Shown: one piece after another, positions 1-64,000 of the stretch
Position numbering within the stretch: the stretch's first letter is position 1
How the letters are laid out: each line of letters starts with the position of its first letter
Assembly: GCF_003234565.1 (NCBI RefSeq)
Contig: NZ_QKTU01000002.1
Coordinates: 1 to 64,000 of the forward strand
Direction: 5' to 3'
DNA: 64,000 nt
Source: Curtobacterium sp. MCBD17_013
Lineage (GTDB): Bacteria; Actinomycetota; Actinomycetes; Actinomycetales; Microbacteriaceae
The notes under the pieces: generated by a model
Databases searched by the model: none
What the model was told of the DNA's origin: nothing
The model's input: only the letters and a program-made list of their open reading frames with translations
Translations under genes and position numbers: made by a program

Positions 1-1277
1 GCGGGAACGGTGTCGCCGGGGGCGGCCGGCGCGGGGGTGGGCGCGGCGACGGAGCGGTGGACCTCGGTGACCGCGACGAGCCGGCCGTGCGCGACGACGA
101 GCCGGTCCGCGGGCGCCTCGGCGACGGCCTCGATGAGGCTCGACGCGGCGATGGCCAGGAACTCGGCCCGCGCACCCGGCACCGCCCCGGCGGGCGGGAG
201 GCCCATCACACTGCGGGCGCCGTCGCTGACGAGCCGGTACGCCTCCTCCGGCGTGAGGTGTCCCGCGGTCACGAGCAGCGAAGCGGTCTCGAGCGCGTCC
301 GACCGCCCGACCGGGTTGAACGGGTCCCGGACGTTGTCCGCTCCGGCCGCCACCCGGACGCCGGCGTCGAGGAGCGCCCGGAGCGCCGTCAGACCGCGCG
401 GCGTCGACACCGGGTGCTGCCAGCCCTGCAGGTACAGGTTCGTGATCGGGAGTGTGATGACGCCGATGTCCGCGGCGAGCACGTCCTCGATCACCTCGGC
501 GCGGCGCTGCGGCGACAGGGTGCCGAGACGCACGCAGTGTCCCGCCGAGTACTGCCGGTCCCGTGGCCAGTCCCGCACCGTCCGCGCGTAGCGGTCGAGC
601 GTGACCGGCCCGTCGAGGCTCTCGTCGGCGTGCATGTCGACGCCGAGTCCGCGACGCGCCGCGATCGCGAGGAGGCGGTCGAGATCCGCGTCCGGGTCGT
701 CGGCGAGGTGCGGGGCACCGCCGACGAGGTCCACCCCGAGGTCGAGCACCGCTTCGACGTGCGCGTCCGGCGCGCGGTGACCGGCGAGTGCGACGAGCTC
801 GATGTCCATGAGGCCGGCGAGTTCACGCCGCACCCGGAGCAGCGCTCGTGCGCCGCGGGTGGCCTGGTCGGTCGTGGCCGTTCCGTCGCCGCTGAGCACG
901 TCGACGTGCGTGCGGACCGCGGTCGTGCCCGTGGCGAGCATCGCGAGGGCCTGGGTGCGGGCCCGGTCGGCGATGTCGTCGACGGTCATGTCCGCCGCGT
1001 GGGCGATCCAGGCGCCGATGGCCGAGCCGAGGTCACCGAGCGGGGGGCGGATCCGGTCGAAGCTCAGCGCCTTGTCGAGGTGCGCGTGGGGCTCCGCGGG
1101 GGCCGTGAGGAGCAGACGCCCCTCGAGGTCGAGGGTGGCCTCGGCGTCCGCCGTGAGCGTGCCGGCCGGGGCGACCTCGGACACCGTGCCGCCCTCGATC
1201 GCGATGTCGACACGGCGCCCGTCGGGCAGCAGTCCGTGGCGCAGGAGTGCCAGTGGCCGGGGCAGTGTCGCGCTCAC
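1..1277 (-). CDS. CodA-type cytosine deaminase / amidohydrolase, 3' end beyond window
   Basis: Metal-dependent amidohydrolase of the cytosine deaminase / N-isopropylammelide hydrolase (AtzC) group, expected to deaminate a pyrimidine-like or triazine-like ring in the cytosol. I translated the minus strand from GTG at 1277; the frame stays open past base 1, so at least 425 codons are present and little is missing. Visible motifs are EPHAHLDKAL (first HxH metal ligands), DMHADES (second His) and GADNVRDPFNP (metal/catalytic Asp). The start is supported by an upstream GGAGGG. It diverges from the XRE-cupin gene across a perfect palindrome at 1304-1320 and a GlnR-like box at 1343-1369. The exact substrate is not determined; CodA proper, AtzC-like or creatinine deaminase-like activities are all possible. 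Confidence 0.85.
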   Translation of the reverse strand, partial: MSATLPRPLALLRHGLLPDGRRVDIAIEGGTVSEVAPAGTLTADAEATLDLEGRLLLTAPAEPHAHLDKALSFDRIRPPLGDLGSAIGAWIAHAADMTVDDIADRARTQALAMLATGTTAVRTHVDVLSGDGTATTDQATRGARALLRVRRELAGLMDIELVALAGHRAPDAHVEAVLDLGVDLVGGAPHLADDPDADLDRLLAIAARRGLGVDMHADESLDGPVTLDRYARTVRDWPRDRQYSAGHCVRLGTLSPQRRAEVIEDVLAADIGVITLPITNLYLQGWQHPVSTPRGLTALRALLDAGVRVAAGADNVRDPFNPVGRSDALETASLLVTAGHLTPEEAYRLVSDGARSVMGLPPAGAVPGARAEFLAIAASSLIEAVAEAPADRLVVAHGRLVAVTEVHRSVAAPTPAPAAPGDTVP

Positions 1278-1303
1278 GGGATCCCTCCGCTCGTGTGCCA
1301 AAA

Positions 1304-1320
1304 TGTTGATCGCATCAACA
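1304..1320. promoter_or_regulatory. Perfect palindromic operator between codA-like and XRE genes
   Basis: TGTTGAT-CGC-ATCAACA has two perfect 7-bp arms around a 3-bp centre. It lies in an unusually AT-rich spot of the divergent intergenic region. A minus-strand -10 candidate (TAGCAT, 1332-1327) would start the codA-like transcript at about 1320, so the palindrome would cover the start site and first transcribed bases, a repressor position. The adjacent XRE-cupin protein is the natural candidate binder; this is inference. Confidence 0.6.
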
Positions 1321-1342
1321 TCGCCGATGCTAGGGCGGCCAC

Positions 1343-1369
1343 GTTTCCCGCGCGTTTCGCCCCCGTTGC
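1343..1369 (-). promoter_or_regulatory. GlnR-like box upstream of codA-like gene
   Basis: On the minus strand three elements start at exact 11-bp steps: GCAAC (1369-1365), GAAAC (1358-1354) and GAAAC (1347-1343). This is the periodicity of actinobacterial GlnR boxes (GTNAC-n6-GAAAC repeats). The box is centred about 36 bp upstream of the predicted minus-strand start. Confidence 0.5.
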
Positions 1370-1411
1370 CGCATGTAACGACCCGCGACGCCGCCCGCAG
1401 CGGCCAGCACG

Positions 1412-2053
1412 ATGGAGGAGCCCGTGGTCACCACCGAGGTCGTCGACCCCGGCGCCGCCGGCACGCGCGTCGTCGACGAGCAGGCCCGCCGGATCGGCCA
1501 GCACATCCGCGAACTCCGACGTGGCCGGTCCCTGACGCTCGTGCAGCTCGCCGACCGGAGCGGACTGTCGCACTCGTTCCTCAGCCAGCTCGAGCGCGGG
1601 CACACCCGGGCGAGCATGGTGTCGCTCGACCGGATCGCCGGCGCGCTCGGGACGAGCCAGGTCGCGCTGCTCGCCGCCGGTGACCCGCAGCTCCGCGAGC
1701 CCGACGACCCGCGCCCCGAGGTCGTCCGCGCCCACGAGGGTGCCCGGAGCCCGTTCGCCCTGGGATCGGCCCGCCTGCTCGTGCACGGCGGCAGCCACGC
1801 GTTCGAGCCCCTCGAGTGGATCGGCGCGAACACCGACCCCGGCGAGCACTACGAACACCACGAGGACGAGTTCCTCACCGTCGTGGCCGGGGCGGTGCTC
1901 CTCGACCTCGCCGGGGAGGTGACGCGGCTCGGCGTCGGCGACTCCGCGTACTACCGCGGCGGCACGCCGCACCGATGGTGCAGCGCCGACGGCGAGCGGT
2001 TCCACCTCATCGTCGTCAAGCAGACGCCCGCGCCGACCGGAGGTGCGGCATGA
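1412..2053 (+). CDS. XRE-family regulator with C-terminal cupin domain
   Basis: Predicted 213-aa DNA-binding regulator. Residues about 27-82 form an XRE/HTH-3 domain (RGRSLTLVQLADRSGLSHSF, LERGHTRASM). Residues about 135-205 form a cupin barrel (HHEDEFLTVVAG, YYRGGTPHRW), as in small-molecule-responsive regulators of amine and purine catabolism. The stop overlaps the next gene (ATGA), so it is co-transcribed with the PDR-type reductase. ATG 1412 is used; GTG 1424, preceded by GGAGGAG, is an in-frame alternative. It is divergent from the CodA-like gene and probably controls it, and itself, through the 1304-1320 palindrome. The cupin histidines suggest metal or ligand sensing; the ligand is unknown. 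Confidence 0.88.
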   Translation: MEEPVVTTEVVDPGAAGTRVVDEQARRIGQHIRELRRGRSLTLVQLADRSGLSHSFLSQLERGHTRASMVSLDRIAGALGTSQVALLAAGDPQLREPDDPRPEVVRAHEGARSPFALGSARLLVHGGSHAFEPLEWIGANTDPGEHYEHHEDEFLTVVAGAVLLDLAGEVTRLGVGDSAYYRGGTPHRWCSADGERFHLIVVKQTPAPTGGAA

Positions 2054-3003
2054 GCGCGCAGGAGGCCCGCATCGCCGTCCGGGTCGCGGCCAGGACCGCG
2101 GTGGCCCGGGACGTCGTCACCCTCGACCTCGCTCCGGTGGACGCGGCACCGCTGCCCGCGTGGACCCCGGGGGCGCACGTCGACCTCGAGGTGCGGCCCG
2201 GGCTCGAGCGGCAGTACTCCCTCGTCGCCACGACCGCGGACGGGCACTGGCGCGTCGCCGTGCTCCGCGAGCAGGAGGGCCGCGGGGGATCCGCCGCCGT
2301 GCACGACGTCCTCGTGCCCGGCGAGACCGTGGCCGTCCGCGGTCCGCGCAACCACTTCGCGTTCGACCCCGCACGCCCGGCGGTGTTCGTGGCCGGCGGC
2401 ATCGGGATCACACCGATCCTGCCGATGATCGCCCTGGCCGAGGCCGACGGCACCCCGTGGACCCTGCACTACGCGGGACGGGATCGGGCGGGGATGGCGT
2501 TCGCGGCGGACCTCGCCGCCGCACACCCCGCCGAGGTCCGGCTCTACCCGGGCGACGAGGGCACCCGGCTCGACGTGCCGGGCCTGCTCGCGGGACCCTC
2601 GGACGCGGTCGTCTACGCGTGCGGGCCGCGGCGGCTCGTGGACGCGGTCGTGGCGGCCGGCGCCCACCGTGGCCCCGACGCCGTCCGCGTCGAGCGCTTC
2701 ACGGCCGCCGATGACGCCACCGCACCGGGGGAGCCGTTCGAGGCGGAACTGGCGCTGTCGGGGATCACCGTCACCGTGCCTCCCGACCGGTCGCTGCTCG
2801 ACGTCGTCGAGGACGCCGGCGTGCTCGTGCTGTCGTCGTGCCGCGAGGGCACGTGCGGCACCTGCGAGACCCCCGTGCTCGAGGGGGAGGTCGAGCACCG
2901 GGACACCGTGCTCAGCGCCGAGGAGCACGCCGAGGGGCGGACGATGATGATCTGCGTGTCGCGGGCGCGCGGCGGCTGCCCCCGGCTCGTGCTCGACCTG
3001 TAG
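2050..3003 (+). CDS. PDR/VanB-family flavin and 2Fe-2S oxidoreductase
   Basis: Single-polypeptide NAD(P)H reductase (317 aa) of the phthalate dioxygenase reductase type, which passes electrons from NAD(P)H through a flavin and a plant-type 2Fe-2S cluster to an oxygenase. Visible are the flavin-binding RQYSLV near residue 58, the nucleotide-binding GGIGITPILPM near 117, and a C-terminal ferredoxin domain with cysteines at 264, 269, 272 and 302. The ATG overlaps the regulator stop, so translation is coupled. No oxygenase partner lies in the window. HpxD/HpxE-type purine oxidation in enterobacteria uses such a reductase, so an N-heterocycle or N-demethylation role is possible but unproven here. 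Confidence 0.88.
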   Translation: MSAQEARIAVRVAARTAVARDVVTLDLAPVDAAPLPAWTPGAHVDLEVRPGLERQYSLVATTADGHWRVAVLREQEGRGGSAAVHDVLVPGETVAVRGPRNHFAFDPARPAVFVAGGIGITPILPMIALAEADGTPWTLHYAGRDRAGMAFAADLAAAHPAEVRLYPGDEGTRLDVPGLLAGPSDAVVYACGPRRLVDAVVAAGAHRGPDAVRVERFTAADDATAPGEPFEAELALSGITVTVPPDRSLLDVVEDAGVLVLSSCREGTCGTCETPVLEGEVEHRDTVLSAEEHAEGRTMMICVSRARGGCPRLVLDL

Positions 3004-3019
3004 GGCCCATCGCTGCCGG

Positions 3020-3083
3020 AGGGCGCGCGCCGACGACGACTGCGCTGTCGCTGCTCGGCGCGCTCGTCGTCCGCGCGCGCCCT
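3020..3083. terminator. Bidirectional stem-loop between convergent genes
   Basis: AGGGCGCGCG (3020-3029) pairs with CGCGCGCCCT (3074-3083). After a 2-nt internal mismatch, GACGACGA (3032-3039) pairs with TCGTCGTC (3064-3071). Together this gives 18 bp of stem between the stop of the PDR gene and the stop of the permease gene, which overlaps the right arm. No U-tract is visible, as is usual at this GC content. Confidence 0.6.
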
Positions 3084-4728
3084 ACTGCTGTGACGGGGAC
3101 GGCGCCGCGTCGATCCGCTGCGCGCGGAGCTCGTCGACGAGTTCGGGACGCGAGCGCATGTAGCGGATCCCGGACTGCGTGCCCCACACGTACAGGCCGG
3201 CCGCGAGCACCGCGAGCACGACGGAGTCCCACGGCGCCCCGATGAGGCCGAGGCCGCCGAAGCTCCCGATCGCCGACATGCCGTAGACGACGGCGAGGTA
3301 CGCGACGAGCCAGATGCCGCCGACGACCTCACCCGCACCGTGGTGCTGCAGGGCGTACGTGACCGCGTACCAGATGAATCCGACGACGATGATCGGGATG
3401 GTGAGGACCAGCTCGGACCACGGCACCCAGTAGATGACGAGCGCGCTCACGACGAACGCGAACGGCGCGATCACCGACATCCCGGGCAGGCGTGCCGCGC
3501 GGTCAGCCAGACCCGACCGACGGAACGCGACGACCGACACCGATCCGATCGAGAACGTGAACGCGATGAGCGTGCCCGTCACGCCGATGATCGCGTGCCA
3601 GCTCGGCAGGGGGAGCAGGAACAGGATGCCCACCAGGAAGTTCGTGATGAGCGCCCGCCGCGGCACGCCGGATCCCGGGTGCACCTTGGCGAACCACGAG
3701 GGGAAGAACCGGTTCTTCGCCAGGCCGAACATGTTGCGCGCGTTCGACGCCGTGAAGACGATGCCCGACCCCGACGGCGAGACCATGGAGTCGGCGATGA
3801 GGACCCAGTACAGCCAGGTCATGCCCAGGAGCATGGCGAGCTGCGCGAAGGGCGAGTTGAAGTCGATGCCGCTCCAGCCCTTGCCGAGCAGGTGCTGCGG
3901 CACGCCGAAGATGAACGCGAGCTGCAGCAGCAGGTAGAGCGCGATCGCCGCGAGGATCGTCGTGACGAGTGAGGCCGGGATGTTCCGGTGCGGGTTCCGG
4001 GCCTCGCCCGACAGCTCGACGATGTTGCGGAAGCCGGTGTAGGCGAACACCATGCCCGCGGTCGCGATGGTGCCGAGGGCCGCGCCGATGCCGTACGGGG
4101 CGAACCCGCCGCCGGCGGCGAAGTTGTGCGTGCCACCCGCGCCACCGCTGTGCGTGAACCCGCTCGCGAACAGCATGACGATGGTCAGTGTCGGGATGCA
4201 GATCTTGACCGCGGTGACGATGTTGTTGCTGCGTGCGAAGAACTGCACACCGAAGTAGTTGACGACGACGAACACCGCCATGAGGCCGATGGCGACGAGG
4301 ATCCCGGGGAACGTCAGCTGGCCGTGGCGGAAGAGCCCGGGGATGTACGAGCTGGCGTACTGGACGACCCCGGACGCTTCGGTCGGCGGGTTGGCGACGT
4401 AGGTGACCCACATGCTCCAGCCCACGATGCTCGCGGCGAAGCGGCCGTTCGAGTACAGCGGGTACCGGACCAGCCCACCGGATTCGGGGTGCACCATGCC
4501 GAGTTCGGCGAACACGAGTGCGACCGCGAGCATGACCGCGCCGCCGATCACCCACGCGATGAGCGCTGCCGGCCCCGCCGTCTGTGCGGCGTACATCGCG
4601 GAGAACAGCCAGCCCGAACCGATGACGCTGCCGATTCCCGTGGCGACCAGGGACCAGTAGCCGAGCCGCTGCTTGAGGTGGCTGTCCTCGCTCGTGGCGG
4701 ACTGGGGGACCGGACTCGCGCTGACCAT
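3082..4728 (-). CDS. APC-superfamily amino acid / amine permease
   Basis: 548-aa cytoplasmic membrane transporter of the amino acid-polyamine-organocation family, most like aspartate:proton symporter-type members. The N-terminal substrate-binding segment has the family glycine motif (GIGSVIGSGWLF), then about 12 hydrophobic helices, for example MLAVALVFAELG and the stretch around YWVLIADSMVSPSGSG. The N-terminus is set at ATG 4728 because an upstream TACGAC box lies 6 nt before it (leaderless-like) and the open frame further upstream looks like shadow sequence. It converges on the reductase gene and diverges from the P-loop gene at 4844. The substrate cannot be read from sequence; context suggests a nitrogen compound. 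Confidence 0.85.
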   Translation of the reverse strand: MVSASPVPQSATSEDSHLKQRLGYWSLVATGIGSVIGSGWLFSAMYAAQTAGPAALIAWVIGGAVMLAVALVFAELGMVHPESGGLVRYPLYSNGRFAASIVGWSMWVTYVANPPTEASGVVQYASSYIPGLFRHGQLTFPGILVAIGLMAVFVVVNYFGVQFFARSNNIVTAVKICIPTLTIVMLFASGFTHSGGAGGTHNFAAGGGFAPYGIGAALGTIATAGMVFAYTGFRNIVELSGEARNPHRNIPASLVTTILAAIALYLLLQLAFIFGVPQHLLGKGWSGIDFNSPFAQLAMLLGMTWLYWVLIADSMVSPSGSGIVFTASNARNMFGLAKNRFFPSWFAKVHPGSGVPRRALITNFLVGILFLLPLPSWHAIIGVTGTLIAFTFSIGSVSVVAFRRSGLADRAARLPGMSVIAPFAFVVSALVIYWVPWSELVLTIPIIVVGFIWYAVTYALQHHGAGEVVGGIWLVAYLAVVYGMSAIGSFGGLGLIGAPWDSVVLAVLAAGLYVWGTQSGIRYMRSRPELVDELRAQRIDAAPSPSQQ

Positions 4729-4843
4729 GCACCCGTCGTACCCCGATCCACGTCGGTTGGCACGACTCGAGCCGCCCGTGGACCACGGCGCGCCGACATC
4801 CGGGAGGTCCGTGTCGGCATGTGCGACCGGTACAGTCCCGCGC

Positions 4844-5368
4844 ATGATCGTGTGGATCAACGGCACCCACGGTGTGGGGAAGACGACGACGAGCGCGCTC
4901 GTGCAGCAGATGCTCCCGGACGCGCGCGTCCTCGACGCCGAGAAGGTCGGTGAGGTCCTCATGGACATCCGACCGGGCCTCCCGGCGACCGACGACTTCC
5001 AGCACTGGGCGCCCTGGCGACCGCTCGTCGTCGAGACCGCCCGACGCGTGCTGCAGTACACCGGTGGGATCCTCGTCATGCCGATGACCGTCCTGGTCGA
5101 GCGGTACTGGCGCGAGATCAGCGACGGCCTCGCCGCGCATGACATCCCGGTCCGCCACTTCGTCCTGCACGCCGACCAGGAGACGATCCGCGACCGGATC
5201 CAGAACGACCCGGTCCTCGGCCCGTCGACGTTCCGCTTCTCGCGCCTGGAGCCCTACGCCGAGGCCGCTCGCACCTGGCTCCACGCCGAGGCGGAGGTGG
5301 TCGACACGACGCACATCGACCCGACGCAGGCGGCGCAGCGGATCGCCGCAGCGGTCCGCGCCGGCTAG
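4844..5368 (+). CDS. P-loop NTPase, small-molecule kinase-like
   Basis: 174-aa cytosolic P-loop protein of the AAA/shikimate-kinase-like group. The Walker A motif GTHGVGKTTT lies at residues 7-16; the lid-type region RDRIQNDPV and a C-terminal VVDTTHIDPTQAA segment resemble nucleotide or antibiotic kinases. The start is set by a leaderless promoter: TACAGT (4831-4836), 7 nt, then ATG 4844. It stands alone between the divergent permease gene and a convergent amidohydrolase gene, with a stem-loop at 5373-5404 downstream. No phosphate acceptor can be predicted. Confidence 0.8.
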   Translation: MIVWINGTHGVGKTTTSALVQQMLPDARVLDAEKVGEVLMDIRPGLPATDDFQHWAPWRPLVVETARRVLQYTGGILVMPMTVLVERYWREISDGLAAHDIPVRHFVLHADQETIRDRIQNDPVLGPSTFRFSRLEPYAEAARTWLHAEAEVVDTTHIDPTQAAQRIAAAVRAG

Positions 5369-5372
5369 GGCC

Positions 5373-5404
5373 GGAGGCCTGCGGACCCGTGCCCACGGGC
5401 CTCC
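5373..5404. terminator. Stem-loop between convergent genes
   Basis: GGAGGCC (5373-5379) pairs with GGCCTCC (5398-5404). A smaller internal hairpin CCCGTG-CC-CACGGG is also possible. It sits between the stop of the P-loop gene and the stop of the amidohydrolase gene, so it could terminate both transcripts. Confidence 0.5.
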
Positions 5405-5408
5405 CGAT

Positions 5409-6842
5409 TCAGGGCCGCTCCGTGCCCTCGAGCGGGGCCCCGCCGAGCGCGGACAGCCGGGACAACCCCGCCTCGGCGACGAGCCGCTGGGCCAGCGGCC
5501 GAGCCCGCGCGACGGCCTCGGCCGGATCGACGCGCGTGACCTCGCCATCGGCGAGGCTCAGCTCGCCGTCGACCCACACGTCCTTGACCTCGCGGCTCCC
5601 GGCGACGAACACGACCGCCTGGTAGGGGTCGTGCACGTTCGCCAGCGCCGGGCTGTCGCCGTCGAACACGACGACGTCCGCGCGCTTGCCGGGCTCGAGC
5701 GAGCCGATCTCGCCGTCCATCCGCAGTGCCCGGGCGCCGCCGATGGTGCCCATCTCGAACGCTTCGCGGGCGCTCATCGCGGTCGCCTGCAGATCGCGGA
5801 TCCGGGCGAGCAGCGCGGCGGTCTTCATCGCCTGCAGGAAGTCCTGGGAGTCGTTCGAGGCGGGACCGTCCACGCCGATGCCGACCGGGACGCCCAGGGC
5901 GCGGAGTTCGGCGACGGGCGCGATGCCGCTCGCCAGGATGCCGTTCGCGACCGGGTTGTGTGCGACGCCGACGCCGTGCTCCGCGTAGAGCTGCCGGTCC
6001 TCCCGGTCCACCCACACGCTGTGCGCGGCGATCACGGGGACGGCGAACATGCCGGTGGCCGCCGCGTGCCCGACGACGGTCTTGCCGGTGCGCTGTCGCG
6101 CCGCGGTGACCTCCTCGCGCACCTCGTGGATGTGGATGTGGATGCCGTGGCCGCCGTCCACCGCGTACCCGATGTGCTGCTCCCAGGCTGCGTCCGTGTA
6201 GCGGCCGATGGAGGAGATCCCGACGCGGAACGAGCTGTACCGGCTCGCGGCGGTTGCCTCCTCCAGCACACGGAGTTCGTCGAGGATCGGCGCGGGCCCG
6301 AAGTCCCGGTCGACGTCACCGGACCCGAACGAGAGCACGCCGCGGAGCCCCAGCTCGTCGAGCGCCTGGACGACGCCCGGCGTGGCGGGGTCGCCCGGGA
6401 TCGGGTCCGAGCAGAACATGTCGTTCGCCGTCGTCACGCCGCTGCGGAGCATCTGGATGCCCTGGAGCATCGTCCCCGCGTACGCCTTGTCCCGCGTCAT
6501 GACCGGGTTGACGGGTGCGATGAGTTCCTGCAGCCACTCCCACAGCGTGTACTGCGAGCCGATGCCGGTGATGAGCCCCTCGCTGAAGTGCCCGTGCGTG
6601 TTCACGAACCCGGGCGTCACGATGTCGTACGCCCCGCCGCGGACGACCGCGTGTGGGTTCGCCGCCCGCAGGTCGTCGTAGGTGCCGACCGCCGCGATGC
6701 GATCGCCGTCGACGAGGACGGCACCGTCACGGATCGCGGCGGGCGTCGGCGAGGCGTCGGAGTGTGCGGGGACACCGGCGACGGGGACGGACTCGGGCGC
6801 TCCGGTGAGCACCCACCCGCCACGGATCAGGGTCTGGGCCAT
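5409..6842 (-). CDS. TRZ/ATZ-family amidohydrolase
   Basis: 477-aa cytosolic metal-dependent deaminase or chlorohydrolase-like enzyme of the AtzA/TrzN/SAH-deaminase superfamily. The metal site looks intact: H83 and H85 in NTHGHFSEGL, HIHIHE, AAHSVWVD, and GVDGPASND supplying the aspartate. The C-terminal GEIGSLEPGKRADVVVFDGD returns to the small beta-domain. The start ATG 6842 follows TAGGGT by 7 nt (leaderless), and a GlnR-like box covers 6866-6892. It is divergent from a second amidohydrolase (6977). Likely substrates are aminated N-heterocycles such as guanine-like or s-triazine compounds; the family is too broad to choose. Confidence 0.87.
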   Translation of the reverse strand: MAQTLIRGGWVLTGAPESVPVAGVPAHSDASPTPAAIRDGAVLVDGDRIAAVGTYDDLRAANPHAVVRGGAYDIVTPGFVNTHGHFSEGLITGIGSQYTLWEWLQELIAPVNPVMTRDKAYAGTMLQGIQMLRSGVTTANDMFCSDPIPGDPATPGVVQALDELGLRGVLSFGSGDVDRDFGPAPILDELRVLEEATAASRYSSFRVGISSIGRYTDAAWEQHIGYAVDGGHGIHIHIHEVREEVTAARQRTGKTVVGHAAATGMFAVPVIAAHSVWVDREDRQLYAEHGVGVAHNPVANGILASGIAPVAELRALGVPVGIGVDGPASNDSQDFLQAMKTAALLARIRDLQATAMSAREAFEMGTIGGARALRMDGEIGSLEPGKRADVVVFDGDSPALANVHDPYQAVVFVAGSREVKDVWVDGELSLADGEVTRVDPAEAVARARPLAQRLVAEAGLSRLSALGGAPLEGTERP

Positions 6843-6865
6843 GCCTGTGACCCTAGGGGCGACGT

Positions 6866-6892
6866 GTTCCGGGGATGTTTCCGATCGATCAC
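6866..6892 (-). promoter_or_regulatory. GlnR-like box upstream of the 5409-6842 amidohydrolase
   Basis: On the minus strand GTGAT (6892-6888), GAAAC (6881-6877) and GGAAC (6870-6866) begin at exact 11-bp steps. The centre is about 37 bp upstream of the leaderless start at 6842, an activator-like position. Confidence 0.5.
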
Positions 6893-6917
6893 GAGCGTCG
6901 GCGGGTCCCGCCCCCTC

Positions 6918-6954
6918 GTCATCGCGCCGAAACACACCGCCACCGCCCGGAAAC
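6918..6954 (+). promoter_or_regulatory. GlnR-like box upstream of the 6977-8278 amidohydrolase
   Basis: Elements GTCAT (6918), GAAAC (6929), GCCAC (6939) and GAAAC (6950) are spaced 11, 10 and 11 bp. The centre is about 41 bp upstream of ATG 6977. A TACAAC box at 6964-6969 lies 6 nt before that ATG, so the mRNA may be leaderless. Confidence 0.5.
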
Positions 6955-6976
6955 ACTGCGCTGCTACAACGGCCCC

Positions 6977-8278
6977 ATGCTCACCGTCACCGGCGCCGTC
7001 CGTGTCCTCGTCGATCCCGGCACGGAGCGCGGCGGCGACGTCGTCCTCGAGGACGGCCACGCGGAGTCCTCCACCCTCGACGCGACGGGCTGCGTCGTCA
7101 CGCCCGGACTCGTGAACGCACACCACCATCTGTTGCAGACGGCGTTCCGCACCCTGCCCGGAACGCGTGGGGTCCCGATGGCGGACTGGCTCCCCGCGAT
7201 GGCCGCCGCCTACGGACGAGCGGGGCACGACCCCGAGCTGTACGGACTGGCGGCGACCGTGGGAGCCGCCGAGGGCCTCCTGAGTGGCGTGACGACCATC
7301 GCCGACCACCACCTCAACTGGCCCACCGACGCCACGCCCGAGGACACCGTCGCGCTCGCGCGGGCGACGGCCGACGCCGTCCGCGCACTCGGCGGCCGAC
7401 TCGTCTTCGTCCGCGGCTCCGCTCGTGACGACCCGGAGCAGGCCGCGGCGTCGGCCGACGCGATCGTCGGCGCCCTGCTCGACCGGGAGGCCGTGGGCGG
7501 CGTCGACCCGGACGGTCGCCTCCAGGTCGCGGTCGGGCCGGCGGGCGTGCACTCCGACGCGCGCGAGACCTTCCTGGCACTCGGTGAGGTCGCCGCGCGC
7601 CACCGCCTCCGGCGGCGGACGCAGGCGAACGAACAGGTGGACACCGCGATCGCGCTCGAGCGGTCCGGCCGACGCCCCATCGACCTCCTGGAGGAGTGGG
7701 GCTGGCTCGCACCGGACGTCACCATCGCGCACCTCTGCGACGTCACGGACGACGAGATCACCCGACTCGCCGCGGCCGGTGTCACCGCGACGCACGCGCC
7801 GGGCTGCGACGTGCCGATGGGCTGGGGAATCGCGCCGGTCGCCCGGCTCGCCGACGCCGGGATCGCCGTCGGACTCGGGACGAGCGGTGGCGGGAGCAAC
7901 GACGCCGGCCACCTGCTCGCCGACGCCCGTCTGGCCATGCAGGTGTCCGCGCTCGTCGGCCCGCAGCTCCCGGCCCGCCAGGTGCTCGGGATGGCGACCG
8001 CCGGGTCCGCGGCCGGTCTCGGTCGGCCGGAACTCGGTCACCTGGGTGCCGGGACCGCCGGTGACCTGTGCGTGTGGGACGTCTCGGGCGTCGCCGATGC
8101 CGGCGTCGACGACCCGGTCGCGGGCCTCCTCTGGGCGTCACCCGGTCGCCGTCCACGGCACGTCGTCGTCGGCGGCCGCGTCGTCGTCCGGGACGGGAGG
8201 CTCGTGGCCGCCGACGAGCGCGAGCTGGCGGCCCGGCTGCGGGAGCGGTTGGCTCGGACGCCTGCGGTGGTCGCCTGA
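6977..8278 (+). CDS. 8-oxoguanine deaminase-like amidohydrolase with altered metal site
   Basis: 433-aa member of the 8-oxoguanine deaminase / hydroxyatrazine ethylaminohydrolase branch. The fold is recognisable: NAHHHLLQT (H49, H51), AHLCD (H252), MGWGIAPVARLADAG and SNDAGHLLADARLA. Two usual metal ligands seem replaced. The strand-5 HTHLAE-type motif reads RTQANE (Q216), and the strand-8 GVDG aspartate reads GTSG (S303). Either the enzyme uses a different centre or substrate, or it has lost deaminase activity. It is divergent from the intact amidohydrolase at 5409-6842 under a GlnR-like box. Naming it an 8-oxoguanine deaminase rests on overall resemblance only. Confidence 0.75.
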   Translation: MLTVTGAVRVLVDPGTERGGDVVLEDGHAESSTLDATGCVVTPGLVNAHHHLLQTAFRTLPGTRGVPMADWLPAMAAAYGRAGHDPELYGLAATVGAAEGLLSGVTTIADHHLNWPTDATPEDTVALARATADAVRALGGRLVFVRGSARDDPEQAAASADAIVGALLDREAVGGVDPDGRLQVAVGPAGVHSDARETFLALGEVAARHRLRRRTQANEQVDTAIALERSGRRPIDLLEEWGWLAPDVTIAHLCDVTDDEITRLAAAGVTATHAPGCDVPMGWGIAPVARLADAGIAVGLGTSGGGSNDAGHLLADARLAMQVSALVGPQLPARQVLGMATAGSAAGLGRPELGHLGAGTAGDLCVWDVSGVADAGVDDPVAGLLWASPGRRPRHVVVGGRVVVRDGRLVAADERELAARLRERLARTPAVVA

Positions 8279-8287
8279 CCGGAGCGG

Positions 8288-8314
8288 CATCGGCCTCAGG
8301 TGCGCCTACCGATG
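8288..8314. terminator. Weak stem-loop between convergent genes
   Basis: CATCGG (8288-8293) and CCGATG (8309-8314) form a 6-bp stem around a 15-nt loop in the 27-bp gap between convergent stops. It is short, so only a candidate. Confidence 0.3.
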
Positions 8315-8863
8315 AGATCGCCGGCGCCAGCGCTCCGCGAGGCGCTGGAGGTCGCCCCACTGACCGGCGAGCACCACCGCGAACGCTGGGAACCCCAGCG
8401 CGAGCACCGCTGGGGGAATCCACGTCTGGTCGATCCCCTCTTCGTCCCAGACCGTGGCAGGCAGGCCGTCGTCATCCGCGTCGAACGTCCGGTAGCCCGC
8501 GCGCGCGGCATCGCCGGGGTGGGCCCCGTCGTCGTCATCGAACCCGTCGAACTCGACGTCGTGCGCTACCGTGCCTCCGTCGTCGCTCGTCCATGTCCCG
8601 GTCGAGGTGCAGGTCCTGCCTTCGCGACCCACCGTGCACTCCCAGAGCGTCTCCCGATACGTGCCCCAGTGAACCGGTTCATCGAGTGCGGCGTGCTCCT
8701 GCACCGCTGTGAGAGCGAGGAACACGCCGGCCGCGAGGAGCAGTGTGTAGACGGTCATCGCCGCGATCGTGAGAACGAGCGGACGCCGGGAGAGCTCGCC
8801 GGAGTGGCGGCCCGATCGCGTGTGCCGACGATGCAGGGCCGGACCAGGGTCGAGCGATGACAC
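8306..8863 (-). CDS. Small membrane protein with two transmembrane helices
   Basis: 185-aa protein of unknown function. A basic N-terminus (RRHTRSGRHSGELSRRP) is followed by a helix around residues 28-52 (LVLTIAAMTVYTLLLAAGVF). Then comes an extracytoplasmic segment of about 85 residues with two cysteines (WECTVGREGRTC) and a strongly acidic stretch (EFDGFDDDDG, FDADDDG). A second helix near 145-168 (PAVLALGFPAFAVVLAG) and a basic tail follow. The two cysteines could form a disulfide outside the cell. Starts at GTG 8863. No family recognised. Confidence 0.75.
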   Translation of the reverse strand: MSSLDPGPALHRRHTRSGRHSGELSRRPLVLTIAAMTVYTLLLAAGVFLALTAVQEHAALDEPVHWGTYRETLWECTVGREGRTCTSTGTWTSDDGGTVAHDVEFDGFDDDDGAHPGDAARAGYRTFDADDDGLPATVWDEEGIDQTWIPPAVLALGFPAFAVVLAGQWGDLQRLAERWRRRSHR

Positions 8864-9051
8864 CGGGTCAGTCTGCCGACCCGCGGAGGTCGGGGCGACC
8901 CTTCAGCACCGGCGTGGCGGCGGTCCGGACCCGGGCAGACCGAGCAGGGGTCATCACGCTGGAGTGTCGCGTACGGCTCGGACGGTGGCCACCGCGGTGA
9001 CGGAGACCCTCCTGCGATGACCATCCCTCCGCTGACTGGTGGCGAAGCAGC

Positions 9052-9498
9052 TCAGGCGGGCAGCTCGCCGAGCACGCGCCGCCATGCCGTGGTGAGCGTC
9101 TGGTACTCGTCGTCCGGGATCAGGTCGCGGACGCCGGCCGCGAGTACCGCGGAACGGACGGCTTCCTGCGCGCCGTCCTCGGCGAGTTCGTCGTCGTGGA
9201 TGTGACGGAGGTCGCGTGCAGCCGCACGGCCGGCGTCCTGCGCGGCTTCGATCTCGTCGACTCGGCCCGCGGTGCCCGCAGCGTGGAGCGCGTGCTCCCA
9301 GGCGGCGACGAGCTGCACGTTCGTGACGACGGGGACGTCGATGCCCCCCTGGATCTCGAACGCCCAGCTCGGCTCGGGCAGCACGATGTCCTCGTCGGCC
9401 TTCCACAGGCGACCGAGCGCCTCGGCCTCCTGCGCCGTGAGGGACCCGGCGCGCTCGATCATCGCCTGGAGGTGCTGCGCGTACGTCCGCTTCGACAT
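9052..9498 (-). CDS. Hypothetical 148-aa soluble protein
   Basis: Acidic, probably helical cytosolic protein; I do not recognise the family. There is no signal peptide, membrane segment or cysteine motif. The start ATG 9498 is preceded by a GGGAAGG ribosome-binding site. It lies between the small membrane protein and a divergent P-loop gene, with about 190 nt of featureless sequence on its downstream side (8864-9051). Codon usage looks like the neighbours, so it is probably a real gene. Confidence 0.65.
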   Translation of the reverse strand: MSKRTYAQHLQAMIERAGSLTAQEAEALGRLWKADEDIVLPEPSWAFEIQGGIDVPVVTNVQLVAAWEHALHAAGTAGRVDEIEAAQDAGRAAARDLRHIHDDELAEDGAQEAVRSAVLAAGVRDLIPDDEYQTLTTAWRRVLGELPA

Positions 9499-9628
9499 CG
9501 TTGCCTTCCCGACCGCCGCCGGTGCGACGTGCCGTAGGTCATCCTGGCATCCCGACCAGCGAGGTGGCGGGAGACGGCGCCAGATCCGCGAGGACGAGGA
9601 ACGCGGCGCCCTTGTCTAGGGTCGGGAT

Positions 9629-10183
9629 GTGCTCGACTCCTCCGACCGCCTGACCCCGCCGCCCCAGCGCGTCCTGGTCGCCGGGCCGTCCGGCGCGGGC
9701 AAGACCACCTTCGCGCAGCAGATCGAACGCGTCGCCGGGTTGCCGCACACCGAGGTCGACGCGCTCTTCCACGGTCCGGGCTGGACGCCCCGACCTGACT
9801 TCGTCGAGGCGGTCGACGCGTTCACGCGCGAACCGAGGTGGGTCACGGAGTGGGCGTACACGTCGCAACTCGGCGACCTCGTGGTCTCGCGTGCGGACAC
9901 GCTCGTCGCGCTCGACTACCCGGTGCTCCTGCACATGTCCCGCCTCGTGCTGCGGACGATCCGACGGTCGGTGCGACGCGTCGAGCTCTGGAACGGCAAC
10001 GTCGAACCGCCGCTGCGGACGTTCTTCGGGAACCCCGAGCACATCATCCGCTGGGGCTGGAAGGGCCGCGCACGGATCAGAGCGAACGTCGTCGCCGCTG
10101 AGCGCGACTGGCCGCAGCTCCGTGTCGTCCGTCTCCGCTCGCAGCGCCAGGCGGACGCGTGGTTGCGGTCGCTCGCGCTCTGA
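9629..10183 (+). CDS. P-loop adenylate-kinase-like (FlaR-type) protein
   Basis: 184-aa P-loop ATPase resembling the DNA topology modulation / FlaR group of adenylate kinase-like proteins. Walker A is GPSGAGKTTFAQQ near residue 19; the acidic segment EVDALFHGPGW and WVTEWAYTSQL are typical of the family, and a C-terminal RLRSQRQADAWLRSL closes it. The start is a leaderless GTG: TAGGGT (9617-9622), 6 nt, GTG 9629. The last 107 bp overlap the 3' end of the convergent membrane-protein gene (10077-11081). Biological role unknown. Confidence 0.78.
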   Translation: MLDSSDRLTPPPQRVLVAGPSGAGKTTFAQQIERVAGLPHTEVDALFHGPGWTPRPDFVEAVDAFTREPRWVTEWAYTSQLGDLVVSRADTLVALDYPVLLHMSRLVLRTIRRSVRRVELWNGNVEPPLRTFFGNPEHIIRWGWKGRARIRANVVAAERDWPQLRVVRLRSQRQADAWLRSLAL

Positions 10184-11081
10184 CGGACCGCACGACGATC
10201 AGCGCGACGGCGACGATGACGCCGATCAGGACCCCACCCCACACCTGCCACGACCGTGCCTCGTTGGTGAACAGGAGGACCGCGAAGTCCGCGAACTCGC
10301 TCGGCACCGTGAGCAGCGCGCGGGACCCGAGCGCGCCGGTCAGCGCCGCGATCGAGGTCGGTCCGATCCACGCCAGCCCGAACGCGACGACGGCCCCGAC
10401 GATCTGCCGACCGAACGGGCGCTGCCAGAACGAGCCGACCGCGACACCGACGGCCAGCCCCGGCAACAGGTGGGACACGGACAGCAGATCCGCGGACCAG
10501 GTCGGCGGTGCCGTGGTCGGCCGGACGACGAGTGCGTCGGCCCAGTCCGTCAGCGTCGCCGCGGCGAGCGCGATGCCGATCACGGGCCCGGGGGCCGGAA
10601 CAGCGACGACGAGCGAACAGGCGACGAGTGCGACCACGGTCGCCGACAGCGCGATGACCACCAACCCGAACAGGTAGACCTGCTCCGGGGTGACGAACGT
10701 CGACACGTACCCCGTCGGCCGACGGAGTCCGACCCCCGTGACGACGGCCGACTCGACGACCGCGACGAGGTCGAGCGCGAACACGCCGATCAGCGCGGCC
10801 AGCACCGTGCCGATCGTCCGTGGCACGCGCACGGCGCGGAACAGCACGCCGGCGAGTGCGCCGCCCACGACGAGCATCGACGCCATGAGCGCGACGTCGT
10901 ACTGGCTGAACGGCAGGAGCGCGATCGGCATCTGGTGCGGCGAGGTCACGTCGGACGCCCAGAGGTTCTGCAGCGGCAGCCGCATGCCGGTGATGATCCA
11001 CGGCAGCAACCCGACCGCGGCGGATCCGGCACCGACGGCGAGTGCGGTCGTGCGGCTCCGGCTGGTCGGTGCGACGGTCAT
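10077..11081 (-). CDS. Multi-pass membrane protein, unknown family
   Basis: 334-aa protein with about eight to nine hydrophobic helices (for example LAVGAGSAAVGLLPWIITG, MLVVGGALAGVLF, VIALSATVVALVACSLVVAV, VLIGVIVAVALIVV) and a basic, Arg-rich C-terminal tail of about 35 residues. The start is supported by a leaderless box: TAGCGT, 6 nt, ATG 11081 on the minus strand. The C-terminal 107 bp overlap the convergent P-loop gene, mostly in the Arg/Ala-rich tail. No family or transport function assigned. Confidence 0.72.
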   Translation of the reverse strand: MTVAPTSRSRTTALAVGAGSAAVGLLPWIITGMRLPLQNLWASDVTSPHQMPIALLPFSQYDVALMASMLVVGGALAGVLFRAVRVPRTIGTVLAALIGVFALDLVAVVESAVVTGVGLRRPTGYVSTFVTPEQVYLFGLVVIALSATVVALVACSLVVAVPAPGPVIGIALAAATLTDWADALVVRPTTAPPTWSADLLSVSHLLPGLAVGVAVGSFWQRPFGRQIVGAVVAFGLAWIGPTSIAALTGALGSRALLTVPSEFADFAVLLFTNEARSWQVWGGVLIGVIVAVALIVVRSVRARATATTRPPGAASGDGRHGAAASRAQRRRRSL

Positions 11082-11160
11082 CCGAGGACGCTAGCGGGAC
11101 GGTGGCCGGCGCGACGTCCTCCGCCCGGTGGATCTGTGGGGCCGCCGACGACCGATCCCG

Positions 11161-11715
11161 TCAATCCAGCCGCTGCCACCCGGACAGGGCGCGCCATGTG
11201 CCGGGGTCGAACGTGAACCAGCTCCCGAGCCCGGGCTGGTCCAGGCCTCGGCTGATCGGTGCGCCGGTCAGGCTCGCCAGCAGGAGACCGCCCATGCCGC
11301 CGTGCGAGACGAACGCGACGGAGTCCCGCGTGTTCGTCAACTGCCTCCGGACGGCACGCTCGATCCGTCGTTGCGCATCGACCGCTCGTTCCCATCCTCG
11401 GATCGACGACGTGGGTTCGGCGAAGAAGGCGTCGACGGTCACGTCGAACTCGTCGGGCGGGAGGTAGCCGGTCGCGCTCCGGTCCATCTCGCCGAGTTCG
11501 CGGTCCACCACGACCTCGACGCCGAGGGCCGCGGCCAGGACGGTCGCCGTCTCCCGGGCCTTCCGCTCGGCGCTGCTGACGACGTGTGCAGGACGCGGAA
11601 CGACCTCCACCGCATGGGCGGCGCGCGCCCGTCCCGCTGCCGAGAGGCCCCAGTCCTCGACGCGCGCCATCGGTTCGATCGTCACTTCTGGATGGGTGAT
11701 GAACGTCCACGGCAT
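11161..11715 (-). CDS. Histidine phosphatase (phosphoglycerate mutase-like) family protein
   Basis: 184-aa cytosolic phosphatase-fold protein. The C-terminal catalytic region SHGGMGGLLLASL and the central SSAERKARETA arginine region fit the histidine phosphatase superfamily. The N-terminal catalytic RHG motif is changed to ITHPEV, keeping the histidine but not the arginine or glycine, so activity may differ from canonical members. A leaderless promoter sets the start: TACCGT, 6 nt, ATG 11715. It diverges from the ferritin-like gene, with a 215-bp gap in which I see no other feature. Confidence 0.78.
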   Translation of the reverse strand: MPWTFITHPEVTIEPMARVEDWGLSAAGRARAAHAVEVVPRPAHVVSSAERKARETATVLAAALGVEVVVDRELGEMDRSATGYLPPDEFDVTVDAFFAEPTSSIRGWERAVDAQRRIERAVRRQLTNTRDSVAFVSHGGMGGLLLASLTGAPISRGLDQPGLGSWFTFDPGTWRALSGWQRLD

Positions 11716-11930
11716 GTGGAGACGGTACCGAGGCCGCGAGCACGCGGCGGTGGTGCTGCAGGCCTGTCGACTGACGTCCACTCGGTCGTCCGGCCGAGCG
11801 ACCTCGTCCCGGCGGCTGACGACGGCGGGGTTCCCGACGACGACGATCGTCCCACCAGCGCCCGGTCCGACACCGGAGCGAGGCGCGTCGACGGAGCGGA
11901 CCGGCAGCGGTCCGACGGAGGGGAGTTGTG

Positions 11931-12809
11931 ATGGACGACAGGTCGAGCGCGGCGGGGACGACATGGACCGCAGCAGGCACCGAGCACCCTGCACGAACAG
12001 CGCTGGTGGATGCGCAGTCGTCGGGGTTCGACCCCTGGGTCGCGTACTTCGAGGCGAACACCGCGCGACAGCAGCGACTCGAACGGGACTGGGACCGGTC
12101 GGCTCCCGTCGTGCTGAGCGACCGGCAGCGGCGTGGGTTGGTGCGGTCGTTCCAACGCCTCGAGCTCGGTGAGGGCGGCGACGGGGTCCGGCTGCTGTCC
12201 AAGGCGAGGGCGGCCGGCGACCCGGTGTACACGCGGGCCCTGGAGCTGCTCGTGTCGGAGGAGCAGAAGCACTCCGCGCTGTTCGGCGTGGGCCTCCGCC
12301 GGATGGGCGCACCCTCGCTCCGGAGGCACTGGTCCGACTCGGCGTTCACCCGACTGCGACGTCTGCTCGGGCTGCGCACCGAGATCGCGCTGTTCATGAT
12401 CGCCGAAGCGGTGTCCGTCGAGTACTTCGAAGCGCTCGCGGACCACGCTCCCGATCCGATCCTGCGCGGGATCGGCGAGCGCATCCGGACGGACGAACGC
12501 GAGCACCTCCGGTTCCAGGTCGACGGACTCCGAGCCGGGTTCGCCGACGCCTCCGACCTCACGAGGGCCGCCGTCGGGGTCGCGTGGTGGGTCGTCGCCG
12601 TCGGAGCTGCGACGGTGTTGTGCGTCGACCACGCCGAGGCGCTCCGTGCATGCGGACGGCGACCGCTCGGCTACTGGGGTCGTGCACTCCGGCGGTTCCG
12701 TTCCGTCGCGCGGTCAGCCCTCTGGAGCGGGCCCTCCCGCGAACCGTCGGAACCGGACGACCGTCCGCACCTGCTCGGCCCCGAGGTGGCGATCGACGCG
12801 GCGAGCTGA
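11931..12809 (+). CDS. Ferritin-like di-iron protein
   Basis: 292-aa helical protein with a ferritin-like carboxylate site: EEQKH (E110, E111, H114), an intervening helix with E159, E164 and E167 (AEAVSVEYFEAL), then EREH (189-192). These spacings suit a di-iron centre, as in hydroxylases or rubrerythrin-like oxidases. Residues about 210-232 are hydrophobic (VGVAWWVVAVGAATVLCV), so it may touch the membrane. ATG 11931 is chosen over GTG 11928 because GGAGGGGAG ends 6-7 nt before it. Substrate unknown; it converges with the xanthine dehydrogenase genes. Confidence 0.75.
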   Translation: MDDRSSAAGTTWTAAGTEHPARTALVDAQSSGFDPWVAYFEANTARQQRLERDWDRSAPVVLSDRQRRGLVRSFQRLELGEGGDGVRLLSKARAAGDPVYTRALELLVSEEQKHSALFGVGLRRMGAPSLRRHWSDSAFTRLRRLLGLRTEIALFMIAEAVSVEYFEALADHAPDPILRGIGERIRTDEREHLRFQVDGLRAGFADASDLTRAAVGVAWWVVAVGAATVLCVDHAEALRACGRRPLGYWGRALRRFRSVARSALWSGPSREPSEPDDRPHLLGPEVAIDAAS

Positions 12810-12858
12810 CCCGCGCGCACCGTCAGGATCTTCCGTGATGCGATGCCGACCACCCCGC

Positions 12859-15645
12859 TCAGCCCGCCTCCCCGTTCGTGAGCGCCCAGACCCGGTCCCG
12901 CGTCATCGGGAGGCGGTGGGGACGGACGCCTATCGCGTCGCGGACCGCGTTCGCCACGGCCGGCGCGACGGGGTTGTAGGGTGCCTCGCTCATGGACTTG
13001 GCGCCGAGGGGCCCGAGGGGGTCGTGCGTGACGGCGAACACCACCTCGGTCCGCGGCACGTCGGAGATCTTCGGGACCCGGTAGTTCCGGAAGCTGTCGG
13101 TCGTGACGCGGCCGGTGTCATCGAGCACGACCTCTTCGTACAGCGACGAGCCGATCGCCTGCGCGGTGCCGCCCTCGACCTGGCCGCGGAGCTGTTCGGG
13201 GTTCATCACGGTGCCCGCGTCGACCGCCTGGACGCTCTGCAGGATCCGGACCTCGCCCGTCGGTCGATGCACCGCGACGCGGATCCCGTGCACCGTGAAC
13301 GCCACGGATCGCGGCGTGCCGTCGTGGTGGCCGTGCGCGACGAGGGGACCGTCGGCGAGGAGCTCCGCGGCGGACACGAACTCGTGCCCGATCCGGACGC
13401 CGTCCGGTTCGACGGTCACGCTCGGTCCGAGGATGCCCGACGCCGTCCGCGGAGTCCGCGCTGCGACGACGTCGAGGGCCCGGGCCGTCATCGCCTCGCG
13501 CAGGTCGAGGGCGGCCGCGTACAGGGCCTTGCCCGCGACGACGACCCCGGCCGAGCCGAACGCACCCGTGTCGTGCCGGGCGGCGTCGGTGTCCGACTGG
13601 TGGATGTCGACGCGGTCGGGCGTGGTGGCGAGCGCCGTTGCGACGAGCTGCGCGTGCACCGTCGTCGTGCCGTTGCCGAACTCGGCCGTCCCGACGCCGA
13701 TCCGGTAGCGCCCCTCGGGCGTCAGCGCCACGGTGGCGTGGGCGTGGTGGCCCCGCGGGGGCAGCGTCGCGATCGCCGCCAGCGCCATGCCCGATCCGAA
13801 CGCCCAGTCGCCGGACGCGGGGTCGAGCGCGGGGCCGTCCATCCGCGGCACGAGGGCATCCCGCGCGGCGGTGTCGGGTCCGGTCCGCAGGGCGTCCTCG
13901 ACCAGGTCGATGCACTGGTCGAGTCCGTAGCTGCCGTCGAAGTGCAGGTCGGACTCCTCGTCGGGGTCGGTGACGACGAGCGGATCACCCGGCACGATGA
14001 CGTTCCTGCGGCGCATCGTGAACGGGTCGATGCCGAGGCGGCGCGCGAGTTCGTCCATGGCGGACTCGATCGCGAACACGACCTGCCCGAGTCCGTATCC
14101 GCGGAACGCCCCGCCGGGCAGGTTGTTCGTGTAGACGGACTCGGCGTCGACGCGCTTGGCCGCGCACCGGTACACGGCGACGGACTCGCTCACCGAGTGG
14201 AACATGACGCCGATGCCGTGGTTGCCGTAGGCACCGGTGTCCATGGTCTCGTCGACATGGAGGGCCGTGAGGACCCCGTCAGCGGTCGCACCGAGTCGGA
14301 CCCGCACGCGCATCGGGTGCCGCGTCGGGGCGATCGTGAACTCGTCGCGTCGCGCGTACTCGTACTGCACGGTCCGACCGGTCCGGAGGACGGCGAGCGT
14401 CACGAGGTCCTCGGTCAACATCTCCTGCTTGCCGCCGAACCCGCCGCCCACCCGCTTGGCGAGCACCCGCACCCGCTCGGGGTCGAGTCCGAACACGCGG
14501 GCGATCTCGTCGCGGACCAGGAACGGCACCTGCGTCGAGGTCCGGAGCACGAGTCGGCCGTCGTCGTCGAACCACCCGCGGGTCGCGTGGGTCTCGAGCG
14601 CCGCGTGCGAGACCCGGCCGGTGGTCCACTCGCCCTCGACGGTCGCGGCCGACGCGGCCAGCGCGGCCTCGACGTCCCCGGTCTCGTCGTGGAACGCGGC
14701 GACGACGTTCCGACCCGGCTCCGCGATCCGGTGCTCGTCCGTGGTCTTGTCGCCGTGCAGGAGCGGCGCGCCCGGAACGCGGGCGGCGTCGGGGTCGTGC
14801 ACGCTCGGCAGCACCTCGTACTCGACGTGGACCAGGGCGCACGCCTGCTCGGCGATGCGCACGCTGTCCGCCACGACGGCCGCGACGCGCTGCCCGCGGA
14901 ACCGCAGCACGCGGTCGAACACGCGGGTGTCGTCCGGGTCGTCGAGCCGCGACTCGTGGCGTCCGGTGGAGAACAGGACACCGGGGTCGTCGTGGTGGGT
15001 GAGGACCGCGTGGACGCCGGGCAGGGCCTCCGCGTCCGTGACGTCGATCGCGGTGATGCGTGCGTGGGGGTGGGGGCTGCCGAGCACCGCGACGTGCAGG
15101 AGCGCCTCGGTCTTCCGGACGTCGAGCGTGTACTCCTCGCGGCCCGTCACGATGCGCATCGCCGCCGGGGCGGCCACCGAGGTGCCGACGGCGTCGCCGG
15201 TGGTCGGCGTGCAGGTGTTCCGCACACCGGCGAGCGCGTCCTCGATCGCCCGGTAGCCGGTGCAGCGGCAGAGGTTGCCCTTGAGCTTCCGGTGCAGGTC
15301 GGCGTGGTCGTCCTCGGTCAGGGTCGACGCGGTGACGACGAACCCGGCGGTGCAGAACCCGCACTGGAACGCGGCCGCGTCTGCGAAGGCACGCTGCACG
15401 GGGTGCGGGTCCTCCGGCGTCCCGAGCCCCGCCGCGGTGGTGACGGTCGCACCGTCGAGCCGATGGGCCGGCGTGATGCACGCGTGCACGGGTGTGCCGT
15501 CGACGAGGACCGAGCAGGCACCGCAGTCGCCGGAGTCGCAGCCCTTCTTGACGGCCGTCACGCCGTGCTCGCGGAGCAGGGTCCGGAGGACCTGACCGGG
15601 CTGCGGGGCGACCTCGAGCTCGGCGCCGTCCACGTGGAGCCTCAC
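12859..15645 (-). CDS. Xanthine dehydrogenase, fused 2Fe-2S and molybdopterin subunits
   Basis: 928-aa cytosolic molybdo-enzyme that should oxidise hypoxanthine/xanthine to urate. Residues 1-160 are the small subunit: C36, C41, C44 and C56 ligate one 2Fe-2S cluster; C95, C98, C126 and C128 the other. Residues about 170-928 are the Mo domain, with [23 protein letters not shown] and the catalytic-glutamate loop near the C-terminus ([10 protein letters not shown]). FAD binding is absent here and supplied by the adjacent gene. The GTG start at 15645 overlaps that gene's stop by 4 bp. Covalent fusion of these two subunits, with a separate FAD subunit, differs from both the three-subunit bacterial and the single-chain eukaryotic layouts. 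Substrate is inferred from the surrounding urate pathway. Confidence 0.9.
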
Positions 15646-16520
15646 GACGCCTCCCCGGTCCGGCCGGTGGGGCAGCCGACCGACGCGGCGGCCTCGTCCC
15701 GGAGTTCGTGTGCGAACCGCACGCTGACCGCGCGGCGCCACGCGGGGCTCCCGTGTGGGTCGTCGTACCAGTCGGTGACGTCGGCGAGCACGGCGGCCAG
15801 CGCGTCGTGCGATGGGACCGCGGCGAACCGGAGCACGACCGGGCGCGGTGTCGCGGCGGTGACGACGAGCGTGAAGCCGCCGGGGACGCCGGAGGACCCG
15901 GGCGGGCCCGACCGACCCGGACGCCCCCAGCGCGCGGTGGCGAGCGCCCCCGACCGTCCGTGCGGGCTGAGCGACACCCGTCGGTACCCGGTCTCGTGGC
16001 GGAGCGCGGCGACCGGGACCTCGAACGCCCGCAGCACCTCGCCGTCCCGCAGGTCGAGCGTCCGCACGCCCTGCACGAGGTGCTCGACGGCCGTCCGGCG
16101 CTCGGCCCCGTCGCGGGTCCACACGACGGCCGTCGCGTCGAGCGTCGCGAGGAGTGCGATCATCGCTCCCGCGGGGAGCCCGACCGCGACGTTCCCGCCG
16201 ACCGTCGCCGCGTTCCAGATCTTGAACGAGGCCAGGAGCGCGTTCGCGCACCGACCGACGAGCGGCCACGCGGTCCAGTCCGGGTCGGGGGCGGTGCGGA
16301 CGAGGGTGGCGATCGTGCAGGTCGCGGCGATCGTGAGCGTCTCACTCGTGCGTTCCACGTCGGGCCAGCCGAGCGTCGTGAGGTCGACGAGCCCGGTCAG
16401 GCCCGGCTGCTCCTCCGAGTAGAGCCAGGTGCCGCCGCCGAGCGGTCGCTCACCGGGTGCGAGGGCGAGGTCGTCGCGGTGTGTGGGTGTCCGCACGGTG
16501 CGGACGGTGACGAGGTCCAT
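15642..16520 (-). CDS. Xanthine dehydrogenase FAD-binding subunit
   Basis: 292-aa FAD subunit (CoxM/XdhB family) passing electrons from the 2Fe-2S clusters to NAD or oxygen. The FAD loops are [11 protein letters not shown] near residue 27 and [14 protein letters not shown] near 106; the C-terminal CO-dehydrogenase flavoprotein domain follows. A Gly/Pro/Ser-rich insert ([19 protein letters not shown]) sits near residue 200. Its stop overlaps the start of the fused Fe-S/Mo subunit (GTGA), so the two form one operon. The promoter is probably at TAGCGT (16689-16684), with a GlnR-like box at 16700-16737 upstream. Confidence 0.88.
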
Positions 16521-16699
16521 GGACGGATCCGATCTGCGGGAGGGGGACGGGGACGCGCGGGACGACCGGACCTCGGCCGTGCGCGATCATGCCCCGGTTC
16601 CACGCCGCGAGCGGTCGTCGGTGCGTGACCATGGCGACCTCCCGTCCCGGATCCGGGCTCGCCGCCGGACCTCGTGTGCAGCGACGCTACGGTCGGCGT

Positions 16700-16737
16700 G
16701 TTTCGGCCGAGGGGTCGGCGTGTTTCCGCCCGGTTAC
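16700..16737 (-). promoter_or_regulatory. GlnR-like box (two-site) upstream of xanthine dehydrogenase operon
   Basis: Read on the minus strand: GTAAC-n6-GAAAC-n6-ACCCC-n6-GAAAC, with element starts exactly 11 bp apart (16737, 16726, 16715, 16704). Three of four elements match the GTNAC/GAAAC consensus perfectly. It is centred about 42 bp upstream of the start predicted from TAGCGT at 16689-16684. A shorter plus-strand pair, GAGAC-n6-GAAAC (16765-16780), faces the allantoinase gene. Confidence 0.65.
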
Positions 16738-16835
16738 GGCTGGCGGGGTGTCGGCCCACCCGCCGAGACATGCCGGAAACACGGCTGTGCGATCCTCCCG
16801 ACATGCAGCCTCAGCGAACCGATCCGGGAGGCACG

Positions 16836-18179
16836 GTGCACGCGACCGCGCCGGTCGCCGTCCGCGGCCACCGCGTCTGGACGGACGGCGCGTTCCGTCC
16901 GGCCACGGTCCTCGTGCGGGACGGCCTCGTCGACGCCGTGCTGCCCCTCGACGCACCGGTGGAGGTGCCGGTCGTCGAGGTCTCGGCCGGCCGCGTGCTG
17001 CTCCCGGGGCTCGTCGACACGCACGTGCACGTGAACGAGCCGGGCCGGACGGAGTGGGAGGGCTTCGCGTCGGCCACCCGTGCCGCGGCGCTCGGCGGTG
17101 TCACGACCATCGTCGACATGCCGCTCAACTCGGTGCCTCCGACCACCACCGTCGACGCACTCGCCGTCAAGCGGGAGCGGGCCGAGGGTCGGGTCGCGGT
17201 GGACGTCGGGTTCTGGGGCGGCGCCGTCCCCGAGAACCTCGGTGCGCTCCGGCCCGTGTGGGACGCCGGCGTGTACGGCTTCAAGAGCTTCCTGGCACCC
17301 TCGGGCGTCGACGAGTTCGGCCACCTCGACGCCGACCAGCTCCGGCGTGCACTGGCGGAGATCGCCGCGTTCGACGGCGTGCTCATCGTGCACGCCGAGG
17401 ACCCCGCGCACCTCGCGGACGGCGGAGCCCTCGGCACCGGGTACGGCGCGTTCCTGGCGTCGCGGCCACCGGCCGCCGAGGAGGACGCGATCGCCCGGGT
17501 GATCGACGGCGTCCGCGCGACCGGGGCACGGGCGCACGTCCTCCACCTGTCCGACGCCGGGGCGCTGCCGATGCTCCGCGCCGCCAAGGACGAGGGCCTG
17601 CCGATCACGGTCGAGACCTGCCCCCACTACCTGACGATCGACGCGGAGTCCGTGCCGGACGGCGCGACCGAGTTCAAGTGCTGCCCGCCGATCCGCGAGG
17701 CGGGCAACCAGGACGCCCTGTGGGCGGGCCTGCTCGACGGCACGATCGACATGGTCGTCACCGACCACTCGCCGTCGACGGTCGACCTCAAGCGGGGGAG
17801 CGGCGGCGACTTCGGCCTCGCCTGGGGTGGCATCGCGGGCCTCCAGGTCGGGTTCCGCGCGACGTGGACCGAGGCGGCCCGGCGAGGTGTGCCGCTGGAG
17901 CGGATCGTGCCCGCGTTCACCACCGGGCCGGCCGCCCTCGTCGGCGTGACCGACCGTGCGGCGATCGCGCCCGGCGCCGTCGCGCACCTCGTCGAGTTCG
18001 ACCCCGACGCCGAGGACACCGTGCACGTCGAGGCGCTCGAGCACCGCAACCCGATCTCGGCCTACGACGGACGGACCCTCCGTGGCCGCGTCACGCGCAC
18101 GTGGCTGCACGGCGCGCAGGTCGCGACCGCCGACCAGGGCGTGACCGCGGTCGCAGGACGGCTGCTCCGCCGTGCCTGA
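16836..18179 (+). CDS. allB: Allantoinase
   Basis: Cytosolic zinc enzyme that opens allantoin to allantoate. From GTG 16836 it is 447 aa. Metal ligands are H63 and H65 (DTHVHVNEPGR), the carbamylated lysine K150 (GFKSFLAPSG), HAEDPAH, HVLHLSDA and the TDHSPST aspartate. GTG 16836 is preferred because GGGAGG ends 4 nt upstream, a spacing repeated before other genes here (22318, 53924); ATG 16803 in the same frame would add 11 residues. It opens an operon with the formamidase-like and amidase genes and is divergent from xanthine dehydrogenase. Confidence 0.92.
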   Translation: MHATAPVAVRGHRVWTDGAFRPATVLVRDGLVDAVLPLDAPVEVPVVEVSAGRVLLPGLVDTHVHVNEPGRTEWEGFASATRAAALGGVTTIVDMPLNSVPPTTTVDALAVKRERAEGRVAVDVGFWGGAVPENLGALRPVWDAGVYGFKSFLAPSGVDEFGHLDADQLRRALAEIAAFDGVLIVHAEDPAHLADGGALGTGYGAFLASRPPAAEEDAIARVIDGVRATGARAHVLHLSDAGALPMLRAAKDEGLPITVETCPHYLTIDAESVPDGATEFKCCPPIREAGNQDALWAGLLDGTIDMVVTDHSPSTVDLKRGSGGDFGLAWGGIAGLQVGFRATWTEAARRGVPLERIVPAFTTGPAALVGVTDRAAIAPGAVAHLVEFDPDAEDTVHVEALEHRNPISAYDGRTLRGRVTRTWLHGAQVATADQGVTAVAGRLLRRA

Positions 18180-18198
18180 GCCGCAGGGGGGACGCGCC

Positions 18199-19356
18199 GT
18201 GGAGCGGGCGGACGTGACGGAGTGGGGGACGGTCCTCCCGGACGGCGTCCTGCAACCCGGGACCGGACCGGTGCGGGGCGACCACCTCGTCGAAGCGCGA
18301 CCGGGCGACGTGCTGTGGGGGCGCCTCCCGGCGCGTGACGACCGGCCGGTCACGACCGTGCAGCCCGGCGACACCGTGACGTTCGACACCGTGAGCCACG
18401 AGGGGATCCTCGCGGACCAGGGCGGCGATCCGGTGGCGTTCTTCGCCCGGCACGGCGTCCCGCGGGAGTTCGTGCTCGACGACGCCGTCGCGATCACCGA
18501 GGAGCTCCGTCGCGACCCGGTCGACGGGCCGCACGTGGTCTCGCGGCCGGTCGCCGTCGCGGGCGCGGAGCCCGGCGACCTCGTGTCGATGACGCTGCTC
18601 GAGGCGCTGCCCCGCGTGCCGTACGGGATCGTGTCGAACCGGCACGGCCGCGGGGCGCTCCCGGGCGAGATGCCGCGCGGCGAACTCCCGGTGAGCGTGT
18701 TCGCGGACGTGGTCGAGCGCGACGGCGAACTGCGCGGCCGTCTGCCGGTCGCCGAGGACGGTCCGCGCCTCGTGACGTTCCCGCTCCGGCCGTTCCTCGG
18801 CATCGTCGGCGTGCAGGTGTCCGACGACCTCCGCCCGCACTCGGTGCCGCCCGGCCCGCACGGCGGCAACCTCGACATCGCGCTGCTCACCGCCGGGACG
18901 ACGCTGCACCTGCCCGTGCAGGTCCCGGGCGCCGGGGTGTACGTCGGCGACCCGCACTTCGCGCAGGGGGACGGCGAGGTCGCGCTCACCGCCATGGAGG
19001 CCTCGCTCCGCGCCACGTTCCGGGTCGACGTCGTGCCGCGCGAGCGTGCGCTGCAGGAGTTCGGTGAGCTCGCCGGACCGCTCGGCGAGACCGCGGAGTA
19101 CCTCGTGCCCACCGGCCTCGACGCCGACCTCGACGAGGCAGTCCGGCGATGCGTCCGCCAGGCGATCACGCTCGTCCGTGCCCGGTGGGGTGTCGACGAG
19201 CACATCGCGTACGCGTACCTCAGCGCCGCGACCGACTTCCGCGTGTCGCAGGTCGTCGACCTCGTGTGCGGGGTGCACGCGACGATCCGCGTGGCCGACT
19301 TCGCCGCGGTGCCCCGTGCCGCGGTGCCCCGTCCGGCGGTGCCCCGTGACCGGTGA
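18199..19356 (+). CDS. Acetamidase/formamidase family hydrolase
   Basis: 385-aa protein of the FmdA/AmdA family, which releases ammonia from formamide-like amides in the cytosol. Family features are DTVSHEGILADQGGDPVAFF near residue 60 and PPGPHGGNLDIALLTAGT near residue 225 (metal-binding His). GTG 18199 is chosen because AGGGGGG lies 7 nt upstream; GTG 18172, overlapping the allantoinase stop, is an in-frame alternative. The last codons are a 15-bp tandem repeat (19309-19353) encoding AVPRA/AVPRP/AVPRD. In this operon it may process formamide-like or ureide-derived products; the substrate is not determined. Confidence 0.85.
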   Translation: MERADVTEWGTVLPDGVLQPGTGPVRGDHLVEARPGDVLWGRLPARDDRPVTTVQPGDTVTFDTVSHEGILADQGGDPVAFFARHGVPREFVLDDAVAITEELRRDPVDGPHVVSRPVAVAGAEPGDLVSMTLLEALPRVPYGIVSNRHGRGALPGEMPRGELPVSVFADVVERDGELRGRLPVAEDGPRLVTFPLRPFLGIVGVQVSDDLRPHSVPPGPHGGNLDIALLTAGTTLHLPVQVPGAGVYVGDPHFAQGDGEVALTAMEASLRATFRVDVVPRERALQEFGELAGPLGETAEYLVPTGLDADLDEAVRRCVRQAITLVRARWGVDEHIAYAYLSAATDFRVSQVVDLVCGVHATIRVADFAAVPRAAVPRPAVPRDR

Positions 19357-20992
19357 GGTCGGCGGGGTCGACCCGCGCGCGACGGTGACCGGACCGAGCT
19401 GGCCCGAGGGCCTGCACGCGGCGTTCGACCGCTACGAGGCGGCGCTGCTCACCGACGACGTCGCGGTCCTCGACGCGCTCTTCGAGCCGGGGCCGGAGAC
19501 CCTCCGCGCCGACGCGGCCGGGCTGCTCGTCGGACACGACCGGATCAGCGCCTTCCGCTCGGCGCGTGGCGGTGTGCCCGGGCGGAGCATCGGACGGACC
19601 GAGCTGCGACCGCTCACCGACGACGTCGTGCTGGTGGTGGCCGAGTCGCACCTCGACAGCGGCGGCCGGGGCATCCAGACGCAGCTCTGGCGCCGCACGG
19701 AGGGCTCCTGGCGCATCGCCGCCGCGCACGTGACCGGCCGGGCACCCGCGTTCGACCGGACGATCTGGCGCGTCGTCGGCGACCCCCTGGTGCCCGGGGC
19801 GTCGGTGCCGACGCCGGACCGAGGAGCACGGGACCCAGCGCTCCCGCTCGCCGGTACCGCGCTCCCGCTCGCCGGCGTCCGGGTCGCGGTCAAGGACCTG
19901 TTCGCCGTCCGCGGGCAGGTCGTCGGTGCGGGGAACCCGGTGTGGGAGCGCGAGGCCCCGCCGGCGACCACCCACGCTCCGGCCGTCCGTGCCCTCCTCG
20001 ACGCGGGCGCCTCGATCACCGGCATCGCCCGGACCGACGAGTTCGCCTACAGCATCGCGGGCCGCAACGCGCACACGGGCACCCCGCCGAACGGCGCGGC
20101 GCCGGACCGCATGCCGGGCGGCTCGACCTCCGGCCCGGCGGCCGCCGTCGCGCTCGGCCAGGCGGATCTGGCGCTCGGCACCGACACGGCCGGGAGCGTC
20201 CGCGTCCCCGCCTCGTACCAGGGGCTCTGGGGGCTCCGGACGACGCACGGTCTGGTGGACCGGGAGGGACTGCTCCCGCTCGCGCAGGCGTTCGACACGA
20301 TCGGGTGGCTGGCCCGGGACGCCGCGACCGTCCGCGCCGCCGCGGTCGCGTCCGGTGCATCCGGCCCCGCCGATGCGCCGCCGGACCGGGACGCCGCCGA
20401 CCCGCCCCTCGACGCCGCCGACCTGGTCGTGTCTCGAGCGCTCCTCGACGCCGTCCAGCCCGCGACCGGCGCTGCCTTCCGGCGGTGGCTCGCGGCGGCC
20501 CGGCTCGAGCCCGACGAGGTCGCGCTGCCGCCGCTCGACGAGCTCGCCGAGACCCTCCGCGTCGTCCAGGCCGCCGAGGCGTGGCGGAACGACGGCACCT
20601 GGGTGACCGCGCACCGCGACGCCCTCGGCGTGAACGTGCTCGCACGCTTCGACGCGGCCGCCGCCGTGGACGCCGCTGCCGAGGCCACGGCCCGCCGCCG
20701 ACTCGCCGAGCTCCGCACCGCGGTCCGGACCGCGCTCGACGGACGGGTCCTGTGCCTCCCGACCGTGCCCGGCCCCGCGCCGCTGCGCACGGCCGACGCG
20801 GCGGACGTCCAGGTGCTCCGTACCGCGACGCTCCGCATGACGGCCGTCGCCGGGGTGGGCGGTCTGCCCGCGGTGTCCGCACCGTTCCTCATGGTCGACG
20901 GCGCACCCGTGGGCGTCTGCCTCGTCGGCCCACCGGGACGCGACGTGGCGCTGATCGACCTCGCCGTGTCGCTCGGCACGCCGCGGCGCTGA
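19346..20992 (+). CDS. AtzH-like domain fused to amidase-signature hydrolase
   Basis: 548-aa fusion. Residues about 15-135 form an AtzH-like (DUF3225, SnoaL-fold) domain (LHAAFDRYEAALLTDDVAVL, QLWRRTEGSWRIAAAHVTG). Residues about 165-548 form an amidase-signature domain with the Ser-cisSer-Lys triad: lysine in VAVKDLF, serines in GGSTSGPAAA and TDTAGSVRVPA. AtzH-type proteins and such amidases act in cyanurate/biuret and ureide breakdown. GTG 19346 overlaps the upstream stop by 11 bp. It could cleave a late ureide or oxamate/carbamoyl intermediate; no specific activity can be claimed. Confidence 0.85.
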   Translation: MTGEVGGVDPRATVTGPSWPEGLHAAFDRYEAALLTDDVAVLDALFEPGPETLRADAAGLLVGHDRISAFRSARGGVPGRSIGRTELRPLTDDVVLVVAESHLDSGGRGIQTQLWRRTEGSWRIAAAHVTGRAPAFDRTIWRVVGDPLVPGASVPTPDRGARDPALPLAGTALPLAGVRVAVKDLFAVRGQVVGAGNPVWEREAPPATTHAPAVRALLDAGASITGIARTDEFAYSIAGRNAHTGTPPNGAAPDRMPGGSTSGPAAAVALGQADLALGTDTAGSVRVPASYQGLWGLRTTHGLVDREGLLPLAQAFDTIGWLARDAATVRAAAVASGASGPADAPPDRDAADPPLDAADLVVSRALLDAVQPATGAAFRRWLAAARLEPDEVALPPLDELAETLRVVQAAEAWRNDGTWVTAHRDALGVNVLARFDAAAAVDAAAEATARRRLAELRTAVRTALDGRVLCLPTVPGPAPLRTADAADVQVLRTATLRMTAVAGVGGLPAVSAPFLMVDGAPVGVCLVGPPGRDVALIDLAVSLGTPRR

Positions 20993-21015
20993 GCGGCAAC
21001 CGAGTGGCGGCACCT

Positions 21016-21031
21016 GTTACACGCCTGAAAC
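21016..21031 (+). promoter_or_regulatory. GlnR-like half-box upstream of pucG
   Basis: GTTAC-ACGCCT-GAAAC is a perfect match to the GTNAC-n6-GAAAC unit. A -10 candidate TAGCGT (21043-21048) follows, and GGAAGGA precedes ATG 21074, so the aminotransferase gene probably starts a second transcript inside the cluster. Confidence 0.6.
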
Positions 21032-21073
21032 GACCGGCCCAGTAGCGTCGACCGTGGAACGGAAGGAACACAC

Positions 21074-22321
21074 ATGCAGCCAGTCGACCCGCCCGCACGA
21101 CTCCTCATGGGTCCCGGCCCGGTCAACGCGGACCCGCGCGTGCTCCGGGCGATGTCGACCCCGCTCGTCGGGCAGTACGACCCGTGGATGACCGCGACGA
21201 TGACCGAGACGCAGGGCCTGTACCGCCAGGTGTTCGGCACCGACAACGACGCCACGGTGCTCGTCGACGGCACCTCGCGCGCCGGGATCGAGGCCGCGCT
21301 CGTGTCCCTGCTGGCGCCGGGTGACCGGGTGCTCGTGCCCGTGTTCGGGCGCTTCGGCCACCTGCTCGTCGAGATCGCCACCCGCGCGCAGGCCGAGGTG
21401 CACACGATCACGACCGACTGGGGCCAGGTGTTCCCGCCGTCCGTGATCGAGGAGGCGATCATCGCGACCCGGCCCACGGTCCTGGCGATCGTGCAGGGCG
21501 ACACGTCGACGACGATGAACCAACCGCTCGACGAGCTCGGCGCGATCTGCGCCCGGCACGGCGTCCTGCTCTACACGGACGCCACGGCGAGCCTCGGCGG
21601 CAACGCGTTCGAGATGGACGCCTGGGGGATCGACGCGGTCACCGCGGGCCTGCAGAAGTGCCTGTCCGGTCCCTCGGGCAGTGCGCCCCTCAGCCTGTCC
21701 GACGCCGCCGTCGCGGTCGTGCGGTCACGGCACTCGGTCGAGGCCGGCATCCGCGAGCCGGGCGACGACGTGCAGGACGACCCGATCCGGTCGAACTACT
21801 TCGACCTCGGCATGGTTCTCGACTACTGGGGGCCGCGACGCCTCAACCACCACACCGAGGCCACGAGCATGCTCTACGCCGCGCGGGAGTGCGCCCGTGT
21901 GCTGCTCGACGAGGGGCGCGATGCCTTCGCCGCCCGGCACGCCCTGGCCGGCGCCGCGATGCTCGAGGGGGTCCGCGCGCTCGGACTCAGGGTGTTCGGC
22001 GACGTCGCCCACAAGATGCACAACGTCGTCGCGGTCGAGATCCCCGAGGGCGTCGTCGGCGACCGGGTCCGCTCCGCCATGCTCGAGGACCACGGCATCG
22101 AGATCGGCACCTCGTTCGGGCCGTTGCACGGTCGTGTCTGGCGGATCGGCACGATGGGGGTGAACGCCCGGAAGGACGCCGTCGTGACGACCCTCGCCGC
22201 GCTCGAGCAGTGCCTCCGTCGTGCGGGCGTCGCGGTTCCGCAGGGGGGCGGCGTGGACGCCGCGCTCGACGTCTACGCGGGCGTGCGCGCGACGCCGACC
22301 GTGGACCGGGAGGCACGGTGA
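21074..22321 (+). CDS. pucG: (S)-ureidoglycine--glyoxylate aminotransferase
   Basis: 415-aa PLP enzyme of the alanine-glyoxylate aminotransferase family. In ureide catabolism PucG transfers the amino group of ureidoglycine to glyoxylate, giving glycine and oxalurate. Visible are the N-terminal LLMGPGPVNADPRV, the pyridoxal aspartate region LLYTDATASLGG, and the Schiff-base lysine in GLQKCLSGPSG. The following gene starts in a GTGA overlap and encodes allantoate amidohydrolase, which makes the substrate. Context makes PucG far more likely than serine-glyoxylate transaminase, though sequence alone cannot separate all subfamilies. Confidence 0.9.
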   Translation: MQPVDPPARLLMGPGPVNADPRVLRAMSTPLVGQYDPWMTATMTETQGLYRQVFGTDNDATVLVDGTSRAGIEAALVSLLAPGDRVLVPVFGRFGHLLVEIATRAQAEVHTITTDWGQVFPPSVIEEAIIATRPTVLAIVQGDTSTTMNQPLDELGAICARHGVLLYTDATASLGGNAFEMDAWGIDAVTAGLQKCLSGPSGSAPLSLSDAAVAVVRSRHSVEAGIREPGDDVQDDPIRSNYFDLGMVLDYWGPRRLNHHTEATSMLYAARECARVLLDEGRDAFAARHALAGAAMLEGVRALGLRVFGDVAHKMHNVVAVEIPEGVVGDRVRSAMLEDHGIEIGTSFGPLHGRVWRIGTMGVNARKDAVVTTLAALEQCLRRAGVAVPQGGGVDAALDVYAGVRATPTVDREAR

Positions 22322-23595
22322 CGGAGCCGACGCGCGCCTCCCGTCCGGCGGCGGCACGGGCCGCGACGATCGCCGACCGCTGCGACGAGCTCGCCGCCGT
22401 GACCTCGATGGAGGGCGGCATCCGCCGCGTGTACCTGTCCGCCGAGCACGCGCGGGCGAACACGATCGCGGCCGGGTGGATGGAGCAGGCGGGGCTGCGG
22501 ACGTGGCAGGACGCCGCGGGCAACCTACACGGACGGGTGGCGGCGCTCGGTGCCGACGGTGATCCCCGACCGGTGCTCCTCGTCGGCTCGCACCTCGACA
22601 CCGTGGTGGACGCCGGACGGTACGACGGCATCGTCGGCGTGCTCATGGGCATCGCGCTCGTCGAGCTGCTCGGTGACCGCGTCCACGACCTGCCGTTCGC
22701 GATCCAGGTCGTCGCGTTCTCGGACGAGGAGGGCACCCGCTTCGGCAAAGCGCTCCTCGGCTCATCCGCGGTCGCCGGCGTGTGGAACGACGCGTGGTGG
22801 GACCTCGCCGACGGAGACGGCACGACGCTGCGCGACGCGTTCACCGCGTTCGGGCTCGACCCCGCCCGGGTCGGGGAGGCCGCCGTCGACGCCGGATCGC
22901 TCGCCGGGTACCTCGAGGCCCACATCGAGCAGGGCCCGTTCCTCGACCGGTCCGGGCAGGCACTCGGTGTTGTCACGAGCATCGCCGCTGCGCGACGGTT
23001 CAGCGTCGAGGTCGTCGGGGAGGCCCGGCACGCGGGCGGGACACCGTACGAGATGCGCCACGACGCGCTGCTCGGCGCGGCCGAGGTGGCCCTCGCGGTC
23101 GAACGGACCTGCGTGGCCGAGCAGCACATCGGTACCGTCGGCACCATGACGGTCGAACCCGGCGCGGTGAACGTCATCCCGGGGCACGCGCGGCTCTCCG
23201 TCGACCTCCGGGGCGAGTTCGACGACGGACGGGACCGTGTGTGGGACGCCCTGGTCGCGGAGTTCGACCGGATCGCGGAGCGCCGCGGCCTGACGATCAC
23301 GCCGACCGAGGTGCACGCCGCGCCCGCCGTGTTCTGCGCACCGCGGCTCATGGACGCCGTCCGGACGGGCATCCGGGCGACCGGCGAACCGACCCCACCG
23401 GAGCTGTTCTCGAAGGCGGGCCACGACGCGATGTCGCTCGGCCTCGTGACGGACGTCGCGATGCTGTTCCTCCGGAACCCGGACGGCATCAGCCACCACC
23501 CCGACGAGTTCGTGTCGGTGGCGGACATCGCCCTCGGGCTCGACGCGCTCGTCGCCGCGGTCGAGGCGCTGGCGGCGGCGGAGGTCGGCCCGTGA
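22318..23595 (+). CDS. allC: Allantoate amidohydrolase
   Basis: 425-aa M20-family binuclear metal hydrolase (hydantoinase/carbamoylase group) that converts allantoate to ureidoglycine, CO2 and ammonia. Metal ligands appear in GSHLDTVVDAGRYDG, the adjacent catalytic pair in AFSDEEGTRF, and a C-terminal SHHPDEF histidine; the dimerisation domain begins near GEARHAGGTPYEMR. GTG 22318 overlaps the pucG stop and is preceded by GGGAGG with a 4-nt spacer. An N-carbamoylase or ureidoglycolate role is possible for the family, but position between pucG and the urate genes supports AllC. Confidence 0.9.
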   Translation: MTEPTRASRPAAARAATIADRCDELAAVTSMEGGIRRVYLSAEHARANTIAAGWMEQAGLRTWQDAAGNLHGRVAALGADGDPRPVLLVGSHLDTVVDAGRYDGIVGVLMGIALVELLGDRVHDLPFAIQVVAFSDEEGTRFGKALLGSSAVAGVWNDAWWDLADGDGTTLRDAFTAFGLDPARVGEAAVDAGSLAGYLEAHIEQGPFLDRSGQALGVVTSIAAARRFSVEVVGEARHAGGTPYEMRHDALLGAAEVALAVERTCVAEQHIGTVGTMTVEPGAVNVIPGHARLSVDLRGEFDDGRDRVWDALVAEFDRIAERRGLTITPTEVHAAPAVFCAPRLMDAVRTGIRATGEPTPPELFSKAGHDAMSLGLVTDVAMLFLRNPDGISHHPDEFVSVADIALGLDALVAAVEALAAAEVGP

Positions 23596-24491
23596 CGGCG
23601 CCGGACCTCCGGAGCCGGATCGCCCGGGTCTGGGACGACCTCACCCCGGCCGAACGACGGGTGGCGGCCGTGGTCCGGGACGACCCCGAGCTCCTCGTCC
23701 TCCGCACCTCGGCGGAGACCGCGGCCGAGGCCGGCACGTCGAAGGCGACCGTCAGCCGGCTCGTCCGCGCGCTCGGCTACCGCGACGCCGCCGACGTCCG
23801 CGAGGCACTCATGGCAGCCCGCGGTGCCGGCCTGCCGTGGTCCGCCGAGGACGCCGCGCACGTCAACGCGCGCGAGGTCGAACGCCGGAACCTCGACGCC
23901 GCGTTCGCCTCCCTCGGCCGGGCGGACCGCGCGGGACTCGCGCGCCGCATCGTGCACGCCCGACGCGTCACCGTGGTCGGGGTCCGCAACGCCCATCCGA
24001 TCGCGCTCCAACTGCGCGCCCAGCTCGCCCAGGTCCGCGCCGACGTGCGACTCGCTCCCTCCGCGGGCCAGAGCGTCGGAGAGGACGTCGCCGACGTCGG
24101 GGCCGAGGACCTCGTGGTGGTCGTGACCGTGCGTCGGCACGCCGCGGTGGTCGGCGCGCTCGTCGAGCAGTGCGTCGCGAACGGTGCCGACGTCGTCGTC
24201 ATCGCCGACCCGACCGCCGCGGTGCTCGCAGCGTCCGCACGCACCCTCGTGCTGTGTCCGGTCGACTCGCCGTCCGCCTTCGACAGCCTCGCCGCGATGG
24301 CGGCGGTCGTCGCGGCCATCGCGAACGACGTGTACGACGCGAGCGGCCCGGCGGGACGCGACCGCGTCGCCGCCATCGCCAGCACCTACGCCGCGCTCGG
24401 CGAACTCGACGAGGGCGACCGTCGGCGCCCCACAGGACGACCGGGAGGTCCGCAGCGGCACCCGGGGGAGGACCGCCATGGACGTGACTGA
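23592..24491 (+). CDS. MurR/RpiR-family transcriptional regulator
   Basis: 299-aa regulator. Residues 1-77 form the RpiR HTH domain (LTPAERRVAAVVRDDPE, TSKATVSRLVRALGY). Residues about 110-260 form a SIS domain that binds phosphosugar-like or other small ligands. GTG 23592 overlaps the allC stop. The C-terminal tail is Gly/Arg/Pro-rich and overlaps the next start by 14 bp. Embedded in the operon, it is the likely local regulator of purine genes (for example sensing a ureide), working with the GlnR-type boxes; this is inference. Confidence 0.87.
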   Translation: MTAPDLRSRIARVWDDLTPAERRVAAVVRDDPELLVLRTSAETAAEAGTSKATVSRLVRALGYRDAADVREALMAARGAGLPWSAEDAAHVNAREVERRNLDAAFASLGRADRAGLARRIVHARRVTVVGVRNAHPIALQLRAQLAQVRADVRLAPSAGQSVGEDVADVGAEDLVVVVTVRRHAAVVGALVEQCVANGADVVVIADPTAAVLAASARTLVLCPVDSPSAFDSLAAMAAVVAAIANDVYDASGPAGRDRVAAIASTYAALGELDEGDRRRPTGRPGGPQRHPGEDRHGRD

Positions 24492-24972
24492 GTTCGACGC
24501 CCTCGACCCGGACGCCGCCGCGGCGCTCGTCCGGAGCTGGGCCGACGTCCCGCGCTGGGTGGACGCGGTCGTGTCCGCCCGTCCGTACGCGACGACCGCC
24601 GCGCTCGCGCAGCACGCCGGCGACCTCGCGGCCGGCTGGACCGACGACGAGGTCGAGGCCGCGTTGGCCGACCACCCCCGCATCGGCGACCGGGCGACCG
24701 GCACCGGCGCGAGCGCCGCGGCGTCGCGGACTGAGCAGGCCGCCTCCGCCGACACGGATGCCACGACCGCGGCCGCGATCCGCGAGGGCAACGTCGCGTA
24801 CGAGGCGCGGTTCGGCCGGGTGTTCCTCATCCGTGCCGCCGGCAGGACGGGTCCGGAGATCCTCGCCGAGCTCCGGCGGCGACTCGACGACGACGACGAC
24901 ACCGAGCGGGCCGAGGTCGCGGAGCAGCTCCGCGCGATCGCCCTGCTCCGGCTCGAACGGAGCGTCGCATGA
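24478..24972 (+). CDS. uraD: OHCU decarboxylase
   Basis: 164-aa enzyme converting 2-oxo-4-hydroxy-4-carboxy-5-ureidoimidazoline to S-allantoin in the cytosol. The conserved catalytic histidine lies in DHPRIGD near residue 65, with the SRTEQ motif near 83, GNVAYEARFGRVFLI near 105 and a C-terminal ELRRRLDDDDDTERAEVAEQL helix. It overlaps the HIU hydrolase start (ATGA). Length and motifs fit the family, and it acts directly after HIU hydrolase. Confidence 0.92.
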   Translation: MDVTEFDALDPDAAAALVRSWADVPRWVDAVVSARPYATTAALAQHAGDLAAGWTDDEVEAALADHPRIGDRATGTGASAAASRTEQAASADTDATTAAAIREGNVAYEARFGRVFLIRAAGRTGPEILAELRRRLDDDDDTERAEVAEQLRAIALLRLERSVA

Positions 24973-25298
24973 GCCACGTGACCACCCACGTCCTCGACAC
25001 GACGCACGGGAGGCCCGCCGCGGGCATCGCCGTCACGCTCACCGACGCCGCCGGCTCCGTGGTCGCGGTCGGCACGACGGACGAGGACGGCCGGGTCGGG
25101 GACCTCGGCCCGGACCTCCTGCCGCCCGGCGCGTGGACGCTGACGTTCGCCACGGGGGAGCACTGGGCGCGACTCGGGCTCCCCGTATTCCACCCGCGCG
25201 TCGACGTCACCTTCGTCGTGCCCGAACCCCCGGCGGGCCACTACCACGTGCCCCTGCTCATCAGTCCGTTCGCCTACTCCACCTACCGAGGGAGCTGA
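24969..25298 (+). CDS. uraH: 5-hydroxyisourate hydrolase
   Basis: 109-aa transthyretin-like enzyme that hydrolyses 5-hydroxyisourate to OHCU. The N-terminal THVLDTTHGRPAAGIAV and the C-terminal tetrapeptide YRGS (residues 106-109), the signature of the active-site tunnel, are both present. The family is a homotetramer in the cytosol. It overlaps the decarboxylase stop by 4 bp and precedes urate oxidase by 4 nt with a GAGGGAGC ribosome-binding site. Confidence 0.95.
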   Translation: MSHVTTHVLDTTHGRPAAGIAVTLTDAAGSVVAVGTTDEDGRVGDLGPDLLPPGAWTLTFATGEHWARLGLPVFHPRVDVTFVVPEPPAGHYHVPLLISPFAYSTYRGS

Positions 25299-25302
25299 CC
25301 CC

Positions 25303-26223
25303 ATGACCGACACATCCAGCGTGCACCTGGGCCCGAACCAGTACGGCAAGGCCGAGGTCCGCCTCGTCCGCGTGACGCGGGACACCGACCGGCACGAGAT
25401 CGAGGACCTGACGATCACGACGCAGCTCCGCGGTGCCGCCCTCGCCGACTCGTACACGTCGGGCGACAACGCGAAGGTCCTGGCGACCGACACGCAGAAG
25501 AACACGGTCTACGCGTTCGCCCGCGAGCACGGCGTGCACAGCCCCGAGGAGTTCCTGCTCCGTCTCGGCCGACACTTCACGACGGCGTTCGACTGGTACG
25601 AGGGCGCGACGTTGACCGCGGACCAGCACGGGTGGGCGCGCATCCCGGTGGACGGCCGCGACCACGACCACGCCTTCGTCCGCGCCGGCAGCGGCACCCG
25701 CACCGCGGTCGTGCAGGTCGACGGCGACGACGTCCACGTCCTCGCGGGCGTGACCGACCTGACCGTGCTCAAGTCGACGGGGAGCGAGTTCCACGGATTC
25801 CCCCGCGACCGCTACACCACGCTCGCCGAGACCGACGACCGGATCCTGGCGACCTCGGTGACGGCGCGCTGGCGGTACCTGCCCGAGGCGGTCGAGGCGG
25901 GCATCGACTGGAACGCCACCCACGCGGGTGTCCTCGAGCGCACGCTCGCGACCTTCGCGGACCTGCACTCGTACGCGCTGCAGCAGACGTTGTTCGCGAT
26001 GGGCCGCGCCGCCATCGAAGCCTTCCCCGAGATCGCCGAGGTCCGCTTCTCGATGCCGAACAAGCACCACTTCCTCGTCGACCTCGCGCCGTTCGGCCTC
26101 GACAACCCGAACGAGGTGTTCTACGCCGCCGACCGCCCGTACGGACTCATCTCCGGCTCGGTCGTCCGCGACGGTGTCGCCGAGGCCCCCGCCGCGTGGA
26201 CGTCGGTACCCGGGTTCGTGTGA
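25303..26223 (+). CDS. pucL: Urate oxidase (factor-independent uricase)
   Basis: 306-aa cofactor-free uricase oxidising urate to 5-hydroxyisourate with release of hydrogen peroxide. Family motifs include NQYGKAEVRLVRV near residue 10, the active-site threonine/lysine regions (TQKNTVYAFAREHGV), LKSTGSEFHGFPRDRYTTL near 150 and NKHHFLVDLAPFGLDNPNEVF near 250. Length equals typical uricases. It is not fused to the OHCU decarboxylase, unlike Bacillus PucL. The stop overlaps the MocA-like gene start. Confidence 0.95.
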   Translation: MTDTSSVHLGPNQYGKAEVRLVRVTRDTDRHEIEDLTITTQLRGAALADSYTSGDNAKVLATDTQKNTVYAFAREHGVHSPEEFLLRLGRHFTTAFDWYEGATLTADQHGWARIPVDGRDHDHAFVRAGSGTRTAVVQVDGDDVHVLAGVTDLTVLKSTGSEFHGFPRDRYTTLAETDDRILATSVTARWRYLPEAVEAGIDWNATHAGVLERTLATFADLHSYALQQTLFAMGRAAIEAFPEIAEVRFSMPNKHHFLVDLAPFGLDNPNEVFYAADRPYGLISGSVVRDGVAEAPAAWTSVPGFV

Positions 26224-26903
26224 CCACCGACGCGACCGGGGAGCGTTCCGGCAGCACGGTCGTCGGCCTCGTGCTCGCCGCCGGCGCGGGCTCCCGCATG
26301 GGCCGACCGAAGGCACTCGTCCGGGGTGCCGACGGACGCCCCTGGGTCGAGCGCGCCGTCCGGACCCTGCTCGACGGTGGCTGCGGGACCGTCGTCGTGG
26401 TCCTCGGAGCGGCCGCCGATGTCGCACGGCCGCTCGTACCCGACCATCCGGCCGTCCGGGTCGTCGTCGCCGACGCCTGGGCGGAGGGGCTGGGGGCGTC
26501 GCTCCGCGCCGGACTGGTCGCGGTCGCCCACGGCGACCGCGCACCCGACGACCGCTCGTGTGACGACGACGGCGCACGAGGCGGCGCCGACGCGGTCCTC
26601 GTGACCCTCGTGGACCTCCCTGAGCTCCCCGTCGCTGCCGTCCGACGCCTGCTCGAGGTGGACCCGCCCGGTCCCTGCGGACCGCACGGAGGCCGCCGTG
26701 CCCGCCTCCGGCAGGCGGTGTTCGGCGACCGACCGGGGCATCCCGTGCTCGTCGGGCGCGCACACTGGGCACCGCTCGCGGCGTCCCTGCACGGCGACCG
26801 CGGGGCCGGAGCGTACCTCCGGCAGCACGGGGTGGAGCGGGTCGAGTGCGGCGACCTCTGGGACGGTGCCGACCACGACCGGCCGGCCGGATCGACGCCC
26901 TGA
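26220..26903 (+). CDS. MocA-like molybdenum cofactor nucleotidyltransferase
   Basis: 227-aa NTP-transferase of the MocA/MobA-like family, expected to cytidylate or otherwise mature the molybdopterin cofactor for xanthine dehydrogenase. The nucleotide-binding N-terminus is VLAAGAGSRMGRPKAL (near residue 14) and the metal-binding aspartate is in VTLVDLPELP; HPVLVGRAHW is the usual MocA C-terminal motif. The GTG start overlaps the uricase stop. It links Xdh maturation to the urate operon. No XdhC-type chaperone gene lies in the window. Confidence 0.82.
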   Translation: MTTDATGERSGSTVVGLVLAAGAGSRMGRPKALVRGADGRPWVERAVRTLLDGGCGTVVVVLGAAADVARPLVPDHPAVRVVVADAWAEGLGASLRAGLVAVAHGDRAPDDRSCDDDGARGGADAVLVTLVDLPELPVAAVRRLLEVDPPGPCGPHGGRRARLRQAVFGDRPGHPVLVGRAHWAPLAASLHGDRGAGAYLRQHGVERVECGDLWDGADHDRPAGSTP

Positions 26904-26912
26904 CCCGGTTCC

Positions 26913-26924
26913 TCGTATACACGA
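26913..26924. promoter_or_regulatory. Candidate GntR operator 1 (TCGT-ATAC-ACGA)
   Basis: Arms TCGT and ACGA flank ATAC, embedding a GTATAC core (26915-26920). A second GTATAC core lies at 27069-27074. GTATAC-centred palindromes are common for GntR regulators; the gene at 38715 encodes one at the end of this operon. Binding is inferred. Confidence 0.4.
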
Positions 26925-27023
26925 CATCGCGATCCTGACCGCTCCGCCGAGCTCCTGACGGCGGCTTGAAACTGCTCCTCAGCAGGGGTTTCCCTCGCGC
27001 CCCGGTACCGCGTCCAGCATCGC

Positions 27024-27060
27024 TTCACGAGCCGGTAACGCGCGTTCACACCCCGGAAAC
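27024..27060 (+). promoter_or_regulatory. GlnR-like two-site box upstream of the 27-39 kb operon
   Basis: Elements TTCAC (27024), GTAAC (27035), TTCAC (27045) and GAAAC (27056) follow at 11, 10 and 11 bp. The centre lies about 38 bp upstream of the start predicted from the -10 candidate at 27068. The 26904-27115 region contains no gene, only these signals. Confidence 0.55.
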
Positions 27061-27077
27061 ACGGTTCTGTATACCGT
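27045..27077 (+). promoter_or_regulatory. Promoter and candidate GntR operator 2 of the catabolic operon
   Basis: TTCACA (27045-27050) and TGTATA (27068-27073) are spaced 17 bp. An inverted repeat ACGGT-n7-ACCGT (27061-27077) spans the -10 and encloses GTATAC. This is where a repressor would block the promoter. The 38-nt leader carries CGAGGAG before GTG 27116. Confidence 0.45.
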
Positions 27078-27115
27078 TTGGTCACCCCACCCCTCCACCC
27101 CGAGGAGCGCCCCGC

Positions 27116-27925
27116 GTGACCGACTCCCTGCGCCACCCCGACGCCGACCCGACCGGCTTCCGCCTGGTCGGCGTCCTGCACCTGCCGCCGCTCCCGGGAG
27201 CCGTGAACCACACGGGCGTCCCGGTCGCCGACATCGCGGTGCGCGCCGCGGAGGACGCCCGCGCCCTGCAGGACGCCGGCTTCACCCACGTCATGGTGCA
27301 GGACGCGAGTGACATGCCCCAGGCCGTGCGTGTCGACGCCCCCACGGTCGCGGCGCTGTCGGTCGTCGGTGCCGCGGTCGTCGACGCCGTCGGCGTCCCG
27401 GTCGGTGTCGTCGTCGGCCACAACGACGGCCCGAGCGCCGTCGCGATCGCCCACGCGATCGGTGCCACGTTCGTCCGCGTCAAGGTGCTCACCGGCGTCT
27501 CCGTCGGTCCGACCGGCTGGATCGAGGGCTGCGCGTACGAGGTCGCCGCGATGCGCCAGCGCCTCGGCAGCGACGTCGAGGTCTGGGCGGACGTGCACGA
27601 GGCGACGAGCCTGGCACTCGCGGGCAGCACCGCGTGGGCCGCGCAGGAGGCCCGCGCCTTCGGCCGCGCCGACGTCCTCGTCGTCACCCGGGACAGCGGC
27701 GTCGGTGACGCGCTCGACGACATCGACCTCCTCCGGCCGACCGCCGGGGACACGCCCTTCGTCGTCGGTGGCCGCGTCGGGCTCGACACCATCGCGCAGA
27801 CCGTCACCCGGGCGGACGGCGCGATCCTCGGCAGCGCGATCAAGCGGTCGAGTGCCCCGGACGCCCGCGTCGACCCCGCGATCGCCGCCGCCTTCGGCCG
27901 CGCGCTCGTGCCCGCCGCCGCCTGA
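27116..27925 (+). CDS. BtpA/SgcQ family TIM-barrel protein
   Basis: 269-aa cytosolic protein of the BtpA/SgcQ family (COG0434-like), a TIM barrel often found in carbohydrate or nucleoside operons with no settled general function. Visible are VGVLHLPPLPGA near residue 18, the HVMVQDASD and VRVKVLTGVSVGPTGWIEG segments, and VVTRDSGVGDALDDIDLL with a phosphate-binding-like GGRVGLDTIAQ near the C-terminus. GTG 27116 is supported by GAGGAG. First gene of the operon; an 80-nt spacer follows before the SIS gene. It may act on a phosphorylated glycoside or ribose-type intermediate (inference). Confidence 0.85.
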   Translation: MTDSLRHPDADPTGFRLVGVLHLPPLPGAVNHTGVPVADIAVRAAEDARALQDAGFTHVMVQDASDMPQAVRVDAPTVAALSVVGAAVVDAVGVPVGVVVGHNDGPSAVAIAHAIGATFVRVKVLTGVSVGPTGWIEGCAYEVAAMRQRLGSDVEVWADVHEATSLALAGSTAWAAQEARAFGRADVLVVTRDSGVGDALDDIDLLRPTAGDTPFVVGGRVGLDTIAQTVTRADGAILGSAIKRSSAPDARVDPAIAAAFGRALVPAAA

Positions 27926-28005
27926 CGCCCGGCGACACCGACCCCGCACCTCGCCCGCACGGCCCCCCCACACCAGCACCAGCGCCGGACCCCAGGACAG
28001 GAACC

Positions 28006-29223
28006 ATGACCACCACCCCGCCCAGCCCGTTCATCGGCCCGGACAGCCCGCTCGACGCGCGCCAGCAGCAGATCGTCGAGCGCGTGTCGGCCGCGGAGCA
28101 CGCGTCGATCGTCGCCCTGCCGACGGACCACCCGCTCGACCCGAAGCGGCGTGCGCGGGACGAGGCCACCTACCCGGAGCTCATCGCGCAGCCCGACCGC
28201 ATCCGCGAGACCCTGGCCGCCAACGACGCCGCCCTCGACGAACTCGCGGACCGGATCGCCGCGATGGACGTCGACCGCGTGTTCGTGACCGGCGCGGGGG
28301 ACTCCCTCGCGGTGGCGATCGCCGCGCGGCAGACGCTCGAGCTCATGCTCGGGGTCCCGGTCGAGCCGGTCCAGAGCCTCGACCTCGCGTACTACCTCGC
28401 ACCGCTCGTGACGACCCGCAGCGTCGTCGTCGCCCTCTCGAGCTCGGGGGAGACCACCCGGACGGTCGAGGCGGCCCTAGTCGCCCAGCACATCGGCGCC
28501 CTGACCGTCGCGATCACGAACACGGCGGGTTCCACGCTCGACACGGAGTCCGAGCGCACCCTGCTCCTCCGAGCCACCCGGGTCGGCTGGCCCACCCAGT
28601 CCTCCACCACGGCGCTCGCGCTCCTCGTCGACCTCGCCATCCGCGTCGGTGCGCTCCGCGGGCACGCGGCCGCCCCCGCACTCCGGCAGGCGCTCGACAC
28701 GGTGCCCGCGCTCATGGAACGCGTCATCGCCGAGACCGAGCCCCGCCTGCGCGCCATCGCACAGCGAGAGCAGGCCGCCGACGCGTTCCTGTTCTCGGCC
28801 GCCGGCCCCTCGTGGGGCGCGGCGATCATCGGCGCCGCCAAGGTCAAGGAGTGCACCCCCGACCACGCCGAGGCGATCCAGGTCGAGGAGTTCCACCACT
28901 ACAACTCGCTCAAGGCGGGGGAGCCCATCTGGGTGATCGCGCCCGCCGGGCCGTCCGTGCCGCGCGCCGTGCACACCGCGAGCGAGGCGAAGCGCTTCGG
29001 CGGCAGCGTCACGGTGGTCACGACCGAGGGCGTGCACGACTTCGACGACGTCGCCGACGACGTCGTGACCGTCCCGGCGGTCCCGGAGCCGATCAGCCCA
29101 CTCCTCACGGTCCTCCCGGCCCAGCTCACCGGCTACCTGCTCGCGATGGAGCAGTTCGCCACGGCCGAGGCCGCGGTGGCGGCCGAGGCGGGGACGACGA
29201 CCACGGCGGCGACGCATGCGTGA
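28006..29223 (+). CDS. SIS-domain sugar-phosphate isomerase/deglycase-like protein
   Basis: 405-aa cytosolic protein with two SIS domains (about residues 85-215 and 250-395). Phosphosugar-binding loops include TGAGDSLAVAIA and SSSGETTRTVEAA. The second domain keeps K281-E282 and H298, spaced as the catalytic Glu/His pair of GlmS isomerase and FraB/FrlB deglycases (16 residues apart), so it is probably catalytic rather than regulatory. It overlaps the following PfkB kinase gene by 8 bp. SIS plus PfkB kinase plus ABC importer plus GntR recalls Amadori-compound (fructosyl-amine) operons, but the accompanying ureide-type hydrolases are unusual there. Confidence 0.85.
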   Translation: MTTTPPSPFIGPDSPLDARQQQIVERVSAAEHASIVALPTDHPLDPKRRARDEATYPELIAQPDRIRETLAANDAALDELADRIAAMDVDRVFVTGAGDSLAVAIAARQTLELMLGVPVEPVQSLDLAYYLAPLVTTRSVVVALSSSGETTRTVEAALVAQHIGALTVAITNTAGSTLDTESERTLLLRATRVGWPTQSSTTALALLVDLAIRVGALRGHAAAPALRQALDTVPALMERVIAETEPRLRAIAQREQAADAFLFSAAGPSWGAAIIGAAKVKECTPDHAEAIQVEEFHHYNSLKAGEPIWVIAPAGPSVPRAVHTASEAKRFGGSVTVVTTEGVHDFDDVADDVVTVPAVPEPISPLLTVLPAQLTGYLLAMEQFATAEAAVAAEAGTTTTAATHA

Positions 29224-30139
29224 GGACGCGGCCGCGCCGAGCCTCCTGTGCGTCGGCAACCTGACGATCGACGACTCCGTCATCGACGGCGTGACCACCA
29301 CCGCACTCGGCGGCGACGCGCTCTTCGCGGCGCTGGCCGCGCGACGCGTGCTCGACGACGTCCGCATGCTCGCACCGGTCGGGACGGACCTGCCCGCCGC
29401 GCTCCTCCAGGACGTCGCCGACGCGGGGATCCGCGTCGAGTCGGCACGGCCGCGCGACGGACGCACCGTCCGCAACCGGGTCACCTACGCCGCGGACGGC
29501 ACCCGCACCTGGGACCTCCTCGACGGCGAGGACGCGTTCGACGCGATGTCGGTGTACCCGGACGACGTCACCCCCGCCGCGCTCACGGCCAAGGGCGTGC
29601 TCGTCTCCGCCATGAGCCTCCGGTCACAGCTCGCCCTCGGCCCGTGGCTCCGCACCGCGACCGCGGCGACCGTCTACCTCGACCTGCAGGAGGACTACGT
29701 CGCGGGCAACGAGGACGCGCTCCTCGCGCTCCTGCCGACGTGCGACGTGTTCCTGCCGAGCGAGGTCGAGGCGGTCGCCCTCGCGGGGACCGACGACCTC
29801 GTCGCGGCAGCCGCGGTGTTCCGCGCCGCCGGGGCGGACCTCGTCGTGATCAAGACGGCCGAGCGCGGCTGCGTCCTGGCGACGGCGGACCGGACGCTCG
29901 TCGTGCCGACCGACGTCGTGACCGCCGTCGACGCCACCGGCGCGGGCGACGCGTTCTGCGGCGCCTTCGCCGCTGCGCACCAGACCGGCGCGGACCCGGT
30001 CACCGCAGCCCACGTCGGCGCCGCCGCCGCCCGCGTCGCGATCAGCGCACACGGCGTCACGGCGCTCCTCGCCGAGCGCACCGCGGCCGCCGCCGCACCG
30101 AGTGGCGCGCCGACCGCCGCGACGACCGGGGCCGCCTGA
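29216..30139 (+). CDS. PfkB-family carbohydrate/nucleoside kinase
   Basis: 307-aa ribokinase-family kinase expected to phosphorylate a sugar or nucleoside-like substrate after import. The first signature region (LGGDALFAALAARRVL) and the second (DATGAGDAFCGAFAAA, with the catalytic aspartate) are intact. It overlaps the SIS gene by 8 bp and the racemase start by 1 bp (TGATG), so it is in the operon. An Ala/Thr-rich tail of about 20 residues ends the protein. The phosphate acceptor is not predictable. Confidence 0.88.
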   Translation: MREDAAAPSLLCVGNLTIDDSVIDGVTTTALGGDALFAALAARRVLDDVRMLAPVGTDLPAALLQDVADAGIRVESARPRDGRTVRNRVTYAADGTRTWDLLDGEDAFDAMSVYPDDVTPAALTAKGVLVSAMSLRSQLALGPWLRTATAATVYLDLQEDYVAGNEDALLALLPTCDVFLPSEVEAVALAGTDDLVAAAAVFRAAGADLVVIKTAERGCVLATADRTLVVPTDVVTAVDATGAGDAFCGAFAAAHQTGADPVTAAHVGAAAARVAISAHGVTALLAERTAAAAAPSGAPTAATTGAA

Positions 30140-30858
30140 TGCACGTCCGACTCCTCAACCCGAACACGAGCCTGCCGATGACCGACGCCGTCCTCGCCGC
30201 CGCCCGCGCGGTCGCGCGCCCGGACACCGTCCTGACCGCGAGCCACTCCAGTGGTGCGCCGGCGACCGTCGAGACCCACGTCGACGAGGTGTTCGGCGCC
30301 GCCGGTGTGCTCGCGCAGGTGGAGCAGGGCGAACGCGACGGGGTCGACGGCTACGTCGTCGCCTGCTTCGGCGACACGGGCCTCCCGGCCGCTCGTGAGC
30401 GCGCCCGCGGACCGGTCGTCGGCATGACGGAGGCAGCGCTCCAGACCGCCGCGCTCCTCGCCCACCGGTTCACCGTCATCACGATGCCCCCGCGGACCAT
30501 CGCGATGACCGACCGCGTGGTCGCGTCGCTCGGCCTCGGGCACCGCTGCGTCGTCCGCGCCGTCGACGTGGCGGTCGAGGAGATCGAGACCGGCGCCGGT
30601 CCCGCCTTCGACGCGTTCGCCCGGGAGGCACGGCACGCGCTCGTCGCGGACGGTGCGGAGGCCATCGTGCTCGGCTGCGCAGGACTCACGGACCTGGTGT
30701 CCGGCCTCGGGGACGCGCTCGGCGTGCCGGTGGTCGACGGTGTCGCCGCCGCCACGACCGCGGTCGAGGGGCTGCTCGCGCAGGGGCTGACGACCTCGCG
30801 TGCGAACACCTGGGCCGCGCCGACGGGGTCCCCGACCACGAGCGAGGTCTGGGCATGA
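30139..30858 (+). CDS. Asp/Glu/hydantoin racemase family protein
   Basis: 239-aa cofactor-independent racemase-fold protein. The two catalytic cysteines are in VACFGDTGL and LGCAGLTDL, flanking the active site as in hydantoin and allantoin racemases (HyuE/HpxA type); the N-terminus LLNPNTSLPMTDAVL is typical of that subgroup. Co-transcribed with the PfkB kinase and amidohydrolase genes by 1- to 4-bp overlaps. Together with a PuuE-like protein downstream, this suggests a chiral ureide or hydantoin-like intermediate. The substrate itself is not identified. Confidence 0.87.
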   Translation: MHVRLLNPNTSLPMTDAVLAAARAVARPDTVLTASHSSGAPATVETHVDEVFGAAGVLAQVEQGERDGVDGYVVACFGDTGLPAARERARGPVVGMTEAALQTAALLAHRFTVITMPPRTIAMTDRVVASLGLGHRCVVRAVDVAVEEIETGAGPAFDAFAREARHALVADGAEAIVLGCAGLTDLVSGLGDALGVPVVDGVAAATTAVEGLLAQGLTTSRANTWAAPTGSPTTSEVWA

Positions 30859-32411
30859 GCGTGCTGTTCACCGACGTGTTCGTCTGGGCACCGGAGACAC
30901 CCGCAGGCATGGTCGGTCCGACCGATCTCCTGGTCGTCGAGGACACCGTGCGTGCGATCGGCCCGGCGGCTCGGCAGCAGGCTCCGGCGGACGCGCGGAT
31001 GGTCGCCGGTGGGGGGCACCACGTCCTCGTCCCGGGACTGGTCAACGCGCACTTCCACTCGCCGGCGAACCACCTCAAGGGCGCGTTCCCCAGTCGTCCG
31101 CTCGAGACCTTCATGCTCTACGAGTCGCCCGCGGACCCCGACCTCGCCCCGACCCCGCGCGAGGCGTACCTCCGGACGATGCTCGGCGCGCTCGAGATGC
31201 TCCGGACCGGGACGACGAGCGTGCAGGACGACGCGTTCCTCATGCCGGCGCCCGATCCCGACGTCATCGACGCCGTCATGCAGGCGTACGAGGACAGCGG
31301 CATCCGCGCGAGCGTCGCCCTGGACCAGCCGGAGCTCGCCGACGCCGACAAGCTCCCGTTCCTCGACGACGCCGACGACGCGCTGGCCGCGGCACTCCAC
31401 GCGCCGGCACCGGCCGCGGCACCGGAACTCCTGGCCGCGTACGACCACCTGTTCCGGCGGTGGCACGGCGCTGCCGACGGCCGGCTCACCGCAGCGGTGT
31501 CGATCTCGGCGCCCCAGCGGGTGAGCCCGGAGTACTTCGGTGCGCTCGACGACCTCAGCCGTACGCACGACGTCCCGCTCTTCGCCCACATGCTCGAGAC
31601 ACGCACGCAGCGTGCCCTCTCCGCGCCGGGCAGCGGGCAGGAACGGTTCGCCGGGCGGAGCCTCGTCCGGTACACCGCGGACCTCGGGCTGCTCAGCGAC
31701 CGCGTCAACGTCATCCACGCGGTGTGGGTCGACGAGCACGACCTCGACCTCATCGCCGCAGCGGACGCCGTCGTGGCGCACAACCCGGTGAGCAACCTGC
31801 GGCTCGGCAGCGGCGTCATGCCGTTCCGCGCCATGCGCGACCGCGGCATCCGGATCGCGCTCGGCGTCGACGAGGCGATCTGCGACGACACCGTCAACAC
31901 CTGGGGCGTCGTCAAGCAGGCCGGTCTCATCCACAACGTCGCCGGGCTCGACGCGGACCGCTGGCCGCTCCCGGCCGAGGTCCTCGACGCGCTCTGGGAG
32001 GGCGGCGCCGCCGCGATGCGCCGCGACGGGCGGAACGCCGAGCGCGGCCGGATCGGCCGCGTCGCCGAGGGCGCGCAGGCGGACCTCGCGCTGCTCGACC
32101 TGCACGCGCCGGCGTTCACGCCGTTCAACGACCTCCGCGGCCAACTCGTCTACTGCGAGTCCGGCGGCAGCGTCCGGATGACGGTCGTCGCCGGTCGGAT
32201 CGTCGCCGAGGGCGGCCGCGTGGTCTCGGTCGACGAGGCCGCACTCCTCGCGGAGGCCCGGGAGCTGCACGCAGCCCGGCGTCCCGCGCTCGAACGCACG
32301 TGGGCCGCGGCCGACGCCCTGTACCCGGCGTACGACGCCGTGGTGCGGCGGGCCGCCCGCACCGACGTGGGCATGACCAGGTGGATCGCCACGGACAGGA
32401 CGACAGCATGA
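30855..32411 (+). CDS. TRZ/ATZ-family amidohydrolase
   Basis: 518-aa cytosolic metal-dependent hydrolase with an intact metal site: NAHFHSPANHLKG (HxH, near residue 60), FAHMLET, NVIHAVWVDEHD and LGVDEAICDDT (aspartate). The C-terminal beta-sandwich is RVAEGAQADLALLDL. It is about 40 residues longer than the 5409-6842 relative, mostly at the C-terminus (ERTWAAADALYPAYDAVV). It overlaps both neighbours by 4 bp. Deamination of a guanine-, cytosine- or triazine-like ring, or hydrolysis of a cyclic ureide, would suit the family; which one is not decidable. Confidence 0.86.
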   Translation: MSVLFTDVFVWAPETPAGMVGPTDLLVVEDTVRAIGPAARQQAPADARMVAGGGHHVLVPGLVNAHFHSPANHLKGAFPSRPLETFMLYESPADPDLAPTPREAYLRTMLGALEMLRTGTTSVQDDAFLMPAPDPDVIDAVMQAYEDSGIRASVALDQPELADADKLPFLDDADDALAAALHAPAPAAAPELLAAYDHLFRRWHGAADGRLTAAVSISAPQRVSPEYFGALDDLSRTHDVPLFAHMLETRTQRALSAPGSGQERFAGRSLVRYTADLGLLSDRVNVIHAVWVDEHDLDLIAAADAVVAHNPVSNLRLGSGVMPFRAMRDRGIRIALGVDEAICDDTVNTWGVVKQAGLIHNVAGLDADRWPLPAEVLDALWEGGAAAMRRDGRNAERGRIGRVAEGAQADLALLDLHAPAFTPFNDLRGQLVYCESGGSVRMTVVAGRIVAEGGRVVSVDEAALLAEARELHAARRPALERTWAAADALYPAYDAVVRRAARTDVGMTRWIATDRTTA

Positions 32412-33313
32412 CGCACGACGACACCCGCACCGACACGGCCCCGGGTCACGGCTTCTGGGACTACCGGCCGATCACCGACGCGCCCGGCCGGGACTGGCCC
32501 GACGGCCGACGCCTGGCCGTCTACGTCGCCGTCGGACTCGAGGAGTACCGCTTCGGCGTCGGAGCGACCGAGGACATCGTGCCGGACGTCACCGCGCCGG
32601 ACCTCGTCAACACCTCGTGGCGGGACTACGGCAACCGCGTCGGGGCGTTCCGCCTGCTCGAGCGTCTCGACCGTGCGGGCATCCCACCCACCGTGCTCCT
32701 CAACACCGCCGTGTACGACGCCGCGCCGGACCTCATCCGCGCCGCCCGGGCCCTGGGCGCGGAGTTCGTCGGGCACGGCATCTCGAACTCCGACTCGCTC
32801 GGGGCCATGTCGAGCGCCGAGGAGGCCGCGTACGTCGCCGCCGTGGCCGACCGGATCGCCGCCGAGGAGGGCGAGGCGCCGGGCGGCTGGTCGAGCCCCT
32901 GGCTGACCCACACGCCCTCGACGCTCGACAACCTCGTCGCGAGCGGGTACCGCTACCTCCTCGACCTGCGTCTCGACGACCGCCCCGTGCCGATCACGAC
33001 CGCTGCCGGCCAGATCGTGGCGCTGCCGTACGCGCTCGAGGTGAACGACAGCACGACGATCGTCGGCCGCGGCGCGTCGGCGTCGGAGTTCGCCGACATG
33101 GTGGTCGACGAGTTCGACGAGCTCCTGGAACGCTCCGAGGAGCAGCCGCTCGTCATGAGCGTCGTCGTGCACTCGTTCATCTCCGGCGCCCCGTTCCGCC
33201 TCCGTGCTCTCGACCGGGCCCTGCAGCACATGACCGCACACCGGGACCGCGTCTGGTTCACCCAACCGCGGGCGATCGCGGCGCACCTCGCGACGACGGA
33301 GGTGACGGCGTGA
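32408..33313 (+). CDS. PuuE-like polysaccharide-deacetylase-fold hydrolase
   Basis: 301-aa protein of the polysaccharide deacetylase family, closest in pattern to PuuE, the metal-independent allantoinase. The NodB-type TFDD motif is missing, and the first strand reads VYVAVGLEEYRFG, as in PuuE-type members. GAEFVGHGISNSDSL and SSPWLTHTPSTLDNLVASGYRY mark the later strands. It would act on a cyclic amide or imide near the racemase and amidohydrolase. The window thus holds two unrelated allantoinase-type folds, AllB and this one, in separate operons. Allantoin as its substrate is possible but not shown. Confidence 0.82.
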   Translation: MTHDDTRTDTAPGHGFWDYRPITDAPGRDWPDGRRLAVYVAVGLEEYRFGVGATEDIVPDVTAPDLVNTSWRDYGNRVGAFRLLERLDRAGIPPTVLLNTAVYDAAPDLIRAARALGAEFVGHGISNSDSLGAMSSAEEAAYVAAVADRIAAEEGEAPGGWSSPWLTHTPSTLDNLVASGYRYLLDLRLDDRPVPITTAAGQIVALPYALEVNDSTTIVGRGASASEFADMVVDEFDELLERSEEQPLVMSVVVHSFISGAPFRLRALDRALQHMTAHRDRVWFTQPRAIAAHLATTEVTA

Positions 33314-35187
33314 GCGACCCCATGGACACCCCGAACGCTGGAGGCACGGCCACGGGCGCGGCGGCCACGACGGGCGGCGTGACGGCGTCGATCCGGGACC
33401 TGCACGTGTCGCTCGAACGTGACGGCGCCCGCAGCGCGGTGCTGCGCGGCGTCGACCTCGACATCGCCCGCGGCGAGATCGTCGGGCTCGTGGGGGAGTC
33501 CGGCTCCGGCAAGAGCATGCTCGCCATGAGCCTGCTCGGGCTCCTGCCGGACGCCGCCCGTCCGCACATCAGCGGCGAGGTCCGGGTGCAGGGCACCGAC
33601 ATGGCCCACGGCACCGACGCCGAACGCGCTCGTGCCCGGCGCACCGCGCTCGGCGCCGTGTTCCAGGACCCGATGACGTCGCTCAACCCGACGATGCGCG
33701 TCGGCCGTCAGATCGTCGAGGCCGGGCAGGACCGCGCCGGCTCGATCGCCCTCCTCGACGCGATGGGCGTGCCCGACCCCGCGATGCGGTTCAGCGTCTA
33801 CCCGCACGAGCTCTCCGGTGGCCTCCGCCAGCGCGTCATGGCGGCGATCGCGATGGCCGGGAGGCCCGCCCTGGTCGTCGCGGACGAGCCCACCACCGCG
33901 CTCGACGTCACCGTGCAGGCGCAGCTGCTCGACCTGCTCCGCGAACTCCGCGACGAGCAGGGCTGCAGCGTCCTCCTCATCACCCACGACCTCGGCGTCG
34001 CGGCCCAGATCGCCGACCGGATCGCCGTGATGTACGCGGGACGCCTCGCCGAGGTCGGTCCCACGGACGCCGTGCTCACCGCCCCCGCGCACCCGTACAC
34101 GGCCGGCCTCATGCGGTCCCGCCTGTCGCTCGGTCTCGACCGCGACGTCCGGCTCCCGACCCTGCCACCGGACACGCTGACGCCCGAGCAACGCCTCGTC
34201 GGCTGCCCGTACCGCGCACGGTGCCCCCTCGCGTTCGACCGGTGCGTCGCCGAGACCCCCGGGCTCGACGCCTCGGTGCCCGCGTCGGGCCACGCAGCCG
34301 CGTGCTGGGCCCCGGCCGAGGTCGTGCGCACCGACGCGGCCACGCCGCGGACCGCCGCGGTCGCACCCGGCCCGGGCCGCGCCTCCCGGCCGGTCGCCAC
34401 CCGCGCTGCACCGGCCGGTGCCGCCCGCGTCGGTGACGGCACGGCCCCCGCCCCGGCGGTCGTCGTCGACGACGTCGTCTGCACGTACGTCACCGGCCAC
34501 GGTCGACGGCGACGCACGGTGGAGGCCGTGCGCGGCATGCGCTTCGACGTCGCCGCCGGTGCGTCACTCGCGATCGTCGGCGAGAGCGGTTCGGGCAAGT
34601 CGACGATCCTCCGCGCGATCGCCGGCCTCGTGCCCGTCCGGTCCGGACACATCCGGGTCGCCGACGGCGGCGCGCAGATGGTGTTCCAGGACGCCGGGTC
34701 GTCACTCACCCCGTGGATGACGGTCGGCGAGACGCTCGCCGAGCGGCTCCGCCCGCAGCGGCTCGGCCGCACCGAGACCGACCGACGCGTGTCCGAGGCC
34801 CTCGACGCCATCGGTCTCCCCGCATCGGTCGCACGGCTCCGCCCCTCCGACCTGTCCGGTGGGCAACGGCAGCGCGTCGCGCTCGCCCGAGCGACCGTCG
34901 TGCGGCCCGCCGTGCTCCTGTGCGACGAACCGACGAGCGCGCTCGACGCCTCGCTCGCCGCGACCACCCTCAACCTCATCCGGGACATGCGGGAGGAACT
35001 CGCCATGACCGTCCTGTTCGTCACGCACGACCTCGCGGTCGCCCGGCTCATGGGCGACCGGATCGCCGTCGTCGAGCGCGGCCGCATCGTCGAACTCGGC
35101 GCCGCCGACGCCGTCATCGGCGACCCACGTGAGCCGTACACCCGCACGCTCGTCGCGTCGGTCCCCGAGATCGCGGTGGCCCGGTGA
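33310..35187 (+). CDS. Oligopeptide/dipeptide-type ABC transporter, tandem ATPases
   Basis: 625-aa cytoplasmic ATPase with two complete nucleotide-binding domains, a DppD-DppF fusion. Walker A motifs are GESGSGKSM near residue 60 and GESGSGKST near 430; signature motifs are LSGGLRQRV and LSGGQRQRV; Walker B regions are VVADEPTTALD and LLCDEPTSALD. Between the two domains is the Opp/Dpp C-terminal cysteine motif (CPYRARCPLAFDRC). GTG 33310 overlaps the upstream stop (GTGA); ATG 33322 is an alternative. Powers import by the permeases and binding protein encoded just downstream. Confidence 0.92.
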   Translation: MSDPMDTPNAGGTATGAAATTGGVTASIRDLHVSLERDGARSAVLRGVDLDIARGEIVGLVGESGSGKSMLAMSLLGLLPDAARPHISGEVRVQGTDMAHGTDAERARARRTALGAVFQDPMTSLNPTMRVGRQIVEAGQDRAGSIALLDAMGVPDPAMRFSVYPHELSGGLRQRVMAAIAMAGRPALVVADEPTTALDVTVQAQLLDLLRELRDEQGCSVLLITHDLGVAAQIADRIAVMYAGRLAEVGPTDAVLTAPAHPYTAGLMRSRLSLGLDRDVRLPTLPPDTLTPEQRLVGCPYRARCPLAFDRCVAETPGLDASVPASGHAAACWAPAEVVRTDAATPRTAAVAPGPGRASRPVATRAAPAGAARVGDGTAPAPAVVVDDVVCTYVTGHGRRRRTVEAVRGMRFDVAAGASLAIVGESGSGKSTILRAIAGLVPVRSGHIRVADGGAQMVFQDAGSSLTPWMTVGETLAERLRPQRLGRTETDRRVSEALDAIGLPASVARLRPSDLSGGQRQRVALARATVVRPAVLLCDEPTSALDASLAATTLNLIRDMREELAMTVLFVTHDLAVARLMGDRIAVVERGRIVELGAADAVIGDPREPYTRTLVASVPEIAVAR

Positions 35188-36044
35188 GCGCCGTCGTCGC
35201 GACCCGCCGGTTCTCACCCGCGGCGTTCACGAGCGGCGTGCACGCCGGACGCACCACGGCATGGGTGCTCGTCGGGCTGCTCGGCGCACTCACCGTCGTC
35301 GCGATCGTCGCCCGCCTCATCGCGCCCGACGACCCGATCCAGCCGGTCGGCGGCGTGCAACTCCCGCTCGGGTCGCCGGGACACCTGCTCGGTACCGACT
35401 CGATCGGGCGCGACATCCTCTCGCGCACGCTGTACGGCCTCCAGACGTCCTGGTTCTCGGCACTCGCCGTCGTCGCGGTCGGCCTCGTCGTCGGCGGCGT
35501 GGTCGGCGTGGCGGCGGGCGTCGCCGGCGGGTGGGTCGACAGCGTGCTCATGCGGGTCACCGACCTGTTCCTCGCGCTGCCGTCCACGCTCGTGGCCATC
35601 GCGATCGTCGCGGCGCTCGGACCCGGCATCACGAACACGCTCATCGGCATCTCGGTCGTGTGGTGGCCCTACTACGCACGCATCATCCGGTCCGAGATCC
35701 GCGCCACCGTCGCCCGTCCCCACGTCGAGGCGGCCCGGGTGGCCGGGGTCGGCCGGACACGGCTCGTGTTCCGGCACGTGCTCCCCGCCGCCGTGCCGAC
35801 CGCCATCGTCACCGCGAGCCTCGACATCGGCAACGTCGTGCTCCTGCTCGCCGGGCTGTCGTTCCTCGGTCTCGGCGCGCCGTCACCCGCACCCGAGCTC
35901 GGCGCCGACACCGCCGCGAACACGCAGCTGCTCCTCAGCGCGTGGTGGGTGCCCGTCGTCCCCGGCGTCGCCGTGCTCGTCCTCAGCCTCGTCGCGAACC
36001 TCGCCGGCGACGGCATCCGCACGCTCGTCGGGTCCAGGAGGTGA
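35184..36044 (+). CDS. ABC transporter permease, DppC type
   Basis: 286-aa inner-membrane permease with five to six helices (VLVGLLGALTVVAIVARLI, LAVVAVGLVVGGVVGVAAGVAG, LVANLAGDGIRTLV at the end) and the EAA coupling loop (EAARVAGVGRTRLVFRHVLP). The early LLGTDSIGRDILSR motif is typical of DppC/OppC. GTG 35184 overlaps the ATPase stop. Pairs with the DppB-type permease that follows. Confidence 0.92.
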   Translation: MSAVVATRRFSPAAFTSGVHAGRTTAWVLVGLLGALTVVAIVARLIAPDDPIQPVGGVQLPLGSPGHLLGTDSIGRDILSRTLYGLQTSWFSALAVVAVGLVVGGVVGVAAGVAGGWVDSVLMRVTDLFLALPSTLVAIAIVAALGPGITNTLIGISVVWWPYYARIIRSEIRATVARPHVEAARVAGVGRTRLVFRHVLPAAVPTAIVTASLDIGNVVLLLAGLSFLGLGAPSPAPELGADTAANTQLLLSAWWVPVVPGVAVLVLSLVANLAGDGIRTLVGSRR

Positions 36045-36049
36045 CGAGC

Positions 36050-36976
36050 GTGATCCGCTTCCTGCTCCGTCGTCTCGGGTCCCTCGTGGCCGTGCTGCTC
36101 GTGCTCAGCGCCGTCGTGTTCCTGCTCCAGCAGATCTCGCCCGGCGACCCGGCCCGCGCGGCACTCGGCGCGAACGCGTCACGGCAGGCCGTCGACGCGG
36201 AACGCCACCGCCTCGGCCTCGACGACCCGCTGCCGGTGCAGTTCGTGCGGTTCATCGCCGGGGCCCTGCACGGTGACTTCGGGACGTCGTACCGGACGCA
36301 CCGGGCCGTCGCCACCGACCTCGCATCGGCGTTCCCCGCGACCGTCGAGCTCGTGCTCGCCGCGTTCGTGATCGCGCTCGTGCTGGCCGGGCTGTTCGCG
36401 GCCTCCGCGGCCCTCCGCTGGCCGTTCGCGGGCGTCTACCGGGGAGCGCTGCTCCTCGCGGCGACCGCACCGCCGTTCCTGCTCGCACTCGGCGGGATCA
36501 TCCTGTTCTACGCGCAGCTCGACTGGCTCCCCGCCTCCGGGCAGGGCACCGGCGGGGTCGGGTCCGCGGTGTCGCACCTCGTCCTGCCCGCGACCGTGCT
36601 CGCGATCGCACCGGCACTCGCGATCGGGCGCATCCTGCGGGCCGGCCTCGAGACGACGCTCGTGGCCGACCACGTCCGGACCGCTCGGTCGAAGGGCCTC
36701 GGCGAGGGGGCCGTGCTCGCCCGGCACGTCGTGCGGAACGCGATCGGTCCCGCCCTGGCGATGGCGGGCCTCCAGCTCGGGTTCATGTTCGCCGGCGACG
36801 TCGTCGTCGAGCAGGTGTTCAGCTGGCCCGGCATGGGCAACTACCTCGCCAACAGCATCCCGACCTCCGACTACCCGGCCATCGCCGCGGTGACGCTCGT
36901 GCTCGGCGCGGTCTACGTCGTCGTGAACACGGTCGCCGACGTCCTCCAGACCGCTGCGGACCCGCGTCTCGCCTGA
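36050..36976 (+). CDS. ABC transporter permease, DppB type
   Basis: 308-aa inner-membrane permease. The N-terminus MIRFLLRRLGSLVAVLLVLSAV and the loop ISPGDPARAALG with RHRLGLDDPLPVQF are diagnostic of DppB/OppB; the EAA loop is RTARSKGLGEGAVLARHVVRN. GTG 36050 is chosen because AGGAGG (36036-36041) lies 8 nt upstream and overlaps the DppC stop; GTG 36041 would have no spacing. Gene order ATPase-C-B-A differs from the usual A-B-C-D-F. The following 73-nt gap holds a repeated CACCCCATCCCA. Confidence 0.92.
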   Translation: MIRFLLRRLGSLVAVLLVLSAVVFLLQQISPGDPARAALGANASRQAVDAERHRLGLDDPLPVQFVRFIAGALHGDFGTSYRTHRAVATDLASAFPATVELVLAAFVIALVLAGLFAASAALRWPFAGVYRGALLLAATAPPFLLALGGIILFYAQLDWLPASGQGTGGVGSAVSHLVLPATVLAIAPALAIGRILRAGLETTLVADHVRTARSKGLGEGAVLARHVVRNAIGPALAMAGLQLGFMFAGDVVVEQVFSWPGMGNYLANSIPTSDYPAIAAVTLVLGAVYVVVNTVADVLQTAADPRLA

Positions 36977-37050
36977 CAACGCGAGCGACCTCGGCCAGCT
37001 CCACCCCATCCCACCCAGAACGCACCACCCCATCCCATGAAGGAGACACC

Positions 37051-38640
37051 GTGAGGCTCAGCTCACTCCGTCGGCGGACCCGCATCGCGCTGGTCGCGGC
37101 CGCGGCCGTCCCGCTCCTCGCCCTCGCGGCCTGTTCCGGAGGTGGCGGCTCGAGCCCGAACGCCGCACCGGAGAACGGCACGCTCACCGTCGGTCTGCTG
37201 GGCGACATCGGCCAGCCGCCGGACCCCGACATCTACTACGCGAACAACGGCCTCGCGATCGTGCTCAACACGTACGAGGGGCTCGTGCAGTACGCGAACG
37301 ACACCGACTCGGTGAAGATCGCGCCCCGCCTGGCGACGTCGTGGACCGTGAGCGGCGACAACACCGTCTACACGTTCCACCTCCGCAAGGGCGTCACCTT
37401 CCACGACGGCACCCCCTTCACCTCGGCGGCGGTCAAGGTCGCCTTCGACCGACGCATCGCCGTCAAGGGCGGCGCCGCGTACATGGTGCAGGGCGTGGAG
37501 AGCGTCGCGACGCCGGACGCCTCGACCGCCGTGGTGACCCTCGACGCCCCGAACTCGGCGTTCCTGGACTACCTCGCCTCGCCGTTCGGCCCGAAGATGG
37601 AGTCGCCGACCGCGCTGCAGAAGCACGCCGGATCGGACGACGCGCAGACCTACCTGCAGACCCACGACGTCGGGACGGGTCCGTACGAGATCAGCTCGGC
37701 CGACCCCGGCACCTCGTGGACCCTGTCCCGCTACGCCGGGTACTGGGGCACGAAGTCGCCGTTCACCACGGTGAAGCTGCCGATCTACTCGGACGCCTCG
37801 GCGCTGCAGCTCGCGTTCGACCGCGGGGACGTGTCCGCGATCGTCGCCGCACTGCCCTCGTCGAGCCTGTCCAAGTACGAGGACAGCAAGCAGTACGCCA
37901 GCTACATGCTCCCCACGCTGCAGTCCGCCCTGGTCACCGTGAACCCGACCAAGTCGTTCTTCAGCAGCAAACAGGCCCGACTCGCGTTCCTCGAGAGCAT
38001 CGACCAGAAGTCGATCGTCAAGCAGGTGCTCGGCAGCCGCTCCGAGCCGGCGACGACCCTCTACGCCAAGGGCATGATCCCGGGCGGCAAGGACGAGCAG
38101 ACGATCACGTACGAGCCCTCGGCGATGAAGTCGTACGCGAAGACGCTGCCGTCCGGCACCACGATGACCATCGGCTACGCGAGCGGCAACACGAACGCCC
38201 AGCAGATGGCGAACATCCAGGCGGCGAAGCTCCAGGCCGACGGCATCACGGCCACGGCGAAGTCGTACCCGACGTCCCAGGTGTTCGGGTGGATCAACGA
38301 CCCGACCACGGGCCCGGACGCGTTCTTCGACGGCAACAACGGGCCGGACGGCGGCTCCCCGTACATGTGGGGCCACGTCTTCTGGGACAAGTCGGGCGGC
38401 ATCGACTACTTCGGCTGCGACGTCCCGGCGGTCGACCAGAAGCTCGACCACGCCGTGCAGACCGGCGACGTCAGCGCGTACGTCGCCGCGGCCGAGCAGT
38501 ACGCCCAGACCGGCTGCTACTACAACCTCTCCTACAACAAGGACTGGGTCGTCGCGCAGAAGTGGCTGACCGGCGTCGCGAAGTCGCACAACATCGGCGC
38601 GAACGAGCTGGACTTCAGCAAGCTCGGCATCGCCGGGTGA
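37051..38640 (+). CDS. ABC transporter substrate-binding lipoprotein
   Basis: 529-aa family 5 extracellular solute-binding lipoprotein (DppA/OppA type). The signal peptide (RRRTRIALVAAAAVPLLALAA) ends at lipobox LAAC with C28 as the acylation site. Domain features include ATSWTVSGDNTVYTFHLRKGVTFHDGTPF and VGTGPYEI, both typical of the family. The start has AAGGAGAC upstream. A perfect 12-bp stem-loop follows the stop (38645-38674), which may make this the most stable part of the message. Ligand unknown: the family takes peptides, nickel, opines and glycosides. Confidence 0.92.
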   Translation: MRLSSLRRRTRIALVAAAAVPLLALAACSGGGGSSPNAAPENGTLTVGLLGDIGQPPDPDIYYANNGLAIVLNTYEGLVQYANDTDSVKIAPRLATSWTVSGDNTVYTFHLRKGVTFHDGTPFTSAAVKVAFDRRIAVKGGAAYMVQGVESVATPDASTAVVTLDAPNSAFLDYLASPFGPKMESPTALQKHAGSDDAQTYLQTHDVGTGPYEISSADPGTSWTLSRYAGYWGTKSPFTTVKLPIYSDASALQLAFDRGDVSAIVAALPSSSLSKYEDSKQYASYMLPTLQSALVTVNPTKSFFSSKQARLAFLESIDQKSIVKQVLGSRSEPATTLYAKGMIPGGKDEQTITYEPSAMKSYAKTLPSGTTMTIGYASGNTNAQQMANIQAAKLQADGITATAKSYPTSQVFGWINDPTTGPDAFFDGNNGPDGGSPYMWGHVFWDKSGGIDYFGCDVPAVDQKLDHAVQTGDVSAYVAAAEQYAQTGCYYNLSYNKDWVVAQKWLTGVAKSHNIGANELDFSKLGIAG

Positions 38641-38644
38641 GGTC

Positions 38645-38674
38645 CGCGGGCGCCGGTGCACGCCGGCGCCCGCG
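38645..38674 (+). terminator. Perfect 12-bp stem-loop after the binding-protein gene
   Basis: CGCGGGCGCCGG (38645-38656) pairs perfectly with CCGGCGCCCGCG (38663-38674) around the 6-nt loop TGCACG, then TCCCTTCCCCCC. It lies 5 nt after the binding-protein stop and before the GntR gene. It can act as a terminator, an attenuator lowering GntR expression, or a 3' stabiliser of the transporter mRNA. Confidence 0.7.
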
Positions 38675-38714
38675 TCCCTTCCCCCCGTCCACCGCTTCCA
38701 GGAAGATCGACCTG

Positions 38715-39395
38715 ATGACCCCTCCCGAGATCGCCGCCCTGGCCACCGTCCCCGCCGCGCCGTCGCTCCCACTGCGGATCCACGCGCGCCTCCGCGAGGC
38801 GATCATCCGCGGCGAGTACCCGCAGGGGCAGAAGCTGCCCGAGGTCCGGATCGCCGACGAGCTCGCGGTCTCCCGCGTCCCGCTGCGCGAGGCCGTCCCG
38901 ATGCTCGAGTCCGAGGGGTTCGTCGTCACGACGCCCCGACGCGGAGCGGTCGTCGCGACGTGGACCTCCCGCCTCGTCCACGACCTCTTCGACCTCCGTG
39001 AGGTCCTCGAGGTCGGGGCGGCCCGCCACGCCGCCCGCGCCGTCGCGGGTGGTGCCTCCGTCGACGCACTGCACGAGGCGCTCGAGCACTCGCACGCCGT
39101 GGTCGACGACGGGGACCCGTACGCGATCGCCGCGGCGAGCACGCGGTTCCACGAGGTGATCGTGGAGATGACCGGCAACACGCTCATGCAGGCCTCGATG
39201 CGGTCGGTCTCCGGTCGCGTGCAGTGGCTGTTCTACCTGACGAGCGAACTCGACGTGCACGACGCGTTCCACGACCACGTCGAACTCGCCGCCGCGATCG
39301 AACGCGGCGACGAGCGGATGGCGGAGGCGCTGGCGTACTCCCACATCGAGCGCGACCGGATGCCGTCGATCGCCGCACTCCACCCACGCGACTGA
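38715..39395 (+). CDS. GntR-family (FCD) transcriptional regulator
   Basis: 226-aa regulator. Residues about 20-85 are the GntR winged helix (RIHARLREAIIRGEYPQGQKL, DELAVSRVPLREAVPMLESEGF). Residues about 95-215 are an FCD ligand domain whose metal-site residues look present: DLREVLE, HEVIVEMTGN and DAFHDHVELAAAIERGD histidines. It ends the catabolic operon and is separated from it by the 38645-38674 hairpin. It likely controls the operon through GTATAC palindromes at 26913-26924 and 27061-27077. Confidence 0.88.
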   Translation: MTPPEIAALATVPAAPSLPLRIHARLREAIIRGEYPQGQKLPEVRIADELAVSRVPLREAVPMLESEGFVVTTPRRGAVVATWTSRLVHDLFDLREVLEVGAARHAARAVAGGASVDALHEALEHSHAVVDDGDPYAIAAASTRFHEVIVEMTGNTLMQASMRSVSGRVQWLFYLTSELDVHDAFHDHVELAAAIERGDERMAEALAYSHIERDRMPSIAALHPRD

Positions 39396-39426
39396 CCGCC
39401 GCGGGCCGTGTCGCGCGCAGGTCAGC

Positions 39427-39452
39427 GCGCCGGCGTCACGACGCCGCGGCGC
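39427..39452. terminator. Stem-loop at the end of convergent GntR and MFS genes
   Basis: GCGCC-GGCGTC (39427-39437), a 2-nt loop AC, then GACGCC (39440-39445), a 2-nt bulge and GGCGC. It overlaps the MFS stop and lies 32 nt after the GntR stop, so it could end both transcripts. Confidence 0.45.
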
Positions 39453-40926
39453 CCTCCGCATCCCGCGCCGCCTTCCGCCGCCCCACACGGGGCAGGAACA
39501 CGCCGTCGCGCAGGGACCGCTCGATGTCCTCGAGCGACCGGTTCTTCGTCTCGGGCAGGCGGAAGAAGATGAACACCCAGGCGACCACGTTGAGCCCCGC
39601 GTAGACCCACATCGCGCCGCCGAGCCCGAGCCACAGCACGAGCGTCAGGGCCGTGACGGTCACGAGCAGGTCGGAACCCCACAGCGTCATCGCCTGCAGA
39701 CTCGTCGCGGCCGGTCGGACGGTGAGCGGGTAGAGCTCCGATTCGAGCAACCAGCCGATGACCTGCAGACCCCCGGACTGGAAGAACATGAACAGGAGCA
39801 GGAACAGGAGACTGAGCACCGGGTTGAGGTGGTCGCCCCCGAACAGGAACAGCGCCCCGAACGCCGCCAGGCTCGCCGCCGAGAACGGGAGCGTGAGCAG
39901 GGGGAGCCGCCGACGGCCGATCCGGTCCACGAGCCGACTGCCGATGAACGTCATGAGCAGGTACACCGCACCCACCCCGACGTTCGCCCAGAGTGCGAAC
40001 GCATGCGGGAACCCGGCCTGCGTCAGGATCGTCGGCGTGTAGTAGATCATCATCTCGAGCCCGGTGATCTGCGTCAGGATCGCGACGCCGACCCCCGCGA
40101 CGAGCGCGGGCCGCACCCACCGCTCCCGGAGCTGCGACCACGCCGCGCCCCCGCCGGTGCCTCCGTTCTGCTCACGGTCGGCGACGGACCGGATGTCGTC
40201 GAGCTCGTCACCCGCGTCGGCGGGGGACCGCCGCACCCACCGGAGGACCGTCCCCGCGTCGTCGTCCCGGCCCGCGTGAACGAGCCATCGGGGGCTCTCG
40301 GGGAGCACGAACATGCCGAGCAACAGCACGATGGCGGGCACACCGGACAGCATGATGAGCCAACGCCAGGACAGCACGTCGTCGAGCGCGACGTTGACGA
40401 ACGCGGCCGACAGGATGCCGATGCCGATGGCACAGCTGAACAGGGTGACCATCCGCCCGCGCCGCTCCCGGGGCGACAGCTCGGCGACGTACGTCGGGAT
40501 GACCTGCGTCGACCCGCCGACGGCGAGGCCGAGGAACAGGCGGCTGAGCACGAGGGTCGTGGGGCCGGGGGAGAGCCCGGCGAACACGACGCCGAGCACG
40601 AACACGGCCGCCACGATCATGATCGTCCGACGCCGACCGATGCGACGTGAGAGCCAGGAGCTGCAGAACGCGCCGAGGACGGCACCGGCGAGGATCGCCG
40701 CCGTGATGAGCTGTTTCACCCCGTTGCCGATCCCGAAGTCCTTGCCGATCGAGATCAACGTCCCGGAGATCACACCGGTGTCGTAGCCGTAGAGCAGACC
40801 GCCGAGCGCCGCGATCAGCGCGATGCGCCGGACGTGCCCGCGCGTGGCGGACGCCACCTCGTCGTCGGACCGGCCCTCGCGATCGATCTCGTCGGGGATG
40901 CCCCTGCCCTTGGTCGCGGTCGTCAC
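39436..40926 (-). CDS. MFS sugar porter family transporter
   Basis: 496-aa, 12-helix inner-membrane symporter of the major facilitator sugar porter family. Signatures: GGLLYGYDTGVISGT after helix 1, SRRIGRRRTIM between helices 2 and 3, PESPRWLVHAGR at the end of helix 6, the helix 7 segment QITGLEMMIYYTPTI, DRIGRRRLPLL, and PETKNRSLEDIE at the C-terminus. GTG 40926 is chosen because TACCGT lies 7 nt upstream (leaderless); GTG 40935 is possible. Likely proton-coupled uptake of a sugar or polyol such as inositol. It converges with the GntR gene. Confidence 0.9.
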   Translation of the reverse strand: MTTATKGRGIPDEIDREGRSDDEVASATRGHVRRIALIAALGGLLYGYDTGVISGTLISIGKDFGIGNGVKQLITAAILAGAVLGAFCSSWLSRRIGRRRTIMIVAAVFVLGVVFAGLSPGPTTLVLSRLFLGLAVGGSTQVIPTYVAELSPRERRGRMVTLFSCAIGIGILSAAFVNVALDDVLSWRWLIMLSGVPAIVLLLGMFVLPESPRWLVHAGRDDDAGTVLRWVRRSPADAGDELDDIRSVADREQNGGTGGGAAWSQLRERWVRPALVAGVGVAILTQITGLEMMIYYTPTILTQAGFPHAFALWANVGVGAVYLLMTFIGSRLVDRIGRRRLPLLTLPFSAASLAAFGALFLFGGDHLNPVLSLLFLLLFMFFQSGGLQVIGWLLESELYPLTVRPAATSLQAMTLWGSDLLVTVTALTLVLWLGLGGAMWVYAGLNVVAWVFIFFRLPETKNRSLEDIERSLRDGVFLPRVGRRKAARDAEGAAAS

Positions 40927-41388
40927 CGCGCACACGGTACGGCGGTCCGGCCGAGCGCGGTCACGGCCGGGAGGCCCGGGCGCCGCGTCGCGCGCCGCCG
41001 CCGCCCGGCGTCAGGCCGAGTGGGCGGGCCGTCGCGTGTGGTCGCCGCGGCCGGATCGTGTTCGGGTCTGCTCGGCGCAGTGGAGTGCGGGGTTCCGCGG
41101 AACACCGGCGAACCGGTCGGAGTCGGTGAGGAAGGAACGGACGGCGGTCATGCGACCAGCCCTTCACGAGGCTGTGGACACCTCATCGCTGCCGGACCGC
41201 CTCGCTGTGCCAGCGTTCCGCGGATCGCGGAGGCCGTCGTGGCGACGAGACTGCTGAACAGCCCGGTTCCACGACTCTACGATCTGCGATCGGGAGGCCC
41301 AACTCCCTCCACCGGACCATCCGGATCGCGCGGTCCACGCCCTTGCATGCATCTCCACGACCACGGCGCGCCGCTTAGGCTGGACCGC
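40927..41388. other. 462-bp gene-free divergent region
   Basis: No convincing gene: open frames here have non-coding composition. It holds the leaderless promoter of the MFS gene (TACCGT at 40939-40934, minus), a perfect 12-bp palindrome GTTCCGCGGAAC (41092-41103) of unknown role, and the leaderless promoter of the phosphatase gene (TAGGCT at 41376-41381). Confidence 0.5.
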
Positions 41389-42105
41389 ATGGCCACCGTC
41401 ATCCTCGTCCGCCACGGCCGCACCACCGCCAACGCCTCCGGTGTCCTGGCGGGGCGGGCGGCGGGCGTGGCGCTCGACGACGTCGGACGGTCGCAGGCGC
41501 GACGCACGGCCGAGCGACTCGCCGTCGTGCCGCTCGTCGGCGTCGTCACCAGCCCCCTCGAGCGCTGCCGTCAGACGGCGCGGGCCGTGACGGACCTCCA
41601 GACCGGATCACCCACCACCCTGGCGGACCGTGGCATCACGGAGTGCGACTACGGGGACTGGCAGGGGCGCGCCCTCGGCGAACTCGCGAAGGAGGCTCTG
41701 TGGTCGGTCGTGCAGTCGCAACCGTCGGCCGCGGTGTTCCCGGGCGGCGAGTCCATGGCGGCGATGCAGGCACGCGCCGTCGCGGCGATCCGGCGCCACG
41801 ACGCCCGGTTCGAGGCCGAGCACGGTCCGGGCGCGGTCTGGGCGGCGGTGAGTCACGGCGACGTCATCAAGTCCGTGATCGCGGACGCCCTCGGCATGCA
41901 CCTCGACCTCTTCCAGCGGATCTCGGTCGGGCCGGCGTCGGTGTCGATCATCCGGTACGGCACCGCCCGTCCGGACGTCGTCGCCACGAACACGGACTCG
42001 GGTGACCTGTCCTGGTTGCGCGCGCCGGCACCCGCCGCGGACGCCCCGGTGGGCGGCGGTGCCGGGCATCCGGAACCGACGGCCGACGGCCCCGCCCCTC
42101 GCTGA
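41389..42105 (+). CDS. Histidine phosphatase, MSMEG_4193-type putative phosphomutase
   Basis: 238-aa cytosolic histidine phosphatase with intact catalytic motifs: VRHGRTTAN near residue 8, SPLERCRQTA, and VSHGDVIKSVI. The Pro/Ala/Gly-rich C-terminal tail looks disordered. It starts at a leaderless ATG (TAGGCT, 7 nt, ATG 41389). It leads the conserved actinobacterial trio with DUF3090 and an SCO1664-type protein, which in many relatives sits next to mshC of mycothiol synthesis; mshC is not here. Substrate unknown. Confidence 0.87.
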   Translation: MATVILVRHGRTTANASGVLAGRAAGVALDDVGRSQARRTAERLAVVPLVGVVTSPLERCRQTARAVTDLQTGSPTTLADRGITECDYGDWQGRALGELAKEALWSVVQSQPSAAVFPGGESMAAMQARAVAAIRRHDARFEAEHGPGAVWAAVSHGDVIKSVIADALGMHLDLFQRISVGPASVSIIRYGTARPDVVATNTDSGDLSWLRAPAPAADAPVGGGAGHPEPTADGPAPR

Positions 42106-42139
42106 CCGGGGTCCGACCGGACGCTCGTAGGATGGACGC

Positions 42140-42679
42140 ATGCCCACCATCGTGCACGGGTTCGACTGGCCCGATCGCGTCGTCGTCGGCACCGTCGGCC
42201 GACCGGGATCGCGCTCGTTCTACCTGCAGGTCCGGTCCGGCTCGCGGGTCGTCAGCGTCGCCCTCGAGAAGGAACAGTCCGCTGCCCTCGCCGAGAAGAT
42301 CGGCGAGATCCTCGACCAGCTGATGACGACGGCGGGCAACCCCGTCAGCGTCCCTTCGGGGACACCTGTCGAGCTCGTCGACAACGAGCCGCTCGACCAG
42401 CCCGTGGAGCCGGAGTTCCGAGCCGGTGCGATGACGCTGGGGTGGGACCCGACGACGTCGCAGGTCGTGATCGAGGCGTTCCCCATCGACACCGCGGACG
42501 ACGACGACGTCCCCGACGAACCCGCCGAGATGCTCGTGGTGCGCATCCCGGTCGGGACGGCGCGCGCCTTCGCCGAGCGCACGCTCGAGGTCGTCGGCGC
42601 CGGTCGAGCGATGTGCCCGTTCTGCGGCACCCCCATGGACCCGGACGGGCACGTCTGCCCGGTGCTCGGCGAGCGCTGA
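42140..42679 (+). CDS. DUF3090 family protein
   Basis: 179-aa actinobacterial protein of unknown function. The N-terminal body (HGFDWPDRVVVGTVGRPGSRSFYL) matches DUF3090; the C-terminus carries a small zinc-ribbon-like motif, CPFCGTPMDPDGHVC. A leaderless start is clear: TAGGAT (42128-42133), 6 nt, ATG 42140. It overlaps the next gene by 1 bp (TGATG). Conserved association suggests a common pathway with the phosphatase and the kinase-like protein. Confidence 0.88.
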   Translation: MPTIVHGFDWPDRVVVGTVGRPGSRSFYLQVRSGSRVVSVALEKEQSAALAEKIGEILDQLMTTAGNPVSVPSGTPVELVDNEPLDQPVEPEFRAGAMTLGWDPTTSQVVIEAFPIDTADDDDVPDEPAEMLVVRIPVGTARAFAERTLEVVGAGRAMCPFCGTPMDPDGHVCPVLGER

Positions 42680-43449
42680 TGCCCGAGGGGCCCGACCTCC
42701 TCACCGCGGACCTCGAGATCAGCGGGCGCATCACGACCGCCTCGAACGCCACCTTCCTGGGGACCATCGGCGACACCACGGTCGTGTACAAGCCGGTGTC
42801 GGGGGAGCGCCCGCTGTGGGACTTCCCGGACGGCGACCTCGCGCACCGCGAGGTCGCGGCCTACCTGGTGTCCGAGGCGTTCGGATGGGACGTCGTCCCG
42901 CGCACGTGGCTCCGCGACGGCCCGCTCGGCGCGGGGATGGTGCAGCTCTGGCAGGACGTCGACCCGGACCAGGACCCGGTCGACCTCGTCCCCTCGGACC
43001 AGGTCCCGGACGACGGCTGGCGCGAGGTCCTCGACGGGGACGACGAGACCGGCCGACCCGTGACCCTCGTCCACGAGGACTCCGTCGCACTCCGGCGCAT
43101 GGCCGTGTTCGACGTCGTCGTCAACAACGCGGACCGGAAGGGCGCGCACGTCCTCGCGATGCCCGACGGTCATCGCCACGGGGTGGACCACGGGTTGACC
43201 TTCCACCAGGAGCACAAGCTCCGGACCGTGCTCTGGGGCTGGGTGGGCGAGGAACTGACGGACGACGAGCTGGCCGGTCTCGACCGCGTCCGCGCCGGGC
43301 TCGAGGGCGACCTCGCCGAGACGCTCATCGCGTACCTGAGCGCCGAGGAGATCGGGGCGTTCGCCGGCCGGTGCGCCCGCTTGGCGGCGCGTGGTCGCTT
43401 CCCGGCGCCGCACGGGCCGATGCCCGCGCTGCCCTGGCCGCTGTTCTAG
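42679..43449 (+). CDS. SCO1664-type kinase-fold protein
   Basis: 256-aa protein of the SCO1664 family, with a PI3/4-kinase-like fold. ATP-contact features: ATFLGTIGDTTVVYKPVSGERPLWDFPDG near residue 25, VVNNADRKGAHVL near 148, and the metal loop VDHGLTF near 172. It translates from ATG 42679, overlapping the DUF3090 stop. Its own stop overlaps the convergent VWA gene stop by 4 bp (CTAG). Activity is unknown; phosphotransfer is inferred from fold. Confidence 0.87.
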   Translation: MPEGPDLLTADLEISGRITTASNATFLGTIGDTTVVYKPVSGERPLWDFPDGDLAHREVAAYLVSEAFGWDVVPRTWLRDGPLGAGMVQLWQDVDPDQDPVDLVPSDQVPDDGWREVLDGDDETGRPVTLVHEDSVALRRMAVFDVVVNNADRKGAHVLAMPDGHRHGVDHGLTFHQEHKLRTVLWGWVGEELTDDELAGLDRVRAGLEGDLAETLIAYLSAEEIGAFAGRCARLAARGRFPAPHGPMPALPWPLF

Positions 43450-45512
43450 CGGTCCCAGCCGCCGCGCCCCTGCTGTCCGCGCCCCCAGCCGCCGCCGAAG
43501 GCGTCGTCGAACCCGGCGGCGCCGAAGCCGCCGCGTCTCGAACCGAGGTAGGACCCGACCACCGCGGCCCCGAGGTCGTCGGCCTCCGGTGCGACGACGG
43601 TCCCGCCCGCGCGCTTCGCCATGGCGTCGATGAACCGGGCGAGCCCGGGGTCGTCGCCGAGACGGAAGAAGCTCGTGTGCGCTCCCAGGCGCGTCGACGT
43701 GTCGAGTTCGCGGATCGCGTGGGCGATCGTCAGCGGATCCGGCGGGTAGGCGAAGTACACCTCACCGCCCGGCTCGAGGTGCGAGGTCGGCTCGCCGTCC
43801 GTCACGACGAGCAGCACCGGTTGCGCGTTCGGGTGCTTCCGGAAGTGCCGGTTCGCCAGGAGCAGCGCGTGGTGCAGGTTCGTGCCCTTGTCCCACTGCG
43901 CGTCGAGCCCCACGAGCTGCTCGATCTCCATGACCTCGGCGGTCCTCCCGAACCCGATGAGCTGCAGGTCGTCGCCGCGGAACCGGCTCGTGATGAGCGT
44001 GTGCAGGGCCAGCGCGGTGCGCTTCATCGGCACCCAGCGGTCCTCCATCGCCATCGAGAACGACGTGTCGACGAGGAGCGCCACGCACGCCTGTGTCCGC
44101 GCTTCGGTCTCCTGCACCTCGACGTCGTCGATCGTCAACCGGACGCCGGAACCGATCGCGCGCCCCTCGCCAGCGGTGCGCGTCAGGGCGTTCGTCATCG
44201 TGCGCGTGACGTCCCACGGCTCGGTGTCCCCGAACGCCCAGGCCCTCGTCGCGCCGGAGCGCTCGCCCGCGGCTCCAGCGCTCCGCAGGTCGCGGCCTCC
44301 CGTGCGGCCGCTCATCTTCTCGGCGACGTCGCGGAGCAGCGCCGTGCCGAGCTGTCGCATGGCCTTGGGTGTCAAACGGAGTTGCCCGTCGAGTCCGCGC
44401 TTGAGTGCCCCGGTGTCGCGGAGGGCCTTCTCGAGCTGCTGCAGCGTCCGTGCGTCGACCGCGGACTCCTCACCGAGCTGCCGCCGGAGCGCGTCGAGGT
44501 CGAGGTCGTCGAGCTGTGACCCGTTGTGCGACTGCGCGAGCTGGTCGGCGAGCTGGTCGAGGTCCGCCAGGTCCTGGAACACTCCGGTCCCGTCGCCGAG
44601 CCCGAGACCCTCGTCGCCGTCCATGCGCTCGCCCCCGCCCCAGTCCTCGCCCGGACGGAGCGCGCGGAGGTTCCCGTCGAGTTGCGCGAGGGACTGCATC
44701 AGGTCGGGGGAGCCGAAGGCCTGGGCCGCCAGCGCGTCGAGCTCGTCCCGCTGCTCCCGGGTCATCGAGTTCCGCATGCGCTGGGCGGCCGCGGCTCGGG
44801 CGGCGAGGGCGTCGAGCAGTTCGTCGATGTCCACCGGCGCCTCGGGGAAGAACGCCCCGTGCTTCGCCATGAAGTCCTCGAACTGCTCCGGCGTGTCGGC
44901 CCCCCGCGCGTGCGCGTCGAGCAGTTCGTTCAGGTCGGTGAGCATGTCGTTGATCGCGGCCCGGTCGGCGTCGGTGGCGTTCTCGAGCGCCTGCTTCATC
45001 CCGGCGAACCGCTGGTCGAGCATCTCGCGCCCGAGCAGGTCCTTGATCCGCCCGTAGGCCGCGGCCGCCTGCGGACTCTGCCACCGGTAGTCGCTGAGCT
45101 CGCTCACCGCCGCGGCGGGGGAGGACGGGAGGCTGTCCAGCTGCATCTGGGCGAGGGCGCGGACGCCGTCGTCCATCTCCACGTCACGCGCCAGCTGGCC
45201 GCGCTCCTGCGTGACGGCCTGGTCCAGCAGCTCGCGGATCTCCTCGAGCGTGCCGTCGAGGTTGTGCTTGCGCGTCAGTTCGCGTCGACGCTCGGCGACA
45301 CGGCGGGCGAGGTCGTCGAGCCCGGCCTGGTCACGACCACCGCGGCGGAGGAACTCCCGCATCGCGCGCTCGGGTGAGTACCCGGCCATGACGTCCTGAC
45401 CGATGGCGTCCATGGCCTCGCTCGTGTCGACGGGCGGCGCGAGCGGGTCCGGGCCGCCGGCGTACTTCCGGTACCGGGCGTCGCGGGCGAGCCGCCGGTT
45501 GGTCCCCGTCAT
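43446..45512 (-). CDS. VWA-domain protein (MoxR-associated, Mg-chelatase-like)
   Basis: 688-aa cytosolic protein. Residues 1-450 are mostly helical; the C-terminal VWA domain (about 470-660) has a MIDAS motif VDTSFSM (DxSxS) and VVTDGEP. The extreme C-terminus is Gly-rich (GRRGGFGAAGFDDAFGGGWG), which looks disordered. ATG 45512 lies 7 nt after the AAA ATPase stop with GAGG overlapping it, so the two are co-translated. Such AAA/VWA pairs act as chaperone or metal-insertion machines; the client is unknown. Converges with the SCO1664 gene. Confidence 0.9.
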   Translation of the reverse strand: MTGTNRRLARDARYRKYAGGPDPLAPPVDTSEAMDAIGQDVMAGYSPERAMREFLRRGGRDQAGLDDLARRVAERRRELTRKHNLDGTLEEIRELLDQAVTQERGQLARDVEMDDGVRALAQMQLDSLPSSPAAAVSELSDYRWQSPQAAAAYGRIKDLLGREMLDQRFAGMKQALENATDADRAAINDMLTDLNELLDAHARGADTPEQFEDFMAKHGAFFPEAPVDIDELLDALAARAAAAQRMRNSMTREQRDELDALAAQAFGSPDLMQSLAQLDGNLRALRPGEDWGGGERMDGDEGLGLGDGTGVFQDLADLDQLADQLAQSHNGSQLDDLDLDALRRQLGEESAVDARTLQQLEKALRDTGALKRGLDGQLRLTPKAMRQLGTALLRDVAEKMSGRTGGRDLRSAGAAGERSGATRAWAFGDTEPWDVTRTMTNALTRTAGEGRAIGSGVRLTIDDVEVQETEARTQACVALLVDTSFSMAMEDRWVPMKRTALALHTLITSRFRGDDLQLIGFGRTAEVMEIEQLVGLDAQWDKGTNLHHALLLANRHFRKHPNAQPVLLVVTDGEPTSHLEPGGEVYFAYPPDPLTIAHAIRELDTSTRLGAHTSFFRLGDDPGLARFIDAMAKRAGGTVVAPEADDLGAAVVGSYLGSRRGGFGAAGFDDAFGGGWGRGQQGRGGWDR

Positions 45513-45518
45513 GCGACC

Positions 45519-46907
45519 TCACATCCCATACGCTGCTTCGCCCCCGCCGGTCTCCTTGCTCACGCGACGGGCCAGGTACAGCCCCTCGAGCGCGAGTTCG
45601 ATCGCCCCGGCGCGCTCGCCGTCGGTGTGCGCACCGAGCCGGTCGGCGACCTGGTCGTACAGGTCGGACTCGCCGAGTGACGGCAGGCCGGACAGGAAGT
45701 CCCGCGCGGTCACCTGCTCGCCCGTGGTGACCATCCCGCCGCGTTCGAGCGCGTCGACGAGCACGCCGAAGTCGATGCCTCGGAAGTGCGCGCGCACCGT
45801 CTCGGCGGTCGCCGTGCGGAGCAGGTGCTCGAGGACGTCGTCCGCGCGGTCCTCTTCGCCCGACTCGAACTCGATCTTGCCGCCGAGCACGTCGACCGCG
45901 GTCTCGAGGTCGATCGGGCGCGCCACGGCCTCGTCCTCGCCCTGCCGTGTCGCGCGGTGGACCGCCGCGGCGGCGATGGTCTCGGCACCGGCGATCGCGA
46001 ACCGCGCGCTGACGCCGCTGCGCTGGTCGACCGCGCTCGACTCGCGGAGCGCGCGGGTGAACCGGGCCAGGATCTCGACGAGCACGTCCGGCACGTCGGC
46101 GGTGAACTCGGCCTCCTGCCGGATGACCGCGATCTCGTCGTCGAGCTCGGTGGGGTAGTGGGTGCGGATCTCGGCACCGAAGCGGTCCTTGAGCGGGGTG
46201 ATGATGCGCCCGCGGTTCGTGTAGTCCTCGGGGTTGGCGCTCGCGACGACGAGCACGTCGAGCGGCAGGCGGAGCACGTACCCGCGGATCTGGATGTCGC
46301 GTTCCTCCATGACGTTGAGCATCGCGACCTGGATCCGCTCGGCGAGGTCCGGGAGTTCGTTGATCGCGACGATCCCGCGGTGGCTGCGGGGGATGAGCCC
46401 GAAGTGGATCGTCTCGGGGTCACCGAGGCTGCGGCCCTCCGCGACCTTCATCGGATCGACGTCGCCGATCAGGTCCGCGACGCTCGTGTCGGGCGTCGCG
46501 AGCTTCTCGACGTACCGGTCCTCCCGGCGCCGCCACTCGATCGGCAGGGCGTCGCCCAGCTCCGCCGCCCGGCGCACGCTCTCGGTCGTGATCGGCTCGT
46601 ACGGGTGCTCCCCGAGCTCGGAGCCGGCGATGACGGGCGTCCACTCGTCGAGCAGGCCGGCGAGCGTCCGGAGGATGCGCGTCTTGCCCTGGCCACGTTC
46701 CCCGAGCAGCACGACGTCGTGACCGGCGATGAGCGCACGCTCGAGCTGCGGGATCACCGTCGACTCGAACCCGTGCATGCCCGGCCAGGGATCCCGACCG
46801 GCGCGCAGGGCGGCCAGGAGGTTGTCACGGATCTCGGCGCGGACGCTCCGGGCCTGGTGGCCCGAGGCGCGGAGATCGCCGACGGTGGTCATCGTTGGAC
46901 GCATCAC
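45519..46907 (-). CDS. AAA ATPase, MoxR/Mg-chelatase subunit I-like
   Basis: 462-aa AAA ATPase. Walker A is GERGQGKTRI near residue 69, Walker B is IVAINELPDL with the sensor ASANPEDYTNRGRI, and the C-terminal lid follows. A leaderless promoter fixes GTG 46907 (TACCGT, 7 nt, GTG, then ATG in the next codon). It forms an operon with the VWA-domain gene and presumably drives it by ATP hydrolysis. This pair is widespread in actinobacteria but uncharacterised in detail. Confidence 0.9.
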   Translation of the reverse strand: MMRPTMTTVGDLRASGHQARSVRAEIRDNLLAALRAGRDPWPGMHGFESTVIPQLERALIAGHDVVLLGERGQGKTRILRTLAGLLDEWTPVIAGSELGEHPYEPITTESVRRAAELGDALPIEWRRREDRYVEKLATPDTSVADLIGDVDPMKVAEGRSLGDPETIHFGLIPRSHRGIVAINELPDLAERIQVAMLNVMEERDIQIRGYVLRLPLDVLVVASANPEDYTNRGRIITPLKDRFGAEIRTHYPTELDDEIAVIRQEAEFTADVPDVLVEILARFTRALRESSAVDQRSGVSARFAIAGAETIAAAAVHRATRQGEDEAVARPIDLETAVDVLGGKIEFESGEEDRADDVLEHLLRTATAETVRAHFRGIDFGVLVDALERGGMVTTGEQVTARDFLSGLPSLGESDLYDQVADRLGAHTDGERAGAIELALEGLYLARRVSKETGGGEAAYGM

Positions 46908-46944
46908 CCCGTCAACGGTACGCCCGCCCCCCGCGGGCGGGCGG

Positions 46945-47775
46945 TCAGTCGTCGAAGTCGGTGCTGCGGCTGACGGCTTCCCAGGTGTCCGCGTCCGCGC
47001 GCAGCGCGTCGAGGGCGGATCGGAAGCCGTCCGACGCGTCGTTGCCGAGCAGGAGCATGAACGGCGGCTCGTCCGACTCGACGGCGGTGATGAGCGCCTC
47101 CGCCGCCTTGGCCGGGTCGCCCTTCTGCGTGCCGTGGACGGTGTCGTGTTCCTTCCGGCGTCTGCCGGCGGTCTCGGCGTAGTCCGCGATCGGCTCGGCC
47201 GACTGGGTCAGCGAGCGTCCGGCGAAGTCCGTCCGGAACCCACCGGGCTCGACCACCATCGCGGTGATGCCGAGCGGCGCGACCTCTGCGCGGAGCGACA
47301 GGGTCAGGGCCTCCATCGCCGCCTTGACCGCGGCGTAGTAGCCGGATCCGGCGGGCGAGATGCGGGCGCCGATCGACGAGATGTTCACGATGGTGCCGGA
47401 TCGGCGGCCGCGCATGCCGGGCAGCACGGCCTTGATCGTGCGGACGGTTCCGAACACGTGGGTGTCGAAGAGGGTCTGGACGGGTCCTTCCTCGCCCTCC
47501 TCGACCGCCGCCCGGTACCCGTACCCGGCGTTGTTGACGAGGACGTCGACGGCACCGAACCGGTCCTCCGCGGCCCGCACGGCGGCGGTGACCTGCGCGT
47601 CGTCCGTGACGTCGAGCGCGAGCGCGAGCGCGGAGTCGGGGTGGTCGCGGGCGATGTCCTCGACCTTCGTCACGTCGCGCGCGGTGACGACGGCGTTGTG
47701 ACCGTGGGCGAGCACGGCCCCGGCGAACGAGCGCCCGAGTCCGGTCGAGCAGCCGGTGATGAGCCAGGTGGCCAT
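46945..47775 (-). CDS. SDR family oxidoreductase
   Basis: 276-aa classical short-chain dehydrogenase. The NAD(P) motif is GCSTGLGRS near residue 8, NNAG at about 85, catalytic Ser in NISSIGARISPAGSG and YYAAVKAA as the YxxxK motif. An NADPH preference is likely from the basic residue after strand 2 (TARDVTK). The start ATG 47775 is preceded by GAAGGACC. The stretch before it (about 47783-47813 on the plus strand) is a GTG-trinucleotide-rich run. Substrate unknown. Confidence 0.88.
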   Translation of the reverse strand: MATWLITGCSTGLGRSFAGAVLAHGHNAVVTARDVTKVEDIARDHPDSALALALDVTDDAQVTAAVRAAEDRFGAVDVLVNNAGYGYRAAVEEGEEGPVQTLFDTHVFGTVRTIKAVLPGMRGRRSGTIVNISSIGARISPAGSGYYAAVKAAMEALTLSLRAEVAPLGITAMVVEPGGFRTDFAGRSLTQSAEPIADYAETAGRRRKEHDTVHGTQKGDPAKAAEALITAVESDEPPFMLLLGNDASDGFRSALDALRADADTWEAVSRSTDFDD

Positions 47776-47835
47776 GGTGGGTCCTTCCGTGGTGGTGGAG
47801 ATGGTGGTCGTGGTGGTGGACCCGGCGCCGCCGCG

Positions 47836-47925
47836 GGGTCGGACCCAGTGCGGCTGCGCGAGGACTCCGTGCGGGTCGACCGACGCGGCGACGCGGCGGA
47901 GGCGGGCGGTGTTGTCCCCGCTCAC
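47836..47925 (-). pseudogene. C-terminal remnant of a FAD-linked oxidase
   Basis: The spacer between the SDR and epimerase genes encodes, from GTG 47925, about 30 residues resembling the C-terminal (BBE-type) end of FAD-binding oxidoreductases: NTARLRRVAASVDPHGVLA followed by QPHW. This RLRR...DPHGV pattern is the usual end of berberine-bridge-type flavoproteins, but no upstream body remains, since the epimerase gene ends immediately before it. It reads on in frame towards the SDR start. Probably a deletion scar; chance resemblance is possible. Confidence 0.45.
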
Positions 47926-48923
47926 ACGACCCGCGGCGCGTAGGCCTCGGCGAGGCGGTCCATGAGCGCGTCCTTCTCGGGGTCGACCTGCTGGCGCTCG
48001 GGGTGCGCGTCGTACCAGGCGACGATCTCGCGCGCGCCCTGCCGGAACGTCGTGCGCGCCGCGAACCCGGGCACGAGCGTTCGGATCTTGGCGTTGTCGA
48101 ACACCATCGTGTTCGCCTTGTCGCCGATCACCCCCGCACCCCACGCCGCGTCGTTCGCGAGGATCGCCTCGGTCGGCACGTGCACGAGTTGCGGCTCCGG
48201 CGCGTCCGCAGCGGCCGCCACCTCGGTGAACAGCTGGTTCCACGTCGGGGTCTCGTCGCCGGTGATGTGGAACGCCTCGCCGATCGCCTCGGCGCGGTCG
48301 AGGACGCCCGTGAACCCGACGGCGAAGTCGCGGCTGTGGGTGATCGTCCAGAGCGAGGTGCCGTCGCCCGGGACGACGACCGGCTTGCCGGCCCGCATCC
48401 GGGCGATCACGGTCCAGCCGCCGTCGAACGGGATGAGCGTCTCGTCGTAGGTGTGCGAGGGTCGGACGATGGTCATCGGGAAGTCGTCGTCCCGGTAGGC
48501 CTGCAGCAGGAGCTCCTCGCAGGCGATCTTGTTCCGCGAGTACTCCCAGTACGGGTTCTTCAGCGGGGTCGACTCCGTGATCGGCAGGTGGGTCGCCGGC
48601 GTCTGGTAGGCCGACGCGGAACTGATGAAGACGTACTGGCGGGTCCGTCCGGCGAACACCTCGATGTCCTGACGGACCTGGTCCGGCGTGAACACGACCC
48701 AGTTCACGACCACGTCGAACTGCGCGTCTCCGAGCGCCGCCTCCAGCGCCTCCCGATCGGCCGTGTCCGCGGTCAGCCGGGTGACCTCGTCGGGGATCGC
48801 CCGCAGGTCGCTCGATCCGCGGTTGAGCACGGTCACGTCGAACCCCTGCCGCACGGCCTCCCGCGTGCAGGAGGCGCTGATCGCGCCGCTCCCGCCGATG
48901 AACAACACCCTGGCACCCGTCAT
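47922..48923 (-). CDS. NAD-dependent epimerase/dehydratase family protein
   Basis: 333-aa extended SDR enzyme. The nucleotide loop is FIGGSGAISASC near residue 8; the catalytic YxxxK is EYSRNKIACEE near 140, with SSASAYQTP supplying the serine. GDGTSLWTITHSRDFAVGF is typical of the NAD-epimerase family. ATG 48923 follows AAGGAG. It faces the MFS gene across a region with a 15-bp tandem repeat (49006-49050). Sugar-nucleotide epimerase or aldehyde reductase activity is plausible. Confidence 0.85.
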   Translation of the reverse strand: MTGARVLFIGGSGAISASCTREAVRQGFDVTVLNRGSSDLRAIPDEVTRLTADTADREALEAALGDAQFDVVVNWVVFTPDQVRQDIEVFAGRTRQYVFISSASAYQTPATHLPITESTPLKNPYWEYSRNKIACEELLLQAYRDDDFPMTIVRPSHTYDETLIPFDGGWTVIARMRAGKPVVVPGDGTSLWTITHSRDFAVGFTGVLDRAEAIGEAFHITGDETPTWNQLFTEVAAAADAPEPQLVHVPTEAILANDAAWGAGVIGDKANTMVFDNAKIRTLVPGFAARTTFRQGAREIVAWYDAHPERQQVDPEKDALMDRLAEAYAPRVV

Positions 48924-49005
48924 CGTCCGCTCCTTCGCGTCCGCGCCCGTGGTCCGGGCGCACGCTCCCAGCCTGGCACCCGCCGGGAGGCACGGTCCAG
49001 GTCCG

Positions 49006-49050
49006 GCGGTCCGGCCCGGCGCGGTCCGGCCCGGCGCGGTCCGGCCCGGG
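49006..49050. repeat. 15-bp tandem repeat, three copies
   Basis: Unit GCGGTCCGGCCCGGC occurs three times (49006-49020, 49021-49035, 49036-49050, last base G) in the divergent region between the epimerase and MFS genes, upstream of the leaderless MFS promoter. No function evident. Confidence 0.8.
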
Positions 49051-49108
49051 CGCAACGGGAAGGGGTCCCGCCGACGTCGGAGGGCCGGAGCGGGGTAGCG
49101 TCACTGCC

Positions 49109-50326
49109 GTGCTCCACCGCTCCACCTCGCCCTCACGGGTGCTCCGTCCCGGCCTCGTCCTGGTCGGCCTGCTGCTCGTCGCCGCGAACCTCCGCGCCGG
49201 GATCACGTCGGTCGGGCCGGTGCTCGCCGACGTGCAGCAATCGGTGCACCTTCCCTCGGCGACGGCGTCGGCGCTCATCAGCCTGCCGTTGCTCGCGTTC
49301 GCGGCCGTCGCACCGGTCGCGCCCGCGATCGCACGCGCCCTCGGGATCGAGCGCACGCTCGGGGTGTCCTTGGCCGCCCTGGCGGTCGGGATCGTCCTCC
49401 GCTCGGTGCCCGGACCGGCGCTGCTGTGGGTCGGCACCGTCCTGCTCGGCGTCGCGATCGCGGTGGTGAACGTCGAACTGCCCGCGCTCGTCAAGCGGGA
49501 CTTCCCCGACCGCATCGGGCAGGTCACGGGTGCCTACTCCGCCGTGCAGTCGACGTTCGCCGCGATCGCGGCCGGGATCGCGGTCCCCGTCGCCGGGTCC
49601 GACGGCTCGGGCTGGCGGCTCGCGCTCGGGCTCTGGGCGGGTCTCGCGCTCGTCGCGCTGGCCGTCTTCGCGCCGCAGCTCCGGGCCCGGACGGTCGTGC
49701 CGCCGGCCGCGGACGACGTCGCGCTCGACGACGTCCGGCACCCGGACCCGACCCACCGGTCACCGTGGCGCTCGGCGCTCGGATGGCAGGTCACGGCGTT
49801 CATGGGCCTCCAGTCGGTCGGCTACTACGTCGTCATCACGTGGCTGCCGACGATCGAACGCACCGCCGGGGTGAGCGCCGCCGCGGCGGGCGTGCACCAG
49901 TTCCTCCTCAACGCGTTCGCCATCGCGGGCAGCCTCCTGTGCTCCGCCGCGCTGCCGCGGTTCCGGGACCAGCGCATCCTGGCGTCGGTGAGCCCGCTGT
50001 TCTTCGTGGCGGCGATGGCGGGACAGCTCGTGGACCCGCACCTCGCCGCGGTGTGGGACAGCCTCATCGGTGTGTCCGGTGGAGCGTGCATCGTGCTGGC
50101 CCTGTCGTTCTTCGGCCTCCGCACCGAGCACCACCGACAGGCGGCTGGGCTGTCCGCGATGGCGCAGACCGTCGGGTACCTGTTGGCCGCGGCCGGACCG
50201 ATCGCCGTGAGCGCCCTCCACGACGCGGTCGGTTCCTGGCGACCGGCACTCGTGGTGCTGCTCGTGCTCGAGGTCGCGCTCGCCGGGCTCGGCCTGCTCG
50301 CCGGGCGCCGCCGGGTCATCGGCTGA
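49109..50326 (+). CDS. CynX/NimT-type MFS transporter
   Basis: 405-aa 12-helix transporter of the cyanate/2-nitroimidazole (CynX/NimT) subfamily. The N-terminal VAANLRAGITSVGPVL is characteristic, and LPALVKRDFPDRIGQVTGAYS and QSVGYYVVITWLPTI match family blocks. A leaderless start is clear: TAGCGT (49096-49101), 7 nt, GTG 49109. Likely exports or imports a small anion or drug-like compound. Converges with the L,D-transpeptidase gene. Confidence 0.88.
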   Translation: MLHRSTSPSRVLRPGLVLVGLLLVAANLRAGITSVGPVLADVQQSVHLPSATASALISLPLLAFAAVAPVAPAIARALGIERTLGVSLAALAVGIVLRSVPGPALLWVGTVLLGVAIAVVNVELPALVKRDFPDRIGQVTGAYSAVQSTFAAIAAGIAVPVAGSDGSGWRLALGLWAGLALVALAVFAPQLRARTVVPPAADDVALDDVRHPDPTHRSPWRSALGWQVTAFMGLQSVGYYVVITWLPTIERTAGVSAAAAGVHQFLLNAFAIAGSLLCSAALPRFRDQRILASVSPLFFVAAMAGQLVDPHLAAVWDSLIGVSGGACIVLALSFFGLRTEHHRQAAGLSAMAQTVGYLLAAAGPIAVSALHDAVGSWRPALVVLLVLEVALAGLGLLAGRRRVIG

Positions 50327-50351
50327 TGCTCCCCGCCCTGGCGACCAGCAC

Positions 50352-50373
50352 GACGGCTGACCGCACGGCCGTC
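50352..50373. terminator. Short stem-loop between convergent genes
   Basis: GACGGC (50352-50357) pairs with GCCGTC (50368-50373) around a 10-nt loop, in the 45-bp gap between MFS and L,D-transpeptidase stops. Confidence 0.35.
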
Positions 50374-51355
50374 AGGTGAACTGGATCGGCGTCCCCACCG
50401 GCAGGGTCGCGAGCGCGGCGGTCATCGCGGCGGAGATCCGGACGCAGCCGTGGGAGCTGCCCGTGGGGTCCGGGTAGTAGTGCAGCGCCGTCAGGGCGGA
50501 GTTCCCCCCGTACCCGGGAAGCAGGGCGGAGTGCGCCCCGGTCAGGGCGATCGGGTGGCCCTCGGTGTACGCGATCCTCGTGTCGACGTAGTCCGCCTCC
50601 ATGTACGTCGAGGTGGCGGCGGGCGTCGGATCGGTCGGTGTGCCCAGCCGGGCGGCCTCGCTCGTGGCCGTCGCACCGCTCTCGGTGACGATCGCGATCG
50701 TCGAGGTCGCGTTGTCGACCCGGATCATCCGGTCCGTCCGGGTCAGGGTGAAGTCGGCCGCCCGCGCCCACGCGAAGGTCGCGCTCGGGGCGGTGGCCAC
50801 ACCGTTCGTGCCAGGGGTGCTCTTCCGTGACGGCGTGGACACCAGGACCATCCCGCCGTCGGCACCGGGGGAGCGTCCCCAGACCGCCGTGGCCGCTGGC
50901 CGGTTGACGGTCGGCACGGTGGCGCCGAGCGCTGCGATCGGCGCGCTGTCGGCGGCGGGGCTGGCGTACAGCGGCACGAGCGCCTGCCTCGGTGTCGCGA
51001 TCTCCCACTGGTTCGCGGGGTGGGCCGTGGTGCCGTCGAGCAGGCCGGGGATGACGGCGTCGTAGTACGCCAACGGCAGCGCCGCGAGGGCCTGGGGACC
51101 GACCGGCGGCGGCACGGCCGCGAGGGTGGGTGTCGGCGCGGGCGTCGGGGTGATGCGGCGTGCCTCGGCGGTGGGGGTCGTCACGGGCGTGGCCGGACGC
51201 CCGTGGGTGACGCCGACCCCGATGCCCACCGCGACGAGCCCGACGACGACGACGCCCACCGCGACGAGCAGCGGACGCTGCCGCCGCCTCGACCGGGAGG
51301 CCCGCAGCGCGTCGGCCTGGTCGCCCGGCTCGTCGACGTGATCGGTCGTGTCCAC
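50372..51355 (-). CDS. L,D-transpeptidase (YkuD domain), membrane anchored
   Basis: 327-aa envelope protein. A cytoplasmic Arg-rich segment is followed by one helix (residues about 28-50, PLLVAVGVVVVGLVAVGIGVGV), a Pro/Thr-rich linker (TPTPAPTPTLAAVPPP) and an extracytoplasmic domain. The C-terminal YkuD active site is SSHGCVRIS, with catalytic C304 and H302. It should make 3-3 cross-links in peptidoglycan or attach proteins. The start follows GGAGGGGAACA. Monocistronic by spacing. Confidence 0.9.
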   Translation of the reverse strand: MDTTDHVDEPGDQADALRASRSRRRQRPLLVAVGVVVVGLVAVGIGVGVTHGRPATPVTTPTAEARRITPTPAPTPTLAAVPPPVGPQALAALPLAYYDAVIPGLLDGTTAHPANQWEIATPRQALVPLYASPAADSAPIAALGATVPTVNRPAATAVWGRSPGADGGMVLVSTPSRKSTPGTNGVATAPSATFAWARAADFTLTRTDRMIRVDNATSTIAIVTESGATATSEAARLGTPTDPTPAATSTYMEADYVDTRIAYTEGHPIALTGAHSALLPGYGGNSALTALHYYPDPTGSSHGCVRISAAMTAALATLPVGTPIQFT

Positions 51356-51448
51356 TGTTCCCCCTCCGGCACGAGGGGCCCTCGACCCTCGTGCGCCAGG
51401 TCCATTGTCGTCCGCGGGTGCCCCGTCGTCCGCCGCCGCTCCGGACGG

Positions 51449-53623
51449 TCAGGCGGGCCGGAACCGGCGGAGCCGCAGACTGTTGCCGACGACGAACACC
51501 GAGGACGCGGCCATGGCGGCACCCGCGATCATGGGGTCGAGCAGCCCGGCCATGGCGAGCGGGAGCGCGGCGACGTTGTACGCGAACGCCCAGAACAGGT
51601 TGCCGCGGATCGTCCGGAGTGTCCGTCGGCTCAGGGCGATCGCATCCGCCGCGGCCGCCAGGTCACTCCGGACCAGGACCACGTCCGCGGCGTCCATCGC
51701 CACGTCGGACCCCGTGCCCATCGCGATGCCGAGGTCCGCGGCGGCGATCGCGGCCGCGTCGTTCACACCGTCCCCGACCATGGCGACGACCGCCCCGGCA
51801 CGTTGCAGGTCGGTCACGGCGCGGTGCTTGTCCTCGGGTCGCACCTCGGCGACCACCTCGTCGATGCCGACCTCGGTGGCGACGGCACGGGCGACCTCCT
51901 GCCCGTCGCCGGTGAGCAGGACCGTCCGGAGACCCATGCGTCGCAACCGCTCGACCGCGGCGCGACTCGTCGGGCGGACCGCGTCGGCGACGAACACCAG
52001 GCCGAGGACGTGGCCGTCGCGTGCGACCGCCACGACGGTCCGCCCGGTCGCGGTCGCCCGCTCGACGTCGGCCACGAGTGCTGCCGGCAGGGGTGTCGCT
52101 CCGAGCCCCGTGACCCAGCCTGGACGACCCACGCGGACCACGGCGCCGTCGACCACGGCCTCGACGCCGGATCCCACGGTGGAGCGGAAGGCCGAGACGG
52201 TCGCAGCGGTGTCGTGACCCGCGCGCTCCACGAGGGCGCGCGCGACCGGGTGTTCGGACCGACGTTCCACGGCGGCGGCCAGGGCGAGCACGGTCTCCTC
52301 GTCGGTCCCCGTGCCGGGCGCGAGCACGACCTCCCGGACCTGCATGCGACCGGTGGTGACGGTGCCGGTCTTGTCGAGCACGACGGTGTCGACGCGCCGG
52401 GTGACCTCGAGCACCTGCGGGCCCGTGATGAGCACCCCGAGCTGCGATCCACGGCCGGTCCCGACGAGCAACGCCGTGGGCGTGGCGAGACCGAGGGCAC
52501 AGGGACAGGCGATCACGAGCGTCGCGACGGCGGCGGCGACCGCCGGACCGGTTCCGGACCCCATCGCGAGCCAGCCGACGAGCGCGACGAGCGCGAGGCC
52601 GATCACGACGGGGACGAACACCGCGGAGACCCGGTCGGCGAGCCGTTGCACGGACGCCTTCCCCGTCTGGGCGCGGACGAGGAGGCGACCGATCCGCGCG
52701 ACCTCGGTGTCGGCGCCGATGCTCGTCGCGGCGACGACCAGGGCCCCGCCGACGTTCACGGTGGAGCCGGTCACGGCGTCACCGACCGCGACCTCGACGG
52801 GCACGGACTCGCCCGTCATGATGCTCGTGTCGACGGCGGAGGTCCCCTCGACGACGACACCGTCGGTGGCGATCCGGTCGCCGGGACGGACGACGAACCG
52901 GTCGTCGACGCGGAGCGCCGTCGTGGGCACCTCGACCTCCCGACCGTCGCGCAGCAGGCGGGCGGTCGGGGTGCCGAGGTCGAGGAGCGCCCGCAACGCG
53001 GCCCCCGAGCGACGACGGGCCCGGAGCTCGGCCACGCGGCCGGCGAGCAGGAACACGGTCACGACCGCGGCCACCTCGGCGTAGGAGTGCGTCCCGGCCC
53101 CGTCCCGGCCGGCGAGACCGGCCATCAGGGACCAGACCGACCAGAGCAGGGAGGCGGTCACCCCGAGCGACACGAGCGTGTCCATCGTCGCGGCGCCGTG
53201 TCGGGCGTTCACGACCGCCGACCGGTGGAACGGCCACGCGCCCCACGCCGCGATCGGGAGCGCCAGGACGAGCGCGACCCAGGTCGACCCGGGGAACCGC
53301 AGGACGGGCACCATCGACAGCGCGACCACGGGCAGGGCGAGCGCGGCGGAGACAGCGAGTCGGCGACGCAGGGGGAGGGCGGGGTCCCGTTCCTCGACGT
53401 CCGGTTCGGGCAGGTGCGCGTGGTACCCGGCGGCCTCGACCGTCCGGATCGCGTCGGGGACCCCGATCTCCGGCGGGAGGAGGACCGTGGCGGTCTCGGT
53501 CGCGTAGTTGACGCTCGCCGCCACGCCGGGCAGCTTGTTGAGCTTGCGTTCGATGCGGTTCGCGCACGATGCGCAGGTCATGCCCTCGATCGCGAGGTCG
53601 ACCGGTGCGGCGGTGTCGCTCAT
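51449..53623 (-). CDS. copA: Copper-translocating P1B-type ATPase
   Basis: 724-aa membrane ATPase exporting Cu(I). An N-terminal heavy-metal domain has C17 and C20 (GMTCASC). Eight helices follow, with the CPC metal motif (ACPCALGLATPT), the phosphorylation loop DKTGTVTTG, the SEHPVARA motif and the hinge GDGVNDAAA. The ATG overlaps the CopZ stop (ATGA), so both genes are one transcript under the CsoR-type operator at 53872-53886. CPC and context indicate Cu(I) or Ag(I) rather than zinc. Confidence 0.93.
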   Translation of the reverse strand: MSDTAAPVDLAIEGMTCASCANRIERKLNKLPGVAASVNYATETATVLLPPEIGVPDAIRTVEAAGYHAHLPEPDVEERDPALPLRRRLAVSAALALPVVALSMVPVLRFPGSTWVALVLALPIAAWGAWPFHRSAVVNARHGAATMDTLVSLGVTASLLWSVWSLMAGLAGRDGAGTHSYAEVAAVVTVFLLAGRVAELRARRRSGAALRALLDLGTPTARLLRDGREVEVPTTALRVDDRFVVRPGDRIATDGVVVEGTSAVDTSIMTGESVPVEVAVGDAVTGSTVNVGGALVVAATSIGADTEVARIGRLLVRAQTGKASVQRLADRVSAVFVPVVIGLALVALVGWLAMGSGTGPAVAAAVATLVIACPCALGLATPTALLVGTGRGSQLGVLITGPQVLEVTRRVDTVVLDKTGTVTTGRMQVREVVLAPGTGTDEETVLALAAAVERRSEHPVARALVERAGHDTAATVSAFRSTVGSGVEAVVDGAVVRVGRPGWVTGLGATPLPAALVADVERATATGRTVVAVARDGHVLGLVFVADAVRPTSRAAVERLRRMGLRTVLLTGDGQEVARAVATEVGIDEVVAEVRPEDKHRAVTDLQRAGAVVAMVGDGVNDAAAIAAADLGIAMGTGSDVAMDAADVVLVRSDLAAAADAIALSRRTLRTIRGNLFWAFAYNVAALPLAMAGLLDPMIAGAAMAASSVFVVGNSLRLRRFRPA

Positions 53624-53847
53624 GCCTCCGCCAGCGCGTACCCCGCGTCGTCGACGGCGGCCGCGACCTCGGCGTCGCCGAGCGGACGCTCGCTCGTGAC
53701 CGTCGCGGTCGAGATCCCGCCGACCTGCAGGTCCACCACGACGCCGAGGACGCCCGGGAGCTCGCGGAACGCCTCGTCGACGCTCATGACGCAGTGCTCG
53801 CAGGTCATCCCGCTGATCCGGTAGTCGGTCGTCGTCGGCTCGGTCAT
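53620..53847 (-). CDS. copZ: CopZ-like copper chaperone (HMA domain)
   Basis: 75-aa soluble metallochaperone of ferredoxin-like fold. The metal motif is GMTCEHC near residue 13. It would hand Cu(I) to CopA. The start follows GGGAGAC. It overlaps copA by 4 bp and lies directly downstream of the CsoR operator. Confidence 0.92.
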   Translation of the reverse strand: MTEPTTTDYRISGMTCEHCVMSVDEAFRELPGVLGVVVDLQVGGISTATVTSERPLGDAEVAAAVDDAGYALAEA

Positions 53848-53871
53848 GCTCGTCTCCCTCGGTCATCGCGA

Positions 53872-53886
53872 TACCCTGGCGGGGTA
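53872..53886. promoter_or_regulatory. CsoR-type operator
   Basis: TACCC-TGGCG-GGGTA is a 5-5-5 inverted repeat that matches the TACCC-n5-GGGTA-type copper operators known for CsoR repressors. It lies between the divergent copZ-copA and csoR genes, so copper would relieve repression of both. Confidence 0.75.
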
Positions 53887-53923
53887 CCGCACCACGATAC
53901 CGCCAACGACCGGGAGGCACGGC

Positions 53924-54226
53924 ATGACCGACGAGACCACGCACCACCACGGGTACATCTCCGCGAAGGACGACTACCTGAAACGGCTCCGGCGCATCGA
54001 GGGGCAGGCGCGCGGCCTGCAGCGGATGGTCGACGAGGAGCAGTACTGCATCGACATCCTGACCCAGGTCTCCGCGATGACGAAGGCCCTGCAGTCGGTC
54101 GCCCTCGGACTGCTCGACGACCACCTCGCGCACTGCGTCGCCGACGCCGTCGCGGAGGGCGGTGATGCCGCGGACGAGCGCATCCGAGAGGCATCGGCGG
54201 CGATCGCGCGACTCGTGCGCTCCTGA
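53924..54226 (+). CDS. csoR: CsoR-family copper-sensing repressor
   Basis: 100-aa all-helical metal-sensitive repressor. Cu(I) ligands fit the C-H-C pattern: Cys in EEQYCIDIL, then HLAHC (HxxxC). GGGAGG lies 7 nt before ATG 53924. Divergent from copZ-copA with the operator at 53872-53886 between them. A His-rich N-terminus (TTHHHGY) is extra to the core domain. Confidence 0.92.
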   Translation: MTDETTHHHGYISAKDDYLKRLRRIEGQARGLQRMVDEEQYCIDILTQVSAMTKALQSVALGLLDDHLAHCVADAVAEGGDAADERIREASAAIARLVRS

Positions 54227-54272
54227 TCGGGCGCGGCCGCCGGTGACGGTGGTGCTCCCTACGCTGCAGTCC

Positions 54273-55184
54273 GTGGCCGAACCGGTGGGTGTGTGGTGGG
54301 CGCGACGGCAGTGGTCGCGCGGGCGCGACGTGCCCTACGCCGTCGGTGAGTTCCGCGAGGCATGGCGTTCCTTCCCGGTCCTCGTGCGCCAGTACCACCC
54401 CGACCGCAACAGCGGCATCGTCCTTAGCCAGATCCCGCCCGCCGCCGACGTCTTCCTGTGTTGGGAGTGTGACGCCGGCCACGTGTTCGTCGCCACACCG
54501 AGCGAACAGCGGTCCCGTCCCGGCCGGGAGCGCCGGCGGTCCTCGTGGTGTCCCGAGTGTGCCGCGCAAGCCCGACCCCGCGGACCGCTGACCCTGCTGC
54601 ACCCCGCCGTGGTGTCGGCCACGGGTCGGGGCGGGGTCACCGGGCCGGCATCCGACGCACCACGTGCGCCCGCTCCGCTCGCGACGCGTCCGGCTCGACC
54701 CACACGTCGTGGCCGGGACGTCTGCACCCGGACCCCCGACCTCCCGGCGGGGACCCCGTTCCGCAGTGCGTGCGCCCCGCGCCCGGCGTCCGCGGTGGAG
54801 GCGCAGCTGCGTGCCGACCTCCGCGCGCGGCTCGAGCACACCGAGGGCGACAACGCGGTGCGTCTCGCCCGACCCTTCTTCGACCACCTCGAGGCGTGGC
54901 CCGACGTCGTGCTCCCGGAGCTCCGCGTCGCGATCGAGTACGACTCGACGGGACGCCACGGTCTCGAGCACGTGGGCCGCCGTGAGGACGCCGACCGCCG
55001 GAAGGACCGTGCCCTCCGAGCCGCGGGGTGGGAGGTCATCCGCATCCGGACCGGACGGCTCCCGGCACTCGGGCCGCACGACATCGAGGCCGGCGGGTGG
55101 TCCCGGCGGACGCTCGCCCGGCTCGTGGACGAACTGCGGGCGGTGCGCGGGGACCTGCTCGTCGACGCCTACCTGCGCGACTGA
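54273..55184 (+). CDS. Zinc-ribbon protein with C-terminal endonuclease-like domain
   Basis: 303-aa protein. The N-terminal part carries two CxxC pairs (CWECDAGHVF and CPECAA), as in DUF4379-type treble-clef zinc ribbons. The C-terminal region (about 180-300) resembles a Vsr/DUF559-like PD-(D/E)xK nuclease fold: acidic PDVVLPELRVAIEYDS followed by RKDRALRAAGWEVIRIRTG. The start is leaderless: TACGCT (54260-54265), 7 nt, GTG 54273. Might act in DNA repair or mobile-element defence; no partner is evident except the convergent GIY-YIG gene. Confidence 0.75.
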   Translation: MAEPVGVWWARRQWSRGRDVPYAVGEFREAWRSFPVLVRQYHPDRNSGIVLSQIPPAADVFLCWECDAGHVFVATPSEQRSRPGRERRRSSWCPECAAQARPRGPLTLLHPAVVSATGRGGVTGPASDAPRAPAPLATRPARPTRRGRDVCTRTPDLPAGTPFRSACAPRPASAVEAQLRADLRARLEHTEGDNAVRLARPFFDHLEAWPDVVLPELRVAIEYDSTGRHGLEHVGRREDADRRKDRALRAAGWEVIRIRTGRLPALGPHDIEAGGWSRRTLARLVDELRAVRGDLLVDAYLRD

Positions 55185-55214
55185 CACCGGGCACGGTCCG
55201 CACGGGGCCCGAGA

Positions 55215-55841
55215 TCAGGTCCGGAGCGCGACGGCCTCGCTCACCCAGCGCGTGTAGAGGTCCCACGGCGCCGGCTGGCCGTCCGTCACGCGGCCGACGT
55301 GCTGGCGGAGGTCGTCCTCGATCCTGAACCACTCCGACCCGGGGTACCGCAGGTGCGCGAACCGGTGGTGTCGGGCGCGTTCCAGGGCGCGCCCACCCCG
55401 TTCGAACCCGAGGAGTTCCTCGTGCCAGAGCCGGGCGAGCCGCTGGCGGGGGTTGGCGGAGGTGCCGATCTTGATGCGCTCCTCGAAGCGGATGTAGTAG
55501 ACCACGTCGACGCGTGGCGGACGTGCCTCGCCGTCGGGCACCGCCCCGACGCGCCACTCGCACACCCCGCAGACCCACCCAGACGGATACCGCACGCCGG
55601 TCCGTGCTCCGCAGGCGGCGCACGGCGCGGGGAGGACGTCGTCGACACCGCCCGTGGCGCCGGCCCACTCGGCCGCCACGGCCAGGTGCTGCGCGCAGAG
55701 CGCGACGGGCGCGTCCGGAGGGACCGGGCGGCGGCAGGACGAGCCGCACACCGGACCCGCACAGGCGGCCGCTCGTGTTCCCAGCGAGCGTCGCGCGGCG
55801 GTCCCGTGGCCACGGTCGTCGATCCCGTCGTGGTTCGTCAC
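55215..55841 (-). CDS. GIY-YIG/T5orf172-like nuclease-domain protein
   Basis: 208-aa protein. Residues 25-105 hold several Cys pairs (CGACGAR region: CAACGARTG, CGVCEWR), a zinc-ribbon-like part. The C-terminal part has VVYYIRFEERIKIGTSANPRQ, a GIY-YIG/MUG113-type core with conserved KIGTS arginine region, and PGSEWFRI with the catalytic-type glutamate. Leaderless start: TACCGT, 6 nt, GTG 55841. Convergent with the zinc-ribbon nuclease-like gene. Confidence 0.72.
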   Translation of the reverse strand: MTNHDGIDDRGHGTAARRSLGTRAAACAGPVCGSSCRRPVPPDAPVALCAQHLAVAAEWAGATGGVDDVLPAPCAACGARTGVRYPSGWVCGVCEWRVGAVPDGEARPPRVDVVYYIRFEERIKIGTSANPRQRLARLWHEELLGFERGGRALERARHHRFAHLRYPGSEWFRIEDDLRQHVGRVTDGQPAPWDLYTRWVSEAVALRT

Positions 55842-56001
55842 CCTCGCACGGTACGGCGGACCCCCGACGCGACGGCGCTCCCGCACCCGATGTGCACGGC
55901 ACGGCGGTCCGTTCCACTCCGCTCGGAAATGGCTGGGAATCGGATTGCCGTACGGAGTCCAGGAAGGCCGACTCCCGCGGAAACACGGGGACCGGGAAAG
56001 C

Positions 56002-56042
56002 ATACCGAGTATCCTTTTCCTGAACCATGCTCACGCATGGTT
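56002..56042 (+). promoter_or_regulatory. Palindromic promoter region of the RraB-like gene
   Basis: ATAC-CGA-GTAT (56002-56012) lies within an AT-richer patch containing a -10 candidate TATCCT (56010-56015). Shortly after, AACCATG-CTCACG-CATGGTT (56023-56042) forms a 7-bp stem that includes ATG 56027. CATACCGA also resembles half of an ArpA/ScbR-type site. Function unproven. Confidence 0.35.
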
Positions 56043-56449
56043 GTATGACGGCCATGGGGAAGATCTGGGAGTTCGGTCGGCGCACGAGCGGCAGCGCGGG
56101 GGAGGCGCTCCTCACCGCCGCTGACCGCGCGTCGCTCGCGACCGTGTCGGGCGCGGTCACCACGGCACGACCGTGGTTGCACTTCTGGTACTGCGACACC
56201 GAGCGGGACGCCCGAGCAGCGGCCGACCGCATGCGCGAGTCCGGATGGGGCATCCGTCGCCTCGGCCGGGCCGTCGGTGAGGACGGATGGGCCGTGATCG
56301 CGGTCCGCACCGTCTCCGTGATCGACGAACGCACGGTGTCCGACGCCCGGCGGTTCTTCACCGACCTGGCCCGTCACCACCACGGTGACTACGACGGCTG
56401 GGAGTACGGCGTCGACGCGCCCGCTCCCTCGCATGCACTTCGGCTCTGA
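56027..56449 (+). CDS. RraB-like ribonuclease regulator family protein
   Basis: 140-aa small cytosolic protein resembling the RNase E inhibitor RraB domain: WLHFWYCDTERDARAAADRM in the middle and HHHGDYDGWEYGV at the C-terminus. Three in-frame starts exist (56027, 56045, 56054); ATG 56054 gives the conserved-looking MGKIWEFGRR. I report the longest; the first ATG lies inside a 7-bp stem-loop (56023-56042). RNase E control in this organism is inference from family name. Confidence 0.7.
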   Translation: MLTHGCMTAMGKIWEFGRRTSGSAGEALLTAADRASLATVSGAVTTARPWLHFWYCDTERDARAAADRMRESGWGIRRLGRAVGEDGWAVIAVRTVSVIDERTVSDARRFFTDLARHHHGDYDGWEYGVDAPAPSHALRL

Positions 56450-56601
56450 CGACGACGTCGACCGACCACGACACCGCTGATCGCGACCGGGCCCGAGGCG
56501 GCCGCGCGCGGCGGGGAGCACGGCGCCGGGAGGTCCTCCGGCGCCGACACGCGGAAGCGGCGGCGCGCACACCGCGCCGCCGCTTCCCTACGCTGTCCCT
56601 C

Positions 56602-57240
56602 GTGCAGCTGTTCCTGATCCGCCACGGGGAGACCCCCACGAACGTCGTCAAGCGCCTCGAGACCCGCGTCCCGGGTCCGGACCTCACCCCGACGGGACGC
56701 GAGCAGGCCGACGCCCTCGCGGCATCGTTCGTGAGCCGCAGGCTGGACGCCGTCTACGTCTCACCGCTCGTCCGGACGCACCAGACCGCGGCCCCGCTCC
56801 TCCAAGGGCGTGACCTGGTCGCGGTGGAACTCCCGGGCCTGCTCGAGATCGAGGCGGGTGAGCTCGAGGGTCACGACGACCGTGCCGCCGTCGAGCGGTA
56901 CCACGGCACGATCGGTGCGTGGGTCGCGGGGGACCTCGACCGTGCGATGCCCGGCGCCATCACGGGCCGCACCTTCCTCGACCGATTCGACGGTGCAGTG
57001 GAGCGCATCGCGACCGCCGGCGACGAGGTCGTGGTCGCCGTGAGCTCGGGCGCGGCCATCCGGGCGTGGGTCGGCCTCCGGGTGGACAACGTGGACCTCG
57101 CGTTCGTGGCCGACCACGTCCTCGGCAACACGGGTGTCGTCGAGCTCCAGGGGTCACCGGACGACGGGTGGACCTGCGTCGCCTGGGAGGGTGCCGGAGT
57201 GACCGCGGGCGCGACCGACGCGGCCGGTGGCGTCATCTGA
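56602..57240 (+). CDS. Histidine phosphatase family protein
   Basis: 212-aa cytosolic phosphatase with intact motifs: LIRHGETPTN near residue 5, SPLVRTHQTAAPL near 55, and VVAVSSGAAIRAWV, in which the second catalytic histidine seems replaced (SSGA instead of SHG). The start is leaderless: TACGCT (56589-56594), 7 nt, GTG 56602. Monocistronic; ends before the strong hairpin at 57343-57379. Substrate unknown. It lies upstream of the autoregulator cassette, but a role there would be speculation. Confidence 0.82.
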   Translation: MQLFLIRHGETPTNVVKRLETRVPGPDLTPTGREQADALAASFVSRRLDAVYVSPLVRTHQTAAPLLQGRDLVAVELPGLLEIEAGELEGHDDRAAVERYHGTIGAWVAGDLDRAMPGAITGRTFLDRFDGAVERIATAGDEVVVAVSSGAAIRAWVGLRVDNVDLAFVADHVLGNTGVVELQGSPDDGWTCVAWEGAGVTAGATDAAGGVI

Positions 57241-57342
57241 CCGTGGCTGGCGGGATCTGACGACGGTCGGAGACCACGCCTCGGCGACCCATGCCGCGCC
57301 TCCCGGCCGACGCCGCCCCCGACCCGAGTCGATGAGCGTGGA

Positions 57343-57379
57343 GAGGGTCCGGGCGCGACCCGAACGCACCCGGACCCTC
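57343..57379. terminator. Strong 11-bp stem-loop between convergent genes
   Basis: GAGGGTCCGGG (57343-57353) pairs perfectly with CCCGGACCCTC (57369-57379) around a 15-nt loop. It lies in the 326-bp gap (57241-57566) between the phosphatase and membrane-protein stops; I see no gene in the rest of the gap. Confidence 0.65.
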
Positions 57380-57566
57380 CGGTGCCCGGCGTCGCGACGT
57401 GCGACGGGGCGTCCACGCGGACGATCGCGCCATGACCCGAACACGGCTCGGTCGCCCTGTGGGCCCGCCTGGTGGCGGGCTGGTCCAGTGTCGATCGCGG
57501 TCCCGACGGGTGCAGGGGGGAAGCATCCACCAGGAGCGCGTGCATGACCGACGCTGGAGGTCTGGC

Positions 57567-58163
57567 TCACGGCACGGGCCGACCCTTCCGTCGGCGCTGC
57601 CGGAGGACGACAGCGCCGACCGCGGCCTGGAGCAACCCTGCGGCGACCGCGGCGAACGGAGCGAGGTGCCCCGTGGACGGCGCGAGCGCGAGGAGTCCGG
57701 ACGCCGCGGTGGCGGCGCCGATCGCGGCGACGACGACCGAGATGCGGCGTGGTGTCGCAGCGACCCTCCGCACGACGACGGCGGCTGTCACCGCCGCGGC
57801 TCCCGCCGTCACCATGAGGCCGGCCTCCACGACCCCGGCCGACGCGATCGGCGGCGAGGGCAGCAGCGGCACGACCCCGACCAGGAGGCCGGCGCCGCCG
57901 AACACGGCGAACGAGACCCGCCCGATCCACGACCCACGGACGGCGTCCCATGCGCCGCCGTCGCCGAACCCGAGCACGAACGCGGCCATGAAGGTCGCGG
58001 CACCACCGAGCATCGCGAACGACGCCTGACCGGACGGTCCGGTGGGACCGCCGGTGGGACCGGCGAGCTGGGCGATGACGCTGGGCAGGGCGCCCACCAC
58101 CAGCGCGGTGCCACCGAGGAGCATCGTGCTGCTCCGCGGTGCGGTGACGCGCGCTGTGGTCAT
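57567..58163 (-). CDS. Membrane protein with about six helices, unknown family
   Basis: 198-aa hydrophobic protein: helices around TMLLGGTALVVGALPSVIAQL, FAMLGGAATFMAAFVLGFG, FAVFGGAGLLVGVVPLLP, AGLMVTAGAAAVTAAVVV, ISVVVAAIGAATAASGLLAL and VAAGLLQAAVGAVVL. The C-terminus is basic (RQRRRKGRPVP). ATG 58163 follows CCGGAG by 5 nt. It is divergent from the ScbA-like gene and shares the promoter region with the ARE-like palindrome at 58265-58287, so it may belong to the autoregulator regulon. Confidence 0.65.
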   Translation of the reverse strand: MTTARVTAPRSSTMLLGGTALVVGALPSVIAQLAGPTGGPTGPSGQASFAMLGGAATFMAAFVLGFGDGGAWDAVRGSWIGRVSFAVFGGAGLLVGVVPLLPSPPIASAGVVEAGLMVTAGAAAVTAAVVVRRVAATPRRISVVVAAIGAATAASGLLALAPSTGHLAPFAAVAAGLLQAAVGAVVLRQRRRKGRPVP

Positions 58164-58264
58164 GTCGGCTCCGGGTCGGTCGGCGGTGGACGGGGACGAC
58201 GCCGGTACCACCCCTGAGACCACGACACCGGTGCCGTTCCGTCCGATCACCAGCAGCGTAACGG

Positions 58265-58287
58265 CAAAACCGTACTGTTGGGTATGC
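58265..58287. promoter_or_regulatory. Candidate autoregulatory element (ARE-like palindrome)
   Basis: Left half CAAAACCGTAC (58265-58275) and right half GTTGGGTATGC (58277-58287) share the inverted pattern A-ACC---AC-GT---GGT-T. Each half agrees at about 8 of 11 positions with the ArpA/ScbR-type half-site (GGYCGGTWYGK). It lies in the divergent gap 58164-58600 that contains no convincing gene, beside minus-strand -10 TACGCT (58260-58255) and a plus-strand TATGCT (58283-58288). This is the place where an ScbR-type receptor would act. Confidence 0.45.
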
Positions 58288-58600
58288 TTCTTGGCCCCAC
58301 TCCGGGGGTGTCGGTCCGGCGGCGCTCGGGGAGGACGGGGGTTCGACCCCAAAACGGGGGACGCAGCCCGTCCCCGTGTACCGCTCCGCCCATGGACCGG
58401 GCAGGCGCGGACCCCGGACGGCGGGACGTCCCGCTCCTCGCGATCCGCGGCACTCCGGGCGCGCGGGCAGCACGACGGCGAGGGCGTGGTGCCGCACGAC
58501 ACGCGTCGTGTACCCCGCGCGAGGTGCACGTCGCCGTCGGGGCGGCGCGACCGTGTGGAACGGGTGGTGTCGCGACGGACCGCTGCCCCATACGATGCTC

Positions 58601-59536
58601 ATGACCGCCACCGAACGTACGTCCAGTACGCGAACCCGAGAGACCGACCTGTCCCCTCACGCGCATCTCCTCCCGGGAGCCCTGGTGCACCGCCGTCAGC
58701 TGACGGAGGTGCTGCTCACTGCGCTCGAGCGGACGAGCGACAGCACCTTCGTGGCGGACGTGCACTGGCCGAGGCGGCACGCGTACTTCGGACCGTGGGG
58801 CACGGACGACGTCGCCGTCGGACCCGCGCTCGCGCTCGAGACGCTCCGTCAGACCGCGATCGCACTCGCGCACCTGCACCTCGGGGTGCCGTTCGGACAG
58901 GCGTTCGTGATGGAGTCGATGCGCGTCGAGGTCGCCGACGACGCGGTCCGCCGCTCCGACCGCCCCGGATCGCCGACCATCGACGTCGTGGTCTCGGAGC
59001 TCGTCGAGCGCAAGGGCGTCGCCGCGTCCTACGACTCGATGCTCACGGTCCGCGACGGCGACCACGTCCTCGCCCGCGGGGGCGGTCGTGCCCGCACCAT
59101 CCCCGGACCCGTGTACCGCCGGATGCGCGAGGGCGCGCCGTCCTCAGCGGACGTCGATCGCCTGCCGCCTCGCCCGAGTCCGGCCGCGCACGGGCTGGTG
59201 GGCGCGCCGACGCCGGACTTCGTCCTGCTGTCCGGTGCCGCGGGCAGCGACGCGTTCGAGCTCTCGCTCGACGCCACGAACCCGGTGTACTTCGACCACC
59301 CGCTCGACCACGTGCCGGGCATGGTCGTGCTCGAGGCCGCGCTGCAGGCCTTCCGCGCCCACGCGGACGATCCGACGCACACGCCCCGCGAGGTCACGGT
59401 CGAGTTCCTCGCCCACGCGGAGCTCACGAGTCCCGTGACGATCACGCTCGAGCGCGAGGACGGCACCGAGGTCGCGGTCCTGTGCCAGGACGGCGTCGTC
59501 GTGTCGCGCGTCCGCGCCTCCGCCTTCCCCGGCTGA
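58601..59536 (+). CDS. ScbA/AfsA-type gamma-butyrolactone synthase-like protein
   Basis: 311-aa protein with two hotdog domains of the A-factor synthase family, which joins a beta-ketoacyl chain to dihydroxyacetone phosphate as first step of gamma-butyrolactone signals. Domain 1 has HAYFGPW and ETLRQTAIALAHLHLGVPFG with E80; domain 2 has FDHPLDHVPGM (231-241) and E245. The position of the essential domain-2 arginine of ScbA (in EAxRQ) reads EAALQ, Leu248. Length fits the family. ATG 58601 is used; ATG 58595 is two codons earlier. Convergent with the ScbR-like receptor gene. The product could be an atypical lactone or butenolide. Confidence 0.88.
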   Translation: MTATERTSSTRTRETDLSPHAHLLPGALVHRRQLTEVLLTALERTSDSTFVADVHWPRRHAYFGPWGTDDVAVGPALALETLRQTAIALAHLHLGVPFGQAFVMESMRVEVADDAVRRSDRPGSPTIDVVVSELVERKGVAASYDSMLTVRDGDHVLARGGGRARTIPGPVYRRMREGAPSSADVDRLPPRPSPAAHGLVGAPTPDFVLLSGAAGSDAFELSLDATNPVYFDHPLDHVPGMVVLEAALQAFRAHADDPTHTPREVTVEFLAHAELTSPVTITLEREDGTEVAVLCQDGVVVSRVRASAFPG

Positions 59537-59676
59537 GTCGCACTGCCCCGCTGAGCGGCACTGCCCAGCTGAGCGGCACTGCCCAGCTGAGCGGCACTGT
59601 CCGGCTGAGCGGCACTGCCCGGCCTCGTCGCACCGCCCGGCCGAGCCGCACCGCCCGACAGAGCGGTGCCGTGGGG
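59533..59676. repeat. 18-bp tandem repeat, eight units, filling the scbA/scbR gap
   Basis: Consensus CTGAGCGGCACTGCCCAG. Units 1-5 (59533-59622) are nearly identical; units 6-8 diverge. The first unit contains the ScbA-like stop codon, and each of units 1-5 repeats TGA in the same frame. The array ends 7 bp before the ScbR-like stop. No other copy is seen in the window. Confidence 0.9.
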
Positions 59677-59683
59677 CGTGCGG

Positions 59684-60328
59684 TCAGACCGCCGAACGCA
59701 TGATGCGGGCCGGGAGGTCCGCCACGAGCGGCTGCCGCTCGGCCGGCACGAGCGCGGGGATGAGCAACATCGTCCACATGTTCTCGAGCTGCTGGAAGAG
59801 GTCCTCGCGGCTGTGCAGGATGTCCGAGACGAGCTGCACGCCCGTGTACGCGGGGATGAGGAACGCCGCCAGGCGCGTGGGGTCCACGTCGGCGCGGATG
59901 TCGCCCTCCTCGACCGCCGCCGCGATGAGCCCCTCGACCGTGTGGATCCAGCCCGCGTACGGCGCCTCGCGCTCGAGACCGTTGCCGCCGGCCTCGGTGG
60001 TGAGCCGCACCCCGGCGGACACGACGACCTCGTCCTTCATCTGCTGGGCGAAGGTCTGCGACATCCACATCATCCGCTCGAGCGCGGTGCGTCCGAGCAG
60101 GAACACCCGCTCGCCGTACGACTGCGCGATCTCGTACTGCAGCTCGATGACCGCGTTCGCCACCTCCTCCTTCGACTTGAAGTGGTGGTAGAGCGCACCC
60201 TTGGTGACGCCCGCCTCCGAGGCGACGACGTCGAGCGACGCGTTCGCGTACCCGCGCTGCTCGAAGATCGTCGCGGCGCTCCGGACGATCTTGTCGCGCG
60301 TGACGACGGCGCGCTCCTGCTGGGCCAT
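59684..60328 (-). CDS. ScbR/ArpA-type autoregulator receptor (TetR family)
   Basis: 214-aa TetR-family repressor of the gamma-butyrolactone receptor group. HTH residues about 28-50 (SLDVVASEAGVTKGALYHHF, then KSKEEVANAV) match ScbR/ArpA closely. The ligand domain keeps VSAGVRLTTEAGG and ends with VDPTRLAAFLIPAYTGVQLV; W127 sits where ArpA/CprB have the ligand-pocket tryptophan. ATG 60328 is preceded by GGAGGGG. It should repress target promoters until a lactone binds. Divergent from the reductase-like gene, convergent with the synthase gene. Confidence 0.9.
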   Translation of the reverse strand: MAQQERAVVTRDKIVRSAATIFEQRGYANASLDVVASEAGVTKGALYHHFKSKEEVANAVIELQYEIAQSYGERVFLLGRTALERMMWMSQTFAQQMKDEVVVSAGVRLTTEAGGNGLEREAPYAGWIHTVEGLIAAAVEEGDIRADVDPTRLAAFLIPAYTGVQLVSDILHSREDLFQQLENMWTMLLIPALVPAERQPLVADLPARIMRSAV

Positions 60329-60428
60329 GGTGTCCCCTCCGACTCCCAACGGCCCCGACGGCCGCTCCGACATGGTAGCCACGCTCAGGTCCTGTTACCG
60401 TCCGCACGACACCCCTCGACGTGAATGG

Positions 60429-61349
60429 ATGGCCCCCAGCGTGCAATCGTCCCCCGAAATGTCCTCCTCGCTGTCCTCCTCGACACCTGTCGCGGTGACC
60501 GGTCCGCTCGGGTTCATCGGGCGACGCGTCGTCGACGCGCTCGTGGCGGAGGCCGTGCCGGTCCGCGGTCTCGTGCGTCGTGCGGTGCCCGAGAACGCCG
60601 CCTTCTCCCCGGTGTCCGGGGACCTGCTCGACCCGGAGGCCGTGGCCCGCCTGGTCGCGGGTGTGCAGACCGTCGTGCACAGCGCGGTCGCGATCGGCGG
60701 GGACGACGACGCCGTCCGCCGCACGAACGTGGACGGCACGCGCATCGTCGTCGAGGCGGCGGCCGAGGCAGGAGCGCGCGTGGTCCTGGTGTCCACCGCG
60801 GCGGTGTTCGGCTCCGGGCCGCACCGGGGCGGTCCGCGTCCGGGTGCGAGGCCCGAGTCCGCGACCTCCGTGAGCCGTGCGGAGGCGGAGCGGTTGGTCC
60901 TCGGAGCTGGCGGAGCCGTCGTCCGCCCGAACGTCGTCCACGGGGTGGGGGACCGATGGGTGTTCCCGTCGGCGCTGCGCCTCGTCACGGCCGTGGGGGC
61001 GGTTCCGGACACCGAGGCGCGGGTGAGCGTCGTGCACGTCCGGACACTCGGCCGCCGCATCGCGGCCGCCGCCCTCACGCGCGCATCGGGCGTCGTCCCC
61101 GTCCACACCGATCCGCCCGTGGCCGCGGGCGAGGTCGTGGTCACCGCCGCCGAGGTGCTCGGCCGCTCCCTGCCCCCGGTCGTGTCGGTGGAGGAGTTCC
61201 GCGATCGCGCCGCCGGTCGGGGTCTCAGCTCCCACCAACTCGCGATGCTGCTCGACGACGCGTGGTTCGACGTCGCCGACCCGGAGCCACTCGGCACGCT
61301 CGAGCTCGACGCCGAGGACCGCGACTGGTACCGGTCCCTCGCGGGGTGA
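60429..61349 (+). CDS. NAD-dependent epimerase/reductase-like protein of the autoregulator cassette
   Basis: 306-aa extended SDR protein. The Rossmann motif is VTGPLGFIGRR near residue 23 and the family block VNVDGT-like NVDGTRIVVEAAAEAGA near 98, followed by VSTAAVFGSGP. The catalytic YxxxK is not evident: the aligned segment reads SATSVSRAEAE, without Tyr and with Arg for Lys. Streptomyces cassettes pair afsA homologues with reductases for the lactone ring (BprA-type), so a ring-reducing or epimerising role is likely, but the altered site leaves it open. ATG 60429 is used; ATG 60459 is possible. Confidence 0.75.
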   Translation: MAPSVQSSPEMSSSLSSSTPVAVTGPLGFIGRRVVDALVAEAVPVRGLVRRAVPENAAFSPVSGDLLDPEAVARLVAGVQTVVHSAVAIGGDDDAVRRTNVDGTRIVVEAAAEAGARVVLVSTAAVFGSGPHRGGPRPGARPESATSVSRAEAERLVLGAGGAVVRPNVVHGVGDRWVFPSALRLVTAVGAVPDTEARVSVVHVRTLGRRIAAAALTRASGVVPVHTDPPVAAGEVVVTAAEVLGRSLPPVVSVEEFRDRAAGRGLSSHQLAMLLDDAWFDVADPEPLGTLELDAEDRDWYRSLAG

Positions 61350-61361
61350 ATCCGGCCGGCG

Positions 61362-63071
61362 TCACTCGCGACGCCGGGCCAGCGCCGCGTCGATCGCGGT
61401 CGCGCCGAGGGACACCACGGCGACCACCACGAGCACCCAGCCCGCCGCCGCCGGGGTCAGCGCGCCGGGGTGGACGGGTCGCGGGACCGCCAGGAACACG
61501 ACCGCCGTGATGCCCGCGAGCGCCCCGAGCACCGTCCAGACCGTTCGACGGACCAGACCGGCGACCAGGCGTCGGTCGCGTCGGTCGGCGAGCACACGCA
61601 CGTTCACGTTGAGGTGACCGGTCTCGAGGGCTTCCCCGATGCGGTCGACGCGGCGGGGCAGGCGCCGGAGTCCGGGCAGCACCGCGAGTGCCTCACGGAC
61701 GAGGAGGTCCCGGACCCCGGCGGGGGTCGCCTGGTCCCGGATCTGGTCGCGGGCGAGCGTCCGGGCCTCCTCGAGCAGGTCGAACGCGGGCGTGACGGTG
61801 CGTAGCGTGCCCTCGAGGATCGCGAACGCCCGGGCGGCCGCGACGAACTCCGCGGGGACCGCCATGCCGTAGCGGCCGAAGACCTCGACGGCGGCGTCGA
61901 CCGTGTCGATCCCGATGCGGGCTCCGGGTCCGAGCTCGTCGACGACGAACGTCGCGATGTCCCGTCGGAACGCCGGTTCGTCCACGGGGTCGGCGAGCGG
62001 GGCGAGCCGGAGCACCCCGTCGGCGATGCCGCGCGTGTCGGACTGCAGGTAGGCGACGAGCAGTTCCTGGACGGTCTCGCGCAGGGTGAGGTCGAGCCTC
62101 CCGACCGATCCGAAGTCGACGAGCGCCGGCCGCCCGTCGGGCATGACGAGGATGTTGCCGGGGTGCAGGTCCGCGTGGAAGACCCCGTCGACGACCACCT
62201 GCCGGATGAAGGCGCGGACCACGGTCCGCATCAGTGGTTCCAGCGACGCGGTGTCGGCCCCGTCCGCGCGGGCCGTCGCGAGCGTACGACCGTCGAGGAA
62301 CTCCATGACGAGCACGCGGCGGGAGCTCAGCTCGTCGACGAGCTCGGGCAGGTGGAGTTCCGCGGCACGACGACTGCGCGCCTGCGTCGCGCGGAGTGCG
62401 GCGAGGTTCGTCGCCTCGCGGCCGAAGTCGACCTGCCGCACGAGGTCCGTCGCGTACTGGGCCGCGGCGTCCTCCACCCCGAGCCGACGTGCCTGGGCGG
62501 AGGTGCGCGCGAGGAACCGGGTGACCCGCAGGGCGATGTCGACGTCGCGGCGGATCACGACCGCGACGCCGGGTCGCTGCACCTTGACCGCGACGGTCCG
62601 GCCGTCCCGGAGGCGGGCACGGTGGACCTGCGCGATCGACGCGGCCGCGACCGGGACGGGATCGAACGCGGCGAACACCTCGTCGACGGGCGCACCGAGC
62701 TCCTCACGGAGGAGGGCCGCGACCGCGTCGGCCGGCGCGGGGGTGACGTCCTCCTGGAGATCGGCGAGGGCGGCGCGCCACTCGTCCGGCAGCAGGTCGT
62801 CACGCGTCGAGAGCAGCTGACCGATCTTGACGAACGCGCCGCCGGCCTCCTCGAGTGCGCGCCGCAACCCGGTCGCCTGCTCGACCCGGAGACCGGCCGT
62901 TCCCGGGGACCGCGAGAAGTCGAGGCGGCCGAACGGCAGCAGCCCGTTGCGCCGAGCGATGCCGAGCAGCTCCGCGAACCGGCGAGCACGGTCGCGGAGC
63001 GTCCCCGTCGCGGTGTCGTCGCCCTGGGCGAGGTCGGCCAGGCGCGGCAGGGTCGCTCGTCGGTCCGTCAA
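61362..63071 (-). CDS. AarF/UbiB/ABC1-type kinase-like protein
   Basis: 569-aa protein of the UbiB atypical kinase family. Motifs: KxGQ in GGAFVKIGQLLSTRDDLLP, AAASIAQVHRA, VAVKVQRPG, HADLHPGNILV and DFGSVG. Two C-terminal helices (TVLGALAGITAVVFLAV and GWVLVVVAVVSLGATA) anchor it to the membrane. Start TTG 63071 is preceded 6 nt by CAGGAT; GTG 63101 is an alternative. These proteins support quinone or lipid metabolism; menaquinone is the likely quinone here, inferred from lineage. Confidence 0.88.
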   Translation of the reverse strand: MTDRRATLPRLADLAQGDDTATGTLRDRARRFAELLGIARRNGLLPFGRLDFSRSPGTAGLRVEQATGLRRALEEAGGAFVKIGQLLSTRDDLLPDEWRAALADLQEDVTPAPADAVAALLREELGAPVDEVFAAFDPVPVAAASIAQVHRARLRDGRTVAVKVQRPGVAVVIRRDVDIALRVTRFLARTSAQARRLGVEDAAAQYATDLVRQVDFGREATNLAALRATQARSRRAAELHLPELVDELSSRRVLVMEFLDGRTLATARADGADTASLEPLMRTVVRAFIRQVVVDGVFHADLHPGNILVMPDGRPALVDFGSVGRLDLTLRETVQELLVAYLQSDTRGIADGVLRLAPLADPVDEPAFRRDIATFVVDELGPGARIGIDTVDAAVEVFGRYGMAVPAEFVAAARAFAILEGTLRTVTPAFDLLEEARTLARDQIRDQATPAGVRDLLVREALAVLPGLRRLPRRVDRIGEALETGHLNVNVRVLADRRDRRLVAGLVRRTVWTVLGALAGITAVVFLAVPRPVHPGALTPAAAGWVLVVVAVVSLGATAIDAALARRRE

Positions 63072-63105
63072 GACCCGATCCTGGACCGCGACCCTGAGCA
63101 CGGAC

Positions 63106-63153
63106 GACACGGCGCAGCGGCGACACGGCGCAGCGGCGACACGGCGCACCGGC
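63106..63153. repeat. 16-bp tandem repeat, three units
   Basis: GACACGGCGCAGCGGC occurs at 63106-63121, 63122-63137 and 63138-63153 (one substitution), then a partial GACAC. It lies in the divergent region of the UbiB-like and PRC-barrel genes, just upstream of both promoters. Confidence 0.8.
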
Positions 63154-63227
63154 GACACGACGCCCGCACCGGGACTACCGTCTGCGGCACCGCGCCCGAA
63201 TCGTTCCGGCGCGGGGAGAGGAACGAC

Positions 63228-63584
63228 GTGTTCGAGGCCGAGAACATCCGCGACTGGATCGGGCAGCCGGTCGTCGACGCCGGCGACGACCGGATCGGCA
63301 GCCTGGAGAGCATCTACTTCGACACCGCGACGTCGCAGCCGGCGTTCGCGAGCGTCCAGATCGGTCTGATCGGTCGGCAGCGACTCGTGTTCGTGCCCCT
63401 CGACGGCGCCACCGTGTCGCCCAAGCACCTCAAGGTGACCTACGACAAGAAGCTCGTCAAGGACGCGCCGTCCATCGACACCGACGGCGAGCTCGAGGCG
63501 TCGGTCGAACCGACGCTGTACCAGCACTACGGCCTCGTGTACCAGGCCGGTGCGGGCGGCGAACGGCGACTCGGGCGCCGCTGA
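63228..63584 (+). CDS. PRC-barrel domain protein
   Basis: 118-aa cytosolic protein. The PRC barrel covers about residues 1-85 (IRDWIGQPVVDAGDDRIGSL, VQIGLIGRQRLVFVPLDGATV), with a C-terminal acidic tail (DTDGELEASVEPTLYQHYG). GTG 63228 has GGAGAGGA 7 nt before it. Proteins of this kind are frequent stress-related small proteins in actinobacteria. A perfect 11-bp terminator stem follows (63594-63652). Confidence 0.85.
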   Translation: MFEAENIRDWIGQPVVDAGDDRIGSLESIYFDTATSQPAFASVQIGLIGRQRLVFVPLDGATVSPKHLKVTYDKKLVKDAPSIDTDGELEASVEPTLYQHYGLVYQAGAGGERRLGRR

Positions 63585-63593
63585 CCCCGACGA

Positions 63594-63652
63594 CCGTCGA
63601 GCGGGCCCTGGACGTCCCCCCACATCGGCACGTCCATCCGGCCGCTCGACGG
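63594..63652 (+). terminator. Long stem-loop after PRC-barrel gene
   Basis: CCGTCGAGCGG (63594-63604) pairs perfectly with CCGCTCGACGG (63642-63652), with an inner GGACGT (63610-63615) / ACGTCC (63630-63635) stem. It starts 10 nt after the stop codon. The remaining bases to 63775 hold only the promoter of the next gene. Confidence 0.65.
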
Positions 63653-63775
63653 CCGTCGCACGGCCGGAGCCGCGCCTGTGCTCGAAGTCTCCCACAGGAC
63701 GCCCGTCCTGGGAAATCGACGGGAACCAGGCCGGGGCGGCGTCCCTCATCGCTCCTGCCACTACGGTGGTCTGCC

Positions 63776-64000
63776 ATGGGCATGCGTGAGGACCAACGCC
63801 GACGCACGAGGGACGCCATCCTCGAGGCCGCAGCCCTGGAATTCGGGGAACGCGGCTACCAGGCGACGACCTACGCCTCGGTAGCGGCCAGGGCGCAGGT
63901 GGCGAAGAGCCTCGTCAGCTACCACTTCGCGTCGAAGACCGACATGGTCCAGGCGATCATGGACGTGTCCTTCACGCAGGAGGGCGTGTTCGCCGCGCTG
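63776..64000 (+). CDS. TetR-family regulator, N-terminal part only
   Basis: First 75 residues of a TetR-type regulator cut by the window edge. The HTH is clear: RRRTRDAILEAAALEFGERG followed by YQATTYASVAARAQVAKSLVSYHF, then ASKTDMVQAIMD. It lacks the GVTKGALYHHF signature of the ScbR-like receptor, so it is from a different subgroup. A TACGGT box lies 8 nt before ATG 63776. Ligand domain and targets are off-window. Confidence 0.85.
   Translation, partial: MGMREDQRRRTRDAILEAAALEFGERGYQATTYASVAARAQVAKSLVSYHFASKTDMVQAIMDVSFTQEGVFAAL

Follow-up and report, generated by a model that had tools for sequence, protein, structure and literature searches.

Among described gamma-butyrolactone systems, the layout nearest to that of the locus analysed here is the Rhodococcus/JadW-type gblA-gblR-gblE set (PMC5735094). 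Rhodococcus jostii RHA1 carries the same three gene families, with gblR between and opposite gblA and gblE, and deletion of gblA in Rhodococcus abolished the GBL-like signal, according to the excerpt of PMC5735094 used here. By the same excerpt, Streptomyces venezuelae has a JadW1-JadR2-JadW2 set in which JadW2, to which GblE corresponds by name, is reported to be essential. The synthase and receptor families of the locus are also those of ScbA/ScbR of Streptomyces coelicolor and AfsA/ArpA of S. griseus, with GblE in place of ScbB/ScbC. MmfR (6srn) and AvaR1 (6wp7/6wp9) share with it the receptor family, by sequence, and the pocket Trp.

No experimental demonstration of a butyrolactone signal in Microbacteriaceae was found in the literature searched. 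Genome mining of 70 Microbacterium genomes gave butyrolactone clusters, which were one of the cluster types each present in <10% of these genomes (PMC7438953, in part). The relevant excerpt of PMC4748050 lists a putative AHL signal for Leifsonia and LuxR homologs for Clavibacter, and GBL for neither. A study of 36 deep-sea isolates sought gamma-butyrolactones in their extracts; its section 2.5 does not specify the positive isolates (PMC12239160). Excerpts of PMC6155160 and PMC4255298 contain nothing on a butyrolactone signal in the family.

Layout of the cassette

The window, that is, the whole 64-kb stretch of DNA that was analysed, had been assigned to a Microbacteriaceae host in the initial annotation, and this is supported. 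As shown in Table 1, the region 58595-61349 holds a synthase gene of ScbA/BarX type, a receptor gene of ScbR type and a gene for a NAD-epimerase-like protein. The three genes adjoin, gblR lying between gblA and gblE on the strand opposite to both. All three ORFs are open and were found where they had been placed before; the earlier span, however, began at 58164, which is the start of the intergenic region and not of a gene.

Table 1. Features of the gblA-gblR-gblE locus and its upstream region.
Feature	Position in window	Strand	Evidence or context
Small membrane-protein-like gene	57567-58163	-	Divergent from gblA across candidate operator
Candidate receptor operator, ARE-like dyad AAACCGTACTGTTGGGTAT, spacer 7	58267-58285	.	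Upstream of gblA
gblA, AfsA/ScbA/BarX-type synthase, two hotdog domains	58595 or 58601 to 59536	+	NF041195, PF03756
gblR, ScbR/ArpA-type TetR receptor	59684-60328, longer start possible at 60382	-	NF041196, Pfam, PDB relatives
gblE, NAD-epimerase-like (atypical SDR) protein	60429 or 60459 to 61349	+	PF01370 5.8e-17

The side-by-side position of synthase, receptor and third gene was thus confirmed, and profile searches placed the first two inside the ScbA/BarX and ScbR families, above the NCBI equivalog cut-offs. Judged from these sequence data, the set is probably an apparently intact gamma-butyrolactone-type autoregulator cassette. The initial annotation had described it as the arrangement of Streptomyces hormone cassettes outside their classical host group. 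Families and linkage agree with this and the cassette is real, but the nearest described layout is the Rhodococcus/JadW-type one and a non-classical host is not new in itself: the cassette is of a known type, already known outside Streptomyces and matching the Rhodococcus gblA-gblR-gblE set (PMC5735094, in part). The RHA1 cluster and the present one are also alike in having no gblC or gblD and in their flanking genes not being conserved. S. venezuelae has JadW3 listed in the same source, whereas no antibiotic cluster came to notice when the called genes here were inspected by eye. No tRNA was found in the 64 kb, and Rfam gave 0 matches in 54000-64000.

Synthase and receptor

GblA scored 219.4 bits against NF041195 (ScbA/BarX; cut-off 200, E 5.7e-65), aligning to positions 3-280 of the 290 in the profile, and Pfam found PF03756 (AfsA) in two stretches of the protein. 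Two hotdog domains with FDHPLDHVPGM, as annotated, are present. The conserved polar residues E80, R83, Q84, H91, D232, H233, D236, H237 and E274 (numbered from 58601) are common to at least 19 of 21 aligned rows. From its family GblA is a predicted lactone-precursor synthase. Its score is low for the NF041195 model (219 bits vs up to 387 in the class sample), and it stands on a long branch in the tree. The synthase model had no match in 14 control genomes, and a PDB sequence search with the synthase returned 0 matches.

GblR scored 192.9 bits against NF041196 (ScbR; cut-off 150, E 6.3e-57). It has the Pfam domains TetR_N and TetR_C_45, and the expected TetR HTH with GVTKGALYHHF is present. Its PDB relatives by sequence search are 6srn, 5xaz, 6wp7 and 1ui5, the best being 6srn at 127 bits. 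The proposal that W127 occupies the ligand-pocket position was borne out: numbered from MAQQ, this residue pairs in the alignment with 6srn residue 147, which is the Trp in the pocket of MmfR (PMC12442216, in part). The other pocket positions are I158, Y161 and T162; I158 and Y161 differ from the Val and Phe given in the excerpt of PMC12442216, where the pocket Trp and Thr are both named for AvaR1 and BarA. Among 27 aligned receptors and paralogs the Trp occurs in all and Thr162 in 20, the window among them. Ile158 is present in 10 of the 11 rows of the Microbacteriaceae receptor branch of the tree, the exception being from another family.

AfsA-type enzymes feed lactone, MMF-type and butenolide signals alike. 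That the cassette makes such a related signal for the same receptor class, a 2-alkyl-4-hydroxymethylfuran carboxylate (MMF type) or a butenolide, fits the closest solved relative of GblR, since 6srn is MmfR with MMF2 (PMC12442216, in part). We consider it unlikely, as position 162 is Thr in the alignment, like AvaR1 and BarA and not Phe182 as in 6srn, and as a gblE gene is present.

The third gene

GblE has the Gly-rich NAD(P) motif and a Rossmann fold, and its structural model has an SDR fold. The catalytic Tyr-x-x-x-Lys is lacking, T and R standing at those columns, and both Tyr and Lys are missing from all 24 aligned GblE-type sequences. The third gene had been called SDR reductase-like; fold and NAD(P) motif stand, but "reductase" is doubtful because the GblE family does without the catalytic Tyr and Lys. 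Its sequence suggests an unusual reductase, not a normal one. The family signature PxSxxSx[ST]R is shared by the GblE homologs that neighbour ScbA/ScbR in Streptomyces plasmids and in Gordonia. Ten of 11 Streptomyces plasmid regions around GblE-like matches, chosen from 57 and 98 match records, carry ScbA or ScbR genes. The fold search with the GblE model gave near-tied matches, ordinary enzymes such as NSDHL and cinnamoyl-CoA reductase among them, and pLDDT is <50 at 48 of 296 residues, including 115-136 just before the signature; the model therefore names a fold, not a function.

Upstream region of gblA

The dyad upstream of gblA has 1/12 mismatches and is the sole site in the 64-kb window with at most 1/12 mismatches at spacers 5-8. 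Some of the search patterns were composed after the site had been seen. Shuffling the intergenic region 2000 times produced a site this good in 15 cases. Its spacer is 7 bp vs 6 in the clearest relatives; read with spacer 6 it has 3 mismatches and is no better than shuffles (20/60). Scoring of 23 afsA upstream regions gave sites with at most one mismatch in 6, that of the window among them, with a perfect one in Gordonia, and none in the remaining 17, among them those of the congeners G321 and G322. There is no comparable site by gblR/gblE.

The divergent membrane-protein-like gene starts about 100 bp from the dyad, and possibly it is co-regulated with gblA. It has no Pfam match, and among the loci searched its only homolog is in the conspecific genome G295, with 0 synonymous and 2 nonsynonymous differences.

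Occurrence in the family and phylogeny

The synthase model matched in 20 of 299 sampled family genomes, and the cassette is rare in the Microbacteriaceae sampled; this small minority differs from Rhodococcus, in which virtually all genomes studied have it (PMC5735094, in part). Within the genus the synthase gene is present in 4 of 66 genomes and absent from 62, so it is dispensable. The neighbouring UbiB-like gene is in all 66. Except for two ORFs beyond UbiB in G318, the flanks had no match in the 8 congeners fetched, and thus no clean empty site could be defined.

Linkage holds across relatives. A ScbR-like gene lies in the stretch fetched around 19 of the 22 Microbacteriaceae synthase loci, and a GblE-like gene around 12; in 9, the three genes have the order and orientation seen here. 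The three loci with a synthase and without a ScbR-like gene in the stretch would suit an AfsA-like enzyme that makes a non-hormone metabolite, with the TetR gene as a local regulator; AfsA-like domains have been reported in antifungal polyketide release in other bacteria, and there are papers on AfsA outside signalling (PMC7756420, PMC7426152, both in part). We regard this as very unlikely here: an equivalog-level receptor lies beside an equivalog-level synthase, their linkage is kept in the family loci, and visual inspection of the window's called genes brought no polyketide-synthase gene to notice.

Sparse distribution, and an in-frame TGA in the copy of the relative G192, might instead point to a decaying or borrowed cassette that has lost signalling. 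This is extremely improbable for the window copy, in which the three ORFs are open, the motifs are conserved and nonsynonymous changes from G295 are few, the counts being small: gblA has 0 differences, gblR 4 synonymous and 0 nonsynonymous, and gblE 4 synonymous and 1 nonsynonymous.

By BLAST, gblA matched a Streptomyces plasmid synthase best among the rows compared (39%, 156 bits); Microbacteriaceae rows from other species reach at most 36% and 123 bits. In the tree, gblA falls among Microbacteriaceae (96/96 in the five-row group, 87/85 in the nine-row group). Constraining it with nine Streptomyces rows was not rejected (p-AU 0.287), and with this result and the plasmid best match we claim no origin for gblA. 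The constraint of gblR with 8 Streptomyces receptors, a group named after the tree had been seen, was rejected (AU p 0.0134). The receptor belongs with other Microbacteriaceae receptors, not with Streptomyces. The five-row synthase group was not recovered in the ScbR tree.

Search for further targets

With no antibiotic genes nearby, the signal had been suggested to control something else; the operator searches yielded weak leads only. In the window's own genome, AWACCG-N6-CGGTWT with at most 2 mismatches occurred at 89 places vs 27 for the reversed pattern, an excess that we do not take as a regulon because the reversed control does not keep the CpG-rich halves. The sole perfect site (C6:47671) is near a secreted-protein and signal-peptidase-like operon. 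We rejected it as a target: on visual inspection it coincides in part with a hairpin that directly follows the upstream gene, and it resembles ATACCGACCAGCCGGTAT. As judged by eye, this last sequence is flanked by another TetR gene and an MFS-exporter-like gene in G188 and G274, and the same site sequence is present in G073. At C8:12551 a further site stops 10 bp short of the ATG of a camelysin-like gene (PF12389 E=0.003, below cut-off). This gene diverges from a MarR gene and has an earlier in-frame ATG, overlapping the site. As a putative operator target it is a weak lead.

Searched in 10 relatives that carry the cassette, this pattern gave 73 places vs 55 for the reversed control when at most 1 mismatch was allowed (summed). 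All 18 loci returned by this search were viewed; 6 of them (L129, L131, L133, L139, L141, L142) had no called gene, since the gene finder suits high-GC sequence. Two arrangements recurred. The TetR/exporter pair was seen at 2 loci, and a FabG-like reductase gene at 3 (G182, G073, G188), with a small membrane-protein gene adjoining in 2 of the 3; the latter arrangement may be an ordinary conserved promoter.

Proposed mechanism and implications

If the locus is a gamma-butyrolactone-type cassette, GblA would, by analogy with its family, condense a beta-ketoacyl chain with a glycerol-derived C3 unit, and GblE with housekeeping enzymes would finish the signal; the GblE/JadW2 step is called unclear in the excerpt of PMC5735094. 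GblR bound to the dyad would repress gblA and perhaps also the divergent membrane-protein gene. The lactone, held in the pocket around W127/T162, would make GblR leave the DNA, and its release would give density-dependent positive feedback.

A bolder and quite unlikely proposal is that Microbacteriaceae have a hormone lineage of their own. The receptors would have a retuned pocket and a distinct ligand, and GblE would be a pseudo-SDR performing an essential, possibly non-redox step through its invariant Ser/Ser/Arg. The signal would control genes for surface proteins, for example the SipW/camelysin-like operon on contig C8, rather than antibiotics.

With a GblE family that has no SDR Tyr/Lys pair, an ordinary ketoreductase assay alone would be inadequate, and the signature makes the question of the GblE/JadW2 step (PMC5735094, in part) testable. 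This small-genome actinobacterial family is a place to study butyrolactone signalling without adjoining antibiotic clusters.

Organization of the cassette

The initial annotation had placed an AfsA/ScbA-type synthase, an ScbR/ArpA-type receptor and an SDR reductase-like gene side by side; the three ORFs, named gblA, gblR and gblE, are real and located as claimed. According to Pfam, the product of gblA matches AfsA in two stretches, that of gblR matches TetR_N and TetR_C_45, and that of gblE matches Epimerase. Against the curated NCBIfam equivalogs, the gblA product passed the ScbA/BarX model NF041195 (219.4 bits, cut-off 200) and the gblR product the ScbR model NF041196 (192.9 bits, cut-off 150), and nothing above cut-off was among the NCBIfam matches listed for the gblE product. 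Across the whole source genome (3.39 Mb, 38 contigs), AfsA was found at the gblA locus only, and gblR was the only one of 41 TetR-type matches to pass the ScbR cut-off. gblA and gblR are convergent, and gblR and gblE are divergent. In an alignment of 21 rows, E80, R83, Q84, H91, D232, H233, D236, H237 and E274 of the gblA product were each conserved in 19 or more; a PDB sequence search found no solved structure related to this protein.

The gap between gblA and gblR holds an 18-bp tandem array of 7.7 copies (59528-59666), and the conspecific genome G295 has an altered version of it. The butyrolactone pathway requires an unspecific phosphatase. A histidine phosphatase gene lies at 56602-57240, 1.4 kb upstream of gblA, with no tie to the pathway. 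By eye, the called genes at about 5400-37000 resemble a large island for the degradation of purines and allantoin, with guanine deaminase, xanthine dehydrogenase, allantoinase, urate oxidase, hydroxyisourate hydrolase and a transporter.

Coordinates of the cassette genes, the candidate operator and the ScbR-like paralogs
Feature	Position	Strand or context	Sequence or evidence
gblA, synthase	58595 or 58601-59536	+	
gblR, receptor	59684-60328	-	
gblE, epimerase-like	60429 or 60459-61349	+	
Candidate operator dyad	58267-58285	upstream of gblA	AAACCGTACTGTTGGGTAT
ScbR-like TetR paralog	63776-64465	63776-64000 in the window, then to C12:64465	ScbR model match
ScbR-like TetR paralog	C37:65304-65978	contig C37	ScbR model match

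Candidate operator

Sites were scored as having no more than one mismatch in the 12 half-site positions, with spacers of 5-8, and the dyad upstream of gblA is the sole such place in the 64-kb window. When the 437-bp gblA upstream region was shuffled 2000 times, 15 of the shuffled sequences contained a site of this kind. Another 149 kb of the genome held 6 such sites, in six stretches fetched because of those sites. The dyad is identical in G295 and is the one match in the genome to AWACM-N9-KGTWT, a pattern devised after the dyad was seen. Six of 23 afsA upstream regions had a site of at most one mismatch (the window, Cryobacterium L028, Gordonia L030, G238 L055, G192 L059 and Leifsonia L029); it was absent from the other 17 scored, including those of the congeners and of genome G201.

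Operator-pattern searches found no gblR regulon. On contig C8, an ARE-like site ends 10 bp before the ATG of a gene for a camelysin-like secreted protein, which is divergent from a MarR gene; this locus (L103:7551-9199) also carries a signal-peptidase-like gene, both falling under the Pfam cut-offs. Pattern searches can take the site ATACCGGCTGGTCGGTAT (or GTACC...), found at L136 and L137 between an MFS-exporter-like gene and another TetR gene, for a butyrolactone operator. ARE-like sites adjoin a FabG-like reductase gene in genomes G182, G073 and G188 (L134, L143 and L144); in two of these genomes the opposite flank of the site carries a small membrane-protein gene.

Receptor pocket and ScbR-like paralogs

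The excerpted text of PMC12442216 gives the pocket as Trp127, Val158, Phe161 and Thr162 in AvaR1 and as Trp147, Val178 and Phe181 in MmfR (6SRN). By alignment, the gblR product has W127, I158, Y161 and T162. Among 27 receptor rows (two TetR paralogs included), the Trp was found in all and Thr162 in 20. Ile158 was found in 10, all Microbacteriaceae. These ten belong to one tree branch (85/78) of 11 rows, in which only G558, from another family, lacks Ile158; five other Microbacteriaceae receptors, placed outside this branch, have Val or Thr. The main uncertainty about the cassette is the ligand class, a lactone versus a furan or butenolide. Because position 162 is Thr as in AvaR1 and BarA, in contrast to Phe in 6srn, a lactone rather than a furan would be favored.

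The two ScbR-like paralogs, the second and third best matches to the ScbR model in the genome, are 55% identical to each other. Among 66 genus genomes they are paired in this species only, three others having one match each (48, 32 and 30%). They retain the pocket Trp, with V or A at position 162, have a recognition helix different from that of the gblR product, and could be pseudo-receptors.

History of synthase and receptor

In the AfsA tree of 31 rows, the window grouped with the congeners G321 and G322 and with G201 (96/96); nine rows formed a Microbacteriaceae group (87/85), and nine Streptomyces rows a separate one (99/97). Among the compared rows, BLAST matched gblA best to a synthase from a Streptomyces plasmid (39%, 156 bits), and the best row from Microbacteriaceae of other species scored 123 bits. 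Constraining gblA with the Streptomyces rows was not rejected (p-AU 0.287). A very recent import is unlikely, since no compared row from another species is more than 39% identical in gblA. Judged by its sequence, the receptor is of Microbacteriaceae lineage, because its nearest rows are from that family (51-53% identity) and placement with Streptomyces was rejected (p-AU 0.0134).

Distribution and comparison with known cassettes

Counting the source genome each time, the synthase model matched 20 of 299 sampled Microbacteriaceae genomes (7 above cut-off), 4 of 66 in the genus (two being one species), 6 of 297 in the order sample (the source genome alone above cut-off) and 64 of 394 in the class sample (44 above cut-off). 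We compared 22 family synthase loci (the window, L051-L070 and L028), three genomes supplying two each, in stretches of 12.9 to 20.8 kb except for the window; L029, on the same contig as L056, was counted once, and L017, L020, L021 and L022, with no wider stretch, were left out. An ScbR-like gene was found at 19 loci (in four, at a distance from the synthase of over 1 kb), a GblE-like gene at 12, and the three-gene order and orientation of the window at 9. In G192 (L010, C16:224156-224998), the cassette may be decaying, because the synthase gene has an in-frame TGA. GblE-like matches were also found in plasmid records (57 and 98), and annotated ScbA or ScbR genes were present in 10 of 11 regions fetched around them.

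The Microbacteriaceae literature found on butyrolactone cassettes consisted of genome-mining mentions. As in the window, gblR of Rhodococcus lies between gblA and gblE in opposite orientation, and deletion of gblA in R. jostii abolished the signal; the Rhodococcus GblE is described as a homolog of JadW2, which is essential in S. venezuelae at a step described as unclear (PMC5735094, in part). Such cassettes were therefore already known outside Streptomyces. The mechanism, taken by analogy, would probably hold here, and the region 58595-61349 is a gamma-butyrolactone-type autoregulator cassette of this known kind.
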